Of a DNA stretch of 64,000 nt, positions 1 to 64,000 are shown one piece after another (the first letter of the stretch is position 1; each line of letters begins with the position of its first letter). The stretch lies in contig PHBO01000009.1 of the NCBI GenBank assembly GCA_002840645.1, positions 1-64,000 of the forward strand. The letters are read 5' to 3'. The notes beneath the pieces were generated by a model. That model saw only the letters and a list, made by a program, of their open reading frames with translations, searched no databases and had not been told where the DNA came from. This stretch comes from Candidatus Cloacimonetes bacterium HGW-Cloacimonetes-3 (GTDB lineage: Bacteria; Cloacimonadota; Cloacimonadia; Cloacimonadales; Cloacimonadaceae). A program made the position numbers and the translations under genes.

Positions 1-300
1 TTGCCCTTCAATCTCAAAATCAGGCACATTATCAAGCTCTGGTCCACCCCAATAGAAGTATAGCTTCCCAAAATTTGCATCTTGCACAAATACTCCGGAG
101 GGGTGCCATTCAGGTGCTCTAACAATCAGATCATCATAGCCATCGCCATTGAAATCCATGCTTACTAAATATAAACCGAAACAACCACCATTGAAGTTAT
201 CCGTTAGAGTTTGGATAATAGATATCTGGTTTAACGAATAGAGTTGTGCCCATGTTAGCAAACACAATGCTAAGCAAAGTACGAAAAACAATCTGTTCAT
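1..300 (-). CDS. Secreted FG-GAP/VCBS-repeat protein, 5' part only
   Basis: The reading frame starts at the ATG at 298-300 on the minus strand and runs off the left edge, giving about 100 residues. Residues 1-18 form a signal peptide (Met-Asn-Arg then a Leu/Cys/Ala core, with a Trp-Ala-Gln cleavage region). The motif MDFNGDGYDDLIV near residue 47 is the Ca2+-binding FG-GAP loop of beta-propeller integrin-like repeats, and a second blade begins with a Tyr-Trp-Gly-Gly-Pro segment. Proteins of this type are exported and often bind cell surfaces or polymers. The C-terminal part, including any sorting domain, lies outside the window, so ligand and anchoring cannot be judged. Confidence 0.85.
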   Translation of the reverse strand, partial: MNRLFFVLCLALCLLTWAQLYSLNQISIIQTLTDNFNGGCFGLYLVSMDFNGDGYDDLIVRAPEWHPSGVFVQDANFGKLYFYWGGPELDNVPDFEIEGQ

Positions 301-561
301 GTTAGCCTCCATACAGCTACAGGAAGGTGCGAAGGTGTAGATGTGCATCACAGAATATCAGCAACCAAGCACCCAAATGCAGTGAAAAGTAAGGTAATAA
401 TGTGTCAATAAATAATTCCTACTGCCTCAAAAAAAAGACTGTCCAATCTTACTCTATCATACTACACAATCCATAAGCAAAGTTTGAGGTTGGATCGGCT
501 TAGATTATCTTTGGCAGGTTAGATAGCATAGCTGCCGTAAGGGCAACAACGTTCGTTTGTC

Positions 562-608
562 CCCAGTCGGGGCGACTGGGTTTAATTAAACACACACGCC
601 TCGTGTGT
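562..608. repeat. Pair of adjacent short hairpins (family also at 55893)
   Basis: CCCAGTCG-GGG-CGACTGGG (562-580) is followed 11 nt later by ACACACG-CCT-CGTGTGT (592-608). Both stems are perfect. The second core, ACACGCCTCGTGTG, recurs at 55894-55908 with the outermost A-T pair replaced by G-C, so the stem is kept. The first hairpin is followed by TTTAATT and might work as a weak terminator, but the recurrence favours a mobile palindromic element. Confidence 0.7.
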
Positions 609-820
609 TGCGTTTCGCGGTTGTTCATGTTATACAAGCTACGAGAAGCCTCTCTTTATCATGAAGTTGTACGGCAGGATCAGACGCGACGTCCGATGCT
701 ACGGAACACAAGCACATCAGCACTCACACACTCAAAAACAAAAGAAATTAGCCATCCTCTAATCGCATAACATGCAAGCAGATAAGCTGCTTTCATAACT
801 CAGTTTTTGGTGCCGCGTTA

Positions 821-875
821 AAAATAAATCCAAAATCTGTCCCAAAAACAGGAATCTGTCCCCCACACTACTATG
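821..875 (+). repeat. 55-bp dispersed element containing two AATCTGTCCC motifs (copy 1)
   Basis: This 55-bp segment matches the reverse complement of 26957-27011 at 50 of 55 positions, with all five differences clustered in the middle. Each copy carries two direct AATCTGTCCC-like motifs. No transposase is nearby, so it is best read as a non-autonomous element or the remnant of an insertion-sequence end. Confidence 0.75.
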
Positions 876-966
876 AAGGGAAGTTTTTATATATGCTTCC
901 TTATGGTTCTTTCATAAGCGTATAGAGTGTTAGAAGCATTCCTGCTTTATGGAAAAGGCTTCTTTC

Positions 967-2433
967 TTACTTCTTCCCGAACTGCAGCAATAGCTGCTGG
1001 ACTAAGGCATCCACAATCAGATCACCTGTTTCCTGCAGGTCCAGAGGTTGGAAACCAAGGTATTTATCCCATTGATCCACAATGTAATCGTGGCTAACCA
1101 CGCGGTACAGTTTATCGGGCTGTAAAGCTAAACCGTTCACCTCATACACCTGTTTATTGTGTCCATGTCCGCCGGGGCAGGGCTGGCTAACCCAACCTTT
1201 GGCAGTGGTTTGCACGATGTCATAGGGTTTGTCTATAGCGTTTTGTTTGTTCAGGGCATCCATCTTCAGCAGGTCTTTGCCGTAACATGAAAACGTTACT
1301 ACGTAATTGCTAAAGGGCAGCAGTTCGTGCATATCGCGCAGGGTTACATCCCCCGCAGGCAGGGTTTTACGGATACCGCCATTGTTAATAATCGCCAAAT
1401 CAGGCTTGTACTGTTTATCGTATTGCGTCTTCAGGGCTTCGGCAACCCAGCGGGAAACGGCAGTCTCCTTAAACTTATCGGGCTTCCATTCCTGCGGGAT
1501 GGTAGCAATGGGCTTTCCCATCTGGGCTTCGATACCTTTTGCCAGCGTGCTTACGAAGTTGTTCAGCTCGGTAGTAGGTATTTCTGAGGGCACCCACAGA
1601 GGTATCTGCTTGTATTTAATGCTGCGGATGCGGTCGCTCACCACATCGATATCCAGCTCTCCCAGCAAGGTAACGTGGCTGCCGGCGGAAGCGATATAAA
1701 TGCCGTTCACCAGCCACGGTTCATCAATGCTTACGTGTGAATGCCCGCCCACAATGAGGTCAACCCGGTTGTCCAGAGTGGTGGCGAGAAGGCTATCCGC
1801 CTCGTAACCAAGATGAGTAAGCAGGATAATGAGGTCAGTTTGCTTGTCCAGGGCATCTATATACTTGTCAATCGCTTGCTTGTAAGGCAGGATGTTCAGG
1901 GCTGCGATGCTGGATTGCTTCACCTTTTCCGGCAGTTCCACCAGAGTTAAGCCCATAATGCCAACCTTGAGGGAATCCAGGTTTATTATCTTATAGGGAA
2001 TGTTGCCGAAGGGTTTGCCGTCCTTGGTTTGCAGGTTTGTGGAGACAAAGGGGTAGTTGGCAAGTTTGATAAGCTTATTTGTGTGTTCGAAGCTCTGGTC
2101 AAACTCATGATTACCGAAGGTGGCGGCATCAGGTTTCAGGTAGTTAAAGGTCTTTATCACTGCTCCACCGCTGGTGCCTTCATAGGGCATAGAGGCAAAG
2201 ATGCTGCCGGTTTGCTGGTCTCCGGCATCCAGATAGATGCTGCGGGCTGCGGTGCTGCGTTCCTGGTTCAGATAATACTCCAGAGCTGCATAACCGCCAA
2301 TAAACTCACCTGATTTAGCCTTTTGGGGGAGGTAGGCACCGTGAGTGTCATTGGTATGCAGGATGCGGAGCGGGATTGCGCTAAGGACGCATGCTACTAA
2401 TAGTAAGGGTATGATGCTTAGTAAACGTTTCAT
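967..2433 (-). CDS. Exported 5'-nucleotidase / UshA-type metallophosphoesterase
   Basis: This 488-residue protein hydrolyses nucleotide phosphates or related phosphate esters outside the cytoplasm. The N-terminus is a signal peptide; LVAC at residues 12-15 could be a lipobox, but cleavage near Ser18-Ala19 is equally possible. The metallophosphatase core (about 22-240) shows every metal motif in order: HTNDTHG, DAGD, GNHEFD, THLG and GGHSH. The 5'-nucleotidase C-terminal substrate-binding domain (about 310-460) begins with NNGGIR. Length is normal for the family. The ATG is preceded by AGAGG at good spacing. It lies 97 bp downstream of kdsB on the same strand, with a repeat in the gap, so it is probably a separate unit. 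The exact substrate is not determinable. Confidence 0.92.
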   Translation of the reverse strand: MKRLLSIIPLLLVACVLSAIPLRILHTNDTHGAYLPQKAKSGEFIGGYAALEYYLNQERSTAARSIYLDAGDQQTGSIFASMPYEGTSGGAVIKTFNYLKPDAATFGNHEFDQSFEHTNKLIKLANYPFVSTNLQTKDGKPFGNIPYKIINLDSLKVGIMGLTLVELPEKVKQSSIAALNILPYKQAIDKYIDALDKQTDLIILLTHLGYEADSLLATTLDNRVDLIVGGHSHVSIDEPWLVNGIYIASAGSHVTLLGELDIDVVSDRIRSIKYKQIPLWVPSEIPTTELNNFVSTLAKGIEAQMGKPIATIPQEWKPDKFKETAVSRWVAEALKTQYDKQYKPDLAIINNGGIRKTLPAGDVTLRDMHELLPFSNYVVTFSCYGKDLLKMDALNKQNAIDKPYDIVQTTAKGWVSQPCPGGHGHNKQVYEVNGLALQPDKLYRVVSHDYIVDQWDKYLGFQPLDLQETGDLIVDALVQQLLLQFGKK

Positions 2434-2467
2434 AATTAAAACCTCTTATCAATTTACGTATAGAATG

Positions 2468-2523
2468 CAGATGACTGGATCGACAGGATCAACCTGATCT
2501 CTTTTCTCTTTTAATCTTTGTTA
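2468..2523 (+). repeat. 33-bp dispersed sequence plus polypyrimidine tail (copy 1)
   Basis: Positions 2468-2500 are identical over 33 nt to 55702-55734, and the core GACAGGATCAACCTGATC is partly palindromic. A TTTTCTCTTTTAATCTTTGTTA tract follows at 2502-2523. Close relatives of that tract occur near 29660, 34757, 55661 and 55751, and in the reverse sense near 27165 and 55462. Confidence 0.7.
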
Positions 2524-2530
2524 AACAAAA

Positions 2531-3265
2531 CTAACACCTAACACCTGAAACCAGTGCCAGGTCTTCGGGGGTGTCTATGCCAATGCCCTGGTAGTCTGTT
2601 ACTATCATGCGGATGGGGATGCCGGCTTCCAGAGCTCTTAGCTGCTCCAGCTTCTCGGTTTGTTCCAGTTTGCTTGGGGGGAGAGCTACGAAGCGGAAAA
2701 GGGTTTTGGGACGGTAAGCATACACGCCGATGTGACGGTAATATGTGCAAGTGATGTCCTTATCGCGGTTGCAGGGTATGGCGGAGCGGGAAAAGTATAA
2801 AGCGTTGGATAGGCTGTCGGTAACAACCTTCACGATGTTGGGATTGTTTAGCATGTCCGGCTCAAGGATAGGGGTCATCAGGCTTGCCATTTGCACCTGC
2901 GGATCGGCAAAGGCGGAGATAAGATCGGATAGGGAAGCGGTATCTATGAACGGCTCGTCACCTTGCACGTTCAAAATAAGCTGCGCTTCGGGGTATGCCT
3001 GGGCGGCTTCGGCAATACGGTCACTGCCGCTTTGATGGTGGGCAGAGGTCATCACAGCCTGCCCCCCAAAGGCAAGCACCGCATCGATAATAGCCTGGTG
3101 ATCAGTAGCAATTAGCACCCGGCTAAATAGCCCGCTGGCGGTTACCCGCTCGTAAACATGCTGGACAATGGGCTTCCCTGCCAGCAGGGCTAAAGCCTTG
3201 GCGGGAAAGCGGGTGGAGGCATAGCGGGCGGGGATGATGGCAATAGAGGTAAGCTTTTTATTCAT
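2531..3265 (-). CDS. kdsB: 3-deoxy-manno-octulosonate cytidylyltransferase (CMP-KDO synthetase)
   Basis: This 244-residue cytosolic enzyme activates KDO with CTP for lipopolysaccharide inner-core synthesis. The N-terminal nucleotide-binding signature IPARYASTRFPAKAL and the LNVQGDEPFI segment are diagnostic of KdsB, and length matches the family (about 245-250). The ATG is preceded by AGGAAAAG and overlaps the 3' end of mnmG by 8 bp, so the two are translationally coupled. Its presence implies an LPS-bearing outer membrane, in agreement with lptB at 49015-49764. The rest of the KDO pathway is not in the window. Confidence 0.96.
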   Translation of the reverse strand: MNKKLTSIAIIPARYASTRFPAKALALLAGKPIVQHVYERVTASGLFSRVLIATDHQAIIDAVLAFGGQAVMTSAHHQSGSDRIAEAAQAYPEAQLILNVQGDEPFIDTASLSDLISAFADPQVQMASLMTPILEPDMLNNPNIVKVVTDSLSNALYFSRSAIPCNRDKDITCTYYRHIGVYAYRPKTLFRFVALPPSKLEQTEKLEQLRALEAGIPIRMIVTDYQGIGIDTPEDLALVSGVRC

Positions 3266-5108
3266 GTTCTTTTCCTGTGGGGTTCTTGCGCAGCCAAATC
3301 ATCAAAGCGGAGCTGTCGCTGTAGTTAATACCCGGGATGCGCATGGCTTGCCCGATGCTGCGGGGCTTTATTCTGGCAAGCTTTTCGCGGGCTTCCCAAG
3401 CTACACTGGGGATGGCGAAGTAGTCTGTTTCTTCCGGCAGGTTCATGTCCTCAGCTTGCCGGAAACGCTGCATTTCTTCTTCCATGCGTTTAAGGTAGCC
3501 TTCGTATTTTATCTCCAGTTCTATGCGTTGCTGAATGTCCTTGCTTAGGTCTTCCGGGATGTTGTAGCCGTAATCTGGTAGGTTGCAAAAGTTTATCTCA
3601 GGGCGTTTCAGCAGTTGGGCGAAGCGGACAGGCTCTTTTATCTCGCCTGCGATGGTGCAGTTTTGGGCTTTAAGCTTTTCAGTCTCCCTGGCTTTTACTT
3701 CCAGCATGGTAGTAAAGCGCTGCCAACGGGCTTCGGAAAGAAGCCCAAGCTTATGTGCTACAGGCATCAGGCGTTCGTCTGCGTTATCCTGACGCAGCAG
3801 CAGGCGGTATTCTGCCCGGGAGGTGAACATACGGTATGGCTCATTTGTGCCGCGGGTAACCAGATCATCTATCAATACCCCGATGTAGGCATCGCTGCGG
3901 GAAAGGATAAGTGGGTCTTTCCCTTCCAGAAACAGGCTGGCGTTAATGCCTGCCATGATCCCCTGAGCGGCGGCTTCTTCATAGCCGGAAGTGCCGTTTA
4001 TTTGCCCTGCCAGATACAAGCCGGGAAGCTTTTTCACGGCAAGGGAAGCATCTATCTCTTCGGGGTTCACATAGTCATATTCAATAGCATAGGCATAGCG
4101 CAGCAGCACGGCTTTCTCCATTCCGGGGATGCTGTGGACTATCTGTTCCTGTATGTGTGGGGGCAGGCTGGTGGAAATGCCGTTCACGTAAGCTTCATGC
4201 GTGTTAATGCCTTCCGGTTCGATGAATACATGGTGGCTGTCGCGCTGGGGGAATTTCACTATCTTATCCTCAATCGAGGGGCAGTAACGCGGTCCGATAC
4301 CGGTGATAATGCCGGAATACAAGGCAGATTCGGAGAGGTTATCCTGTATGATGCGTGATGTTTCCGGGGTTGTATGGGTCAGGTAGCATGATACCTGGTT
4401 GCGCAAAGCAATATCCCGGTAATATGAAAAGCCCTGGGGGTCTTCGTCTCCGGCTTGTGCTTCCAGACAGCTAAAATCCAGGCTTCGCATGTCAACCCGC
4501 GGGGGAGTTCCAGTCTTAAAACGCATAACCTGCAAGCCCAAAGCACCGAGGTTCAGGGATAGTTCATCCGCACTTGGCTCACCGCTGCGTCCACCCGGAT
4601 AGCTGATCTTGCCCACGTGTATCTTTCCGCGCAGGAAAGTGCCTGTGGCAAGGATTACAGCCGGAGCATAGTACTTGTGCCCGATCTGGCTTATCACCCC
4701 GCATACTTTGCCATCACTGATGATTAGTTCATTGATGCTGGCTTCTATAATCTGTAATCCGGGCTGGTTTTCCAGTGCTTCCCGCATGATGCGGTGATAG
4801 GCTTCGCGGTCGTTCTGGGCGCGTGGTGCCCACACTGCGGGGCCTTTGCTGCGGTTCAGCATACGGTAGTGAATGCCGGAAAGGTCTGCTGCTCTGCCGA
4901 TCTCCCCGCCTAAAGCGTCCACTTCGCGCGCAAGGTGTCCTTTGGCGGGACCGCCGATGGAGGGGTTACAGCTCATGCGTCCGATTGCTTCCAGCTTGAT
5001 GGTGAATATGGCTACCTTCAAACCCCGGCGGGCAGCTACAAGTGCTGCTTCAATACCGGCATGTCCGGCACCTACAACGATTATGTCCCAGGCGGAGGTG
5101 AATTCCAT
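3258..5108 (-). CDS. mnmG: tRNA uridine-5-carboxymethylaminomethyl modification enzyme
   Basis: MnmG (GidA), with MnmE, installs cmnm5U34 on tRNAs using FAD, NADH and methylenetetrahydrofolate. At 616 residues it has the usual length. The Rossmann motif VVGAGHAGIEAA is at residues 11-22, followed by the family-specific CNPSIGGPAKGHL and the second signature GPRYCPSIEDKI near residue 270. The C-terminal helical region that contacts MnmE is present. The ATG has only a weak ribosome site; the gene starts 8 bp after engB and overlaps kdsB, so it lies inside an operon. MnmE is not in the window. Confidence 0.97.
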   Translation of the reverse strand: MEFTSAWDIIVVGAGHAGIEAALVAARRGLKVAIFTIKLEAIGRMSCNPSIGGPAKGHLAREVDALGGEIGRAADLSGIHYRMLNRSKGPAVWAPRAQNDREAYHRIMREALENQPGLQIIEASINELIISDGKVCGVISQIGHKYYAPAVILATGTFLRGKIHVGKISYPGGRSGEPSADELSLNLGALGLQVMRFKTGTPPRVDMRSLDFSCLEAQAGDEDPQGFSYYRDIALRNQVSCYLTHTTPETSRIIQDNLSESALYSGIITGIGPRYCPSIEDKIVKFPQRDSHHVFIEPEGINTHEAYVNGISTSLPPHIQEQIVHSIPGMEKAVLLRYAYAIEYDYVNPEEIDASLAVKKLPGLYLAGQINGTSGYEEAAAQGIMAGINASLFLEGKDPLILSRSDAYIGVLIDDLVTRGTNEPYRMFTSRAEYRLLLRQDNADERLMPVAHKLGLLSEARWQRFTTMLEVKARETEKLKAQNCTIAGEIKEPVRFAQLLKRPEINFCNLPDYGYNIPEDLSKDIQQRIELEIKYEGYLKRMEEEMQRFRQAEDMNLPEETDYFAIPSVAWEAREKLARIKPRSIGQAMRIPGINYSDSSALMIWLRKNPTGKEHE

Positions 5109-5116
5109 GATGAGCT

Positions 5117-5728
5117 TTATGTCAGTTTGGTCTGAATCCAGCTCAGAAGTGCTTCAAAGCCTGTATTCTTCAGGGCAGAGACGGCGAAGATGGGTTCCTG
5201 CCGCAGCCCCAGCTCTTTTGCCAGATTTTGCACGGTCTTTACAATCTTGGTCTTGGGGATTTTATCTGATTTGGTAGCAACCACGCAGTGATCAATATTC
5301 CTCAGCCTCAGTATTTCCAGCAATTGAATATCCTTCTTGTCGGCACTGTGGCGGATATCAACCAGCACCACAATACTGCGAAGCTGAGTGCGCTGTTCAA
5401 AGTACTTGCCGATCATCTTGCGCCATTTTTCCTGCTCGTTCTGGCTTACTTCCGCAAAGCCGTAGCCTGGTAGGTCAGTAAGCTGCAGGAAGCCTTGTGT
5501 CTCGCTTTCATCGGTTTTATAGCGGATTAAAAAGAAGTTCAGCAGCCTGGTTTTACCCGGATGCCCGGAGGTCTTGGCTAAGCCATGGTGGTCTGTTATA
5601 AGGTTTATCAGGGTGGATTTGCCTACATTACTGCGTCCTGCAAAGGCAAATTCCGGGTAGGCAGAGGCGGGGTAATCAGCCGGTTCAACCGCACTTTTCA
5701 CGAAGAAGGATTGCACAAACTTAAGCAT
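5117..5728 (-). CDS. engB: Ribosome-biogenesis GTPase EngB/YsxC
   Basis: This small circularly arranged GTPase assists assembly of the large ribosomal subunit. G1 is GRSNVGKST, G3 is DLPGYGFA, G4 is TKSDK and G5 is SALKNTG, so all GTP-binding motifs are present. I start at the second ATG (MLKFVQSFF, 203 residues), which matches family N-termini better than an upstream ATG five codons earlier; neither has a clear Shine-Dalgarno. The start lies within the last codons of queD, so the genes are coupled. Confidence 0.94.
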   Translation of the reverse strand: MLKFVQSFFVKSAVEPADYPASAYPEFAFAGRSNVGKSTLINLITDHHGLAKTSGHPGKTRLLNFFLIRYKTDESETQGFLQLTDLPGYGFAEVSQNEQEKWRKMIGKYFEQRTQLRSIVVLVDIRHSADKKDIQLLEILRLRNIDHCVVATKSDKIPKTKIVKTVQNLAKELGLRQEPIFAVSALKNTGFEALLSWIQTKLT

Positions 5729-6092
5729 GTCGATACACCACACTACTGCGGTCGGATTCGCATATTTCCACTTCGAATATCTGCGCCGGTTGATTTACAA
5801 GCTCTTTATCCATAAGTTCATAGATAAATTTGGCAAGGTTCTCGGAAGTAGGGTTCATGCCATTCAGGCAGGCTACTTCGTTCAGGTAAGCGTGATCGAA
5901 CTTGTCCAATATTCCTTTCAGGATGGTTTTAATGATGCCGAAATCCATCGCCATCCCTATTCCATCCAGGGTGTCTGTTTTCAAGCCAACGCGCACCTTC
6001 CAATTGTGTCCGTGCAGGTTACTGCATGCGCCTTCATAACCGCATAGGCGGTGGGCTGCTGAGAATGTATCGCTAACGCTTAGGTAGTACAT
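5721..6092 (-). CDS. queD: 6-carboxytetrahydropterin synthase (QueD/PTPS family)
   Basis: This 123-residue enzyme converts dihydroneopterin triphosphate to 6-carboxytetrahydropterin in preQ0/queuosine synthesis. Zinc ligands are His in SAAHRL and both His in LHGHNW, with the catalytic Cys in GACSN just before them. The Glu in the EVEICES segment near the C-terminus is the usual substrate-anchoring residue. AGGAGC sits 6 nt before the ATG. The queuosine link is supported by tgt at 58441-59553, although no other que genes lie in the window. It overlaps engB by 8 bp. Confidence 0.93.
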   Translation of the reverse strand: MYYLSVSDTFSAAHRLCGYEGACSNLHGHNWKVRVGLKTDTLDGIGMAMDFGIIKTILKGILDKFDHAYLNEVACLNGMNPTSENLAKFIYELMDKELVNQPAQIFEVEICESDRSSVVYRHA

Positions 6093-6102
6093 TTAGATGC
6101 TC

Positions 6103-7035
6103 CTAAAAGTATTTCTTACGGATGAAAACCACCACCAACAGAATGGACATGCAGATGGCAAAGCCCATCACCATGGCAAAAGCATAGCTGTTTTCCTGAA
6201 ATGGCAGGTGTACATTCATGCCGTATATGCTGGCTATCAAAGTGGGTAGAGCCAGAGTAATAGTTATAGAGGTGAGAAACTTCATCACCACGTTGAGGTT
6301 GTTTGATATTATTGAAGCAAAAGCATCCATCATACCGCTTAGGATGCTGCTGTAAATGTTTGCCATTTCTATTGCTTGTTTGTTTTCGATAATCACGTCG
6401 TCTATCATATCCTCTGCTTCGGGATCATTATGCAGCCAGCGTGAACGCTGTAAACGCTCTAAAATAATCTCATTAGCTTTAAGAGAGGTATTGAAATACA
6501 CCAGCGATTTCTCCATGCGAAGTAATCGAATCAGCTCTTTATTCCGCATGGATTGATGCAGTTCGTTTTCAATCTGAGTAGTACGCCTGTTAATTTCTTT
6601 TAGGAATTTCAGGTAATAAACTGCGGTGCGGAGGTTTATGTTTAGCAGAAAGCTTTGCTGGGTAATATCGAAAGGGCGGTGTTTCCCTTCCAGATATTGG
6701 GTGAGAACTTCGCTATCATAAAAGGAAACAGTGATTAGCCTGTCTTGCGTGGCGATAATCCCAAGCGGTGCTGTGGCAAAGGACACGCTGGCAGAGCGAT
6801 GCTTGTAATACAAGGGCACGCGCAGGATTATCAGCATGGCACCATCTTCATATTCCAGACGCGAGTTTTCGTCGGAATCCTGAAGATCGGAAATGAAGTC
6901 TTCGGGCAAATTGTACTTTTTAAGTATCTTATTTGCTTCTTCGGGAGAGGGGCTTTCCAGATGTATCCAGAATGCTTCTTCTGTAGTTACTGCGGGGATA
7001 AACCGCTGATCTACTACTTTATAGGCTTGGATCAT
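6103..7035 (-). CDS. corA: CorA-family Mg2+/divalent-cation channel
   Basis: The protein is an inner-membrane divalent cation channel of the CorA family. The diagnostic YGMN motif lies at the end of the first of two C-terminal transmembrane helices, and the last residues (FIRKKYF) are the basic cytosolic tail. The long N-terminal part is the alpha/beta and coiled-coil funnel. I start at the ATG at 7033-7035 because AAGGAGG lies 6 nt upstream; an in-frame ATG 15 codons earlier lacks such a site. The result is 310 residues, normal for the family. It is the first gene of the corA-queD-engB-mnmG-kdsB run. Confidence 0.93.
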   Translation of the reverse strand: MIQAYKVVDQRFIPAVTTEEAFWIHLESPSPEEANKILKKYNLPEDFISDLQDSDENSRLEYEDGAMLIILRVPLYYKHRSASVSFATAPLGIIATQDRLITVSFYDSEVLTQYLEGKHRPFDITQQSFLLNINLRTAVYYLKFLKEINRRTTQIENELHQSMRNKELIRLLRMEKSLVYFNTSLKANEIILERLQRSRWLHNDPEAEDMIDDVIIENKQAIEMANIYSSILSGMMDAFASIISNNLNVVMKFLTSITITLALPTLIASIYGMNVHLPFQENSYAFAMVMGFAICMSILLVVVFIRKKYF

Positions 7036-7170
7036 AAGAACCTCCTTTCCATATTTTGGTGTGTCGCCAATTTTCTGCAAGGGGCTTTTTGTGGCAAGAA
7101 AAATAAGACATTAGGCAGAAGTATGGATGTGCCGGGGTTCTAATGTGTTCAGTAGTTGCTATTCGTACGG

Positions 7171-7240
7171 CTCTTGCTTGAATTGCTTATGAAATACGGA
7201 TGAAATACGGATCACATCCGTAATTCACCCGTAATACTAT
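7171..7240. repeat. Palindromic interspersed repeat, copy 1
   Basis: CTCTTGCTTGAATTGCTTATG leads into an imperfect hairpin whose arms are ATACGGATGAAATACGGAT and ATCCGTAATTCACCCGTAAT around a CAC loop. Related copies with the same GAAATACG...ATCCGTAAT core lie at 34892-34958 and 56941-57014, and a shorter relative at 29772-29812. It fills the gap between corA and the YfhO-type gene. Confidence 0.75.
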
Positions 7241-7262
7241 CGTAGTTGAAGCTGCTATCGTG

Positions 7263-9737
7263 CTATGCTGATTCTTCTTTCTTTCTGCGCTGCATCAGGA
7301 ATCCGCCAAGCACCGCCAAAACAGTAATCAGCAGACCGGCAAGGCTAAGCTTCAGGCTGAGCGCATAAGACTTGGGGGCAAGCACCATTTCCAGCGTGTG
7401 TTTACCGGCGGGGACAAGCACTCCCCGCAGGGTGTGATTAGTTGGATAAATGGTAGTTTCCTTGCCATCCAGCATAGCTTTCCAACCTGCTGGATAGTAA
7501 ACTTCAGAGAGCACCAGATAGGCGTCTTTATTCGTAAAAACTTCATATTTCATGCTTTGCATACCGCTTTCTATTAGCTTGGCATAGCTGCTGTCGGGAG
7601 CACTAACACTCTTTATCTCGCTTTCCACAATTGCCACCTTGCGGGGGTTAAAGCTTGCTTTGCTCATTGCAGCAAGCCTCTTATCAGCTTCCGGAATCAC
7701 GCTAAGCGAATCCACAAACCAGGCACGGGGCATGGCTTTGAGGTTGCGGTAGATATACACTCCATCACCATTGTTGTACACGGGACGCATGGTGGAAAAC
7801 ATCTCGACATAAGGCAGTGAATCCGGCAGGATAAAGTATTTGGTGGAAAGCATATCCAGCACCGGCATGGGATTTTCGCTCATGCTACCCTGGGTGTCGT
7901 ATAGACCCTTCAGGTAGCGAATCATCTCGCCATCACCGGAAGCACTGCCCTGGATCAGTTTCAGCACATCGTCGTAACGTTTAAGCTTTGCCGCGGAATA
8001 GCCATCCACGCTTTGGTGGTAGTAAGCCCATTCCCCGGCGGGGCGTTTGCGGTTCATGTTAAAAGGATAGATGCGGTAGTTATCATTATCCTGAAGCAAG
8101 AATTGGTCGTAATCCGTCATCTGAAAACGTGCTACACGGTTGCTGACAGGCTGCACGTCTTTTAAGTGCTTACCGGTGTAGATCCACAGATCCACAAAGC
8201 AGAGGAGGGTGATAAGCAGCACGAAGATAGGCGTTTTCAGTTTCTTACTGCTGTACAGATAACAAAGCCCGGTGCCGATGGTTAGGAATAGCAGGCTGAT
8301 GATCCCGCTTTTTACCAGCAGGTCCAGACGCATGGATTTTAAGCCTTCAAGCTGGGATAAGGCATTGTTGTTGGTATAGTTCTGTATCTCGGCAGGAGTG
8401 GTGAAGGGTAAGCCCTTAAACATGCCTTTGGCAGCGATAACGTACAGTGCAAAGATGCCCCCGCAGATCCAGAAAGCACGGAATAGCAGCTTTTGCCATT
8501 TCACGTTGCCTTGCTTTTCCAGTAAGCCGTCTATGCCCAAAGCAGCGAGGATAACGGCGTTTATCTGCACCATGGTGAGGATCATGGAGGGCACACGGAA
8601 CTTATTGAAATAGGGCAATAGTTTAAGGAAGAAATCGGATAAAGCTGGCGTGAAACTGCCGAAGCTCATGAGAGTGAAAATAAAGCTGCTCATCCATAGG
8701 AAGATTGCCATGCGGCGGTGCTTGCCGAACAGAGCCAGCACGCCAAGCATCAGGACAATGATGCCAAAGTAGTTATATATTTGGGTGAAGGGCATATAGC
8801 CCCAGTATGTTTGGTTGATGCCACCAAAGAAATCCGGGATAATCAGGCTTACGATCTCTTTGGGCGGGAAGCTCCAGGCTTGGGCATAGCTTTTTTCCAG
8901 ACCGGCAGCACCTCCGCGCATGGTGTGGTGGCTGTATTCCATGGTGGAGAGATAAGGATTCATCACCGCCAAAGCAGTGAGACTGAAAGCGATGATAAGC
9001 AACAAAGTCCAGCCGCCAAAGCGTTTCCAGTCCTTGCTTTGAATGGCTTGGATGAGTTCAAACACCCAGTACATGCCGATGAAGAGATACATGTAATAGG
9101 TGATCTGAGGGTGGTTCTCGCGTAGTTGGGTGATGAGGAAAGTAGCCATTAAGCCCAGATTCAGCAGATTAGGCTTGTCCTTAGCGCGGAAAAGTGCCCA
9201 GAGTACCCAAGGGACGTACATAATGGCACGGAACTTGGTGTTGTGCCCGATCTCTAACAAGCCCACCCAGTGACAGGAAAACACGAATGCTACGGCGGCG
9301 AAGAAGGCAACCCAGGGGGACATCTTCAGGTGGCGGATAAGCAGAAAAATGCCCAAACCACCGATGAAAAGCAGAAAGATGCGCCAGGATATAACCTTGT
9401 TGGTTAGTTTGGTGATGCTTTCCAGGAAGGGGTATTGATTGGGGAAGGAGATCATATAAGAAGGCATGCCGGAGAACATGTAGGGTGTCCAGAGGGCATT
9501 ATCCTTATGGTTGGCGTTGTAAGCCGATATTGCTGTGGATGCGCCTTGCCATTGGGTGATATCCGATGCCTGAGGCTCCATATTCTGGAAGGCAACAGGG
9601 AAATAGATCAGGCTTAGCGCAAAGAACAGGATCGCTACCAGCACCCAGGGAAGGTGTTTCCCAAAGGTGGCAGGCTTGCTTGGTACCGGTGCCGTTGGGG
9701 CAGCCGCTTTCATTTTGAGGTTGACATTTTTAGCCAT
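7263..9737 (-). CDS. YfhO-family polytopic membrane protein (putative glycosyltransferase)
   Basis: This 824-residue inner-membrane protein resembles the YfhO family, related to GT-C-type membrane glycosyltransferases that modify envelope polymers. After a short Ala/Pro-rich cytosolic tail come about a dozen hydrophobic helices through residue ~530, including MPSYMISFP and the FRVPSMIL loop typical of the family. A soluble domain of about 230 residues follows, then one more helix and a basic RRKKEES tail. I use the ATG at 9735-9737 preceded by GATGAGGA; a start 17 codons upstream has no such site. It is probably a single-gene unit divergent from the thioesterase. The sugar donor and acceptor are unknown. 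Confidence 0.85.
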   Translation of the reverse strand: MAKNVNLKMKAAAPTAPVPSKPATFGKHLPWVLVAILFFALSLIYFPVAFQNMEPQASDITQWQGASTAISAYNANHKDNALWTPYMFSGMPSYMISFPNQYPFLESITKLTNKVISWRIFLLFIGGLGIFLLIRHLKMSPWVAFFAAVAFVFSCHWVGLLEIGHNTKFRAIMYVPWVLWALFRAKDKPNLLNLGLMATFLITQLRENHPQITYYMYLFIGMYWVFELIQAIQSKDWKRFGGWTLLLIIAFSLTALAVMNPYLSTMEYSHHTMRGGAAGLEKSYAQAWSFPPKEIVSLIIPDFFGGINQTYWGYMPFTQIYNYFGIIVLMLGVLALFGKHRRMAIFLWMSSFIFTLMSFGSFTPALSDFFLKLLPYFNKFRVPSMILTMVQINAVILAALGIDGLLEKQGNVKWQKLLFRAFWICGGIFALYVIAAKGMFKGLPFTTPAEIQNYTNNNALSQLEGLKSMRLDLLVKSGIISLLFLTIGTGLCYLYSSKKLKTPIFVLLITLLCFVDLWIYTGKHLKDVQPVSNRVARFQMTDYDQFLLQDNDNYRIYPFNMNRKRPAGEWAYYHQSVDGYSAAKLKRYDDVLKLIQGSASGDGEMIRYLKGLYDTQGSMSENPMPVLDMLSTKYFILPDSLPYVEMFSTMRPVYNNGDGVYIYRNLKAMPRAWFVDSLSVIPEADKRLAAMSKASFNPRKVAIVESEIKSVSAPDSSYAKLIESGMQSMKYEVFTNKDAYLVLSEVYYPAGWKAMLDGKETTIYPTNHTLRGVLVPAGKHTLEMVLAPKSYALSLKLSLAGLLITVLAVLGGFLMQRRKKEESA

Positions 9738-9839
9738 TATACATTCCTCATCTTCTATAATAGTTATATTACAGGCACGGGAAATCATTTGGCATTATTG
9801 GTCAAGCAAAATCCCATCACCTGAAACAAGGATGAAAAC

Positions 9840-10247
9840 ATGATCTTCACTTACCAAAAGAGAATCTATGGATTCGAATGTGACATTTACGGGCACCTGA
9901 ATAACGCCAATTACCTCCAGCTTTTGGAAGCGGCACGCAGCGAAGCGTTAATTGATATGAAGCTGCCTATTATGGAACTTAAAGAACGGGGAGTGCAGCT
10001 TTTTGTGTATCGCTTCGAGCTGGACTACCTGAAATCGGTGGATTTGGATGAAGTGGCTGTGGTAAAAAGCAGCTACTCCGAGATTAACCGGATTAAAGGT
10101 AAATGGCTTCAGGAAGTGTTTAACTCCAAAGGGGAAAAGTGCCTGAATGCGGTTCTGACAGTGGTATTTGCCGCGGAAGGTAAAGCCGCGCGCCTGCCTG
10201 TGGATGTGTTCGAGAAGTTTAAGCTGTATATGGAACCCCCGGTTTAG
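9840..10247 (+). CDS. Acyl-CoA thioesterase, hotdog fold (YbgC/4HBT type)
   Basis: This 135-residue cytosolic protein has the hotdog thioesterase signature: DIYGHLNNANYLQLLEAAR, where the first Asp and the NANY segment correspond to the catalytic-loop pattern of the 4-hydroxybenzoyl-CoA thioesterase/YbgC group. Such enzymes release free acids from short or aromatic acyl-CoAs. AAGGATG lies 7 nt upstream of the ATG. It is divergent from the YfhO-type gene, so the roughly 100-bp gap must carry promoters for both. The actual acyl-CoA cannot be deduced. Confidence 0.85.
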   Translation: MIFTYQKRIYGFECDIYGHLNNANYLQLLEAARSEALIDMKLPIMELKERGVQLFVYRFELDYLKSVDLDEVAVVKSSYSEINRIKGKWLQEVFNSKGEKCLNAVLTVVFAAEGKAARLPVDVFEKFKLYMEPPV

Positions 10248-10638
10248 CTTAAAAAAAGCCACATCTCCAATCTATACAATACTCTCATTGCTACAATACT
10301 TGTTCGGGCTGTTGCCATAGCCCCCTGAGGGCGTTACATCATAGCGAGGGTGTGCAGCGAAGCGTAACCCCTCGTTATGCGATGATTGTTTAACAAGCCC
10401 CTTGTGGGCGACATAATTTGAAGCAAAACTGATTGTGCTGAATGTGCCGCCCATAAAGGGCTGATTGTTTTGTTCTCATCCACCGGAGGGGTTCCGCTTC
10501 GCTGCACACCCTCGCTATGATATTTCGCACTTTCAGTGCTATCCTGCAGACCGCTCTTTTAACTCTCAATTCCGGCATGCAAAAAATAGGACCTATGTGC
10601 TTGGGGAAAGCCGGAATTGAAAGTCAAAATTCAAAATA
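10248..10638. repeat. Gene-free block of nested inverted repeats
   Basis: Two 36-nt arms at 10338-10373 and 10486-10521 are reverse complements with a single mismatch. A second inverted pair at 10562-10576 and 10610-10624 (14 of 15 matching) lies to its right. Between the large arms are further short GC-rich pieces such as CCCCTTGTGGGCGACATAATT. The AGCGAAGCG...CCCCTC style resembles REP-type palindromes. No protein-coding signal is visible. Confidence 0.75.
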
Positions 10639-10664
10639 AAAGGTGGAACCGAAGTTCCACCTTT
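10639..10664 (-). terminator. Intrinsic terminator of the lamin-tail protein gene
   Basis: A perfect 11-bp stem (AAAGGTGGAAC/GTTCCACCTTT) with a CGAA tetraloop lies 25 bp beyond the stop codon at 10689. Read on the minus strand the stem is followed by TATTTTGAATTTT, giving a usable U-tract. Confidence 0.85.
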
Positions 10665-10688
10665 GTTGTTTATAGGTTTATTGTTTAC

Positions 10689-13600
10689 TTATGGGAGAGC
10701 GATAACCCGATAGAACTTCTTTGCAGAAGAGGCTGCACCGCTCCATGTTAAATTACTTGTTGTGGTAACGAGTGAGAATCCGGTATAAGGATCATCACTG
10801 GATTCGATGCGATATCCGCCGGTTGCACCGGTAACAGCAGTCCAATCAAGCACTACATTGCCGGCAGTTTCGGTTATAGTTACAACGGGTGTATCCAGGA
10901 TGCCACCTGTTCCGAAGGTATGTATGCCAAGGTTCGAATATGTGTTGATGTCATACATATCCCATTCAGTACTAAGGGTCACAAAGTCTGTTGTAACTGC
11001 TGGATCAGAGATGGTAGGGTTGACCGTTATGCCGCGGATAACTGTGGATTTACGGACAAGAGTCTTATCAATAGTTGTGTAGCCACCATCAGCAGTCCAC
11101 TGAGTACCGGGATCCTGACCAATCACGCCAAAGATATCAACGATTGCATCGGTGCTTATCTTTCTAAGAACAAGAGCATCGTCACCATTGAAGGAGATGT
11201 TTCCGCTTGTGGCATCAGCCAAAGCCAATATCTCAGTAATAGAAGATGGGTTAGCAACAACATATGCTTCGCCATGTGCAAGTGTTCCACTGAAAGTGTA
11301 AGTACTTGGAGACGAACCACCATTATACCAGTTCTCATATCTGTAATCACTAAGATCAACTGGAGCACCGGTTCCATTGAATATCTCGATGGCTTTACTA
11401 TTTCCGCTGCCTTCCAAATATTCGGAGAAGAACAGGTCATAAGCATAACCGGCAGCAGGAGTTGCATTACCGCTGATGTGGATAACATTGGGAGAAGCAT
11501 CAGCAGTTGTATGGGTAATGTCAGCAGTGAAGTCGCCTGCGGAGGCAGAATTCATACGAACGTAGATTGTTGCATTGAAGGAATAGGGAAGCACAAGCTC
11601 GGTTGCCCAGCCGCCTGTTCCTGTGGTGCTAAGCTGGAAGGGAGCAGTAGTGGCGACAGTGATGTCACCGGTAGCTGTTGTGGTGCCGAGAGTGTATGAC
11701 TGGTTAGCCGAAGGAGTTCCTGCTTGGCTGCTGAAAGCTGTTAAGCTTCCTGTGATGTTCCAAACCACGTCAGGCGGGAAGCATTCACCGCTAACACCTA
11801 CGTTCACCGGTACTGCGCTGCCACTGGTATGAACGATGTTGCCTTCGTAATCGCCAACTGCGGTTGCAAACATGCGAACATAGATAGTACCGTTGAAATC
11901 TGAAGCAAGGTTTAATACACTTTCCCATACGCCGGTCTCAGAAGTAGCAACCTGGAATCCGGTAGGAGCGGTTACAACGATTTGGCTGGAAGTATCTTGA
12001 CCATACAGAGTATAGCTGCGGATTTCTTCGGAGGGAGTGTTAATGATACATGCAAGAGGATCAACAGACGGAGTGCCAACATGCAGAACTGGTACTACAG
12101 GAGTAGTCCAAAGCTGTGCCCAGCTATTGGTGATGCGGATACCGTCGTATTTGGCAACAGGTGTTGGATTGGAAGTATTGCCCTGACGCAAGGCGACCGC
12201 ACCAATGTTTGCAGCATCGGTTGCAGCAGTATCGGTAGCAAGCACGTTGTAAGCAGGCTCTGTGGGTCCAATAGTTGGGTTCACCCAAAGGGCTACCTGG
12301 TCATTAGCTGCACCTGCGACGATGGTGTACTTCAACACTAATAGGTAAGTGCTGTCAAGGGAGTAATTGTATCCAGTCCAGATTGCTGTGGTTTTGTCTC
12401 CACCACGAGAAACACCAAAGCGGAGCATATCGCTGCCGTCAACCTGAGCAAACACTCTGCCTTTGTAATCGCTTCCAAGAGGGTTTGCGCCTAAATGGAA
12501 GAAATAGTCGCCTGCTAAGGCAGCAGCGGAGATGTTTACCAAAACTGAGGCATAAACAGAGCCTGAAGTTTGTGCCGTAAACAGTCTGTTGACGTCCTCA
12601 CCGGATGTGCCTGTGGTTTCTGCGGCCAATCCACTGTTTGCCGGATAACCGGGGTGGGATAATCCAGCATTACTTACGAAGAAGGAATTGGTTCCTCCAC
12701 CGCTGTGTGCTGTCCAGCCATTGGCGGTTAACAGTTCTGTGGCAGTATATTCAAAATTATCTTCAAAGAAGGTTTCTGCGCTCGGAGCAGCAGTAACAGA
12801 GCCTGTAACAGCTTTATCCTGTTGCGTTGCGCCGGTGCTGGTGTGAGCGATATTACCGTCGTAAGTGCCGATTGTGGCACCGGTCAAACGGACATAGATA
12901 GTGGTAGTGGCAACTGTTCCACCAGTATGAGGAAGTGAAAGAGTGCTGGTATATGTGCCACCGGAAGTAAGGCAATATTCATATCCGGCTACCGCAGCAA
13001 TACTGATGTTTGCGGTTAAGAAAGTTCCGGCTACGGTGTAGCTTTGGTATGCAGAAGGCGTCCCAACGATAGTAGTGAATGCGACAAGGGTTCCGCCCAG
13101 CGTGATCGTGGGGGTGGGGTCTGACACTGTTCCGCTGGCAGCGAGGTTCACAGGGGTTGCGCCCGTGCTGCTGTGGACGATATCTCCACTGTATGTGCCA
13201 ACGGCTGCTCCGGTTAAGCGCACATAAACCAAGCCGCTGAAAGAGCTGGCAAGGGATAATGTGCTTGACCAGTTGGTGTCATCAGTGGAATAAGCATAAC
13301 CGGCAAGGGCTGCAACATTAATGTTGCCAGTTAAGCTGCTTCCGCTTAAAGTATAGCTTTGTGATGCGGAAGGGGTTCCGGTTGTGGTGCTAAAGGCGTT
13401 CAATGTGCCTGTTACATTGATAACAGGTGATGGCGCTCCGCCGGTAGCACTGACAGAAACATCATCAATTGCCAATTGATGATCATTGCCGGAATCGTTC
13501 AAATCTTCCCATCTTATCATAATCTCATCACCACTGGCTAAGGATAGCCCGGAGATGGTTGCCACTATACCGACAACTCTGTTTGCGGCAAGGTTGCCGT

Positions 13601-14159
13601 CCAAAGCTGTGGCTGTGGTAGCACCGAATATTGGGCTTGTGAAGACGGAACTGGCAGTTGTCCATGTTCCTGCGGTCATATCTGTAACGGTGGTGCCTGT
13701 TTGGTATGTAAGGCTTAATGTCTGAGCAGTGGCATTATTTTCCTTGCGCCACTCTTCACCTGTCCATGTAACTGTTAGGGTAGTAATAGTTCCGGGGGTA
13801 TTGTTTTTTAATCTCCACCCCATGTACCCCTTTCCCGTTCCGGCTGCACCAAAATAAGTATTTGATGCCGCATATCCAAAAGCACGGTCAGTTGCGGAAG
13901 CAGTACCAAACGCATACAGTCCAGCAGTAGTGGTAGTACCGGTATTTGTTCCATAAGTTACGATTGATGCTGTAGCATCAGTTTTGGCATACCAACCTGA
14001 TAGGGTGGTGCCGTCGCTCCAGGTAATCCCTGTGCCTGTATTGGCAAGGGTGTCAAAATTCTGCGTATATGTTGTTGAGGTAGCAGCAATGCTATATTGC
14101 CCCCACAACAATCCCATGCTGGCTAATATCAGCACAAATAAAAACAATGTCTTTCTCAT
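10689..14159 (-). CDS. Giant secreted lamin-tail-domain protein with repeated beta-sandwich modules
   Basis: The protein has 1156 residues when started at the ATG at 14157-14159, which has AGGAGG upstream; an in-frame start 29 codons earlier is unlikely. A signal peptide (MRKTLFLFVLILASMGLLWG) is followed by a jelly-roll-like domain. Four related modules begin near residues 245, 350, 693 and 798, each with a GTPSA.QSYT core followed by ...YVRLTG...G.Y.G.I.H.S. A second jelly-roll-like domain occupies about 460-683. A lamin tail domain (about 906-1036, FFSEYLEGSGNSKAIEIFN) and a C-terminal FN3-like module (about 1086-1156) follow. That last module resembles those ending the proteins at 14625 and 30547. 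It is probably surface-displayed; its function is not known. Confidence 0.88.
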   Translation of the reverse strand: MRKTLFLFVLILASMGLLWGQYSIAATSTTYTQNFDTLANTGTGITWSDGTTLSGWYAKTDATASIVTYGTNTGTTTTAGLYAFGTASATDRAFGYAASNTYFGAAGTGKGYMGWRLKNNTPGTITTLTVTWTGEEWRKENNATAQTLSLTYQTGTTVTDMTAGTWTTASSVFTSPIFGATTATALDGNLAANRVVGIVATISGLSLASGDEIMIRWEDLNDSGNDHQLAIDDVSVSATGGAPSPVINVTGTLNAFSTTTGTPSASQSYTLSGSSLTGNINVAALAGYAYSTDDTNWSSTLSLASSFSGLVYVRLTGAAVGTYSGDIVHSSTGATPVNLAASGTVSDPTPTITLGGTLVAFTTIVGTPSAYQSYTVAGTFLTANISIAAVAGYEYCLTSGGTYTSTLSLPHTGGTVATTTIYVRLTGATIGTYDGNIAHTSTGATQQDKAVTGSVTAAPSAETFFEDNFEYTATELLTANGWTAHSGGGTNSFFVSNAGLSHPGYPANSGLAAETTGTSGEDVNRLFTAQTSGSVYASVLVNISAAALAGDYFFHLGANPLGSDYKGRVFAQVDGSDMLRFGVSRGGDKTTAIWTGYNYSLDSTYLLVLKYTIVAGAANDQVALWVNPTIGPTEPAYNVLATDTAATDAANIGAVALRQGNTSNPTPVAKYDGIRITNSWAQLWTTPVVPVLHVGTPSVDPLACIINTPSEEIRSYTLYGQDTSSQIVVTAPTGFQVATSETGVWESVLNLASDFNGTIYVRMFATAVGDYEGNIVHTSGSAVPVNVGVSGECFPPDVVWNITGSLTAFSSQAGTPSANQSYTLGTTTATGDITVATTAPFQLSTTGTGGWATELVLPYSFNATIYVRMNSASAGDFTADITHTTADASPNVIHISGNATPAAGYAYDLFFSEYLEGSGNSKAIEIFNGTGAPVDLSDYRYENWYNGGSSPSTYTFSGTLAHGEAYVVANPSSITEILALADATSGNISFNGDDALVLRKISTDAIVDIFGVIGQDPGTQWTADGGYTTIDKTLVRKSTVIRGITVNPTISDPAVTTDFVTLSTEWDMYDINTYSNLGIHTFGTGGILDTPVVTITETAGNVVLDWTAVTGATGGYRIESSDDPYTGFSLVTTTSNLTWSGAASSAKKFYRVIALP

Positions 14160-14624
14160 ATTTCCTCCTGAGAATTTAGTCATAATCCAATAAGTTAAAA
14201 GACTTACATCTAATGGTAAACTAATTGGAAGTGCGGTACACGTCAAGTAAAATAATCATTTTCAAGCTCTGTGTTTGTGGATTACATTCCGATAGCTTGC
14301 TAACTGCCAAGCTGCCAATTTTATATGAAAATAGAAACGTGCAATACGCAGATATCTTGTAAATTGAGGGGGTACCAGGAAACTCCCCATTAATCTGGAG
14401 TCGATATCTCCCCAACTGGAGACTACTTGTCCCATATTATCGCGGGGATTTGGACTGTAGCGTCCTAAGCTATATAAGGATGACGAAGCATTGTTAAAAG
14501 CCTGTGTGCACTCTGTAGTCCATCCAGCTACAGGGATAATTGCGGGTGTAAAGACTATTTAAACCGGATCAATTCCAGACTTACATGTTTAAGACTGAGT
14601 GTTTCTCTGTGGGCAAGATGCTAT
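14160..14624. other. Gene-free stretch between two giant secreted-protein genes
   Basis: This 465-bp gap holds the leader and ribosome site of the lamin-tail gene (AGGAGG at about 14165) and must hold its promoter. I see no supported gene and no strong stem with a U-tract for the upstream metalloprotease gene's transcript-sized features. Confidence 0.5.
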
Positions 14625-17600
14625 CTAATCTTCTGTTGTTGCCACCACTTTGAAGAACATGATGGAGCTATTGGGCAAGGTGTAGCTTAGCTCTGTCGTT
14701 ACGGCAATGGGGATGTCGCGGAGAAGCAAAGGGCTGCTGGAGCCAAAGACCCGGTATTTCACTGCTCCGGGGATAGCATCCCAGCTTAGCACCAGGCTGG
14801 TGCCTTGTTGCTGAATGCTTACAACCGGGGTGGCAAGTACTGCGTTATCCACCACAAAGCTTGTAAGGGGGATGCTGCTGCTAAGGGTTCCCAATGCGGA
14901 TGGTGCTGCGGGGTCGTAAACAATGCTGTCACTTAAAATATAGCGGCTTCGATTGGGGAAAGAGAGGGAGTCATTGTAAAAGAAATGGTTGTATGTATTG
15001 AAATACTCCGTGTCCATAGGGCGGTTAACGCGCACTGCCAGATTAGCTCCGGTGTATGCAAAGGGTGAGGTAAGAGTGATGTTTAATAGGTTAGTGCCAA
15101 GAGGTAGGTTGATAACGCCATCGAACACCAAAACATAATCCGTAAACCCGCTCCAGCCTGCGCTAAGATCAGTCTCGTTTGTGTTTTTAAGCCATATTTT
15201 TAACGGTTTGTTACTCAATTCCTGCACGAAGTGGCTTTTGTAAACCAAGCCAACCAGGTTTCCAGATGCCATTTTCAGTTCTTCGGCGAGGTAGATAGTT
15301 TCACTAAGGCTGTTCTTCCAGTAGAAGCTGATGGGAAGCATATTGGCAGTACTTTCGCTGGATGGATCACCGGAGAGGGGGAGGTAGGTATCGGCAGGGT
15401 ACACAATTGCGGTGCTGGAAGAGGAAGTATTATTACTTAGGTTGCCGTCGCCTTCAAAGACCAGCAAGGCGTAAACGTTCAGGATGTCTGCAGTGCCTGG
15501 AATCCAGGAAAGGCTGTGTGTGGCAACGGCATCGGGCAACAAAGGCGAGTTAACCTGCAAGGATGCAAGCTCCATGCGCCTATCTTCCGCCATTAGCTTT
15601 ACGGTGTAACTATTTTGGGCAGTTAAGCCGTTATTGGTTACACTCACCTGATAGTGCATTCCTTCTCCCACTACTCCAAGACCATAACCGCTAACCCCGC
15701 TGATGGCAAGATCGTTATTCAGCAATGCTTCCAGACGAAAATCATCTATATAAATACTGCGGTATGTGCCGCCTACGCCGTGTTTAATGGCTATATAGCG
15801 GTCTGTTCCTGTGTATTCTGCCATGGAAAAGGTGTATGCGGTGCTGACATTACTTAGGTCAAGTGATGCGAATTGGGAGAATACGCCGCTGCCATCTGCA
15901 TTGGGTACCGTGCCAATGAGCAATTGATATCCTGCCGAACTTCCCCTTGCGTAAAGCGTGAGTTTTGTACTTCCAATCGGGAGCAGGATTTCAGGAGTTA
16001 CCAATCTGATATCTGCTGAAGCATCAGAGCTGTTGCTAAAGGCAATGGAATTGGGATTGCTGGAGGGATAGGAAGTGCTGCTGCTCACATAAGCTGAAGT
16101 TGAAGAGGAGTTTACATAAGCTCTCCACCCCAGTGGCAGAGATGGTACAGTAACTGTGTCGAAGTTTTGTAAGTAGGGGAGGTTTAACACCCGAGGATCT
16201 ACACCATTCCCGCTAAGATATATCGTTTGGTTACTGACGTTGCTTTGAACCACCAGTTGTGCGTTGTGGCTGCCGCTAAGCGTGGGATGGTATTGCAGGG
16301 TAAGTGTTGCAGACTGACCAAAGGTAAGGGAAATGGGGTATGAGGGAGAGCTAACAAGCGTAAATGCACTGCTGCCAGCTACAAAGGCATTATCAACAGA
16401 GAGTGTGCTTCCCCCACCATTGTATATTTTGATCTGCTTAATCTGGATGCTGTTAAGCTCTGCTGAGCCGGCGTTCCATTCTTCCGGAGAGCAGCTTATG
16501 GTGGCAGTGGCAGGCTTAGTTTGCACAACAAGGTTATCCACGAATAAGTCGTTATCGGCGTTAGAGGTCGTAGATGCCCCGTATAAAGCAATGTATTTAT
16601 AGCCTGCGTAAGCGCTTAAATCCAGATACACCTTATCTCCGGTAGATGAGATATTGTTATAAACATAAGCGGAACCGGCATTGTCCCATTTACGGATTAG
16701 GTTTGCGCTTGCCCAGGTGATGCCATCACCGATCAGCACGGCAAACTGGTCGTCCGTTCCTGTCGTGCCGTTAGCATCACTGGTGATAGGGTTACTATTG
16801 GCATAGTCTGTTAAAGCAAGGTCAAATACCAGCATAGCATTAGCCGGCAGGTTGAGCAGCGGGCTTATAAGCCAGCCATAACGGTTGGTGCCGTATATGT
16901 TGGTGCGGGCAGAGTAGTTAACCGGAGCTGTTACGATGTTAGTCCAGTCATCCTGCCCCCAAATACTGGTATTTGTAGCAAGCACAGCAGGTTCCGCAAG
17001 CTGTCCAGACCAACGTGTCCAATTGGTGGGAGGGAAACTGGTACCGGTGCTGCCGAATGCTTCTGCCATTGGGAATATGGAAGTGTCTGCGATAGTACTG
17101 AATCTCCAGACCGGGCAGTTGCTTGCATCACCCCCGGAATTGGTGGGAACAATCTTCCAGTATATCGTGCTGCCGAGGGGCATTCCTCCAGGAGGGATGT
17201 AGTTAAGAACATTGCCAAGGTTCGTTCCATTTACTATGTTACTGGGGGGATTGTTGGTTCCCAGATACAATTTATATGCGCTTGGGTTTCCTCCACCGCT
17301 AGACCAACTGAGTGCCTGAGTGAAGTTCAGTTCCGTTGTCAGATCGGGAGGGCTGGGACTAATGGCAGCATTGGGGGGTATCACCGTACGAGTGAAGCTG
17401 AAGCTATCGATGAACATGTTATTCCCATAGGCACTGATTGCTTTTAGCACTACATAATAATAACCTGATGTAGGCAAAGTAAGGTTATAAGAATACTGAT
17501 ACCACCCCGCTGAACCAACAGCAGGTGCCATTCCTATGTAGCGATTGATAGTTCCCAGCAGGCTTGGTGTACCGCTCAGATTCTGAGTACTGTTATAGTA

Positions 17601-19448
17601 AACTTCAAATCTGTCTGCATTGCTGCTATATCCTGTGTCACGATACATCCGGAATGAAAAAGAATAGCTGTACACACCCACACTGCTACAATCTATGCGT
17701 GGGCTTGCAAGGTAGGCAGAGTTCCCATTGGCAGCACTAAAACTGTTGTAGCGAAGCATACCGGACCCGGATTGGGGTGAACATGTAGGGCTTCCGCCGG
17801 TGGTTACACGCTCAAACATCTGAGCGCCGGCGATGGGTTGGTTCTCCCAGCCTTCGGGCATATAGGACGAAACGTCAAAACCTTCTGTTTGGGGATTGGG
17901 AGAGAAGCTTATGGTTACAATGGGAGCAACGCCTTTGCTGAAACTCATGGTTGTTCCGGCTGAGGAGCCAATGCCATACAGGCTTAGGTTACCCGCACTG
18001 CCATCCTGAAGGAAGGGAGAGGGGTTGGTAGTACTATTAATCTTGGTTCTGCCTGTTTCCAGGCTGAAGTTAGCAGAACTTACTGTTCCATCTACAGTGG
18101 TTGTTCCACCGGGACGGTAGATGTACAGCTCGTCAGGAGGTCCGTCCGCATTGCCGTCTCCACAGCTTGTGTCTATGCGATATACTAAAAGTCCCGATGC
18201 GGGAATGCTGTTCTCGAAAGTTCCCGTCTTCTTGCGGAATTCCACCACATAGTATTGGTTGGCATTATTGGAGTTTATCCGGTAGGCATTACCGGTGGAG
18301 GAGGTTAGCGGGTTCAGGGTATATTGCTGATCAGTAGTAATAGTTGGGATGCTGGAAATCCAGTGCCCGTATTTCCATTTCATGAAGGCAGTCATGTGCT
18401 GAGGCGGATTCTGGTCGGATTGCATGATATCCCAGGAACCTGCAGGGCTTATATCATTGGATACGTAGTGATACAAGTCCGGAGCTCCCAGCGTATGAAA
18501 AAACTCGTGGCAGATTACGCCTACCCCGCGGCTGGCAAGAAAAGTCTGCAATTGAAAGTTGAAGTCATAAACCCGTTTACCGTTAATATACACATAACGA
18601 TCGTATAATGACCAGCGATGAGGCCAGAGTAAGCTGCTCCATGCTCCTGCCGATCCCTTGACAACAAATACCACGTTGTCCACTCTCCCATCGCCGTCAG
18701 AGTCTATGTTTAGGCTTGAGGGGATAGAGGATGAAACACCGGTGCAAGCATTTTGTAGTAAGGTAAACTCACGTGATCTTCTTTCGGTATCACCATCGTA
18801 GCCCGTGGGATTGGTAGTTGCATCATAAGGCTGAAAATAAGCGCGCGGGTGGCTATCCTGCCATGAAACAACCAGATTGTTTACTGCTGCCGGATACATG
18901 GTGGTATTCACTGTAAGCTGGTTATAGCTTGCTTCCTGATAGTAGCTTTTTAACGAACTGGTGCCGGTGTTGAACCATCCAGTGTAGTTACTGATACTTT
19001 CTCCATACTCGGTTTCATCCGAGAAGCGGATAAAGATAACGATGTTGTTAATCGTTCCGGTTGTGGGTGCATCGCGCTCTGTAGGCATATAGAACTTAGT
19101 TTTGCGCATCTCTTTGTATGCAGCTTCGCTGATATTGACCCCGGGGTTTATCCCACGCATTTGAGGAAGGTCTTTGCCTGCAATCAGAGAACTTGCAACA
19201 ACTTCGTTGCCACTTTTCTCAGCATAACAGTAATACCCGTTAACGGAATTGCGGATAATAGTGTAATTATCCTTATCATGCAGCCAGTTATGGTATTCGT
19301 CACCGCTGGCAAGGCAGTCGATCTTCGTACCATCGGGTTGTGTTATACTTACCGGTACATTGTTCAGGTATGCCCCATGCAGAGGCAAGCGGATAAGGAC
19401 TGCAAAAACTGTTACCAGTAAAAGAGTATAGGCTTTGGCAGTTAACAC
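14625..19448 (-). CDS. Giant secreted M6-type (immune inhibitor A-like) metalloprotease
   Basis: The protein has 1607 residues. The start is a GTG (19446-19448) with AGGAG 6 nt upstream, followed by a signal peptide. An N-terminal propeptide-like region (about 28-120) leads to the catalytic domain, where HEFFHTLGAPDLYH places zinc ligands at His314 and His318 with Glu315 as base; the GxxD following is typical of M6 peptidases. Downstream come two jelly-roll domains of the choice-of-anchor J kind (about 520-700 and 800-1000), an Ig-like domain, a further jelly roll, a CARDB-like segment and a C-terminal FN3-like module from about 1538. It probably degrades extracellular protein, which suits an amino-acid fermenter. 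Substrate specificity is unknown. Confidence 0.9.
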   Translation of the reverse strand: MLTAKAYTLLLVTVFAVLIRLPLHGAYLNNVPVSITQPDGTKIDCLASGDEYHNWLHDKDNYTIIRNSVNGYYCYAEKSGNEVVASSLIAGKDLPQMRGINPGVNISEAAYKEMRKTKFYMPTERDAPTTGTINNIVIFIRFSDETEYGESISNYTGWFNTGTSSLKSYYQEASYNQLTVNTTMYPAAVNNLVVSWQDSHPRAYFQPYDATTNPTGYDGDTERRSREFTLLQNACTGVSSSIPSSLNIDSDGDGRVDNVVFVVKGSAGAWSSLLWPHRWSLYDRYVYINGKRVYDFNFQLQTFLASRGVGVICHEFFHTLGAPDLYHYVSNDISPAGSWDIMQSDQNPPQHMTAFMKWKYGHWISSIPTITTDQQYTLNPLTSSTGNAYRINSNNANQYYVVEFRKKTGTFENSIPASGLLVYRIDTSCGDGNADGPPDELYIYRPGGTTTVDGTVSSANFSLETGRTKINSTTNPSPFLQDGSAGNLSLYGIGSSAGTTMSFSKGVAPIVTISFSPNPQTEGFDVSSYMPEGWENQPIAGAQMFERVTTGGSPTCSPQSGSGMLRYNSFSAANGNSAYLASPRIDCSSVGVYSYSFSFRMYRDTGYSSNADRFEVYYNSTQNLSGTPSLLGTINRYIGMAPAVGSAGWYQYSYNLTLPTSGYYYVVLKAISAYGNNMFIDSFSFTRTVIPPNAAISPSPPDLTTELNFTQALSWSSGGGNPSAYKLYLGTNNPPSNIVNGTNLGNVLNYIPPGGMPLGSTIYWKIVPTNSGGDASNCPVWRFSTIADTSIFPMAEAFGSTGTSFPPTNWTRWSGQLAEPAVLATNTSIWGQDDWTNIVTAPVNYSARTNIYGTNRYGWLISPLLNLPANAMLVFDLALTDYANSNPITSDANGTTGTDDQFAVLIGDGITWASANLIRKWDNAGSAYVYNNISSTGDKVYLDLSAYAGYKYIALYGASTTSNADNDLFVDNLVVQTKPATATISCSPEEWNAGSAELNSIQIKQIKIYNGGGSTLSVDNAFVAGSSAFTLVSSPSYPISLTFGQSATLTLQYHPTLSGSHNAQLVVQSNVSNQTIYLSGNGVDPRVLNLPYLQNFDTVTVPSLPLGWRAYVNSSSTSAYVSSSTSYPSSNPNSIAFSNSSDASADIRLVTPEILLPIGSTKLTLYARGSSAGYQLLIGTVPNADGSGVFSQFASLDLSNVSTAYTFSMAEYTGTDRYIAIKHGVGGTYRSIYIDDFRLEALLNNDLAISGVSGYGLGVVGEGMHYQVSVTNNGLTAQNSYTVKLMAEDRRMELASLQVNSPLLPDAVATHSLSWIPGTADILNVYALLVFEGDGNLSNNTSSSSTAIVYPADTYLPLSGDPSSESTANMLPISFYWKNSLSETIYLAEELKMASGNLVGLVYKSHFVQELSNKPLKIWLKNTNETDLSAGWSGFTDYVLVFDGVINLPLGTNLLNITLTSPFAYTGANLAVRVNRPMDTEYFNTYNHFFYNDSLSFPNRSRYILSDSIVYDPAAPSALGTLSSSIPLTSFVVDNAVLATPVVSIQQQGTSLVLSWDAIPGAVKYRVFGSSSPLLLRDIPIAVTTELSYTLPNSSIMFFKVVATTED

Positions 19449-19652
19449 TCAAACTCCTGTTATCCTAATTCCTGTATCCTGCCTGCTTATCCGGTGCTGA
19501 ACCGGGCAGTGGTTGACCGGGGGTTCACCGAGATAAATCACGGTGATCTCATGGTCAGATCATGGTCGGCTCACCTTCGAGCAGCAAGAGTGAGGCAAGG
19601 AATCTATCTTATTATTTTAATACTTTATGGAAATTCCCTCTATCATGGTTAG
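19449..19652. other. Short intergenic region with a run of related short repeats
   Basis: The sequence at 19498-19580 contains several overlapping copies of ACCGGG-, ATCACGGTGATCTC- and ATCATGGTC-like words that can pair with one another (for example GAGAT with ATCTC). It lies between the start of the metalloprotease gene and the end of dtd. No gene is visible. Confidence 0.4.
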
Positions 19653-20090
19653 CTACCACTCCAAGTTTATGGTAATAGGTCCGTCGTTCACAAGGCTTAC
19701 CTGCATATCTGCGGCAAAGATACCCGTCTGCACATTTATGCCCTTCTGCCTTAACAGCAGGATGAAATCGTTATATAGTAGCTTTGCATGTTCCGGGGCT
19801 GCAGCTTGGGTAAAATCAGGGCGTCTGCCGCGGTTACAATTGGCATAAAGAGTAAATTGCGAGATAAGCAGAATGCTGCCTCCTGTATCCAGCAAGGAAT
19901 GGTTCAATTTCCCGTTTGTATCCGCAAAGATGCGTAGTTCGGTGCATTTTGCGGCAGCAGCGGATAAGATAGGCACATCGTCTGTAGCGGCAAAGCCCAC
20001 AAAGAGCAGCAAGCCGTTTCCTATCTCGCCGCTGATCTGTTCGTTCACACGGCAGCAAGCACTGCTAACGCGTTGCAGGGTGATGCGCAT
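19653..20090 (-). CDS. dtd: D-aminoacyl-tRNA deacylase
   Basis: Dtd hydrolyses D-amino acids (and glycine on tRNA-Ala) wrongly attached to tRNA. The 145-residue protein has both active-site motifs of the family: SQFTLYANC in the middle and NDGPITINLEW at the C-terminus, corresponding to the Gly-cisPro element. It is the last gene of the mre operon, 3 bp after the lipoprotein gene, an unusual position. Confidence 0.96.
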   Translation of the reverse strand: MRITLQRVSSACCRVNEQISGEIGNGLLLFVGFAATDDVPILSAAAAKCTELRIFADTNGKLNHSLLDTGGSILLISQFTLYANCNRGRRPDFTQAAAPEHAKLLYNDFILLLRQKGINVQTGIFAADMQVSLVNDGPITINLEW

Positions 20091-20093
20091 GAT

Positions 20094-20699
20094 TTAATCT
20101 ATATGGAAGCTGTGTACTTCATAGCAACCTGCTACATCAATCCAGATAGAGCCTTCTTTGAAGGGGGGAATCATGTAGGCAAGCCGACCGAATTTTGCTC
20201 CGGGTTTGATAAATCCCGCGCTAAGAGTTTGGCGTTCCCATTCGGAAGTGATTTGAAATCTTTTCTTGAAGCGGTTTACTATTTTGCCGTTGTCCATAAA
20301 AACAATCATCCGCATTTGAGCTTGGGGAGGGGAAGCGGTATTGGTCTTGAAAGAAGTGCGTACATAGTAGCCGCCATATCTGCGTACCGGAAAGGGATCA
20401 CTTAACACCATTACAGATTTATCGGAAGCATCAATCCGCAGAGAGGTTCCCCCGTCCAAAGAAACGCCCGGGTCTATGTTTACCGGGCTGGATTCTCCAC
20501 CGGGAGGGTCAAGGTGTACTACCCAGCTTTTTAAAGCATCGGCAGCTACATCAGAGTATGGATTAAAACTGGGGTTTGCGATTAAGTTAGGAGTGTTATC
20601 CACATCATTGTCTGTAAAGTTTAAGGTAGAGACAACCGTGCAGGAGCTAAACAGCAACAGCGCAGGCAGGATTAAGCATAGATAAGGACACTTCTTCAT
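20094..20699 (-). CDS. Predicted lipoprotein with carbohydrate-binding-like beta-sandwich
   Basis: This 201-residue protein has a type II signal peptide with lipobox LFSSC (Cys20). From residue ~38 the NLIANPSFNPYSD segment and the alternating strands resemble carbohydrate-binding modules of the CBM4/9 or galactose-binding-like fold. Its ATG overlaps the rodA stop by 4 bp (ATGA), so it is translated with the elongasome genes. A peptidoglycan- or glycan-binding role at the envelope is inference from fold and context only. I do not recognise a named family. Confidence 0.75.
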   Translation of the reverse strand: MKKCPYLCLILPALLLFSSCTVVSTLNFTDNDVDNTPNLIANPSFNPYSDVAADALKSWVVHLDPPGGESSPVNIDPGVSLDGGTSLRIDASDKSVMVLSDPFPVRRYGGYYVRTSFKTNTASPPQAQMRMIVFMDNGKIVNRFKKRFQITSEWERQTLSAGFIKPGAKFGRLAYMIPPFKEGSIWIDVAGCYEVHSFHID

Positions 20700-21913
20700 T
20701 TAATAAAACCTCGTTCATTCAGATACTTAAGGATTACTCCCATGGATATGGCATTGATCAACAGATTTGATCCCCCATAACTAATAAAGGGTAAAGGAAT
20801 ACCTGTTGCAGGAACTAAGCCAATGTTCATTCCAATATTGATAAAGGTCTGAAACATAAGATAAGCCATTATCCCCGCAGTGGCAACTTTTCTCTCTCTG
20901 ACCTTCAGTTCGCCGGTATTTTTGATGATGCGCGAGAAAAAGGCAACAAAAACAATCAGGAGTAAAACACTACCGACAAAACCGAATTCTTCACCGATTA
21001 CGGAGAAAATGAAATCGGTGTGATGCTCAGGCAGGAAGTTCATGTTCTTCTGCGTTCCCAACAGCCAGCCCTTGCCGAAAACGCTGCCACTTCCGATGGC
21101 TATTTTTGCCTGGATAATCTGATATCCGGCACCTAAGGGGTCACGAGTGGGATCCATGAAGGTAAGAATACGATTCTGCTGGTAGTCCTTCAATCCCATC
21201 CAAAAAACGGGGGTGATGAGTGAGATGAAGATATTAGCAATGCCTGCAACAGTAACCGCCACCCAAGAAAGATGCGCCCGTAACAACAGCAGCACTAAAA
21301 TGATAATCCAAATGGGAATAAATGGTAGCCATACGGAGCACACCACACTAACCACCGGGCTTAAGATAAGCAAAACGTAGAAAATCGGCACATCAGCAGC
21401 AATAAGCATTGCCATCAGGCTTGCCCAAAAAACAAGGGTGGTGCCAAAATCAGGCTCGATAATAATAAGCATTACAGGCAGCATAACAATCAGGACGCCA
21501 TACAAAATCTGACGATACTCGTTCAGATGCTCCCGCGAGATAATGCGCGCTACCATAAGAATTGTGAATAGTTTGGCACTTTCTGAGGGCTGGAGATTTA
21601 TCCCCCCCAGGCTGAACCACCGGTGCGAACCGTTTACTGCGGGGGTAAACAGCACAACAACCAAAGCCAGCATGTTCAGCACGAACATAGGCAACACCAG
21701 GATGTCGAAGATAGGCATGGGCAGTTTCAAGAGAAGTGCGATGGCACCAAGTGATAGCACTGCAAAGATGATCTGCTTCCACCAGTTGTTTTCGATGCTT
21801 ACATGCTGTCCGATAACCGTGGTGGATGCGCTGAAGATGGCGATGCAGCCCATGATGATAAGGCAGACAAGCAAGCCCAGGAGAGTGAAATCAAACTTCT
21901 TGCGGTTTATCAT
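20696..21913 (-). CDS. rodA: Rod-shape SEDS glycosyltransferase RodA
   Basis: RodA polymerises lipid II into glycan strands during cell elongation, paired with PBP2. The 405-residue protein has about ten hydrophobic helices. SEDS landmarks are SLGGINLQPSE, the GSGSVFGKGWLLGTQ loop, LPEHHTDFIFSVIGEE with its catalytic-region Asp, and FISYGGSNLLINAI near the C-terminus. The ATG overlaps the mrdA stop (ATGA), giving the classical PBP2-RodA pair. Confidence 0.97.
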   Translation of the reverse strand: MINRKKFDFTLLGLLVCLIIMGCIAIFSASTTVIGQHVSIENNWWKQIIFAVLSLGAIALLLKLPMPIFDILVLPMFVLNMLALVVVLFTPAVNGSHRWFSLGGINLQPSESAKLFTILMVARIISREHLNEYRQILYGVLIVMLPVMLIIIEPDFGTTLVFWASLMAMLIAADVPIFYVLLILSPVVSVVCSVWLPFIPIWIIILVLLLLRAHLSWVAVTVAGIANIFISLITPVFWMGLKDYQQNRILTFMDPTRDPLGAGYQIIQAKIAIGSGSVFGKGWLLGTQKNMNFLPEHHTDFIFSVIGEEFGFVGSVLLLIVFVAFFSRIIKNTGELKVRERKVATAGIMAYLMFQTFINIGMNIGLVPATGIPLPFISYGGSNLLINAISMGVILKYLNERGFIK

Positions 21914-23787
21914 CGCTCTGCTTCCTGGGGTGTTTCTGTTTCCGCCGGAGGTGTTTCAGGTTCTTCAGGCTCTAAGGGGTGTACATCCTCCGCAGTTCTG
22001 AATTTGGGAGGTAGGGGTGTAACCTTCTTAATTTCCTCAAGGTTTCCGATGTAGTAGTCGAAGATTCGCTTGGTTATCGGTGCTGCCAGTGCTCCGCCGC
22101 CACCTGCATTCTCCAGAAATACAGTTACTGCTATTTCCGGTTTGGTGGTTACCAGATAACCGCAGAACCAAGCATGAGTGGTTTTACCCATAGAATTCTC
22201 GGCAGAGCCGGTTTTGCCATATACTGTGCCACTGCTTGCCTTGGCATTGGCACCTGTACCACCGGGTGCATTTACTACCGCCCACAAGCCCTCCCGGATA
22301 GTTTGGAGAGTGGATTGCTTCATGGGCAGAGGCTTTCTTACTAAGGGGATTAGCTGTTCACGGGTTAGCCTTCCCCTTCCCATCGTTTGCTTCAGCAGAT
22401 GAGGTTGTGTCCATATCCCGTTATTGGCAATGGCAGCGTAGAAAGCATTCATCTGCAGGGGTGTGTTTAACACCTCTCCCTGCCCGATGGAAAGGTTTAC
22501 CTTATGCCCGATGATCCCGATATTCTTGCCAAAGGTTTTCTTATACCAATCGGTGCTGGGGAAAAAGCCCTGTCTTTCGTTGGGCAGGTCTATACCTGTT
22601 CTGCCGAAGAGGTGGTTGCTGCCCGCATACTCGCGCATCTTTTCCAGATTAAGCTTAAGGGATAGATCGTAGAAGTAAACATCGCAAGAAACCCTAAGTG
22701 CATCAATAACGTTATTGCTGCCGTGACCTCCGCTGCTCCAGCAACGGAAAAAACGGTTGCCGATCTTCATCCCACCTACACATGAAGCAAGACGCGTGTA
22801 TGGGGTAACGATACCGCTATCCAGCCCCAAGCCGGCGGTTAAGGGCTTGAACACGGAACCGGGAGGATAAGAACCATGGATAACCCTATCCATCATGGGT
22901 TTTTCGCTGCGGTTCAAGAATTCCCAGGTATCCGGGCTGATCTTTTGCATAAAGAGGTTGGGGTCATAATCAGGCTTACTGACGTATGCCAGAATTCCAC
23001 CGCTGCGGATATCTGTTACAACCACTGCGCCTTTCATATTATCAGGGAAGGTGCCGGAAACAAATTCCTGAAGGTCATTATCGATGGTAAGAACCACAGA
23101 AAGCCCGTTTAGTGGTTCGATGTTACTGTTATCCGCAAAGAGTTCCAAGCTCCTGCCCTGTGCATCCACCTGTACAATTTCTCTGCCGTCTCTGCCACGA
23201 AGTAGTACTTCGTAAAAACTCTCTAATCCGGATTTGCCGATATAGCTGTTCAGGGAATAATCTTCTTTGCGATAGAGCTCGTATTCTTTCTCACTAATCC
23301 TGCCTACATAGCCCGAGAAGTGGTTGGGATAAAGGTATTCACGCGTAGAGCCGATCCTGAACGAAAGCTCAGGATAGTAGTTCATCTGCTCCGAGAGCAT
23401 CAGCATCTTCTCATATTGGATATTATCTGCCAGCAGAATTTCCTCATAAGTCTTGAACCGCTGCTTCAGAACCAGATCGTGTAAATCTGTTTCATTCATG
23501 GCAAAATTGCGTTCCAGAAACCTTGCCAAAGCCGGGAAGTTGCGTATTTTACCGCTGGTTAGATACAGGTTGTGAGAGGGCACATTGCTTACGATGGGGC
23601 GGTATTTATGATCATATATCTCGCCTCGGGTGGCGGTGATTCTGCGTATCCTCACGAAGTTACTTTCTGCGATACGCTGGTAGGTTTTCCCTTTCACCAC
23701 CTGTAATCTGAATAAGGAACCTATCAGCAGGGCGAACAGTACTGCCAGAGTGATACGATAAACAAGAGTGGCGTGGGATTTAGTCAT
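21910..23787 (-). CDS. mrdA: Penicillin-binding protein 2 (elongation transpeptidase)
   Basis: This 625-residue class B PBP crosslinks elongation peptidoglycan. One N-terminal membrane helix (about 8-28) is followed by the pedestal domain and the transpeptidase domain. The catalytic motifs are SVFK in PPGSVFKPL, SCD in RVSCDVYFYDL and KTG in YGKTGSAEN. The C-terminal ~30 residues are Pro/Glu-rich and probably unstructured. It overlaps mreD by 8 bp and rodA by 4 bp. Confidence 0.96.
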   Translation of the reverse strand: MTKSHATLVYRITLAVLFALLIGSLFRLQVVKGKTYQRIAESNFVRIRRITATRGEIYDHKYRPIVSNVPSHNLYLTSGKIRNFPALARFLERNFAMNETDLHDLVLKQRFKTYEEILLADNIQYEKMLMLSEQMNYYPELSFRIGSTREYLYPNHFSGYVGRISEKEYELYRKEDYSLNSYIGKSGLESFYEVLLRGRDGREIVQVDAQGRSLELFADNSNIEPLNGLSVVLTIDNDLQEFVSGTFPDNMKGAVVVTDIRSGGILAYVSKPDYDPNLFMQKISPDTWEFLNRSEKPMMDRVIHGSYPPGSVFKPLTAGLGLDSGIVTPYTRLASCVGGMKIGNRFFRCWSSGGHGSNNVIDALRVSCDVYFYDLSLKLNLEKMREYAGSNHLFGRTGIDLPNERQGFFPSTDWYKKTFGKNIGIIGHKVNLSIGQGEVLNTPLQMNAFYAAIANNGIWTQPHLLKQTMGRGRLTREQLIPLVRKPLPMKQSTLQTIREGLWAVVNAPGGTGANAKASSGTVYGKTGSAENSMGKTTHAWFCGYLVTTKPEIAVTVFLENAGGGGALAAPITKRIFDYYIGNLEEIKKVTPLPPKFRTAEDVHPLEPEEPETPPAETETPQEAER

Positions 23788-24274
23788 GGGCTATGCTGAG
23801 GCGAACCTTGCTTAGCAATTGCATCGTCCAAAACACCACAAAACTGAAAGCCAGGTTGTAGATAAAACCTATAAGCGATAAGGTAAGCAGCTTTGTGCCA
23901 AAGCCATAAGCCAAGCCAAAAACTAACAATTGCAACAGGATAAAGATCAGGTTTGCCACCCCTATAGTTAGCATTTTGGCTACGGTGCTATCCACTTCGA
24001 AGGGCATGCGAAACTCGTTTATAATAATACCCAGCAGGCAAAACACAAAGGCATACATGCCAAAAGTGGCGGGATTAAGGGTGTCGTACATGGCTCCTAT
24101 GAAGAATATCAGGATCAAGGCGTGGTTACGTGGTCTGGTCCAAACAGTATAAATTAGCCAGGGGATAAGGATATTGGGGATCACATTGGCAATCGTAAAA
24201 GCCGGCATTACCAGTATCTGGGTGTATAAAAACACCAAGCTTAAGAGAACCGTCCAAACGATGCTAACTATCAT
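23780..24274 (-). CDS. mreD: Rod-shape-determining membrane protein MreD
   Basis: This 164-residue protein is almost entirely hydrophobic, with five or six predicted membrane helices and an NPATFGMYAFVF segment resembling the MreD core. Identification rests on size, hydrophobicity and its place immediately before mrdA. It starts 3 bp after the CofE-like gene stop. MreD links MreC to the membrane components of the elongasome. Confidence 0.85.
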   Translation of the reverse strand: MIVSIVWTVLLSLVFLYTQILVMPAFTIANVIPNILIPWLIYTVWTRPRNHALILIFFIGAMYDTLNPATFGMYAFVFCLLGIIINEFRMPFEVDSTVAKMLTIGVANLIFILLQLLVFGLAYGFGTKLLTLSLIGFIYNLAFSFVVFWTMQLLSKVRLSIAHD

Positions 24275-24277
24275 TTT

Positions 24278-24970
24278 TTAATCGTTTAGCCTTCGTACTA
24301 TGCACAGGGGGGTAAGCTCATCACCCTGACCCTGGGGATTATCTTTCATAGCCAGCTCAATAAAGTGCTTGGATACGCCTTTGCTTCCACCAATCATCCA
24401 GCTTCCACCAATGTCGTTAATATCCATCACGGCAAAGCCATAACCGAATTCTTCCTTCAGGTCTTCGCATACCTGCCCGGGATTCAACGGTCCTTTGATT
24501 ACAGTTTCGTTGTATGGTGGTACCGGAGAGGTAGTGGCTGCGTCCACTAAGGCTGCCTGCATTCCTGCGATACGATAGAAATCACCTTTGCGTCCCGTAA
24601 GCTTGCCGATTGCCCCGATAAAAGCAGCGAAAAGGATGCGGCATTTGCCTGTTTCATCGATGGCACACTGCATACTTGTGGGGGAGCCTAAACCGATACC
24701 GTACGGTACTTTGGCTACATAGTGGCTAAGCACCTTAGCCAGATGGCTTATCTCAATTTCTGATACAGGGATAGCTCTGCCCTGGGTGATAGCCAGAGGG
24801 CTTTCGCTGATAGTTAGCATATCGCCTGCTTGCATTTGTGGCAAGGCAAATTCTCGGATAATATCGTTGATGCTATCCTCAGGAGTAAGGATTCTGGTTT
24901 TAACCGGAATGCGTATAAAACGCTGTCCGTAAAGAGTTACAATCGGTTCAAGGTTTTTACTGTGGCTCAC
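24278..24970 (-). CDS. CofE-like (F420-0:gamma-glutamyl ligase family) protein in the mre operon
   Basis: The 230-residue protein resembles the bacterial branch of the F420 gamma-glutamyl ligase family. Recognisable segments are GDMLTISESPLAITQGRAIP (about 52-71), PYGIGLGSP (about 93), FYRIAGMQAALVDA (about 131) and VMDINDIGGSWMIGGS (about 182), the last matching the D-x-N-D-[IL]-G element. The start is GTG, sharing one base with the mreC stop (TAGTG). No F420-synthesis gene is visible, and this branch occurs in organisms without F420. Its substrate is unknown; a role in ligating an amino acid to a cell-wall or cofactor precursor is conjecture. Confidence 0.75.
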   Translation of the reverse strand: MSHSKNLEPIVTLYGQRFIRIPVKTRILTPEDSINDIIREFALPQMQAGDMLTISESPLAITQGRAIPVSEIEISHLAKVLSHYVAKVPYGIGLGSPTSMQCAIDETGKCRILFAAFIGAIGKLTGRKGDFYRIAGMQAALVDAATTSPVPPYNETVIKGPLNPGQVCEDLKEEFGYGFAVMDINDIGGSWMIGGSKGVSKHFIELAMKDNPQGQGDELTPLCIVRRLND

Positions 24971-25728
24971 TACTTTCCTTCCTTTTTCAAAATAAACACG
25001 TGCTCCAGGTTTTCCACCAGTGTAAAGGGGCTAACATCGGCACTAATAAAGAGGTTATCTTGTGATTCCCGGATACGTTTGATAACGCCTACAGGGTAAG
25101 ATTTGGGGTAGATGCGGGATAGATTGGAGGTAACGATAGTATCTCCAACCACTATTTCGGAACCAAGCTTCACCATGTTCATGCTGATAGTACCCGATAA
25201 ATCTGCTTCCAGAATGCCCTGAACACTGGTGCGGGCATCCATCACAGGGATTAGAAACTTGGGGTTGGAAAAGGGCAGAATAACGGAGTGATCGGCATTC
25301 ACCAGAATTATCTTACCCACGATACCGTTAGAGGAGATAACCGCAGAGCCAATCTGTATGCCATGTCCCATACCTTTATCCACGATTAGGTTTCGCTCCT
25401 GAAACTGCCCGGAGAAGCCTATTACTTCAGCCAGAACAAATTCCGTGAAACCTGTGTCAAAGCTGATGGTTTGGGCTTGAGTATATTGCTTCAGTTCGTT
25501 TTTCAGAGCAAGCTTATATAGCGTTTCTTCTGCCAGTTTCTTGCGCAGGGAGAACACTTCCTGTTTTAGTGCGGCTGTTGTTTCAATTGCTTTTAGTGAG
25601 CGCAGCATGGGGAAGAACAGAGTGTTGCCCAACCATCCTGCCTTGGAGGTGCGTGCCTCCTTACTGCCAATCAGCATCAATAACGATAGCAGGATCAGAA
25701 TTGCCGGAACAAGATGCTTTTTCAGCAA
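24970..25728 (-). CDS. mreC: Rod-shape-determining protein MreC
   Basis: MreC is a periplasmic scaffold of the elongasome with one N-terminal membrane helix (about 7-22), a coiled coil (about 45-80) and paired beta-barrel domains (about 90-250). The GFSGQFQERNLIVDKGMGHGIQIG segment is characteristic. Translation appears to start at TTG (25726-25728), with GGGAG 7 nt upstream; no ATG fits the frame near the helix. It has 252 residues. Confidence 0.92.
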   Translation of the reverse strand: MLKKHLVPAILILLSLLMLIGSKEARTSKAGWLGNTLFFPMLRSLKAIETTAALKQEVFSLRKKLAEETLYKLALKNELKQYTQAQTISFDTGFTEFVLAEVIGFSGQFQERNLIVDKGMGHGIQIGSAVISSNGIVGKIILVNADHSVILPFSNPKFLIPVMDARTSVQGILEADLSGTISMNMVKLGSEIVVGDTIVTSNLSRIYPKSYPVGVIKRIRESQDNLFISADVSPFTLVENLEHVFILKKEGK

Positions 25729-25748
25729 AACACACTCCCATCACCATT

Positions 25749-25776
25749 CTCAATTCTCAATTCTCAATTCTCAATT
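25749..25776. repeat. Four tandem copies of a 7-bp unit (CTCAATT) before mreC
   Basis: CTCAATT is repeated exactly four times in the 56-bp gap between the mreB stop and mreC start. Such a short perfect tandem can change copy number by slippage; here that would alter leader length but not a reading frame. Confidence 0.85.
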
Positions 25777-25784
25777 AACAGGCT

Positions 25785-26822
25785 TTAGTCCTCGATTCTT
25801 TTAATAAGCACCTGGCGATAACGATCCAGATCATCCAATACTTTGCCGGCACCCTTCACCACGCATTCCAGCGGATCGGGAACCACATGCACAGGTAAAT
25901 CCACTGTTCTGCGAATCCTTTCGTCCAAGCCCTTTAACAAAGCTCCGCCACCGGTGAGGAATATGCCCCGTTCGGCGATGTCTGCGGATAGCTCCGGTGC
26001 GGTTCGTTCGAACAAACGCTTAATCGCATCTATCATGGCGGTTACTGTTTCGGAGATTGCTTCGCGGATTTCTTCGGAGGATATCTTTATCGTCACCGGA
26101 TATCCGGAGACAATATCACGTCCGCGCACATCCATGGTAAGCTCTTGTTTCAGGGGATATGCGCTGCCAATGGTTATCTTTATCTTTTCGGCGGTTTGCA
26201 AACCCACGTGCAGGTTGTTTTTCTTGCGCAGGTAACTGATGATATCCACATCAATTTTATCTCCACCTACCCGGATGGAATTGTGTACTACGATGTGGGA
26301 GAGGGAGATAACGGCAATTTCACTGGTTCCGCCCCCGATATCCATCACCATGTTACCAAATGCCTGGTCTATGGGCAAATCCGCCCCGATTGCTGCCGCA
26401 ACAGGCTCTGAAATAAGGTAAACTTCGCGGGAGCCGGCATGCAGGGCACTGTCGCGCACGGCTCGCTTCTCTACTTCTGTGATGCCCGATGGCACGCACA
26501 CAATAACTCTGGGACGCACTAACAAACGCTTCTTCTGCGCTCGCAGGATAAGGTTGCGCAGCATAAGCTCGGTTACCTGAAAATCTGCGATCACACCATC
26601 TTTCAGGGGCTTGATAACGCGAACTTCATCCGGGTTTTTACCCAGCATCACTTTCGCCTGCATCCCGATGGCAATTATTTTCTTGCTGTCCGTGGAAACA
26701 GCCACCACAGAGGGTTCGTCAATTACAATGCCGCCATTCTTTTTGTAAACAAGGGTGTTGGCGGTGCCAAGATCAATAGCGATGTCATTTGCCATCATGC
26801 CGAAAAAGTCAAATATGGACAT
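25785..26822 (-). CDS. mreB: Actin-like cell-shape protein MreB
   Basis: MreB is the bacterial actin that guides elongation. The 345-residue protein has phosphate 1 motif IDLGTANTLVY, phosphate 2 MDIGGGTSEIAV and adenosine motif LTGGGALLKGL. AGAGG precedes the ATG at good spacing. It is the first gene of mreB-mreC-cofE-like-mreD-mrdA-rodA-lipoprotein-dtd, so the promoter lies in the 536-bp region upstream. Confidence 0.97.
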   Translation of the reverse strand: MSIFDFFGMMANDIAIDLGTANTLVYKKNGGIVIDEPSVVAVSTDSKKIIAIGMQAKVMLGKNPDEVRVIKPLKDGVIADFQVTELMLRNLILRAQKKRLLVRPRVIVCVPSGITEVEKRAVRDSALHAGSREVYLISEPVAAAIGADLPIDQAFGNMVMDIGGGTSEIAVISLSHIVVHNSIRVGGDKIDVDIISYLRKKNNLHVGLQTAEKIKITIGSAYPLKQELTMDVRGRDIVSGYPVTIKISSEEIREAISETVTAMIDAIKRLFERTAPELSADIAERGIFLTGGGALLKGLDERIRRTVDLPVHVVPDPLECVVKGAGKVLDDLDRYRQVLIKRIED

Positions 26823-26956
26823 TTAAAACCTCTTTATTATCTGCCGATGCAGGTTAAATCTATATTAGTTACAAAAATACCAGTTTAGCACATCCTTTTT
26901 TATTGCTCTCAAGATGTCAAGAAAAAAGGGACTTATCACTTTTGGAAACATGCCTA

Positions 26957-27011
26957 CATAGTAGTGTGGGGGACAGATTTGGAATTTTGGGACAGATTTT
27001 GGATTTATTTT
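26957..27011 (-). repeat. 55-bp dispersed element (copy 2, inverted relative to 821-875)
   Basis: The reverse complement matches 821-875 at 50 of 55 positions with identical ends (AAAATAAATCCAAAATCTGTCCC and CTGTCCCCCACACTACTATG overlapping halves). The five mismatches are contiguous in the centre. Confidence 0.75.
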
Positions 27012-27071
27012 CGAAACTGGGAGTAAATATGCAGATTTCTGTTTAACACAGAGAAAAACAGAGCTTGCCCG

Positions 27072-27097
27072 TAGGGGCGTTCGGTTGAACGCCCCTA
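27072..27097. repeat. Perfect 11-bp hairpin with GGTT loop
   Basis: TAGGGGCGTTC pairs perfectly with GAACGCCCCTA around a 4-nt loop. It is followed by AAGGATTTCC rather than a U-tract, so it is more likely a palindromic repeat than a terminator. Confidence 0.7.
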
Positions 27098-27358
27098 AAG
27101 GATTTCCTTTCAACACAGAGAAAGGCAGAGCTTGGCAGAGAAAAGCAGAGGGATTTTAACAAAGAGGAAAAGAGTAAAGAGCCACTCCTCCGTCAAGTTT
27201 GTTGGCAAGTTATGCAATTTTAAAGAATATTTATTGACACAATAATCGCTATAGTATCTGTTGTTTATAGCCATAGGGTCAAGATATAGAGTGTATTAGC
27301 GTTGGTTATCCCATAATCAACATAAGAGCTAAACCGCAATACAAGATTAGGAGAAAAC

Positions 27359-28108
27359 ATGAAAACAAGAGCAATCATCTTCCTCCTGATGATGTTGATG
27401 GCTTTTACCGCCATCTATGCAAGCGAGGATCCCACCGAAAATGAGGTGCATGTACGTAAAACAAGGGAGCTGAAAAACCTGTCCGAAAGGTTCAAAGCAG
27501 AAACAGGATTTACAGGTGAAATCCAGTATAACTATGAACAAATGTGCTTAGGGGTATTGGAGGGTAAGTTCTCTGGTATTACGATAACCAGCACAGCGGA
27601 CACCACAGCTTACAGAACTGCGTTTAATATGATACTGGACAGAGTACTACCTTATTCAAAGGCTACAAAAAGTAAATTGTATATGAGTAAGATTACAAGT
27701 ATCTGGGGAGATATAGATACTAAATACTACCAAATCGCAAATGGTTACAATATTGAAGGGGCGGGTTCAATAAAAATAGGATATGATTCCGGACGCAATA
27801 GATTTGTAGTTAGCGATAGCGCCGTGGAGATTCCGCAAATAAATGCGAATGAATTGATAACAAAAGATAGAGCAGAGGAAATAGCTCTTCTTGACAAGAA
27901 CGATGCAAGATATCGCAAAGCAAAAGTGAAATCAACGTTCTACACAAACATGGGTTCGGAAACATATTATCTGGCATACCTTGTTTGCGTTAGTGACGAT
28001 TCAAATCCAATATTCGGTGATTTTACATACTACATTGACGCACTAAATGGTACGATTGTTACTAAACATCGTGCTAATCATATTAATTCTAATCAACATA
28101 AGAGCTAA
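27359..28108 (+). CDS. Secreted protease-propeptide-like (FTP/PepSY) protein, single module
   Basis: The 249-residue protein has a signal peptide (MKTRAIIFLLMMLMAFTAIYAS) and one module at about 30-240. Within it, YYQIANGYNIEGAG resembles the FTP domain of thermolysin-type propeptides, and LAYLVCV...FTYYIDALNGTIV resembles the following PepSY-like strand pair ending in V-D-A-x-[TN]-G. There is no HExxH and no peptidase domain, so this is a propeptide fold without its enzyme. AGGAG lies 7 nt before the ATG. The last residues (NQHKS and stop) arise from a repeated copy of the gene's own leader, showing a tandem duplication with 28135-29550. Base composition is AT-rich relative to neighbours. 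Inhibitor or chaperone function is inference. Confidence 0.8.
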   Translation: MKTRAIIFLLMMLMAFTAIYASEDPTENEVHVRKTRELKNLSERFKAETGFTGEIQYNYEQMCLGVLEGKFSGITITSTADTTAYRTAFNMILDRVLPYSKATKSKLYMSKITSIWGDIDTKYYQIANGYNIEGAGSIKIGYDSGRNRFVVSDSAVEIPQINANELITKDRAEEIALLDKNDARYRKAKVKSTFYTNMGSETYYLAYLVCVSDDSNPIFGDFTYYIDALNGTIVTKHRANHINSNQHKS

Positions 28109-28134
28109 ACCTCAATACAAGATTAGGAGAAAAC

Positions 28135-29550
28135 ATGAAAACAAGAGTAATCATCTTCCTCCTGATGATGTTGATGGCTCTTTCTGCCATCTATGCAAGC
28201 GAGGATCCCACCGAAAATGAGGTGTATGTACGTAAAACAAGGGAACTGAAAGCCCTTGAACAAAGATTCAAGGAAGAGACTGGATTTTCTGGAAACATCA
28301 CTTATAGATATGAAGATACTAAGTTATCACAATTCCGGGGAAAGTTCTCAGATACTAATGTATCAGCACCACAAGATACTACATTCATGGGAAATGTGTT
28401 TGATGCAATACTGACAAAAATGATGCCCTATATTTATGCAAAAGGTGACCAGCTAACTAAAACAAGTATTAAAAGTAGCGCAAGGCAAATAACTCGGTTT
28501 TATGAACAAACGGTTAATGGCTATAGTATTTCAGGTGGATCACAGCTTTCTATTGCATATAATCCTGAATTAGATAAATTCACTATCACGGATTCGACAA
28601 AAGATATCTCTAATGATCCTATCCCGATAATTATCAGTAAGGAGATGGCTTCACATGTGTTAATCAAAGAATACCAACAATCTGCGGTTTACGATAAGGA
28701 CAAGGCAAGATATAAACAGGGTCCATTTATATCTTATGCTTCTATGTCAGATGAGGGTCATGCACAGCCATATCGACTGTACTGGTCAATGTCCTTTTGG
28801 GATGTTAGCTTTTACGTAGATGTTCAAAATGGGGAGATTTATCATCGTGAGAATCCCGCATTTAGTGCGGAGTACCAGCGCAAGAGCAGAGAATTGAAAG
28901 CACTTTCCGAAAGGTTCAAAGCCGATACGGGATTTGTCGGAATAATCGACTACAACTATAATGAGATGCGCCTTCAATCATTTGATGGGGTTTTTTCCGA
29001 TATCAAGATAGTAGCAGCAGAGGATACACTTGCCTTAAGACCGGCTTTTGATACTATACTCACTAAGTTGCTACCCTTCTCTATGGCACCAAGAGACCAG
29101 TTAGTGAAGAGTTCCATTGGAAGAAAAGGCTCTGCTTATGCAACTGATTATGTCCAAATCGCAAACGGTTATAAAGTTGAAGGTGCTGGCTTCATATCTA
29201 TAAGATATTTTCCAGAAACCAAGAAATTCTCAATCGGTAATTCTGCCGTTGATATCCCTCAAGAACCTATAGGTATCATTATCTCCGAAGAAGCGGCATT
29301 TACTATTGCACGAACAGCATTCGAACAAACGGGATTATGCAACGAGTTTACACCTATACACAGAAGCAGAACAGTTTTACTCTATAAATCAAGACAGCTA
29401 AACGGACAATATTTACCGTATAAGTTGTATTGGAGAGTATCATTTCCCAGTATTAGCTATTATGTTGACGTGGAAACATCCGAATTCTTTAGTGAGCGAT
29501 ACGTCATAAATGATCAGCAAACTTATACTGTTAATAAGTCAATTGATTAG
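28135..29550 (+). CDS. Secreted protease-propeptide-like (FTP/PepSY) protein, two modules
   Basis: This 471-residue paralogue of the preceding gene shares its leader, ribosome site and first ~45 codons almost unchanged. Module A spans about 30-245 and module B about 250-460; each starts with RK[TS]RELKAL..RFK..TGF and ends with a YRLYW or YKLYW strand followed by F-Y-V-D-V-x-[NT]. The FTP-like NGY.[IV].G.[GS] motif occurs once per module. Modules A and B and the single module of 27359 are diverged, so the internal duplication is older than the leader duplication. No catalytic peptidase domain is present. Confidence 0.8.
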   Translation: MKTRVIIFLLMMLMALSAIYASEDPTENEVYVRKTRELKALEQRFKEETGFSGNITYRYEDTKLSQFRGKFSDTNVSAPQDTTFMGNVFDAILTKMMPYIYAKGDQLTKTSIKSSARQITRFYEQTVNGYSISGGSQLSIAYNPELDKFTITDSTKDISNDPIPIIISKEMASHVLIKEYQQSAVYDKDKARYKQGPFISYASMSDEGHAQPYRLYWSMSFWDVSFYVDVQNGEIYHRENPAFSAEYQRKSRELKALSERFKADTGFVGIIDYNYNEMRLQSFDGVFSDIKIVAAEDTLALRPAFDTILTKLLPFSMAPRDQLVKSSIGRKGSAYATDYVQIANGYKVEGAGFISIRYFPETKKFSIGNSAVDIPQEPIGIIISEEAAFTIARTAFEQTGLCNEFTPIHRSRTVLLYKSRQLNGQYLPYKLYWRVSFPSISYYVDVETSEFFSERYVINDQQTYTVNKSID

Positions 29551-29620
29551 TATCGGCATAAGCCTCGAACTTAGTTCTGAGGCATTATTTAAAAGTATCT
29601 GGAAGTTTGCACACGGAAGA

Positions 29621-29769
29621 GTTCCACTAAGCTATTTTCTCTCTTCATCTCTTTAGCTCTTTTACTCTTTTACTCTTTGTTAGTATTCTTCTCTTAGACT
29701 TATAGTTACATCAACAACAAAATATGTTCGCGGCTTTTAAGCGGATATTTTGGGCGGATCGGCGTCCAC
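29621..29769 (+). repeat. ~149-bp direct repeat, copy 1 (left of subtilase)
   Basis: This segment matches 34725-34865 in the same orientation. Differences are an 8-nt length change in the CTTTTACT tract and a few substitutions. The most conserved part is the final 60 nt, through AAATATGTTCGCGGC and the GGGCGGATCGGCGTCCAC end. The two copies bracket about 4.95 kb containing the subtilase gene. Confidence 0.85.
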
Positions 29770-29771
29770 CC

Positions 29772-29812
29772 CTCCTTGCTCCAATTGCTTATGCATTACG
29801 CAATTGAGACAA
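29772..29812. repeat. Palindromic interspersed repeat, short copy
   Basis: CCTTGCTCCAATTGCTTATGCA here matches the reverse complement of 56993-57014, and CAATTGC (29782-29788) pairs with GCAATTG (29800-29806). It lacks the long GAAATACG core of the other copies and may be a truncated member. Confidence 0.6.
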
Positions 29813-30191
29813 GAAAAATGGCATTTCAGTCTCAAAAACCTGAATGTGTCGCACGTATATATGTAGAGGGAGTGTTCACCAGTAAGTTGGAGTGCTTATC
29901 TATTACCGCAGCAGATACAGGTTGCATCAAGGCGTATTTTTTACATGTTTGTGTTTGCGCCTGAGAAATAAGCGTTTATCTTTTGATCTATACGTGTTTA
30001 GATAATTTGAAAATAGCGTGATACCGGGAGTCCTTAAAACTTGCGATTTGAAATTTCACTTGATACATCGTAAACAGAGAGACGATCTAAGCAGCTCTTT
30101 ATCCTGCAAGTTTTCATGGGCATGTATTTTTTAAGTAAACTCAGTTGTTATTATATAGCTGGGTTGTTTGTCATTGTGTATAGGGCAGGGG

Positions 30192-30220
30192 AAAGCCATT
30201 CCAGCCCTTCTGGCTTTTTT
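30192..30220 (+). terminator. Intrinsic-terminator-like hairpin of an unidentified transcript
   Basis: AAAGCCA pairs with TGGCTTT around a 12-nt loop, and the stem runs into six T residues. It lies 640 bp beyond the stop of the propeptide-like gene, too far to be its obvious terminator, so it may end an unrecognised small RNA. Confidence 0.6.
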
Positions 30221-30546
30221 GATATAGGTAGGAAGTTATTGATTCATGCTTAAAATATCCTATCCTCTACTATTGCATTTGTTAGCTTCGGGGCAACTCG
30301 TGCTCATTCAGCAAGCTATAAATCACCTATCTGCATCCGGGAACTATCCTACTTGGCAAAAACTGCATCATAAGCTTGAGCGTCGCACATTATCAGAACG
30401 CCACAATCTCTGCCTTTGTCTTGGGTCTTTGCCGCACGCGTCCAAACCGTCGATCCCCGACTTAAGCTATTCATCATTTAAGGAGAATCGCCTATAATCA
30501 CAATCTAAACATTAGAAGAAAGCATCACAAGGAGATAATAACAGAT

Positions 30547-33500
30547 ATGAATTACTTGAAAATACTCTTGATTGCCCTCACGCTTCTTTTTAGCGTGATC
30601 ACATTGACGGCTGAAGTGCGCTTCGGTGAACGTCCCTTTATTGACATCTATAAAGTGCCTGACAGTGCCATCCAGCCTGGTCACATCAGAATCAAACTCA
30701 ACGAAAAGTATTCCGGGCAGACCGCTGCCATGCTTGGGAGCGATGGACTTGTGATGAGCTTTGGTATTGAAGATCTGGATGCCAAAAATGTGGAGTTTGG
30801 AGTAAGCAAAATCATTCCGGTATTCGGGGACCCTTCAAAAAATATCAAATACGTCTGGCGGCATATCCAATGGGGTCTAAACTTATGGTTTGATCTGGAG
30901 TTTGACAGCATGCGGGACATCCGGGACATCGTAATGGACTACCGCAGCCTGACAGAAACAGTCCAATGGGCTGAGCCGGAATATGTGAAAACCTTGCTCA
31001 GTTTTAACCAGGATGAGCTTGCCGGCAGCCTGGACAACCTAAGCCGCTGGACGCCAAATGATCCACGCTTTGGTGAACAGTGGCATTATCACAATACCGG
31101 TCAGAGAGGCGGAACAGTGGATGCGGACATCGACCTCCCTGAAGCCTGGGAGATAGAGAAAGGGCATCCGGATGTGATCGTGCAGGTAAACGACGGCGGT
31201 ATCCAAACCAACCATCCTGACCTGAGCGGCAACCTCTGGATCAACACCGGAGAAATCGCTGGTAACGGCATTGACGATGATAACAATGGCTTCATAGATG
31301 ATATCTATGGCTACAATTTTGTGATAGGTGTTGGTGACATCTACCCTCATTCCCACGGCACTCATGTTGCTGGAACCATAGCAGCCAGATCAAACAATTC
31401 CACAGGCGTAACCGGTATTGCAGGTGGCAGCGGCACTACCCCCGGAGTGAAATTGATGTCCACCCAAGTTTACACCACTTTCGATAGCGGGGGTTGGGAA
31501 AACGCTATCACTTACGCAGCCGACAATGGTGCAGCAATCTCCCAGAACAGTTGGGGCTGGGAAATTCCTGGAGCTTATGAGCAAGCCATTTTGGATGCCA
31601 TAGATTATTTCAACACCAATGGTGGCGGTGCCGTAATGAACGGCGGGATAACCATCTGTGCCGCGAGCAATGAAAACTCCTCAGGACAATATTATCCTGG
31701 CTGTTATAGCGGCTGTTTTGCTGTGACTGCAAGCAACCAAGATGATATGAAAGCCTCGTATTCAAACTATGATACTTGGGTGGATGTGTCTGCTCCCGGT
31801 GGCGAAACAGGAAACACGGCATTAGAAGGAATTTTAAGCACGGATATTGAAGGTGAATACAGCTTCAAAGAAGGAACCTCAATGGCTTGCCCCCACGTTT
31901 CAGGCGTTGCAGCTCTGGTGCTTTCTTATGCCCATCGCCATGGCATAACGCTTACTAACACAGAACTGGCTAACATTATCCGCAATACCACAGACAACCA
32001 TTATGGGGTGAATTCCACCTACCTGGGTATGTTGGGAACGGGACGTATCAATGCTTATTCCGCACTCATGGCAGCAGACCCCACCCGGCCAATTTGCACT
32101 ATCACGAGTCCAAATGGCGGGCAAATCTTCGCTACCAATAGCAGCATAACAGTAAACGTAAATGCTACAGATTCCGGTGGCTATGTTAGCAGTGTGGCAT
32201 TCTACCTTGATGGGGTCTTGAAATCCACCGATACTATTGCACCCTATTCCTGGCTCTGGGACAGCAGCGGCGAAATTCGTGGTAACCACATAATCAAAGT
32301 AATTGCCACAAATAATGCCGGGCACACTGCGGATCGCTCCGTTATGGTTACTTTGCTTGCCCCTGCGGACGAAGGATTTGAGGCTGGGCATTTTGCTATC
32401 TATCCTTGGGTAAATAACAGTTTGATCCCCTGGACAATTCAGACTGCTGAGCTTTATACTGGCAGCTATGCCGCCAAATCAGGAGCACCGGGTGCCAGCA
32501 GTTCTTCCATCCTCAGCTTGCCGCTTGAGATCAGCAGCTCCGGAAGCATCAGTTTCTATTATAAGGTATCCTCTGAATCAAACTACGACTATCTCAGGTT
32601 CTATATCGATGACGTTCAAATGGGCGAATGGTCAGGAGAAAGGGGTTGGTCTGCAGCGAGCTATCCTGTTAGTTCTGGCTCACACAACTTCAAATGGACA
32701 TATATGAAGAACAGCCAGGGGAATAGCGGCAGCGACTGTGCCTGGTTGGATCACATCGTTTTTCCTCCCTTGGTAACGTATTTCGCTCCACCTCAGAATT
32801 TACTTGCGGTTGCCGGCAATGGCTTGGTGAATCTTACTTGGGAAGCTCCAGCTGTGGGAACTCCTACAGCATATAGTATCTACCGGGATGATGCTCCGTT
32901 AACAACAGTTATCGGTCTAAATCATTCCGATACCAGCGTGGTGAACAACAACACATACAGCTACTATGTGCGTGCGCAGTATGCAGGGGGACAGAGCGAT
33001 CCTTCACAGACGGTCACAGCTTTCCCTACAAATATGTTTAGCACCGTGATCATGATTGGAGAGGGAACCCAGAGCCAGCAATATCCCATTTATAGAGGAA
33101 ATACTTACTCCAACCACGAAGCCATCTATCTGGCTTCCCAGATAGGCACACCGTGTACGATCAAATCCATAGGCTATGAAAAAAGGTCTGGAACGGATCT
33201 TACTACCATCGGTGCAGTATCAATTTATCTGAAACATACCGAAGCATCTACGCTGGCCAATGGGGATTACAGTACAGAAGGATATACCCTCGTGTATAGC
33301 GGAACCTTCCCAAACACGGCTACATCAGGCTGGATGGAAGTGGAGCTGGATACCCTCTTTGAGTATAATGGCAGCTCAAACCTTGCTTTGCTACTAACCA
33401 AAGGCTCTCAAGAAGCTTTGGCATTCTACTATCCACTTTGGTCATACTCAACCACTGCCAGCCCCCAAGCCCGGCAGTATAATAATCACCGATCTCAGCC

Positions 33501-34638
33501 GGTGCTACTATATGCCAGCAATAATCTGCCGAATCTGAAACTGCAAGCCTATGTGGCTGAGGGAATCCTTTATCCGGCCTTGAACCTAAGTGCCGCTGCC
33601 GGAGATGGATTTGTTTCCCTCTCCTGGGAGGCTCCCTTCACGGGCACACCCACAGCCTATAAAATATATCGGGATGATTCGCTATTGACCACGGTCGCAG
33701 GCCTAAGTTATATTGATAATGCCGTAGTCAACGGAACGAGCTATGGCTACTATGTAGTAGCTTCCTATTCCGGAGATGATGCTGATCCCACAGACACAGT
33801 CTATGCTACGCCAAATGTAATCAGTACATTCATCATCGGTGAAGGGACATCGAGCAGCGGATCCGAAGAGGGCTGTCCGATCAACGTATATTACGGGAGC
33901 TTGCACGGACAAGCTGTTTACACTGCTGCCGAACTCAATGCCAGGGGTGTTTTTGGCCCCATAGACATTACCGAGCTGGGCTTTTACGTGACTGGCCTGC
34001 CCACGAAGGCAATGCCAAACTACCTTATCCGCATGAAACACACCACCGCCGAGAACGTAGCTAATTGGGTGGACGCTACAAACCTGCTTACGGTCTGGAC
34101 TTCTTTATCATACCAGCCCACGCAAACAGGCTGGAATATGCTGAGCCTGCAAACTCCCTTCAATTGGAATGGGACAGATAACTTGTTGGTCGATACTGCT
34201 TTTAGCCTGATCGGATCATGGTCATCTACTGGCACAGTCCAATATACATCAGTTACAAATGGATACCGATATGTGCGCAGTGATTCGTATGACAAAACCG
34301 ATGCCTTTACTGGAGGTGAGACTTCCTTTTCCCGTCCCAATATCAAATTGGGCATAAGTGTAGGGGGAGGAGAAGTGAACCCCGTTTCAGACCTCAGCAT
34401 CACACAGGTGGGCGCAACTATTGTTTTGAGCTGGACTGCTGTTCCCGGAGCAGATTGGTATAATATCTACTCCAGTCAGGATCCCTATAGTGGATTTACC
34501 TTTCTGGGCATAGTAACTACCGCTGGGGCGAGCTTTCCTCTTTCCATACTGCCTGTAAACAAGGCATTCTTAAGAGTAACTACCGGCACAGGTCCTTTAC
34601 CCAGAGGAACTATTCTTTCAGTAACACCGGCTAATTGA
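30547..34638 (+). CDS. Giant secreted subtilisin-like serine protease (S8)
   Basis: This 1363-residue exported protease has a signal peptide (about 1-22) and an N-terminal prodomain-like region to about 165. In the S8 catalytic domain (about 175-515), Asp216 is in VNDGGIQ (usually D-[ST]-G), His270 in HSHGTHVAG and Ser445 in GTSMACPHVSG. Downstream are an Ig-like domain (about 517-610), a jelly roll with ISFYYKVSSES (about 615-740), two FN3 modules each followed by a beta-sandwich ending in an L-x-L pattern, and a C-terminal FN3-like module from about 1278. It probably digests extracellular protein. It lies between long direct repeats and has a strong terminator right after the stop. Confidence 0.93.
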   Translation: MNYLKILLIALTLLFSVITLTAEVRFGERPFIDIYKVPDSAIQPGHIRIKLNEKYSGQTAAMLGSDGLVMSFGIEDLDAKNVEFGVSKIIPVFGDPSKNIKYVWRHIQWGLNLWFDLEFDSMRDIRDIVMDYRSLTETVQWAEPEYVKTLLSFNQDELAGSLDNLSRWTPNDPRFGEQWHYHNTGQRGGTVDADIDLPEAWEIEKGHPDVIVQVNDGGIQTNHPDLSGNLWINTGEIAGNGIDDDNNGFIDDIYGYNFVIGVGDIYPHSHGTHVAGTIAARSNNSTGVTGIAGGSGTTPGVKLMSTQVYTTFDSGGWENAITYAADNGAAISQNSWGWEIPGAYEQAILDAIDYFNTNGGGAVMNGGITICAASNENSSGQYYPGCYSGCFAVTASNQDDMKASYSNYDTWVDVSAPGGETGNTALEGILSTDIEGEYSFKEGTSMACPHVSGVAALVLSYAHRHGITLTNTELANIIRNTTDNHYGVNSTYLGMLGTGRINAYSALMAADPTRPICTITSPNGGQIFATNSSITVNVNATDSGGYVSSVAFYLDGVLKSTDTIAPYSWLWDSSGEIRGNHIIKVIATNNAGHTADRSVMVTLLAPADEGFEAGHFAIYPWVNNSLIPWTIQTAELYTGSYAAKSGAPGASSSSILSLPLEISSSGSISFYYKVSSESNYDYLRFYIDDVQMGEWSGERGWSAASYPVSSGSHNFKWTYMKNSQGNSGSDCAWLDHIVFPPLVTYFAPPQNLLAVAGNGLVNLTWEAPAVGTPTAYSIYRDDAPLTTVIGLNHSDTSVVNNNTYSYYVRAQYAGGQSDPSQTVTAFPTNMFSTVIMIGEGTQSQQYPIYRGNTYSNHEAIYLASQIGTPCTIKSIGYEKRSGTDLTTIGAVSIYLKHTEASTLANGDYSTEGYTLVYSGTFPNTATSGWMEVELDTLFEYNGSSNLALLLTKGSQEALAFYYPLWSYSTTASPQARQYNNHRSQPVLLYASNNLPNLKLQAYVAEGILYPALNLSAAAGDGFVSLSWEAPFTGTPTAYKIYRDDSLLTTVAGLSYIDNAVVNGTSYGYYVVASYSGDDADPTDTVYATPNVISTFIIGEGTSSSGSEEGCPINVYYGSLHGQAVYTAAELNARGVFGPIDITELGFYVTGLPTKAMPNYLIRMKHTTAENVANWVDATNLLTVWTSLSYQPTQTGWNMLSLQTPFNWNGTDNLLVDTAFSLIGSWSSTGTVQYTSVTNGYRYVRSDSYDKTDAFTGGETSFSRPNIKLGISVGGGEVNPVSDLSITQVGATIVLSWTAVPGADWYNIYSSQDPYSGFTFLGIVTTAGASFPLSILPVNKAFLRVTTGTGPLPRGTILSVTPAN

Positions 34639-34649
34639 CCTATCGTTGC

Positions 34650-34675
34650 AAAACCCCCGGGTTCCCGGGGGTTTT
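34650..34675 (+). terminator. Strong intrinsic terminator of the subtilase gene
   Basis: AAAACCCCCGG pairs perfectly with CCGGGGGTTTT around a GTTC tetraloop, 11 nt after the stop codon. The stem is palindromic enough to act on both strands. Confidence 0.92.
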
Positions 34676-34724
34676 AGCTTCTCCGGCATATTTACAATAA
34701 ATGTAACTCTTGATTCATGATAGG

Positions 34725-34865
34725 GTTCCACTAAGCTATTTTCTCTCTTCATCTCTTTAGCTCTTTTCCTCTTTGTTAGCATTCTTCTCTTAGACTTATA
34801 GTTACATCGCCAACAAAATATGTTCGCGGCTTTTAAGCGGATATTTTGGGCGGATCGGCGTCCAC
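34725..34865 (+). repeat. ~141-bp direct repeat, copy 2 (right of subtilase)
   Basis: This is the right-hand partner of 29621-29769, in the same orientation and ending at the same GGCGTCCAC. Sequences beyond the end of the repeat differ, although each copy is followed by a member of the palindromic repeat family. Confidence 0.85.
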
Positions 34866-34891
34866 TCCAACAATGTCAACTCTCCTGCATG

Positions 34892-34958
34892 AATTACGGT
34901 ATCATTACGCATGAAATACGCATCTCATCCGTAATTCATGCGTAATGATACCGTAATT
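34892..34958. repeat. Palindromic interspersed repeat, perfect 24-bp arms
   Basis: A perfect 24-nt arm at 34892-34915 (from AATTACGGTATC to CATGAA) pairs with 34935-34958. The loop ATACGCATCTCATCCGTAA shares its core with the copies at 7171 and 56941. It is the best-preserved member and lies between the direct repeat and the following gene. Confidence 0.9.
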
Positions 34959-35022
34959 GGATTTTGCTTGACTTTAGAAACACACACGCAACAATGCCGA
35001 CATCAAGAAATTGGCAGGTTAT

Positions 35023-36231
35023 ATGAAGAAACCTAAAGTAGAGCAATTTCGGCAGACAACTCCTAACAAGCTGGAGCTGAAGAAGGGTGGCGGGTGTCTG
35101 GGCTGTTTCGGGCTTCCCTTTTTTCTGGCAGGATTGTTTTTACTGCTTACCGGGGTGCAGCTTATCCCGGTGTCCAATGCTGCGGAGATTCCGTGGTGGG
35201 GGTGGATATTGCTATCCTGCATGGGTTTGGTGTTCACTACCGTGGGTGGCAGCCTGGTTTTCGGGCGCAGATGGGTAACGATAGACAATGCAAGCGGGCG
35301 CATCTGGATAGCCTGGGGTTTGCTGATGCCGATGTGGGGCAAAGCACATGATTTGAATGATTATGGCAGAATAATTCTTAGCTTCGTGGCGGGTGATTCG
35401 GACACTGCGGATAGCTATTTAGTTATCCTGAAATCCCTAACCGATGCCGAGCTTCCCATGCTAAGCAGTCAGGATTATGGCGAGGCGTATGCCCAGGCTT
35501 TACTGCTGCGGGATTTCGTGCAATTGCCATTGGAAGACAGAAGCAGCGAACACGCCTTAACCACAAAGCCCGGGGATGTGAAACAGGAACTAAATGCGCC
35601 TGTTTTTAACCGTGAGATAAAGGTTGTAAGCCCTCCCGGCACACTAAAAAGCGATATTAAGTTAAATGACTCAGGGGTTACGATTAGTATTCCAAATGCA
35701 AAGTATTCGCCTTTCTATCTGTTGGAATTGCTCCTCCCGCTTTGCATGGCACTGGTTTTCGGGAGCAGGGTTTTGCCTTTCTTTGGGCATACAGGCACTC
35801 CCATCCAGGTGCAGATGGGTTTTGGGGGTTTTGTGGGGCTGTTCTTTGTGTTGATGCCACTGATTTCGGTGCTAAAGCGGTATAAGGCATCAAAAGGCTA
35901 TGTTATGGTGGTGAATGTGGATAGCCGGGGCATCACAATTAAGCGGAGAAAACAGACTAAAACTATTGCGGCAGAAAGGATTATCGCCATTGATTACGGG
36001 ACTACCGATACTGCCCTATACGGGGTAGTAAACACCCGCAACTCGTGGGGGACGGGAAGGTCATCGACGGCATACGCTTCCCCCTGGATGACAAGATTAC
36101 AGCGTTTTGCCCGTGCCAAAGGGGTGATTATCAAAAGCAAGGATGGAATCTTCTATATCGGAACTGGTTTACCGGATGACGAGGTGGTGTATCTGTATGC
36201 CCTATTTAAACAGTCTCTTATTCCTTGTTAG
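35023..36231 (+). CDS. Membrane protein of unknown function
   Basis: I do not recognise this 402-residue protein. A basic start (MKKPKVEQ) and Gly/Cys patch lead to two hydrophobic helices (about 27-50 and 58-80). A soluble segment of ~130 residues follows, then two more helices (about 220-240 and 260-285) and a C-terminal domain with alternating strands, resembling a small beta-rich or PH-like fold. I chose the ATG at 35023-35025 with GGCAGG upstream over a TTG four codons earlier. Its 3' end overlaps the convergent flavoprotein gene by 30 bp. Confidence 0.75.
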   Translation: MKKPKVEQFRQTTPNKLELKKGGGCLGCFGLPFFLAGLFLLLTGVQLIPVSNAAEIPWWGWILLSCMGLVFTTVGGSLVFGRRWVTIDNASGRIWIAWGLLMPMWGKAHDLNDYGRIILSFVAGDSDTADSYLVILKSLTDAELPMLSSQDYGEAYAQALLLRDFVQLPLEDRSSEHALTTKPGDVKQELNAPVFNREIKVVSPPGTLKSDIKLNDSGVTISIPNAKYSPFYLLELLLPLCMALVFGSRVLPFFGHTGTPIQVQMGFGGFVGLFFVLMPLISVLKRYKASKGYVMVVNVDSRGITIKRRKQTKTIAAERIIAIDYGTTDTALYGVVNTRNSWGTGRSSTAYASPWMTRLQRFARAKGVIIKSKDGIFYIGTGLPDDEVVYLYALFKQSLIPC

Positions 36232-37371
36232 TTTTCTTGTTATCAGCAAGCCCAATTCTTTCAGAATCTCCCTTTTGTATGCAGGATAGCTGATATTGTC
36301 TGCCATCAAGTCCAGGTGCAGTTTACCAAAGCGTTCCGAGTGCGGCAAGGCACGCAGGAACAGCTTTCTGCTTAGCTTAGAATAGATCAGCAGGCTTAGC
36401 TTTGCGGTAATCTTAAGCTTGCTAACAATACGCTTATACTCTTTTCGGTATGCTGCTTGTGCGGCTTTGGCATCTCCGAAGCTGGCAGTTATTGCCATTG
36501 CGGCAAGGTATCCGCTATGGATGGCGTAGGCGATGCCCTCTCCCGTGATGGGATCCACCAAGCCTGCTGCATCTCCGCAGAGCATTACATTCCCCTTGCC
36601 CGCGTGGCGTTTGAAATCGCAATATGGCAGCCAATGCCCTTGGGTCTTATTTTTTGGGATGTAACCAATATGGTTAAGTAGGAAATCATGGAAGCACTTG
36701 CGCAGGTCGCTGTTTTTGTGGGGAAGCGCAGCCATGCCGAGGCACAGTTTATCGCCCTTGGGGAATATCCAGCCGTAGCCCCAGTTTACTTTGCCAAAAA
36801 AGACCTGTGGATTGTCTGGGGAGTAGTTTGTATCGGTTAAGGGCACATCAAGCTCTAACCCCAGAGCAGCATGCTTCAGGTTAAGGGGCTGTCCCCATAA
36901 AGCGTGGGCAATGGTGCTGTGCACCCCATCGCAGCCGATCAGGTATTTGTACTGTATCTGTGTGCCATCGGATAAAACAAGCGTATTGGCTTTGGTATCC
37001 ACGTGTTTAACCGCCACTCCGGTAATGGCATGAGCACCTGCCTGAACTGCTTGTTTTAATAAGAACTCATCAAACAGGATGCGGTCGGTAAAACAGATAG
37101 GAGCAGCGTGGCTGAGCTTTAGCACGGCAGAATCCCCTGATAAAAGCTCCGCACTGTGGCTTTCGTGCAGGATCACTTCTTCTAATTTACGTTCAAAAAC
37201 CCTGTCATATATCTTCTTAGCGCGCAGGGTGAGAAGTCCGCCGCACAGCTTCTGGCGCGGGAAGTGGCTTTTGTCTATGATGCAGGTGCTAAAGCCCGCC
37301 AAAGCACATGTGCGCGCTGCCGCCGAACCTGCCGGTCCTGCTCCTACCACTGCCACGTCATAAACAGCCAT
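36202..37371 (-). CDS. Geranylgeranyl-reductase-family FAD-dependent oxidoreductase
   Basis: The 389-residue flavoprotein begins with the FAD-binding motif VVGAGPAGSAAAR, followed by the KLCGGLL signature of the geranylgeranyl reductase family (about 42-48). LCGDAAGLVDPITGEGIAYA near residue 275 is the second FAD motif. Such enzymes reduce isoprenoid double bonds in quinones, polyprenols or lipids. The exact prenyl substrate cannot be inferred. The ATG has GGAAAG upstream. It is divergent from valS and convergent with the membrane protein at 35023. Confidence 0.87.
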   Translation of the reverse strand: MAVYDVAVVGAGPAGSAAARTCALAGFSTCIIDKSHFPRQKLCGGLLTLRAKKIYDRVFERKLEEVILHESHSAELLSGDSAVLKLSHAAPICFTDRILFDEFLLKQAVQAGAHAITGVAVKHVDTKANTLVLSDGTQIQYKYLIGCDGVHSTIAHALWGQPLNLKHAALGLELDVPLTDTNYSPDNPQVFFGKVNWGYGWIFPKGDKLCLGMAALPHKNSDLRKCFHDFLLNHIGYIPKNKTQGHWLPYCDFKRHAGKGNVMLCGDAAGLVDPITGEGIAYAIHSGYLAAMAITASFGDAKAAQAAYRKEYKRIVSKLKITAKLSLLIYSKLSRKLFLRALPHSERFGKLHLDLMADNISYPAYKREILKELGLLITRKLTRNKRLFK

Positions 37372-37557
37372 TCACTTTCCTTAAGCATTGTTTTCCTCAT
37401 CCCGTTCGGCTGCATAAAATGGTCAAGGAAAAACTCTTAGTAGCTGCCCTTTCAGCTTTTCGCTTGACGCTATTCCTATTTACCTGAGATGGTTCACTTT
37501 CAAGCAAGTTCGGCTTGTAAAACGCGGACAAACGACGACAAAAAAGAGGAAAACAAA

Positions 37558-40269
37558 ATGGAAATCAACAAAACCTACGAGCCACAGCAGATTGAACGCA
37601 AGTGGTACGGTTTTTGGGAGCAAGGCGGCTATTTCAAGCCCAACGAAGCTTCCGATAAACCGGCTTTCACCATCCTGATCCCCCCGCCCAACGTAACCGG
37701 TATCCTCCATATGGGTCACGTGCTGAATAACACCCTCCAAGATGTCGTTGTCCGTTATCACCGCATGAAAGGAGAGCCCACGCTTTGGCTGCCGGGGGTT
37801 GATCATGCGGGTATCGCCACGCAAAACGTGGTGGAAAAAGAACTTGCCAAGAGCGGTAAAAGCCGCCACCAGATAGGCAGAGAGAAGCTTCTGGAGCTTA
37901 TCTGGGCATGGAAGAACGAGAAAGGCGACATCATTATCGATCAGCTTAAGCTCCTTGGGGCAAGCTGCGACTGGGACCGCCAACGCTTCACGATGGACGA
38001 GGGGCTTTCCCGCGCCGTGAAAGAAGTGTTTGTGAGCCTGTATGAAGACGGCCTGATATATAAAGGTAAATACATCATAAACTGGTGCCCGCGCTGCGTA
38101 ACCGCGCTTGCCAACGACGAAGTGGAGCATGCTGATGAGACAGGTAAACTGTGGCATATCCGCTATTCTATCGTAGCGCAAGATGCCGATCTTGCGAGTG
38201 AAAAAGGTTCTGCAGCATCGGCATGCTTCGCTACAACAGGCTTTGTAACCATAGCTACCACCCGACCGGAAACCATGCTGGGTGACGTGGCGGTAGCCGT
38301 GAACCCCAAGGATGCCCGCTATGCGCATTTGATCGGCAAAGAGTTGGTGCTGCCTTTAACCGGACGCACCATTCCTGTGATTGCTGATGATTACGTAGAT
38401 AAAGACTTCGGTACAGGCTGCGTGAAGGTAACCCCTGCGCATGATCCTAACGACTTCGAGATTGGCGTGCGCCACAGTCTGCCCCAGCTTCTGGTGATGG
38501 ACGAGCACGGCGTGATGAACGACGAAGCCGGTGCGGATTTTGCCGGTTTGGAGCGCTATGCCTGCCGCGAGAAGGTGCTTAGTATGCTAACCGCACAGGG
38601 TTTGCTGGAAAAGACGGAAGATCATGAACACGCCGTGGGGCATTGCTACCGCTGCGATACCGTGATAGAGCCCTACCTTTCCGACCAGTGGTTTGTGAAG
38701 ATGAAACCCCTGGCAGAGCGCGCCATAGAAGTGGTGGAGAGCGGCGAGGTGAAGTTCCAGCCGGAGCGTTGGACAAAGGTGTATATGCACTGGATGAACA
38801 ACATCCGCGATTGGTGCATTTCCCGCCAGATCTGGTGGGGACATCGCATCCCGGCTTATTACTGCTCGCAGTGCAACTACATGGCAGTGGCAAAGGAAAT
38901 GCCGGAAGAATGCCCGGTGTGCGGTTGTAAGAACTTTACTCAGGACGAGGACGTGCTTGATACATGGTTCAGCAGTTGGTTGTGGCCTTTCAGTACCATG
39001 GGCTGGCCTGATGATACGCCTGATTTGCAGAAGTACCTGCCCACCAACGTGCTGATTACTGCCCCGGAGATCATATACCTGTGGGTGGCGCGGATGATTA
39101 TGTCCACGCTGCACTTCAAAGATATGATCCCCTTCAATACCGTGCTGCTGCATGGTACGGTACGGGACGAGATTGGACGCAAGATGAGCAAGTCCCTGGG
39201 CAATTCACCCGATCCTATAGATATTATCGCCAGTGTGGGTGCCGATGCCCTGCGCTTTTCCATGATCTTCAACACACCAAAGGGTGCGGATGTAGCTTAT
39301 GCGGATAGTATGCTGGAGCTGGGACGGAACTTCGCCAATAAGATGTGGAATGCCTACCGCTTCATTATGATGAATGTGAACGAGATAGAAGGCTTGCCCA
39401 AAGCGGCAGACTTACAGCTTGAGCTGGCGGATGAGTGGATTATCAGCCGCTTGCAGGAAGTGACTGCCGAGGTGCGGGGGCATTACGAAAACCTGCGCCT
39501 GAACGATGCTGCCAATACTATCTTCAAGTTCCTGTGGGACGAGTTTTGCAGCTGGTACATAGAGCTTGCCAAAGACCGTCTGCGTCCTGAAGCTGGGCTT
39601 GCCAGCCAGCAAACGGTGAAGTTCGTGCTGCTGGATGTGATGCAGAAAGGCATGCGCCTGTTACATCCTATTATGCCCTTTATTACCGAAGAGATATGGC
39701 AGGGCATCAAGGCTGTGTTCCCCATGCAGGAAGAGGCTTTGATCATTGCCGAGTTCCCCGAAGCTGATGCTGCTATGGTAGATCCAAGCATTAATGACGA
39801 GATGAGCTTTGTGCAGGAAAGTATCACCGCTATCCGTAACCTGCGCAAGCAAGTGAACCTGCCTCCCTCGCAGGAGATAGAGCTTACTATCCGCTATGCG
39901 GAGGCACGGCAACAAAGCCTGTTCGCCAATTATATGGCGTATTTCCGCAAGCTCGCCAAGGTAAGTGCTATAGAAGGTGGTATAGGCATAGATAAGCCTA
40001 AAGCTGCCATTGCTGCGGTGGTAAGGAACATCGAGATATTCCTGCCGCTATCCGGCTTGATCGATCTGGAAACAGAAAGGCAACGCCTTGGCAAACATAT
40101 AGATAAGATGGAGAAAGAGCTAAGCAGTATTAATTCCAAGCTGAATAATACCAACTTCATGGCGAATGCCAAGGAAGAGGTTATCGCCAAGGAAAAAGAG
40201 AAATATACCGAGGTTAATACAAAACTCTGCTTGACAAAAGACCTGCTTGCAGATTTGCAGGAAAGATAA
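37558..40269 (+). CDS. valS: Valyl-tRNA synthetase
   Basis: ValRS charges tRNA-Val and hydrolyses Thr-tRNA-Val in its CP1 editing domain. The protein has 903 residues from the ATG at 37558, which is preceded by AGAGGA; an in-frame start 23 codons earlier is unlikely. The HIGH-equivalent HMGH is at 51-54 within PPNVTGILHMGH, and KMSKS is at 542-546. The editing domain lies at about 190-345, with a long CP1 region including TIATTRPETMLGD. The anticodon-binding helical domain and a C-terminal coiled coil (about 830-900) follow. tRNA genes lie immediately downstream. Confidence 0.98.
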   Translation: MEINKTYEPQQIERKWYGFWEQGGYFKPNEASDKPAFTILIPPPNVTGILHMGHVLNNTLQDVVVRYHRMKGEPTLWLPGVDHAGIATQNVVEKELAKSGKSRHQIGREKLLELIWAWKNEKGDIIIDQLKLLGASCDWDRQRFTMDEGLSRAVKEVFVSLYEDGLIYKGKYIINWCPRCVTALANDEVEHADETGKLWHIRYSIVAQDADLASEKGSAASACFATTGFVTIATTRPETMLGDVAVAVNPKDARYAHLIGKELVLPLTGRTIPVIADDYVDKDFGTGCVKVTPAHDPNDFEIGVRHSLPQLLVMDEHGVMNDEAGADFAGLERYACREKVLSMLTAQGLLEKTEDHEHAVGHCYRCDTVIEPYLSDQWFVKMKPLAERAIEVVESGEVKFQPERWTKVYMHWMNNIRDWCISRQIWWGHRIPAYYCSQCNYMAVAKEMPEECPVCGCKNFTQDEDVLDTWFSSWLWPFSTMGWPDDTPDLQKYLPTNVLITAPEIIYLWVARMIMSTLHFKDMIPFNTVLLHGTVRDEIGRKMSKSLGNSPDPIDIIASVGADALRFSMIFNTPKGADVAYADSMLELGRNFANKMWNAYRFIMMNVNEIEGLPKAADLQLELADEWIISRLQEVTAEVRGHYENLRLNDAANTIFKFLWDEFCSWYIELAKDRLRPEAGLASQQTVKFVLLDVMQKGMRLLHPIMPFITEEIWQGIKAVFPMQEEALIIAEFPEADAAMVDPSINDEMSFVQESITAIRNLRKQVNLPPSQEIELTIRYAEARQQSLFANYMAYFRKLAKVSAIEGGIGIDKPKAAIAAVVRNIEIFLPLSGLIDLETERQRLGKHIDKMEKELSSINSKLNNTNFMANAKEEVIAKEKEKYTEVNTKLCLTKDLLADLQER

Positions 40270-40270
40270 T

Positions 40271-40298
40271 CGCAGCACGGGTTAAGGCCTATGCTGCG
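40271..40298 (+). other. Hairpin between valS and the tRNA cluster
   Basis: CGCAGCA (40271-40277) pairs with TGCTGCG (40292-40298) directly after the valS stop. There is no U-tract, so transcription may continue into tRNA-Ala; the hairpin could be an RNA processing site. Confidence 0.5.
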
Positions 40299-40310
40299 TA
40301 AAGATTGCGT

Positions 40311-40386
40311 GGGGCTATAGCTCAGTTGGTAGAGCGATTGGTTCGCAATCAATAGGCCAGGGGTTCGAATCCCCTTAGCTCCACCA
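40311..40386 (+). tRNA. tRNA-Ala (anticodon CGC)
   Basis: All arms fold: acceptor GGGGCTA/TAGCTCC, D stem GCTC/GAGC, anticodon stem ATTGG/TCAAT with loop TTCGCAA, and T stem AGGGG/CCCCT. The acceptor contains the G3-U70 wobble, the alanine identity element. CCA is encoded. Confidence 0.95.
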
Positions 40387-40448
40387 CCTTCAAACAAGAA
40401 AGCGCTTGACAAATATCCGCCCTTAGGTTTGAAGGGTTATTCCTAACA

Positions 40449-40527
40449 GGAGGATTAGTCCTAATTGGTAAGGCAGCGGTCTTGAAAACCGCCGGGTTAT
40501 GCCCATGGGGGTTCGAATCCCTCATCC
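40449..40527 (+). tRNA. tRNA-Ser (anticodon TGA), 3' acceptor end missing
   Basis: The body folds well: acceptor 5' strand GGAGGAT, anticodon stem GCGGT/ACCGC with loop CTTGAAA, a serine-type long variable arm (GGG..CCC) and T stem GGGGG/CCCTC. The 3' acceptor should read ATCCTCC then G and CCA, but the sequence stops matching after ATCC and continues directly into the D-side of a tRNA-Gln. Three acceptor bases, the discriminator and any CCA are absent. Confidence 0.75.
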
Positions 40528-40597
40528 AGTCGCCAAGGGGTAAGGCAGCAGGTTTTGGTCCTGCCATCCGGGGGTTCAAATCCTCCCTGCCCAGCCA
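40527..40597 (+). tRNA. tRNA-Gln (anticodon TTG), first four acceptor bases missing
   Basis: The 3' side is complete: anticodon stem GCAGG/CCTGC with loop TTTTGGT, T stem GGGGG/CCTCC, acceptor 3' strand CTGCCCA, discriminator G and CCA. The matching 5' strand should be TGGGCAG. Only CAG is present, preceded by ATC that belongs to the tRNA-Ser end. The two genes share the C at 40527. Confidence 0.75.
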
Positions 40598-40618
40598 GTT
40601 TATCTACCAATTATGCAC

Positions 40619-40692
40619 AGGGATGTCGTCTAATGGTAGGACAGCGGATTCTGGTTCCGTATGTGAGGGTTCAACTCCTTCCATCCCTGCCA
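40619..40692 (+). tRNA. tRNA-Gln (anticodon CTG)
   Basis: The acceptor AGGGATG/CATCCCT pairs perfectly, the anticodon stem is GCGGA/TCCGT with loop TTCTGGT, the discriminator is G and CCA is encoded. This intact glutamine tRNA reads CAG and cannot by normal rules read CAA. Confidence 0.94.
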
Positions 40693-40697
40693 ACTAT

Positions 40698-40728
40698 GCC
40701 TCGGGGTTCGCCCGGAGGCTTTTTTTTT
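40698..40728 (+). terminator. Intrinsic terminator of the tRNA cluster
   Basis: GCCTCGGG pairs with CCCGGAGGC (one bulged G) around a short GTTCG loop and is followed by nine T residues. Confidence 0.92.
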
Positions 40729-40754
40729 ATAGCTATACTTGAAGTAGTTAAGAA

Positions 40755-41125
40755 TTAAGGGCTAGGATTACTTTTTAACTTGCGTTTTGAGGTGATTAGT
40801 ATGGAAGAAAGAAGTTTGATAAGTTCCTCGCAATCTTTGTGAATGGATTCGAAATGAAGAGCTTCAATTATTCCCACTTGTTTTAACAAGCTTAGCCATT
40901 AGGATGTTTCCCAAGCTTCTCTATATGTATACTTACCCTTGAGATAAACTCCTTAGATGATTGTGCACCAAGAGCTTCTTCAAAGTCTGCTCCAATAGAT
41001 TTGCCACTCTTACGTATCTGTCCTGCAAGTATAAACTCTTTCTTCTCATCCACAAAGTAACGGTTAAGTTTGTAAATTCCCTCAGCAAAACTAAATGCCT
41101 TTTCAGCAGTAACATTCTGCTTCAT
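40755..41125 (-). pseudogene. Four-helix-bundle (S23/IVS-type) protein, frameshifted and nonsense-mutated
   Basis: The N-terminal 72 residues (AFSFAEGIYKLNRYF, RKSGKSIGADFEEALGA) match the small four-helix-bundle proteins related to 23S rRNA intervening-sequence ORFs. The open frame then ends early at 40892. One base out of phase, the family C-terminus continues as EKAWETS-stop-WLSLLKQVGIIEALHF and on to a stop at 40755-40757. One single-base deletion plus one nonsense codon (where the family has Tyr) explain this. The full span, 371 nt, is not a multiple of three. Confidence 0.82.
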
Positions 41126-41154
41126 TTTGCCTTTTAACTCTTAATCTTTAATTC

Positions 41155-42510
41155 TTAACTCTCTAACCCATGCTCTTGCTTATATTTCTCTATCTCTGCG
41201 CGCTCTTCATCAAATCCCTCTTTTCCCATCAGGGCATAAGTAGCTATCTTGCCTGCTTCCACGCCGGGTTGGTCGAGGGGATTGATATGCAGCAGCTTGC
41301 CTGTGAATACGGTTTGGATCTCGTAGAGCATGATAAACTCGCCCAGGTGATATTCATCTATCTGGGGGAAGATAATGTTACAGTTGGGACGCATAGCGCT
41401 CGTGAGGGCGATCTCGGTGGCAAAGCGTTCGGCATTCAGCAGTTCGGATAGCTTTTTATCGCCCAGATAGCTTACTTCTTCGCGGTCTGGATGCAGATTG
41501 GGAATGGTATAGTCGTGTTTAAAACTCTCTACGCTAATGAAAGTGAACACTTTATCGTTGGGTCCTTCGGAATAGAGTTGTACCTGTGAATGCTGATCAG
41601 TTGTTCCAAGTGCTTTAACCGGAGTTTGCCCCACAAAGATATCTCTGCCTTTCAGGTCTTTACGTTTACCCAGGCTTTCTGCCCATAGCTGGCGGTACCA
41701 GTCGGCAAAGTCGTACAGGGAATTGGAGTATGGCATCATTACGCTGATGTTTTTGCCCTGGCGATAGTATAGAAAGTGGATCAAGCCGTTCAGGTAGGCG
41801 GGGTTATTCATGATATCCATAGAAGAGCAACGGTTGCGCATGGCTGCCGCACCTTCTAACAGCAAGGTTATATCCATGCCCGAGAAGGCGGAGGATACCA
41901 AGCCTACATCAGTGAGAATAGAGAATCTGCCGCCCACATTGTCCGGGACGGTGAAGGAAGCATAGCCTTCATCCTTGATCACCTGACGCAGGAAGCCTTT
42001 TTCCTTATCAGTGGTGATTACAATTCTGCTACGGTAGTCATTCGGGAATTTCTTCTTGATGATATCCACCAGAATCATGTATCCAGCCATGGTTTCGGCA
42101 GTAGTACCGCTTTTGGTGATGATGTTAAAAATGGTAGTATCCAGATTTATGGAGGCTAAAATCTCATGCAGGTAAACGGGATCAACGTTGTCATAAACAA
42201 ATAGCTTGCGGGGAAGTTCACGCTCTGTTTTCAGCGCAGAATACAGTGCCTTGTTGCCAAGTGCAGAACCGCCGATACCAAGCACCACCATGGTATCAAA
42301 GCGAGGGTCAAGCTTAGCCATGAAGCCCTTGATGTGAGTGATATCAGTTTCCGGAAGATTGTAGAAACCCAGGATATCGGCACTACGATCGGCAAGAATC
42401 TCCTGGTGAGCGGTTTCGCAAGCGGGCTTCGCTTCTTCAAGCTTTTGCTTGGGTAGGGCTGATGGGAAGTGGGGGGATGCAAGCAGATTATGATAGGCAT
42501 ACTTTAGCAT
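41155..42510 (-). CDS. pgi: Glucose-6-phosphate isomerase
   Basis: Pgi interconverts glucose-6-phosphate and fructose-6-phosphate. I start at the ATG at 42508-42510 (AGGAGC 6 nt upstream), giving 451 residues, typical of the shorter bacterial form. VLGIGGSALGNKAL and FNIITKSGTTAETM form the sugar-phosphate site, GGRFSILTDVGL is the Pgi signature 1 region, and DQHSQVQLYSEGP carries the catalytic His. It follows ptsI by 8 bp, linking central sugar metabolism with the phosphoryl relay. Confidence 0.96.
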   Translation of the reverse strand: MLKYAYHNLLASPHFPSALPKQKLEEAKPACETAHQEILADRSADILGFYNLPETDITHIKGFMAKLDPRFDTMVVLGIGGSALGNKALYSALKTERELPRKLFVYDNVDPVYLHEILASINLDTTIFNIITKSGTTAETMAGYMILVDIIKKKFPNDYRSRIVITTDKEKGFLRQVIKDEGYASFTVPDNVGGRFSILTDVGLVSSAFSGMDITLLLEGAAAMRNRCSSMDIMNNPAYLNGLIHFLYYRQGKNISVMMPYSNSLYDFADWYRQLWAESLGKRKDLKGRDIFVGQTPVKALGTTDQHSQVQLYSEGPNDKVFTFISVESFKHDYTIPNLHPDREEVSYLGDKKLSELLNAERFATEIALTSAMRPNCNIIFPQIDEYHLGEFIMLYEIQTVFTGKLLHINPLDQPGVEAGKIATYALMGKEGFDEERAEIEKYKQEHGLES

Positions 42511-42518
42511 GGTTGCTC

Positions 42519-44243
42519 CTAAAGCTGGTAATAGTGTTTCAGGTCTTTGTAGATAAAATGCTCGATGTCTCGCACCGAACACGAAAAATTGAAGCGGGAG
42601 ATAAGCTGAAACAGCTTGTTGTCGCAGTTTTGCACAATGGCTTTCACAGTGAAATAACTGCCGGGATTAACACTAAGTTCACGCAATCCCAAGCCTAAAA
42701 GAAGGGGAATGTACTGTGGAGTGGAAGCCATTTCTCCGCAAACAGAAAGCGGTGTTTTATACTTAGCTGCACTCAGTACGGTTTGCCGGATGAGGTTCAA
42801 AACCGCCGGATGGTGCTGGATGTAGTATCGGGAGACGTTTTCGTTGTTGCGGTCAACTGCCAGAGTGTATTGCACCAAGTCATTTGTCCCGATGCTAAGA
42901 AAATCGCAAGCCTGGGCAAGTGCATCTGCTTCCAGAGCGGCAGCAGGGATTTCTATCATAGCACCAAGCTCGATGGAGCTGTCGAAGGATATACCCTCGG
43001 AATATAGCTCTTCCTGACAGTGGTTAAAAATATGCTTGGCTTCAGAGAAATCCTCCACATCGATAATCATGGGGAACATAATGCGTATTTTACCGTGAGC
43101 GGAAGCACGCAGAATGGCACGTAACTGGGTGTGGAAAACATCATGATGAGCAAGGCTGAACCTGATGCCCCGTTTGCCCAGATATGGATTCTCTTCAGCA
43201 GCTATAAACCCCAAGGGGGCAAGTTTGTCACCTCCAAGATCGAAAGTGCGGATTGTTACGGGAGTAGGAGCCATGCGCTCCGCAATTTGGCGGTATATTT
43301 CATACTGCTCAGCTTCCGATGGCAAGCTCTGGCGAGCAAGAAAGATGAATTCAGTACGGAAAAGCCCGATACCATCACAGCTGAGGTTCACGATAGCATC
43401 TAACTCCTCGGGAAGCGCAATGTTGGCATAGAGAGAAATCCGCTTTCCATCAGCGGTTTGAGAGGCAGAAGCCTTCATTGCTTCCAGGCGTTGCCTAAGA
43501 ATCTCTTCCACCTGCACCTTCTGGGCATAGTAATCCAGTGTTTCTTCATCCGGGTTCACAATCAGTTTGCCCTCGTCACCATCCACAACTAACATGTCGT
43601 TATCCTGCACCGTTTCCAGCAAGTCTTTCACATTGGCAATGGCGATCAAGCCCAAAGCTCTGGCTAAAATGGACGCATGGGAGTTATAGCTGCCTTTGGC
43701 AATGAGATATGCCCTGATATTGGCGTGAGCAAGCTTGCCAATCATGGAAGGATTCATTTCTGCGAAGATGGGGATATGATCGCTTTCCAGATTATCCGGC
43801 AAAGCACTTGACAGCCCTCCCAGTGTGTTTAACAGCCTGGTGCCAACATCACGGTAGTCCGCTGCTCGCAGGGCAAATGCTTCCACACTCATAGCCTGAA
43901 ATTGCTCAACGATAGTATTAAAACTATCCTGAACAGCCAGGATCGCATGGTGTAATTGCTCTTCGATGGCTGTGGAAACCAGAGAATATATCTCCGGATC
44001 GTGCAAAATATCTCGATGGCTGGCGATAATATCCAGTTCACGGGGGTTTAATCTGGAGTTCTTAAGCTCATTGCCGATTTCGGCATCCACTGAAGCAATG
44101 GCATCCTGAAAGCGTTTAATTTCGCCTTTCACTTCTTCGGGACTAATATTACACCTTTCAATGGAGTGTTCCTGAGTTGCTACATGGATGGCTCTGCCGA
44201 TGAATAAGCCATTATTTATGCTGTTGCCGCTTAATCTATTCAT
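42519..44243 (-). CDS. ptsI: Phosphoenolpyruvate-protein phosphotransferase (enzyme I)
   Basis: Enzyme I takes phosphate from PEP and passes it to HPr. Starting at the ATG at 44241-44243 (GGAG upstream) gives 574 residues, and the phosphorylated His is then residue 189, as in E. coli EI, within NSHASILARALG. The C-terminal PEP-binding barrel contains GIGLFRTEF, the GGDK segment and VCGEMAS with its active-site Cys. It begins 1 bp after the ptsH stop. No EII gene is in the window. Confidence 0.97.
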   Translation of the reverse strand: MNRLSGNSINNGLFIGRAIHVATQEHSIERCNISPEEVKGEIKRFQDAIASVDAEIGNELKNSRLNPRELDIIASHRDILHDPEIYSLVSTAIEEQLHHAILAVQDSFNTIVEQFQAMSVEAFALRAADYRDVGTRLLNTLGGLSSALPDNLESDHIPIFAEMNPSMIGKLAHANIRAYLIAKGSYNSHASILARALGLIAIANVKDLLETVQDNDMLVVDGDEGKLIVNPDEETLDYYAQKVQVEEILRQRLEAMKASASQTADGKRISLYANIALPEELDAIVNLSCDGIGLFRTEFIFLARQSLPSEAEQYEIYRQIAERMAPTPVTIRTFDLGGDKLAPLGFIAAEENPYLGKRGIRFSLAHHDVFHTQLRAILRASAHGKIRIMFPMIIDVEDFSEAKHIFNHCQEELYSEGISFDSSIELGAMIEIPAAALEADALAQACDFLSIGTNDLVQYTLAVDRNNENVSRYYIQHHPAVLNLIRQTVLSAAKYKTPLSVCGEMASTPQYIPLLLGLGLRELSVNPGSYFTVKAIVQNCDNKLFQLISRFNFSCSVRDIEHFIYKDLKHYYQL

Positions 44244-44244
44244 A

Positions 44245-44508
44245 TTATTCTCCAAACCCACTTTGAATAAGATCAGATAGTTCGTTCAGCAGGAAATCCT
44301 CGTCCACTCCATCTGCAATCAGCTCTAAATGCGATCCACATTCTGCTGCAAGCATCATCACACCCATGATGCTCTTGCCATTCACTTTCGTACCGTCTTT
44401 TTCAATAAAGAAATCACTGCGGTACTTGGTGGCTGCCCGTACCAATAATGCTGAAGGACGGGCATGAAGACCCAGTTTATTGGATACTGTTACTGCTATC
44501 TGTTTCAT
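44245..44508 (-). CDS. ptsH: Phosphocarrier protein HPr
   Basis: The 87-residue protein starts at the ATG at 44506-44508, which places the EI-phosphorylated residue at His15 (GLHARPS) and the HprK-phosphorylated residue at Ser46 (GKSIMG), exactly the canonical numbering. A TTG five codons upstream is possible but would shift both. Its start lies inside the 3' end of hprK. Both phosphorylation sites being intact argues for a regulatory role. Confidence 0.97.
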   Translation of the reverse strand: MKQIAVTVSNKLGLHARPSALLVRAATKYRSDFFIEKDGTKVNGKSIMGVMMLAAECGSHLELIADGVDEDFLLNELSDLIQSGFGE

Positions 44509-45466
44509 TGGAGTTGCTTTCAAAACTCTTGTTCATGGTTTTCTTGCGAATTTCATCATTTACTCTGCGGTTAAAATCTTCCGCAGCATCATAGCCAACA
44601 CCCTTAAGGATCATGTTCATTGCAGCAACCTCAACGATCACCGACACGTTTTTTCCGGGAGATACAGGGAGAAAAATAATGGGGATTTTAACGCCTAAAT
44701 GCTCGGCATAGTTGTTAGCAAGACCAATGCGTTCATAATCCATATTTTCCTGCCATGGCATAAGCTCTATCTGGAGGTCTATGGATTTCTGCTTACGAGT
44801 GCGTTCGATGCCAAACATACGCTCCGCATTTACAAAGCCAACCCCGCGGATTTCCATGAAATGCCCAAAATCACGACCGGGTTTACCAAATAGCTGGTCA
44901 TCCAGATAACGCAAAGTTATGAGGTCATCCCCGATTAGGCTGTGTCCTCGGTGTACAAGATCAAGTGCACATTCACTTTTACCGATACCGCTTTTTCCCG
45001 TAAGCAATATCCCCAGTCCAAACACGTCTATCAAAGTAGCATGCAGGGTTTTCTCCAGGGCAAAGACATCATGCAGGTAGCGGGATAGATGCTCAATTAG
45101 GTTAATTGTAGAAAGTCTGCTGGAAAGCAAAGCAATGTTTAGATCATTGGCGATGTATTCGGTAACCGGGGGCAAGGTTAAGCCCTTGGAAACGATGATG
45201 CATGGGATATCCGTCTTGAATACATCACGCATTCTGGCAATCAATTCGTCTTCCTGTAAGCTTTGCAAATAACGCACTTCAGTTTCACCAAAGACCTGAA
45301 TACGATCGGCTGAAAACACCTCCAGAAAACCTGCCAAGGCAAGCCCCGGTCTGTTAACATGCGGCGAACTGAGCTTCTTATTCAGGGTTTCCGGCTCGGT
45401 GATAAGAGAAAGAGCAAGATCTTTCTTCTTGGCGTCAAAAAAGTCGCGTACGGTGATTTCTTTCAT
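44477..45466 (-). CDS. hprK: HPr kinase/phosphorylase
   Basis: HprK phosphorylates and dephosphorylates Ser46 of HPr in response to metabolites. The 329-residue protein has the N-terminal regulatory domain (about 1-130), Walker A GKSGIGKSE (about 155), the following SLIGDD catalytic loop, and the HprK signature IEIRGVGFVNAERMFG (about 200). The C-terminal ~15 residues are Asn/Ser-rich and overlap ptsH. HprK is typical of Firmicutes but also occurs in many Gram-negative phyla as part of incomplete PTS systems. Confidence 0.95.
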   Translation of the reverse strand: MKEITVRDFFDAKKKDLALSLITEPETLNKKLSSPHVNRPGLALAGFLEVFSADRIQVFGETEVRYLQSLQEDELIARMRDVFKTDIPCIIVSKGLTLPPVTEYIANDLNIALLSSRLSTINLIEHLSRYLHDVFALEKTLHATLIDVFGLGILLTGKSGIGKSECALDLVHRGHSLIGDDLITLRYLDDQLFGKPGRDFGHFMEIRGVGFVNAERMFGIERTRKQKSIDLQIELMPWQENMDYERIGLANNYAEHLGVKIPIIFLPVSPGKNVSVIVEVAAMNMILKGVGYDAAEDFNRRVNDEIRKKTMNKSFESNSNETDSSNSIQ

Positions 45467-45521
45467 AATCTATTCCATTTTCTTATGCCCGTTTCACAGA
45501 GGCACAGGCAAGGTGCTTTAT

Positions 45522-45602
45522 GCGAAGAGAGGGAAGGAGCTTCGGATGCAGCGAGTGCTTTAGTTCCTGATAAGGATATCTTCATCTTATTCCCTCTCTC
45601 GC
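45522..45602. other. Long-range inverted repeat in the hpf-hprK gap
   Basis: GCGAAGAGAGGGAA (45522-45535) can pair with TTCCCTCTCTCGC (45590-45602) with one bulged A, enclosing about 54 nt. Neither side has a U-tract. It could be a processing or stability element that uncouples hpf from hprK expression, or a decayed repeat. Confidence 0.45.
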
Positions 45603-45609
45603 ACATCAT

Positions 45610-46146
45610 TTATGGTTCGAATAATTTGAACATATCCTGGTCTTTCTTCACCAGTACATTAATACTGTCTGTTTCTACATTCTTGAAGATAAGAAAATCT
45701 TCCTTAGAGCCGTCTATCTTCTCAATGGCTTCTTCAATGGTCAGAATTTCCGTTACCACGCGCTTTGTTTTCACGGTTTTGTGGGCACGGCTATCAGAGT
45801 GAACATGAAACACGGTAGCACGGGAGAATTCATCGAACTGGTCTTTCAGGGCACGTTTCTGATGGTCTGTAATCCTGTCTTTGAGCTTTTTGATTTGTCC
45901 TTCCATCTTATCGATAGCAGTATCAATGGAAAGGTACATATCCATCTCTTCGCTCTGGCTTTGTAAACTGAATTTAGAGGCGTGCAGAGATAGTTCACAA
46001 ATGTTGCGGTTGTTTTCCAGCGCAAGTGTAACATGCACAGTGATGATGTGGTCAAAATACTTCTTCAGCTTCAGGCAAGAAGTCTCCACGTAATCTCTAA
46101 TCGCTTTGGTCAGTTCGAAGTGGCGGGCTGTAATCGTGATTTGCAT
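45610..46146 (-). CDS. hpf: Ribosome hibernation-promoting factor, long form
   Basis: HPF/RaiA binds the 30S decoding centre in stationary phase; the long form also dimerises ribosomes into 100S particles. The 178-residue protein has the N-terminal HPF domain (MQITITARHFELTKAIRDYV, about 1-100), a linker, and the C-terminal dimerisation domain ending in VLVKKDQDMFKLFEP. AGGAGG lies 8 nt before the ATG. Proximity to rpoN matches the proteobacterial rpoN-hpf order. Confidence 0.94.
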   Translation of the reverse strand: MQITITARHFELTKAIRDYVETSCLKLKKYFDHIITVHVTLALENNRNICELSLHASKFSLQSQSEEMDMYLSIDTAIDKMEGQIKKLKDRITDHQKRALKDQFDEFSRATVFHVHSDSRAHKTVKTKRVVTEILTIEEAIEKIDGSKEDFLIFKNVETDSINVLVKKDQDMFKLFEP

Positions 46147-46159
46147 GATGGAATCCTCC

Positions 46160-47560
46160 TTAAATTTTATGGATAGATAGGTTTTGCAGGTCTTCTATCG
46201 ATTCCATGATAGCTTCCGACAAAGTCGGGTGGGCAAACACCATGGCTTCAACATCTGCTGCGGTGCATTTATTGGCGATTAAGATGGTTCCCTGAGCGAT
46301 AAGTTCAGCAGCCCCATGCCCCATGATATGCATACCAACAAGCTCTTTGTTATCTGCACGGGCAATGGTTTTCACAAACCCGGCAGTTGCGTTCATAGAC
46401 ATGGCTTTGCCATTTGCTGCAAAGGGAAATTTGCCAACTATAATCTCACCAAAAATAGCACCAGCCTCTGCATGGGTATAACCCACAGAGGCAATTTCGG
46501 GATTCGTAAAAGTGCATCGGGGAATATTTATGTAATTCAGTTCGTTATAATGGTACTCTTGTTTGTTTTCCAGCATGGCGATATGCTGAGCTGCCATCAG
46601 CCCTTGTTTGCTGGCGGTGTGAGCAAGCTGTAGCTTTGCGGTAACGTCTCCTATAGCATACACCTTTTCCAGATTCGTGCGCATCATGGAATCGATGCAT
46701 ATTGCACCTTTGTTAGTATCAAGTTTCAAGCCTTGCCACTCCAGATTGTTTACCGGGTTACGCCCCACGCTCATCAACACTTTCTCCGCATATAAGCTGT
46801 TGCCGTCGCTAAGGTTTAGCAGTATCCCGGAAGGTGTTCCGTCGATGCTTTGCACCCCAACTCCTGTAATTACTTTTATACCTGTTTTCTTGAAGCTCAT
46901 TGCCAAGCGCTTTGATATCTCTTCATCTTCCAAGGCGATAAGGCGGGGGAGGAACTCAATTATACTCACTTGCACGCCGAAGGTAGCGAAAATGGACGCA
47001 AACTCGCAGCCTATAACACCTCCACCGACAACAGCCAGGCTTTTCGGCAGTTCATCCATCTTTAGAATTCCGGTAGAGGAAAGGATGTTCATTTCATCAA
47101 TGCTGATGCCGGGCAGGCTCTTGGCTTCACTTCCGCTGGCTATAACCAGATAGTTACAGCCATACTCAGTTCCCGCAGCAGTACTGACAATATAGACACC
47201 ATCCTCTTTGCGAACTGAGGTGGCGGTGTCTTTAACCATCTCAATTTTGCGTTTTTTAAAAATGTGCTCAATCCCGCCAGCAAGCTGCTCCACAATGTTG
47301 TTCTTCCGTTCCCAAATCCTGCTGTAGTCAAGCTCAAGGGGTATCTGAGGTAAGCCGTAGCTGGGTGATTCGGTGATTTCGGATACTAATTCTGCGCTCT
47401 TCACCAGGGCTTTTGTGGGAATGCAACCCCAGTTCAGGCATACCCCGCCCAATCTGGCTTTCTCTATCACGAGGCAGGGAATGTCGTATTGGGCAAGGCG
47501 GATGGCTGTTTCATAGCCGCCGGGTCCGCCGCCGATGATTATTACGGTTGAGTGCTGCAT
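46160..47560 (-). CDS. lpd: Dihydrolipoamide dehydrogenase (E3)
   Basis: The 466-residue flavoenzyme reoxidises dihydrolipoyl groups of 2-oxoacid dehydrogenases or the glycine cleavage system. GGGPGGYETA is the FAD motif, GGVCLNWGCIPTKAL holds the redox-active Cys pair (CLNWGC), GGGVIGCEFA is the NAD motif, and the C-terminal AHPTLSE carries the catalytic His-Glu partner. AGGAG precedes the ATG, which abuts the rpoN stop. Its insertion between rpoN and hpf is unusual; no partner E1/E2 or gcv genes are nearby. Confidence 0.94.
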   Translation of the reverse strand: MQHSTVIIIGGGPGGYETAIRLAQYDIPCLVIEKARLGGVCLNWGCIPTKALVKSAELVSEITESPSYGLPQIPLELDYSRIWERKNNIVEQLAGGIEHIFKKRKIEMVKDTATSVRKEDGVYIVSTAAGTEYGCNYLVIASGSEAKSLPGISIDEMNILSSTGILKMDELPKSLAVVGGGVIGCEFASIFATFGVQVSIIEFLPRLIALEDEEISKRLAMSFKKTGIKVITGVGVQSIDGTPSGILLNLSDGNSLYAEKVLMSVGRNPVNNLEWQGLKLDTNKGAICIDSMMRTNLEKVYAIGDVTAKLQLAHTASKQGLMAAQHIAMLENKQEYHYNELNYINIPRCTFTNPEIASVGYTHAEAGAIFGEIIVGKFPFAANGKAMSMNATAGFVKTIARADNKELVGMHIMGHGAAELIAQGTILIANKCTAADVEAMVFAHPTLSEAIMESIEDLQNLSIHKI

Positions 47561-49018
47561 TTATAATCTCCTGAGATGGCTGTTCAATATACCCAGTTCA
47601 TCCCGGTATTTAGTAATGATACGGCGTGAGATATTCAATCCTTCTGTTTTCAGGTTGTCAACCAATTCCTGATCGCTGAGAGGTTTCTTTTTGTTCTCCA
47701 ACTCTATCATACGGATTATTTTGGATTTCACACGCTGGCGTGAAATGCTTTGATAGTCATCATCCATACCGGCAGTGGATGTGAAGAAATCCTTGAAAGC
47801 AAATATCCCATAAGGGGTTTCTGCATACTTGTGTTTCACCACACGGCTGATGGTGGATTCGCTTACCCCCAGGTCCTGCGCAATGACAGAATAGGTAAGC
47901 GGCTGCATTTGCCCGCTGCCAAAATAAAAGAAATCGTGCTGGTACTTGATAATTGATAAAGACACTCTTTCCAGGGTGCGCATCCGCATAAAGATAGATT
48001 TTATCAGGAACTTGGCAGAGTTTATCCGCTCGCGTACAAACTGCATGGTTTCTTTATCGAAGTAGCCTCTGTTTATCATCTTGCGATAGCGGGGGCTAAT
48101 GATGATGTTGGGGGTGATCTGGTCATTGATTATCACCACATATTCCCCGTCTATGAATTTAAGGGTTACATCAGGGAAAACGTATGAGGCACTGGAGGCA
48201 AGGATGCGTAGTCCCGGTTTGGGATCAAGCTTGGCTATCTGTTCCTTGGCAGCCAAAATAGTATCTTCGGATACACCCAAAGCTGAGGCAATTTTCTGAT
48301 ATCGGCGGTGGATAAGGTTATCAAACTGATCTTCCACCATACTACAGATTATTCTGTTTTGCTTTTGCTCATCGGTTAGCTGTGACATCAGGCATTCAGA
48401 GAGGTCTCTTGCACTAATTCCCTGCGGCGAAAGGTTCAGCACCAGTTGGTGTAGTTCTTCGGCACGCTCTGCGCGGATACGGTACTTTCTCCCCATGTTT
48501 AGCACGCTAAAACCCTTGGGAAGGAAACCATAAATATCACATGAATCTATCAAATCAGTTACAAAATCTATCTCATAATCGGGCAGGTTCAAAGGGTAAA
48601 GCTGTTCCAAGTATTTATCTTTGGCGTTTTCTTCATAGCGTACCAGGGATTCTGTGTGATCAGTTTCGCTATCGCCATGCCAGGTCTCATAGCCGGAGTG
48701 ATAATCGTTCCAATTATCAAGGATTTCGGTCAATTCTCGTGCTTCGGATAAGGTTTCACAGTGATTTTCGGGTTCTACTGCTTCTTCCAGGGTAGTGTTG
48801 CTTTCGGGAGTGCTTTGCTCAAAGCTGCCTTCGTCTATGTCTTCTTCGTCTTTTTCTTCCCTCAATTCCAGCAGGGGATTGTTCACCAATTCCTGCTTGA
48901 TATAGCTTTCCAGCTCCAAAATTGGCAATGCAAGCATCTTCAGCGATTGCAGCATCTTGGGCTTTAAAGCAAGCTCTTGCTTTTGTTTCAGGGATAGAAA
49001 CTGGTCCATTGCGCTCAT
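47561..49018 (-). CDS. rpoN: RNA polymerase sigma-54 factor
   Basis: The 485-residue sigma factor recognises -24/-12 promoters and requires AAA+ activators. Region I is Gln/Leu-rich (SLKQKQELALKPKMLQSLKML), region II is strongly acidic (about 55-125), and the C-terminal RpoN box reads SRRIITKYRDELGI, a variant of the usual ARRTVAKYRE. The helix-turn-helix VIAQDLGVSESTISRVVKHK is intact. It overlaps lptB by 4 bp (ATGA). No sigma-54 activator lies in the window, and I found no promoter with correct -24/-12 spacing. Confidence 0.96.
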   Translation of the reverse strand: MSAMDQFLSLKQKQELALKPKMLQSLKMLALPILELESYIKQELVNNPLLELREEKDEEDIDEGSFEQSTPESNTTLEEAVEPENHCETLSEARELTEILDNWNDYHSGYETWHGDSETDHTESLVRYEENAKDKYLEQLYPLNLPDYEIDFVTDLIDSCDIYGFLPKGFSVLNMGRKYRIRAERAEELHQLVLNLSPQGISARDLSECLMSQLTDEQKQNRIICSMVEDQFDNLIHRRYQKIASALGVSEDTILAAKEQIAKLDPKPGLRILASSASYVFPDVTLKFIDGEYVVIINDQITPNIIISPRYRKMINRGYFDKETMQFVRERINSAKFLIKSIFMRMRTLERVSLSIIKYQHDFFYFGSGQMQPLTYSVIAQDLGVSESTISRVVKHKYAETPYGIFAFKDFFTSTAGMDDDYQSISRQRVKSKIIRMIELENKKKPLSDQELVDNLKTEGLNISRRIITKYRDELGILNSHLRRL

Positions 49019-49764
49019 ATATTCTGCTCGAAGGGGCTTGCCATAAACTTGTCTCCCAAGTAAAATTCCTTCACTTTCTCATCGTTAATCAATTCCAGCG
49101 AACTGCCGGAAAATATGATCTTACCTTCAAAGATAATATAAGCACGATTTACTATTTTCAAAGTCTCAGTTACGTTATGATCGGTTATCATAATCCCGAT
49201 GTTCTTCTTGCGCAGTTTGCCGATGATATCCTGTATATCGGATACGGCAATGGGATCAACCCCGGCAAAAGGCTCGTCCATAAAGATAAATGTTGGGTTA
49301 GTAACCAGAGCGCGGGTGATTTCCAGCTTACGGCGTTCACCTCCAGAAAGGGTGTATGCCTTTTGTTTGGCAACATGAGTGAGATTTAGTTCCTCCAGGG
49401 AATCTTGCAGCCTGTTTTTTTGTTCTTTATGGGATAGCTTAAGCGTTTGGAGTATTGCCATGATGTTATCTTCCACGCTTAACTTTGCAAAGATGGATGG
49501 AGCTTGTGCCAAATATCCCAAGCCAAGCCTGGCGCGTTTGTACATCGGCTTGTGTGAGATATCGGTATCATCGAAATAAACCTTGCCCTTATTGGGTTTG
49601 GCTAATCCGATAATCATATAAAAGGTTGTGGTCTTCCCGGCTCCATTAGGACCGAGGATACCAACCACTTCACCCTGGCTCATTTCCATTGAGAGATCAT
49701 TAACCACGGTGCGTTTACCGTATATCTTAACGAGGTTTTCCGCTCGAATCTTGTGCATATCCAT
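49015..49764 (-). CDS. lptB: LPS export ABC transporter ATP-binding protein
   Basis: LptB powers extraction of lipopolysaccharide from the inner membrane with LptFG. The 249-residue ATPase has Walker A GPNGAGKTTT, signature LSGGERRKLEI, Walker B FIFMDEP and the LptB-typical FAGVDPIAV. The order lptB-rpoN is conserved with many Gram-negative bacteria and supports the LptB call over other ABC ATPases. The ATG lacks a strong ribosome site. Confidence 0.94.
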   Translation of the reverse strand: MDMHKIRAENLVKIYGKRTVVNDLSMEMSQGEVVGILGPNGAGKTTTFYMIIGLAKPNKGKVYFDDTDISHKPMYKRARLGLGYLAQAPSIFAKLSVEDNIMAILQTLKLSHKEQKNRLQDSLEELNLTHVAKQKAYTLSGGERRKLEITRALVTNPTFIFMDEPFAGVDPIAVSDIQDIIGKLRKKNIGIMITDHNVTETLKIVNRAYIIFEGKIIFSGSSLELINDEKVKEFYLGDKFMASPFEQNI

Positions 49765-50056
49765 ATGGTTTTAAATCTATTCCACTCGCCTTTTTTGTCA
49801 AGAAATACTTCTATCTGGATTGAAATTTGCTAAAGGCGAAGAAATCCGAGGCTTTTAAGCTAATCCATAGCAGCATACTATGCGTGATGTTAGCCCTACG
49901 AAAGCACTTTTACCCAAGCTAAGAATTCGGATCGCAGCACACAGCAAATTAGTAATTATCAGCTGTCCTTTCCCGAGTTGTGTAGTAATCTGGCGACATA
50001 AACAAAGCCAAACGCTGTTTATTTAACAGTTATAACAGGTACAAACCTTAAAAGAA
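49765..50056. other. Intergenic region upstream of lptB
   Basis: About 290 bp separate the lptB start from the stop of the GGDEF gene. It should hold the promoter of the lptB-rpoN-lpd-hpf-hprK-pts run. I see no gene or clear repeat. Confidence 0.4.
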
Positions 50057-51028
50057 TCAGTTATCATCTGTGCATACATCCTGAAAGCAAACAACCTTAT
50101 TCTTCCCGCATCGTTTGCCCTGATACAATGCCTTGTCAGCTTCGTTAATCATGTCTTTGGTACCCATTTCGCCATGATGATAACTAAGCCCAATAGTACA
50201 AGTCACTTTTATATTCATGCCACCACACTTTAAATTCATCCGCTCCACCTTGCTACGAATACGATCAATAACGATCATAGCCCCCTGGCAGGAAGTTTCG
50301 GGGAATACAAACAGGAATTCCTCACCGCCCCAGCGCCCCATAGTATCAGTAGCACGAATGCCTTTCAGGAAGATGGCTGATAGCTCTTTCAATACGATGT
50401 CCCCGCAATCATGCCCATAAGTGTCGTTGATTTGCTTGAAGTTGTCAACATCGGCAATGGCAATGCCAAAACCGCGCTTGGTACGCATAGTACGGTTGTT
50501 TTCTTTTCCCAGCACCTCTTCCAGCACCCTGCGGTTGTATAATCCGGTAAGAGTATCGCGGCGTGCAAGGTGTTTCAGGGTGATGTTTGCTTCGTTAAGC
50601 TGGTGATTCAGCTGTTCCAGGTTATCCATCATCTCTTTTTGAGTTTGCTCGGCAATAATCTGCTTGTCTATGTCCACAAAAACGCCAAGTATGCCGATAA
50701 TACTGTCATCTTCATCGAACAATGCAGATACGTACAGGTCTGCCCAGAAGATAGAACCATCCTTCCTTTGGTAACGTCGGGATTTCCTGATGGAGCGTCC
50801 CTGTTCTTGCTTAAGATATTCGAAACTGCTTATACTGTTGTGGCGGTCTTCCTCGGGTGTAACATCACTAACCTTAAGGGACAAAGCCTCTTCAGCACTA
50901 TAGCCAAGCAATTCACTCCAGGTAGGGTTTGTGAGGATATAATTGCCTTCCGGATCGGTTACACCAATTGCTACCACGGCACTTTGGAAAATGCGGGAAT
51001 GTAAATCATTCAAATGCATTGGTTTCAT
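50057..51028 (-). CDS. PAS-GGDEF diguanylate cyclase
   Basis: The protein probably makes cyclic di-GMP from GTP in response to a PAS-sensed signal. Starting at the ATG at 51026-51028 (AGAGG 5 nt upstream) gives 323 residues. A PAS domain with PAC segment (about 10-130) is followed by a coiled coil (about 132-160) and a GGDEF domain (about 160-320). The active site is GGEEF in RWGGEEFLF, an active variant, preceded by DVDNFKQINDTYGHDCGD. No membrane helix is present, so it is cytosolic. It appears monocistronic. Confidence 0.92.
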   Translation of the reverse strand: MKPMHLNDLHSRIFQSAVVAIGVTDPEGNYILTNPTWSELLGYSAEEALSLKVSDVTPEEDRHNSISSFEYLKQEQGRSIRKSRRYQRKDGSIFWADLYVSALFDEDDSIIGILGVFVDIDKQIIAEQTQKEMMDNLEQLNHQLNEANITLKHLARRDTLTGLYNRRVLEEVLGKENNRTMRTKRGFGIAIADVDNFKQINDTYGHDCGDIVLKELSAIFLKGIRATDTMGRWGGEEFLFVFPETSCQGAMIVIDRIRSKVERMNLKCGGMNIKVTCTIGLSYHHGEMGTKDMINEADKALYQGKRCGKNKVVCFQDVCTDDN

Positions 51029-51121
51029 ACACACCTCTGGGTTCAAAAAAAGGTATTGCGTTTTTTATGATAAAATCTGGCGAGAGAAGCATTGAAGCAA
51101 TCTCTCGCCATACTTACATTT

Positions 51122-51634
51122 CTATGCAGGGGTTACAGGGGGAGCAAATACCCGCTGACCCAGTTCTGTATCTATCATGAAGAGGGCATGGGGATTGTCG
51201 CCGATCATCTTTAGGCGGTTTACGATCCGGTCGGCTGCGGCTTCTTCTTCCACTTGCTCGTCCACGAACCATTGCAGCATACCTCTGCTGGCGTGGTCTT
51301 TTTCTTTTATCGCAATGTCCATCAGGTCATTGATGCTTTTTGTTACAAACTGCTCATGCTTCAGTGCAGCATCAAAGGCTTTAAGCGGTGTTTTGAAATC
51401 CACAGTTGGCTGGGCGATGGCTTTCAGTTCCACCTTGCCACCGCGCTCGATTAAGTAGTTAAATAATTTCATGGCGTGGAAGCGTTCTTCCTTACCCTGG
51501 GCGTCCATCCAATTGGCGAAACCATCCAGATTCAGGTTTGCGAACCAGGCTTGCATGCTTATATACAGGTATTCGGAGTATAACTCCTTGTTAATCTGGG
51601 CGTTTATTGCGTCTTGTAGTTTTTTGCTGATCAT
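51122..51634 (-). CDS. ftnA: Ferritin (non-haem, FtnA type)
   Basis: The 170-residue protein forms the iron-storage cage with ferroxidase centres. Ligands are visible as Glu in KELYSEYLYISM (about 17), EERFHAMK with Glu and His (about 50), and EQVEEEAAADRIVNRL (about 125). The start overlaps the flavodiiron stop by 4 bp, so iron storage is co-expressed with oxygen detoxification, which would limit Fenton chemistry in an anaerobe. Confidence 0.95.
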   Translation of the reverse strand: MISKKLQDAINAQINKELYSEYLYISMQAWFANLNLDGFANWMDAQGKEERFHAMKLFNYLIERGGKVELKAIAQPTVDFKTPLKAFDAALKHEQFVTKSINDLMDIAIKEKDHASRGMLQWFVDEQVEEEAAADRIVNRLKMIGDNPHALFMIDTELGQRVFAPPVTPA

Positions 51635-52827
51635 TGTTCCTCCAGCTTTGTCTTTATTTGTTGTTCAAGGTTTTCCTTCATGGTTGCCAGGTCTTCTGCG
51701 GACGGGATGTACTGCAATTTTAGGGGTTCCAGCATATCGAATCCGCACTCTTTGGGATCCCCCATCAGTTGTTGCAGAATGGGAATGCTCTGCCCACCCC
51801 AGCCGTAACTACCGAAGGCAAGCCCAATTCTATCCTTGGGGGATAAACCCTTTAAGTAGTAGATAAAGGCAGCCACAGTAGGCAAAATAGAGCTGTTTAG
51901 CGTGGGTGAGCCAACCGCTATGAACTTGGCACTGATGATATCCGTCATAATATCCGAGATGTGGGTAGCTTGCAGATTAAGGAGCTTGGAGTGTATTCCA
52001 AGTTTCTCGAAAGTTTCGTGAATGGCATGCGCCATCATCTGAGTGGATTTCCACATAGTATCATATATCACCAGGGCACTATGCTTGTCCGAAACACTAT
52101 ATGCCCAGTTCTTATATTCGGCAAGAATTAGGGGGATGTTCTCCTCTGTCCAGATAAGCCCATGGCTGGGGCAGATCATTTTTATAGAGAGGGTGGCTGC
52201 TGCATCCAACACTTTCTGCACTTGTTTGGAATATGGCAGCACGATATTAGCATAGTATTTCTTTGCTTCCTCCAGCACGATGCCGATGGGAAGCTCACTT
52301 GCCAGACGTTCGGAGGAGGCGATATGCTGTCCGAAACCATCATTGGAGAAGAGTATCCCATCTTCGGGGCAATAGGTAAACTGGTTGTCCGGCCAATGCA
52401 CCATGGGAGTAGTAAGGAAGCTCAAAGTCCGCTTGCCAATACTGATGCTGTCTCCGCTTTTTATCTCCTTAAAGTTCCAATCCTGCTTGTAGTGCAGTTT
52501 CAAGCCCTTTATCCCCGCAGCATTGGTATAAAGCTCGGTGTTGGGAATCAGCTTCAACAATTGCGGCAACCCGCCGGAGTGATCCATTTCCACATGGTTC
52601 TGGATTAATATATCTATCTTGCTTGGTTCGATGATGTCACTTATGCGGGCGATCATCTCATCGTAGAGATAGCTTTTAACGTTGTCGATTAGAGTTATCT
52701 TTTCGTCTATTATCAAATAGGCGTTATAGGTGCTGCCTCTTTGCGTGAGGTAGCCATGAAAGTTCCTTAAGTCCCAATCTATGGCGCCTACCCAATAGAT
52801 GCCTTCGCTTAATTTGATTGCTTTCAT
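51631..52827 (-). CDS. Flavodiiron protein (A-type flavoprotein, O2/NO reductase)
   Basis: The 398-residue protein combines a metallo-beta-lactamase-like diiron domain (about 1-245) and a flavodoxin domain (about 250-395). Diiron ligands are seen as HVEMDHSGG; the flavodoxin FMN loops are YDTMWKSTQMMA and GSPTLNSS. Such proteins reduce O2 to water or NO to N2O in anaerobes, usually fed by rubredoxin, which is not in the window. AGGGAG lies upstream of the ATG. It is first in a two-gene unit with ferritin. Confidence 0.95.
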   Translation of the reverse strand: MKAIKLSEGIYWVGAIDWDLRNFHGYLTQRGSTYNAYLIIDEKITLIDNVKSYLYDEMIARISDIIEPSKIDILIQNHVEMDHSGGLPQLLKLIPNTELYTNAAGIKGLKLHYKQDWNFKEIKSGDSISIGKRTLSFLTTPMVHWPDNQFTYCPEDGILFSNDGFGQHIASSERLASELPIGIVLEEAKKYYANIVLPYSKQVQKVLDAAATLSIKMICPSHGLIWTEENIPLILAEYKNWAYSVSDKHSALVIYDTMWKSTQMMAHAIHETFEKLGIHSKLLNLQATHISDIMTDIISAKFIAVGSPTLNSSILPTVAAFIYYLKGLSPKDRIGLAFGSYGWGGQSIPILQQLMGDPKECGFDMLEPLKLQYIPSAEDLATMKENLEQQIKTKLEEQ

Positions 52828-52936
52828 AACACTTTATCTCCCTAATATGTAAATTAATGATATCCTACGTTACTCTACAATTACACACCTCATACATACA
52901 ATCTATAGCATTAAGTGCGCCAAGTCAAGCTATTTA

Positions 52937-53740
52937 TTATTTTTGGCAAACAGGACAGAAGAAAGTGCCTCTACCGGCGATTACAGAGCGTTCCACATTG
53001 TGTCCTTTGGGGCATTGCTCTTTCTGGTAAACCTGTAAGAAGTGCTGAAACTCACCGCTCTTGTCATCAATGCGCCGGAAGTCCGAGATACTGGTGCCGC
53101 CCATTTCTATGGCTGCGCTAAGCACTGCCACAGTCTCTTTCACAATCCTTGCCACTGCTTCAGACTTAAGTTTTCCGGCAGGTGTGGATGGCATTATTCC
53201 CGCCCGGTAAAGCACTTCACACACGTATATATTCCCCAACCCCGCCACTATCTTTTGGTCTAAAAGCACAGTCTTGATGGGAGCTTTTTTGCCCTTTATG
53301 GCATCCAGCAGGTTGGCAGGCGTGAAGCAGCTATCCAGCGGCTCCATCCCAAGAACCGGCATGTAGCTATGCAGGTTATCGGTTTTGCACAGGATAATTT
53401 TACCGAAGGTGCGGGGATCAATGAAATGCACCACTTCCCCCCCGGCAAGGGTGAATCTGGCTCTTTCGTGCGGCAATGGCTCTTCTGCGTTGGGTGCAAA
53501 TACCAGTTTCCCCGTCATCCGCAGGTGGATAATCAGGCTGCACCCGCTATCCAGATGCACGTGCATGTACTTGCCAAGCCTTTTGTGGGTTGTCATTTTA
53601 GCAGGAAAGGCTGTATCAGGTAAATCTGCGTCAAATATAACCGTGCCGGGGTAGTAGCACTCCAAACCTTCGATGCTCGTACCCCCGATGGCTTTTACGA
53701 AGCCATCCAATACGGTCTGGACTTCAGGCAATTCCGGCAT
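52937..53740 (-). CDS. mutM: Formamidopyrimidine-DNA glycosylase with variant zinc finger
   Basis: Fpg removes 8-oxoguanine and formamidopyrimidines from DNA. The 267-residue protein starts PELPEVQT, so the catalytic Pro and Glu follow the initiator Met, and LGKYMHVHL carries the conserved beta-hairpin Lys. The C-terminal zinc finger reads CPKGH...FFCPVC: the usual first CxxC is replaced by Cys-x3-His, while RGTFFCP keeps the lesion-binding Arg. It overlaps the trxB stop by one base (TAATG). Confidence 0.94.
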   Translation of the reverse strand: MPELPEVQTVLDGFVKAIGGTSIEGLECYYPGTVIFDADLPDTAFPAKMTTHKRLGKYMHVHLDSGCSLIIHLRMTGKLVFAPNAEEPLPHERARFTLAGGEVVHFIDPRTFGKIILCKTDNLHSYMPVLGMEPLDSCFTPANLLDAIKGKKAPIKTVLLDQKIVAGLGNIYVCEVLYRAGIMPSTPAGKLKSEAVARIVKETVAVLSAAIEMGGTSISDFRRIDDKSGEFQHFLQVYQKEQCPKGHNVERSVIAGRGTFFCPVCQK

Positions 53741-54705
53741 TATGCCTGCCTGTGTAAGAGGTAGCTGTTTATGGCATGTGCGGCATTTGCCCCATCACCC
53801 ACGGCAGTAGCCACCTGACGCAGCTTTTTCTCCTGCACGTCACCCGCAACCCATACGCCTTCGATGGAGGTTGCATTATCGGGATAGCTTTTTATATAGC
53901 CGTTTTCCAGCTCCAGCTGTCCGTCAAACAGCCCGGTATTGGGTATCGAGCCGATAAAGATAAAGATGCCATCCACTGTTAGCTTGCTTTCCTTGTTGCT
54001 TACGATGTTCTTTATCATCAGATGCCGGGGGTTTTCGGCAAAGGCAAGGCTTTCCACCACGGTGTTGGGTATCAGTTCTATCTTCGGTTCTGCCTTCACT
54101 CTTTCCTGCAGAATGGAATCTGCAGTAAAGCTGTCGCTACGGTGGATAAGGTATAGCTTCCGCGCATATTTGGCAATAAAGAGCGCTTCCTCGAATGCGG
54201 AGTTTCCTCCCCCTACCACAGCCACCACCTTATCAGGGTAAAAGGGGCCGTCACAGGTAGCGCAGTAAGAAACCCCGTTTCCTGCGTATTTCGCTTCGTC
54301 GGCTAAGCCCAGTTTTCTGGGAGAAGAACCGGTGGCGATCAGAATGGTTTTTGCCTTCCAGGTGTTGTAAGGTGTTTTAACTTCTTTAATCTCGCCGCTC
54401 AGCTGCACCGATTCCACATCTTCCCGCATAATCTCCAGCCCGAATAACTTAGCTTGCTCTTCCATGTCCTTGGCAAGCTTCTGTCCCAAAACTGGTTCAG
54501 GAAAGCCGGGATAGTTTTCCACCCACTGCGTGGCGATCAACTGTCCGCCCGGCACCATCTCTTTTTCCATCATCAGGGTTTTCAGCTTGTAGCGTGCTGC
54601 ATACAGTCCGGCAGTAAGGCCGGCAGGCCCTCCCCCAATGATTATTACATCATAGAGTTCGGAAGGATCTGCCGTTGCTGATAAATTCAGATTGAAATCC
54701 AGCAT
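53740..54705 (-). CDS. trxB: Thioredoxin reductase
   Basis: The 321-residue NADPH-dependent flavoenzyme has FAD motif IGGGPAGLTAGLYAAR, redox-active CATC in YCATCDGPFY, NADPH motif VGGGNSAFEEA, and a C-terminal FAD segment GVWVAGDV. It follows the glutaredoxin-like gene by one base and overlaps mutM by one base. No classical thioredoxin gene is next to it; the neighbouring two-domain oxidoreductase is the likely substrate. Confidence 0.96.
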   Translation of the reverse strand: MLDFNLNLSATADPSELYDVIIIGGGPAGLTAGLYAARYKLKTLMMEKEMVPGGQLIATQWVENYPGFPEPVLGQKLAKDMEEQAKLFGLEIMREDVESVQLSGEIKEVKTPYNTWKAKTILIATGSSPRKLGLADEAKYAGNGVSYCATCDGPFYPDKVVAVVGGGNSAFEEALFIAKYARKLYLIHRSDSFTADSILQERVKAEPKIELIPNTVVESLAFAENPRHLMIKNIVSNKESKLTVDGIFIFIGSIPNTGLFDGQLELENGYIKSYPDNATSIEGVWVAGDVQEKKLRQVATAVGDGANAAHAINSYLLHRQA

Positions 54706-54706
54706 G

Positions 54707-55345
54707 TTACAGGGATTCCTTAATCTTGGCGATTAACATTGCTTCCGGTGCGGCACCTTCCACAAACCATTTTTCGTTAATGGTGGTACGTGGAACGCCC
54801 TGCACGGAATACTTCTGTGCCAGATGCGGGAATTCGCTTATCTCCACCATATCTGCCTTCACTTTCTCACTGTAGAAAGCCATTTGATGCGCCAGCATCA
54901 CGGCAGGCGGACAGTAGGGACAGGTGGGGGTAACGAATATCTGCAAATGCACCGGCTTCTTCAGATTATCCAAAAAGGCTTTAGTTTCCGTGGTAAGCTT
55001 ATAGATTCCCGTGGAAACCAACAGAATGGCGGAAAGCAGGGATGAGAATTCATAACCCGCGGGTATGCCATAGAAACGGATACCATAGTCTTTTTCTCCG
55101 ATAACGGCGATAGCGGGTATTTTATCTATGCCAAACTGCTTCACGGCATCGGCATCGCTCTCAAACTGGTGCAGCTTCATGCTTAACAGCGGATTTGCTG
55201 CGCTTAGCTCCTCTAATAACTGGTGGGTCTCCTTGCAATATCCACACTCAAAGGACTGACTGAACAGCTCCAGAGTCACGGGTTTTTGCATCTTTTCCAG
55301 GGCTTTCTTTACTTCCTGCATCACTTTGTCATCTAAAATAGGCAT
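54707..55345 (-). CDS. Two-domain glutaredoxin/thioredoxin-fold protein disulfide oxidoreductase
   Basis: The 212-residue protein contains two thioredoxin folds, each with a CxxC: CGYC in ECGYCKETHQLLEEL (about 34-37) and CPYC in PTCPYCPPAVMLAHQMA (about 147-150). This matches the PDO/Grx-like family and the N-terminal half of AhpF. Each domain has a cis-Pro context (KIPAIAV, GVPRTTI). AAGGAG precedes the ATG strongly. Being first in an operon with trxB suggests a TrxB-PDO disulfide-reducing system. Confidence 0.9.
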   Translation of the reverse strand: MPILDDKVMQEVKKALEKMQKPVTLELFSQSFECGYCKETHQLLEELSAANPLLSMKLHQFESDADAVKQFGIDKIPAIAVIGEKDYGIRFYGIPAGYEFSSLLSAILLVSTGIYKLTTETKAFLDNLKKPVHLQIFVTPTCPYCPPAVMLAHQMAFYSEKVKADMVEISEFPHLAQKYSVQGVPRTTINEKWFVEGAAPEAMLIAKIKESL

Positions 55346-55701
55346 TTTATCATCTCCTTATGCGCTTTTGTTGGACAAGATAATCACAAATTAGCAGTTG
55401 GCAAGGGGAGACTGCTAACTTCTTTGATCATGGAATGCTGTTCTGATGTTGATGTGCTTATTTAACAAAGAGTAAAAGAGGAAAATAGAGAGATTATATG
55501 AGTGATACTGATGTTGATTAAATAATCCAGTTGCCCCCCGAAGTTAGTTTCAATATTCCCGTCTTGAAAGAAGGCATCAAAAATCCCTTCAAATGAGTAA
55601 CGAAACCCAAATCAAAGAATTATTCCTAACTCCCCTTTTTCCCTTTCACATCCTTTTCTTTGCTCTCTTTTCTCTTTGTTAAATCTTTTTATAATAGAAC
55701 T

Positions 55702-55734
55702 CAGATGACTGGATCGACAGGATCAACCTGATCT
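55702..55734 (+). repeat. 33-bp dispersed sequence, copy 2
   Basis: The sequence is identical to 2468-2500 in the same orientation. A TCTTTTCTCTTTTACTCTTTGTTAG-type tract follows about 15 nt later, as it does at copy 1. Confidence 0.8.
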
Positions 55735-55892
55735 TTTGTTCTTGGCTTTCTTTTCTCTTTTACTCTTTGTTAGTATCTTCTCTGCTTTAATTGTCTTAGC
55801 AATTCAAGTAAGGAAATAGCTACAGCAACCTGTGTGGATAGCCCCGCCATTAACGTTTAGCGTCTAACATCTTACCCTGCAAAATCGTAATT

Positions 55893-55925
55893 GCACACGC
55901 CTCGTGTGCCGACAGCCGAGGGCGG
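55893..55925. repeat. Pair of adjacent short hairpins (related to 562-608)
   Basis: GCACACG-CCT-CGTGTGC is followed by CGA and CAGCCG-AGGG-CGGCTG. Both stems are perfect. The order of the two hairpins is swapped relative to the 562-608 locus and stem bases covary between loci. Confidence 0.75.
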
Positions 55926-56012
55926 CTGTATATACAGAATTGTGCCTTTTCTATCTGGGAATTGGATTACTTATGTAACGGATGCCCTGCTTATATCTCG
56001 AGTTTAAGAAAA

Positions 56013-56163
56013 CAACATGAGTTTTCATATTATACTTTGGCAGAGCAAAAACACAACATAGGAATCTATGTATTGATTTCATGCGCGCAAAACAACATAT
56101 GGTTAACCATATTATGCTTTCATCACCACAAACTACAATATGGATTTCCATGTTATACTTTTG
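56013..56163. repeat. Array of four hairpins with centres 41 nt apart
   Basis: Hairpin centres fall at 56022.5, 56063.5, 56104.5 and 56145.5. The stems are ATGA/TCAT, CATAG/CTATG, ATATGG/CCATAT and ATGG/CCAT, each around a 4-nt loop. A CAACA-like left flank and an [AG]TTAT[AG]CTTT-like right flank recur, with about 12 variable bases between units. Arms differ between units but remain complementary. The unit is too short and too degenerate for a CRISPR repeat. Confidence 0.75.
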
Positions 56164-56806
56164 GGGGGCCATCTTCAATTGCTATTTTACATGATGATGT
56201 ATTAGGTATACGGTAATTCCCTAGTTATAAACCTTAAATCTCTCTATCCATATACCGGTATCCGGGGATTGCGGGTAAGAGTCCATCTTCAACGGCGGCT
56301 TTCACTCAGTGGCAGGGGAGGTTGTACACCTGCACCGGCATCTTGGGAGCGCGGCGCATCAGAGTCCGTTTTAGGCGGGGATAATAGTAGTATATTGCCC
56401 CGTCCAGCTTGCCGGAAAAGCCTTTTATCCATTCTTTCACAGTTGCTTTCATCTTTTTATCCCAAAGAGCGTTGAATAAACATGTAGTGCAGACTTTCGA
56501 GGCTGTGAACAAAGCCATGGAATGGTGAAAGATTATAGCCTGGGGCGTTAGCGCCAGGGATGGAGTATAAACGTAGAAGCCCTTTATGGACGACACAATT
56601 AGTTGCAGGACAAGCTATTGTGTGTCATCCCCGAGGGGTTTGCTAAACTGGTGCAACTAACCCAGGGTTTCGCTATCGCTTCACCCTGGGCTATAATCTT
56701 ACATCCATGCGGGATTTTTCACAGCCTCTGAAGCCAGTGTTACAGCTGGATTCCGGCCTCCGCCGGAAAGACAATGGGTAAAAGCAATTTTTATTTTGAG
56801 AGTTAT

Positions 56807-56932
56807 CCTCAATTGCACAACTGTCCTAAATTGCGCAACTGTCTTCAATTGTGCAACAGTCCTAAATTACGCTGCTGTTCTAAATTGCACCACAGTCCTC
56901 AATTGTGTAACAGTCCTCAATTGTCCAACGGT
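56807..56932 (+). repeat. Seven tandem copies of an 18-bp unit
   Basis: Units follow the pattern C-C-T-[CA]-A-A-T-T-G-N-N-C-A-A-C-[AT]-G-T with no gaps for 126 bp. Because 18 is a multiple of three, one frame reads as a hexapeptide repeat (Gln/Lys-Leu-x-Asn-Cys/Ser-Pro), but there is no ribosome site or recognisable protein, so I treat it as a DNA repeat. Confidence 0.85.
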
Positions 56933-56940
56933 CTTTTGAA

Positions 56941-57014
56941 TTGCTTTAGCAATACGCATGAAATACGCATCCCATCCGTAATGCATGCGTAGTGCATAAG
57001 CAATTGGAGCAAGA
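56941..57014. repeat. Palindromic interspersed repeat, copy with 20-bp arms
   Basis: TTGCTTTAGCAATACGCATG (56941-56960) pairs with 56984-57003 at 17 of 20 positions. The internal AAATACGCATCCCATCCGTAATG matches the core of 34892-34958 and 7171-7240, and the right flank matches 29772-29795 in reverse. Confidence 0.82.
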
Positions 57015-57094
57015 GGGACGCAATGAAGAAACAACGGCAACCCATGTGGATACCCCCGCCATTAACGTCTAAGGTCTAACGTTTAACTTATCTT

Positions 57095-58438
57095 TTACCG
57101 GATAGCGGTTAAATGGGTAAGCCTGCTTAATAGCGAGCCTTTTTTGCTGCCTTTGCTTAAGTACAGGTCGCTTACCACGGTTCGGTTGATAACATACACT
57201 TCGTTCTCGCCGTTATCACCGGGTTTGCGGAAGCCCCAGGTATCGTGAAGAGCATAGGCTTTGCCGCCTGTTTCGCCGATATACAGCATTATGTGCCCAT
57301 TCATACGCAGTAAGGAAATGGCGGGAATCCCCTTGTTTATAATGATGCTGTCGCGTTTGGCTTCTTTTTCTACCGCCCCAAAACTGTGCAGCAGCTTGGT
57401 GGCTTTTGCTTGTTGTAAGCCGTTGCGGGGAATACTGATACCGAAACTTGCAAAGATGCGCTGGATTAAGCTGCTGCAATCATAATCACCTTCGGTGTCA
57501 CCCCAGCCGTAGGGCATGTTCAGCATCTTGAAGGCTTGTTTATACACATTGCGGGGCGTGTAGGGCAAAAAACCGATGCGGGCATCTTCTTTGGCGATGT
57601 AAGCTATGGAGAGGCTGTCTTTTACGGGAATTTGAATCCGGTAATATAACTCGGTTTCCCCAAGTAAAGGAAATGCAGTTCCCATGCGGCAGTAGGTAAG
57701 ATACTTGGTTGCTTCGGCGTTAGTCCAGATATCCGCACGTGCCTTCAGGCTAACCACTTTCTGAGCTGCGCTTAGGTAATGCACAAATTCAGTCTGAGAC
57801 AGGAAGCAGACTTCACTTTTCAGATACCAGCCGATAGACGTGGCGCAAGCTCCATAAACCCATTTTCCGTCTTTAGAAGTGTGATAAAACATGGTGGGTG
57901 TGCCGATATCGTAACCGCTGTTTTGCATCTCGTCAAACTCTATATCCAGCACTTCCTTGTTCAAATTCACGATGCCGGGGGCAAGACGCTGTCTGGCTAA
58001 GGTAATGGGAAAGCCGAAGCGTACTTTGCAACGTAAGGGAATGCCGTCTATATTGGCGTTCCTGCGCAGGGAATCCCTAAGAGCTTGGCTTACCTTTGCA
58101 CCGGTGCTATCGTATTTGCCTGTACCCGAAAGAGTGCTCAGGAGGCTCTTGATCTGGCTTTTTACGGTGGACCCGGAAAACACCGTGGAGAAAGTGCTGG
58201 TGCTGCTGATATTGGCGTAGGGATTGGTGCGAGAGCTGTATTTGCTGATCTGTTTGGAAGTCATGATCAGCGAATCAGGGTAAGGATGGCGGGCAATCCA
58301 GTATCCGGCGGTGTTCATTTCGGGGCTAACCCCTGCCAGCCGGGGGGGAGCAGCGTAATAGGTTGGTTCCAAAGGGTTGCGGGCAAAGAGATTAAGGGAC
58401 AAATAGAAAAGCAAAAAGAGGCTCAGATTCAGTTTCAT
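57095..58438 (-). CDS. Secreted SH3-NlpC/P60 peptidoglycan endopeptidase
   Basis: The 447-residue exported protein has a signal peptide (about 1-19), a middle region with bacterial SH3-like domains (about 130-300) and a C-terminal NlpC/P60 domain (about 300-430). The catalytic Cys is in DYDCSSLIQRIF, the first His in NGHIMLYIGE and the second in ALHDTWG. The architecture resembles YkfC-type gamma-D-glutamyl-diamino-acid endopeptidases that trim muropeptides. GGAG precedes the ATG, 2 bp after the tgt stop, so it is translated from the tgt message. Confidence 0.87.
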   Translation of the reverse strand: MKLNLSLFLLFYLSLNLFARNPLEPTYYAAPPRLAGVSPEMNTAGYWIARHPYPDSLIMTSKQISKYSSRTNPYANISSTSTFSTVFSGSTVKSQIKSLLSTLSGTGKYDSTGAKVSQALRDSLRRNANIDGIPLRCKVRFGFPITLARQRLAPGIVNLNKEVLDIEFDEMQNSGYDIGTPTMFYHTSKDGKWVYGACATSIGWYLKSEVCFLSQTEFVHYLSAAQKVVSLKARADIWTNAEATKYLTYCRMGTAFPLLGETELYYRIQIPVKDSLSIAYIAKEDARIGFLPYTPRNVYKQAFKMLNMPYGWGDTEGDYDCSSLIQRIFASFGISIPRNGLQQAKATKLLHSFGAVEKEAKRDSIIINKGIPAISLLRMNGHIMLYIGETGGKAYALHDTWGFRKPGDNGENEVYVINRTVVSDLYLSKGSKKGSLLSRLTHLTAIR

Positions 58439-58440
58439 AT

Positions 58441-60866
<2,426 letters not shown>

Positions 60867-60882
60867 TAAGCGCTCCGGCGGA

Positions 60883-61140
60883 GCTAAGTGGAAGAGTGGA
60901 AGGGGTAAGTGGAAGAGTGAAAGAGTGGAAAGGTGAAACATGCTTTGGGGTAAGTGGAAGGGTGGAAGGGGTAAGTGTAAGGGTGGAAAAGTGGAAAGGT
61001 GAAACATGCTTTGGGGCAAGTGGAAGGGTGGAAGGGGTAAGTGGAAGGGTGGAAAAGTGGAAAGGTGAAACATGTTTTGGGGGAAGTGGAGAGGTGGAAG
61101 GGGTAAGTGTAAGGGTGAAAGAGTGGAAAGGTGAAACCCG
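60883..61140. repeat. 66-bp tandem repeat, about four copies, polypurine-rich
   Basis: The reference word GTGAAAC recurs at exactly 66-bp intervals (its C at 60939, 61005, 61071 and 61137). Within each unit AAGTGGAAGGG- and GAGTGGAAAGG-like words recur at shorter intervals. The plus strand is almost entirely purine plus scattered T, so the array is close to homopurine. Confidence 0.9.
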
Positions 61141-61229
61141 ATGCAGAGCTTTATCTGTTGTTAAAACAATGGGACTCTGGAGCTTAATGGCGTTAAAGAT
61201 ATGCATGAACATGCAAAACAAACTACAGC

Positions 61230-61345
61230 TGTGTTTCACTTTTCCACTCTTCCACTTTTCCACTACTACGCTATTCCCGAGTTTCACTCTTCCAATCTTC
61301 CACTTTTCCACTACTACGCTTTTCCCGAGTTTCACTTTTCCACAA
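61230..61345. repeat. 48-bp tandem repeat, two copies and a part, polypyrimidine-rich
   Basis: GTTTCAC begins each unit; the unit includes CTTCCACTTTTCCACTAC and ends in the TACGC[TA][AT]TTCCCGA segment. Its pyrimidine-rich strand is the complement of words in the 60883-61140 array, so the two arrays face each other across about 90 bp. Confidence 0.85.
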
Positions 61346-61354
61346 ATGAGTTTA

Positions 61355-62086
61355 TCAATTCTTAGCCAAAGTAATGGCAATAAAGCTTGCCACATCGGTG
61401 GAATAGGTTCCGGTGCCAAAGCCAGCATCATAGCCAAGCTCTATGGCGAGTTCGTGCGAGATGCGCGGTCCGCCGCAGATGAACAGCATTTTATCCCGCA
61501 AGCCTTCCGCTTCGGCAAGTTCTATCAGCTTGGTTAAATTCTTAATGTGGATATTCTTCTGGGTAACCACCTGCGATACCAGAATTACATCCGCCTGTTC
61601 GGCTCTGGCGCGGGCAAGAAGTTCCTCGCAGGGTACTTGTGCACCCATATTAATGGCGTTGAAGCCATGATAGCGTTCCAGTCCGTAGCGGTGGTTAAAG
61701 CCCTTCATATTCATAATGGCATCGATGCCTACCGTGTGCGCATCGCTTTCTATGCATGCGCCTACCACGGTTATCTGGCGACTCAAATGCTCGCTGATAT
61801 ACTCGTCCGTGGCTTCCATATCCATCACGGGAGTTTCCACCACCTTCACTTTTATCTTGTCGGTATCAATCCCGGTGCTGGTAACCGCATAGGCGATAAA
61901 ATGGGTAAAGCCTTCGCGCAGGTCGCGCATTCCGGTAATCTCGGCATCCTCAAAACCCATTTGCAGCAGCAGCATTCTGGCGGCTTCCTTGCCAAAGGCA
62001 TCGGCACTTACGGGAAGCGAGAAGGAAAGCTGCATCTTGCCGTCGTTTAGGGTGTCCCCATAGGGGCGGATAATGTTCTTGTTCAT
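61355..62086 (-). CDS. kamE: Lysine 5,6-aminomutase, beta (cobalamin-binding) subunit
   Basis: KamE binds adenosylcobalamin and, with KamD and PLP, moves an amino group of D-lysine or L-beta-lysine from C6 to C5. The 243-residue protein carries the base-off B12 motif D-A-H-T-V-G with His117, and Lys128 sits 11 residues later, matching the spacing of the PLP-binding lysine in the known enzyme. A short N-terminal domain precedes a Rossmann-like B12 domain ending in GTGTYSTDVA. The ATG overlaps the kamD stop (ATGA). Confidence 0.95.
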   Translation of the reverse strand: MNKNIIRPYGDTLNDGKMQLSFSLPVSADAFGKEAARMLLLQMGFEDAEITGMRDLREGFTHFIAYAVTSTGIDTDKIKVKVVETPVMDMEATDEYISEHLSRQITVVGACIESDAHTVGIDAIMNMKGFNHRYGLERYHGFNAINMGAQVPCEELLARARAEQADVILVSQVVTQKNIHIKNLTKLIELAEAEGLRDKMLFICGGPRISHELAIELGYDAGFGTGTYSTDVASFIAITLAKN

Positions 62087-63639
62087 AGTCCCAGCTCCTG
62101 TTTCATCTGCTGCATGAATGGGTTGTAATAGTCCTTATCGCACAGGAATACGCCGTCCAAGCCCTTACCTCCGTTCTCAGGACGCTTTATCTCCGCGAAT
62201 TCACCCTTTGCCATGGCGGAGAATAAGCCATCCTCTGCCACGCGCTCCAGAAAGTCCACCGCCTGTTTCAGCACTTCATTGGCGCGCTGGTTCACGAAGC
62301 TGTCGGGAGCCAGGCACAGGCTTTGGTTCAGGTCTTTCACCGCTTTAAACAGGTATTGGGCGTTCTCGATAGCCAAAGAGCGGTCTGCCAGATGCGGGGT
62401 GTGGATAGCCTCGGTCATCATGCCCAGCAGTTGCACGCCCTGCCCGGTAAGCTGCCCCATGAAGTTAAACATGGCATCCATCAGGTGGGTCTTGAAGATG
62501 TTGCCGCTGGCGAACTTGGTGGGGGGCATATATTTAATGGGTGCATTGGGGAAAAGCTCTTTGGTAAGAAGCGCGTGGGCAAGCTCGTAAACAAAGCTGT
62601 TTTCCAGCTCGGGATCTATCTCGTAGGCGTGCCCCAAGCCCATTTTGTCGGGCTTTATGCCGCTGATGAGGGCAAAGCTCTCGTTGATAAGCTGGCTGGC
62701 AGTAACCGTGAAAGCCTTATCTATGGCGTCGGATGTGGTTAAATAGTTATCTTCTCCGGTCTGTATCTCTATACCGGCATAGGCGTTTATCATGCGGGCA
62801 AAGTATTGGTCTAAAAGCGTGCGTTTGGGGTTTATATCCCGGAACAGAATGCCGTACATGGCGTCATTCAGCATCAGGTCCAGGCGTTCTATGGCACCCA
62901 TCACGGCTATTTCCGGCATGCACAAACCGCTGGCATAGTTGGTAAGGCTAATGTAGCGCTTTTCCTCTGCGGATACCTCGTCCAGCGCGGCACGCATAAT
63001 ACGGAAGTTCTCCTGCGTGGCGTAAGTTCCACCAAAGCCAACCGTTGTGGCTCCGTATGGCACATAATCCAGCAGGGATTGCGCGGTGCTGCGGATCACG
63101 GCGATGATGTCCGCACCTTCACGGGCGGCAGCACGCGCCTGAGTTACATCTTCGTGGATATTTCCCGTGGCTACGATTACATATATGGCGGGCTTGCGGC
63201 GTTCGCCATACTTGGCAAACATTGCTTCCCGTTTTTGTTTCTGTTTTCTTATGTGGCTAAGCATAGTTTTGGTGAGGGGATTAAGGATAGATAGCAACTG
63301 CTCTGCAGATGCCAGCGGTAAGTCTGTTAAGCATAGGCTGTGCCCAGCAACCTGCTCTGCCACTTCCTGAGCACTTAAGCCTTTGGCAAGCATGGCATTA
63401 GCCACCCATACGGCAGCACCTTTATTCAGGGCAGATTTTGCTTTCAGGTGGTCAACCACCACGTTTGGCAGGGGTTCGCCACCTTTGATGGCACCGTCTA
63501 TCCCCATCAGACGCAGCACAGTACGCTCTATGGAAACCGAGCTGTAACCATCAAACAGCCAGCTAAAAGCACCGGTGATCTGTTGGGCGGCGATGCGGCT
63601 GCGGGAAACCAGTTCTTGATTTAGTTCGAGTTTAAGCAT
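62083..63639 (-). CDS. kamD: Lysine 5,6-aminomutase, alpha subunit
   Basis: KamD forms the barrel that holds the substrate, PLP and the upper face of the cobalamin. Starting at the ATG at 63637-63639 (GGAG upstream) gives 518 residues, the usual size; an in-frame start 41 codons earlier is unlikely. Typical segments are RTVLRLMGIDGA, VATGNIHEDVTQARAAAREGADII and PYGATTVGFGGTYATQENFRIMR. Together with kamE it belongs to lysine fermentation to acetate and butyrate. The rest of that pathway (kamA, kdd, kce, kal) would have to lie outside the window. Confidence 0.95.
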   Translation of the reverse strand: MLKLELNQELVSRSRIAAQQITGAFSWLFDGYSSVSIERTVLRLMGIDGAIKGGEPLPNVVVDHLKAKSALNKGAAVWVANAMLAKGLSAQEVAEQVAGHSLCLTDLPLASAEQLLSILNPLTKTMLSHIRKQKQKREAMFAKYGERRKPAIYVIVATGNIHEDVTQARAAAREGADIIAVIRSTAQSLLDYVPYGATTVGFGGTYATQENFRIMRAALDEVSAEEKRYISLTNYASGLCMPEIAVMGAIERLDLMLNDAMYGILFRDINPKRTLLDQYFARMINAYAGIEIQTGEDNYLTTSDAIDKAFTVTASQLINESFALISGIKPDKMGLGHAYEIDPELENSFVYELAHALLTKELFPNAPIKYMPPTKFASGNIFKTHLMDAMFNFMGQLTGQGVQLLGMMTEAIHTPHLADRSLAIENAQYLFKAVKDLNQSLCLAPDSFVNQRANEVLKQAVDFLERVAEDGLFSAMAKGEFAEIKRPENGGKGLDGVFLCDKDYYNPFMQQMKQELGL

Positions 63640-63804
63640 TATTTTACTCCAAGTTCTTGTATAAAGAAGTGTTGACGAGCTTTTTGGTTGTGGGGTTTTG
63701 GTCAAGGCTTTTCCTGCTATTGTGGGTTCCTGTGGTACGCGATGATAAATATGTAGTAGCACGTTGCATTTTCAGGGCAGGGAATGCTACCACCTAATAT
63801 AGCA

Positions 63805-63831
63805 AAGCCCCGAACCATAAGTCCGGGGCTT
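63805..63831 (-). terminator. Intrinsic terminator of the FlgD-like protein gene
   Basis: AAGCCCCG pairs perfectly with CGGGGCTT around an 11-nt loop, 57 bp beyond the stop at 63888. Read on the minus strand it is followed by TGCTATATT, a weak U-tract, so efficiency is uncertain. Confidence 0.7.
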
Positions 63832-63887
63832 GTATTATATTGGTAAACAGGCTATACGATTAACTCGCTAAGCCATTAACCGGTTAA

Positions 63888-64000
63888 TTATTTGATAATT
63901 ACAGCTTTACGAATACCGCTGTCTCTACCGGCTTGCATCTTGATAAAGTAGATGCCGGTGGGGCAGCTGTTACCTTTGCTATCTTTGCCGTTCCAGCCTG
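63888..64000 (-). CDS. Secreted protein with FlgD-like / T9SS-type C-terminal domain, 3' end only
   Basis: The last 37 codons of a gene enter from the right edge. They read GWNGKDSKGN then CPTGIYFIKMQAG and end in RKAVIIK-stop. This is the ending of FlgD Ig-like domains, with W-[DN]-G-[KR]-[DN]-x-x-G, [PS]-x-G-[IV]-Y and a final K-[AV]-[VL] strand, often annotated as a type IX secretion C-terminal signal. The catalytic or binding part of the protein is outside the window. Confidence 0.85.
   Translation of the reverse strand, partial: GWNGKDSKGNSCPTGIYFIKMQAGRDSGIRKAVIIK

Follow-up and report, generated by a model that had tools for sequence, protein, structure and literature searches.

The 64-kb window, the whole stretch of DNA analysed here, carries a plus-strand tRNA cluster in which two genes meet without their facing ends. 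tRNA-Ser(UGA) (40449-40527) opens with GGAGGAT, and its matching 3' strand is reduced to ATCC (40524-40527, within CTCATCC), leaving the gene without its last three acceptor bases, discriminator and CCA. One C is common to both genes at the junction (40527-40528), and the letters after 40527, AGTCGCCAAGG, are part of tRNA-Gln(UUG) (40527-40597). This second gene begins at CAG (40527-40529), its first four bases (TGGG) being gone, and ends in CTGCCCAGCCA at 40597, with CTGCCCA-G-CCA at 40587-40597. Both genes are intact in relatives.

The last gene of the cluster, tRNA-Gln(CUG) (40619-40692, plus strand), is intact by both ARAGORN and Rfam, and a terminator-like hairpin with a T run (40698-40729, plus strand), read from the sequence by eye, closes the cluster. 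By the same two programs an intact tRNA-Ala(CGC) (40311-40386, plus strand) lies directly 3' of valS; the order recurs in two named Cloacimonadota MAGs (L164 and L165), and the two genes form a natural pair. Directly after the cluster, on the minus strand, 40755-41125 holds a small gene whose product belongs to the 23S rRNA-intervening sequence family (PF05635). It carries a frameshift and an in-frame stop and may be either a pseudogene or a site of further sequence errors.

An earlier sequence-only reading of 40449-40597 gave the letters and coordinates correctly, including the shared C, as direct reading of the sequence confirmed, and was right that tRNA-Gln(CUG) at 40619 is intact. Its claim that tRNA-Ser(UGA) and tRNA-Gln(UUG) lack their facing acceptor ends agrees with the Rfam model, which matches both only in truncated form, the former over model positions 4-67 (34.5 bits) and the latter over positions 5-66 of 71 (37.7 bits). 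These are the lowest-scoring of the 42 tRNA matches in the genome, the other 40 reaching 47.7-75.8 bits. ARAGORN calls tRNA-Ser(UGA) in the window at 40449-40531, only by running on into the glutamine sequence, and makes no call there for tRNA-Gln(UUG). The 64-kb window contains no N letters.

The four-gene cluster of Cloacimonadota relatives

Among Cloacimonadota relatives, ARAGORN finds the order Ser(UGA)-Ser(GCU)-Gln(UUG)-Gln(CUG) in 27/27 fully assembled clusters, a count that leaves out two loci whose contigs end or begin inside the cluster. The window resembles this cluster in gene order and in its near-identical tRNA sequences, with the tRNA-Ser(UGA) stretch before the junction sharing 99-100% identity with many relatives. 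Alignments of relatives run up to the C at 40527, break off, and pick up again at the same C after a gap. In the 19 relatives measured, the two junction points lie 135-234 bases apart, with a complete tRNA-Ser(GCU) between them in every case (19/19). By this comparison the window differs from the four-gene cluster in lacking ~150 bases, comprising the whole of tRNA-Ser(GCU) and the facing ends of both its neighbours. The initial description of two neighbours fused through loss of their spacer thus holds for the junction, which is real in the sequence as given, but not for the extent of the loss, since the hole took a whole third gene as well.

The fused junction occurs in none of the other 49 genomes of the family (50 including the window's own) and has no match in 84,980 species genomes when 0-30 bases are allowed at the junction, a collection from which the genome's own record may be absent. 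In tblastn searches, whose set-up was checked with valS, the window genes surrounding the cluster were not found beside it in congeners; because flanking gene order is variable among congeners, flanking synteny adds no evidence.

The tuf cluster and the tRNA complement

The window belongs to contig 13 of a 97.5% complete draft assembly of 32 contigs totalling 2,675,438 bases. Its valS is most similar to those of Candidatus Cloacimonadota draft genomes, which places the organism in that phylum. The assembly carries another lesion of this type in the tRNA cluster before tuf (G000:C28:258844-259094; L001:1501-1751). All four genes of that cluster, Thr(UGU)-Tyr-Gly(UCC)-Thr(GGU), stand in order in 26 of 28 relatives, where tRNA-Tyr runs on and is followed by tRNA-Gly(UCC) and then a spacer. 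In the window's genome, by contrast, Thr(UGU) is followed by a Tyr gene that breaks off after CCTC and then by Thr(GGU), with Gly(UCC) absent. Its letters pass from tRNA-Thr(UGU) into tRNA-Tyr up to GGAGGTTCGAATCCTC, continue as AAGATAATGTGGATTTAA and enter tRNA-Thr(GGU), so that tRNA-Tyr(GUA) stops one base short of a full T stem, with all later parts of the gene missing. In the congener G005 a closely similar spacer, AAAGATTAGTGGATTTC, directly follows the CC of tRNA-Gly. As at the Ser/Gln junction, the end of one tRNA and all of the next are gone, and neither lesion is present in any relative compared.

The single-contig congener G008 (2,246,820 bases, 46 tRNAs) encodes one each of tRNA-Ser(UGA), tRNA-Ser(GCU), tRNA-Gln(UUG), tRNA-Tyr(GUA) and tRNA-Gly(UCC). 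Measured against its tRNA set, the window's genome misses or breaks exactly these five, together with tRNA-Ile(GAU) and tRNA-Ala(UGC). The last two usually reside in rRNA operons. A 16S search, which succeeded in no more than 9 of 14 control genomes, gave no match in the window's assembly; the combined absence of 16S, tRNA-Ile(GAU) and tRNA-Ala(UGC) is consistent with an unassembled rRNA operon.

Searches with a tRNA model and at the DNA level recovered no spare copies of the five tRNAs, an absence that refers to a 97.5% complete assembly. With the missing Ser/Gln stretch of G008 as query, the matches in the window's genome were limited to both flanks of the junction and fragments of other tRNAs; with the tuf stretch of G008, they were limited to other glycine and arginine-type tRNAs. 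The assembly contains none of the intact copies required by one explanation first put forward for the junction, a true deletion offset by genes elsewhere, and the proposed genome-wide hunt for further tRNA-Ser(UGA) and tRNA-Gln(UUG) genes, which would have marked the junction as a harmless relic, returned none.

Partially encoded neighbours of this kind recall the edited overlapping tRNA genes of Lithobius forficatus mitochondria, which are likewise adjacent and have incompletely encoded acceptor ends (PMC4284800). Such post-transcriptional completion of overlapping tRNAs is known from mitochondria and, according to the same review, has not been observed in either bacteria or archaea; E. coli failed to process an overlapping test transcript correctly (PMC4284800). 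The present case differs in its bacterial genome, in the absence of an entire additional tRNA gene, and in the complete stems that every relative encodes. Neither editing of the acceptor stems nor a joint precursor, as initially suggested, is sufficient here, because tRNA-Ser(GCU) and tRNA-Gly(UCC) are wholly absent from the assembly and a gene that is gone cannot be edited into being. That the pair forms a working overlapping precursor whose stems are filled in post-transcriptionally, in the manner of some mitochondria, is hardly conceivable.

Codon demand and the deletion alternatives

The codons served by the five tRNAs are in normal use: per 16,115 codons in the long ORFs of the window, there are 697 Tyr, 623 AGU/AGC, 117 UCA, 212 CAA and 260 GGA codons. 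Under standard decoding, tRNA-Gln(CUG) does not read CAA, UCA and AGY are beyond tRNA-Ser(GGA) and tRNA-Ser(CGA), and GGA is beyond tRNA-Gly(GCC) and tRNA-Gly(CCC). tRNA-Tyr(GUA) is the sole tyrosine tRNA. With these codons normally used and five tRNAs missing from an otherwise near-complete (97.5%) assembly, a cell whose genome read precisely as assembled would not be expected to survive.

A real chromosomal deletion would have to be tolerated through intact tRNA copies lying in the few percent of the genome left unassembled, or on an element outside the bin. Some DNA is missing from an assembly that is 97.5% complete in 32 contigs, the one-base microhomology at the junction would also fit a natural deletion, and the frameshift and in-frame stop in the neighbouring PF05635 gene make true decay nearby conceivable. 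Such a deletion is nonetheless improbable, requiring two independent losses in essential single-copy tRNA clusters with the rescue copies unassembled both times, when the complete congener G008 holds one copy of each gene and no relative shares either lesion. The more specific proposal that the chromosome truly lacks both segments, and that an extrachromosomal element left out of the assembly provides five isoacceptors, the cell's only tRNA-Tyr among them, is extremely improbable.

Junction reads could be real without lethality in the majority if the deletion were confined to a minority of the DNA molecules or cells, or to chimeras formed during amplification, and the consensus adopted it. This mixed population would have to be hit at two sites at once, and we consider it highly improbable.

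Assembly of the tRNA clusters

Of the three explanations first offered, assembly collapse has the strongest support, chiefly from the comparable lesion in the tRNA cluster before tuf. We consider it very probable that the fused pair is an assembly artefact, and we infer a false join or unmarked gap as its cause. The organism most likely carries an ordinary Ser(UGA)-Ser(GCU)-Gln(UUG)-Gln(CUG) cluster, from which the consensus would have skipped ~150 bases between the end of tRNA-Ser(UGA) and the start of tRNA-Gln(UUG); it would have skipped again in the tuf cluster, from the T stem of tRNA-Tyr(GUA) to the end of tRNA-Gly(UCC). The comparisons show what is missing, that such a loss occurs at two places in this assembly, and that no other copies are assembled. 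An assembly fault is likely because the tRNA sequences are nearly identical across species of the family, the type of sequence over which metagenome assembly becomes tangled, and near-identical tRNA genes of co-occurring relatives probably entangled the assembly graph here and led to the false join. The first account thus identified the junction and named assembly collapse correctly but was incomplete, as three genes are hit here and two more at the tuf site.

Draft assemblies of relatives also end in these clusters. In G005, one contig starts inside the T arm of tRNA-Gln(UUG), one starts inside tRNA-Gly(UCC), and a third ends inside tRNA-Thr(UGU); contigs of this congener therefore break inside the same two stretches that are missing from the window's genome, which indicates that assemblies break at these places. 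A contig of G015 ends in tRNA-Ser(GCU) and one of G048 starts just before it, contig ends within the cluster of which a rough estimate for ~60 drafts would place a few by chance. Where the contigs of relatives stop, the window's assembly is joined without N.

A further congener, G007 (98% complete), gave only weak matches to the cluster region, the best at E 3.9e-12. The Ser/Gln cluster seems to be absent from this draft too, a further sign of drafts losing the cluster.

Two features count against the artefact reading. The junction has no run of N, and the joined ends have only about one base in common, so the fault was not the simple collapse of a long repeat. Local deletion-type misassembly in MAGs offers the nearest parallel, with lesions at conserved sequence common to co-occurring relatives, rRNA-operon tRNAs and 16S missing as well, and contigs of congeners breaking at the same places; in contrast, the gap here is closed without N and so mimics a gene fusion. 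No paper describing exactly this fault emerged from a literature search on tRNA misassembly in MAGs.

The Ser/Gln pair is almost certainly a false join in a metagenome assembly and not a fused tRNA, an editing substrate or a relic. As an ordinary four-gene cluster with a hole, it has no biological import of its own, and its interest lies in the caution it carries: in a species-representative draft, 97.5% complete, five essential tRNAs are missing from two sites with not a single N to mark the gaps. Such silent gaps can mislead MAG-based studies of tRNA loss, codon usage or the genetic code, and paired lesions in tRNA clusters offer a simple check for false joins of this kind.

An extra tRNA-like gene lies on another contig of the same genome (G000:C30:131472-131552, minus strand; L070). 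ARAGORN calls it tRNA-Arg(UCU), with no encoded CCA. At 77-83% identity to tRNA-Ser(UGA) of other genera, it clearly descends from a tRNA-Ser(UGA)-type sequence; it was rejected as a substitute for tRNA-Ser(UGA), its anticodon reading UCU and its anticodon stem being mispaired. The gene was not found in congeners and is probably a decayed or element-borne copy. Beside it, also on the minus strand, lie genes for a DUF4062 protein (L251:10934-12310) and for a protein of 680 aa that has an HD-like motif, HDVGHLPFSH, but no Pfam match (L251:8863-10905), which may possibly form an inserted defence or mobile island.
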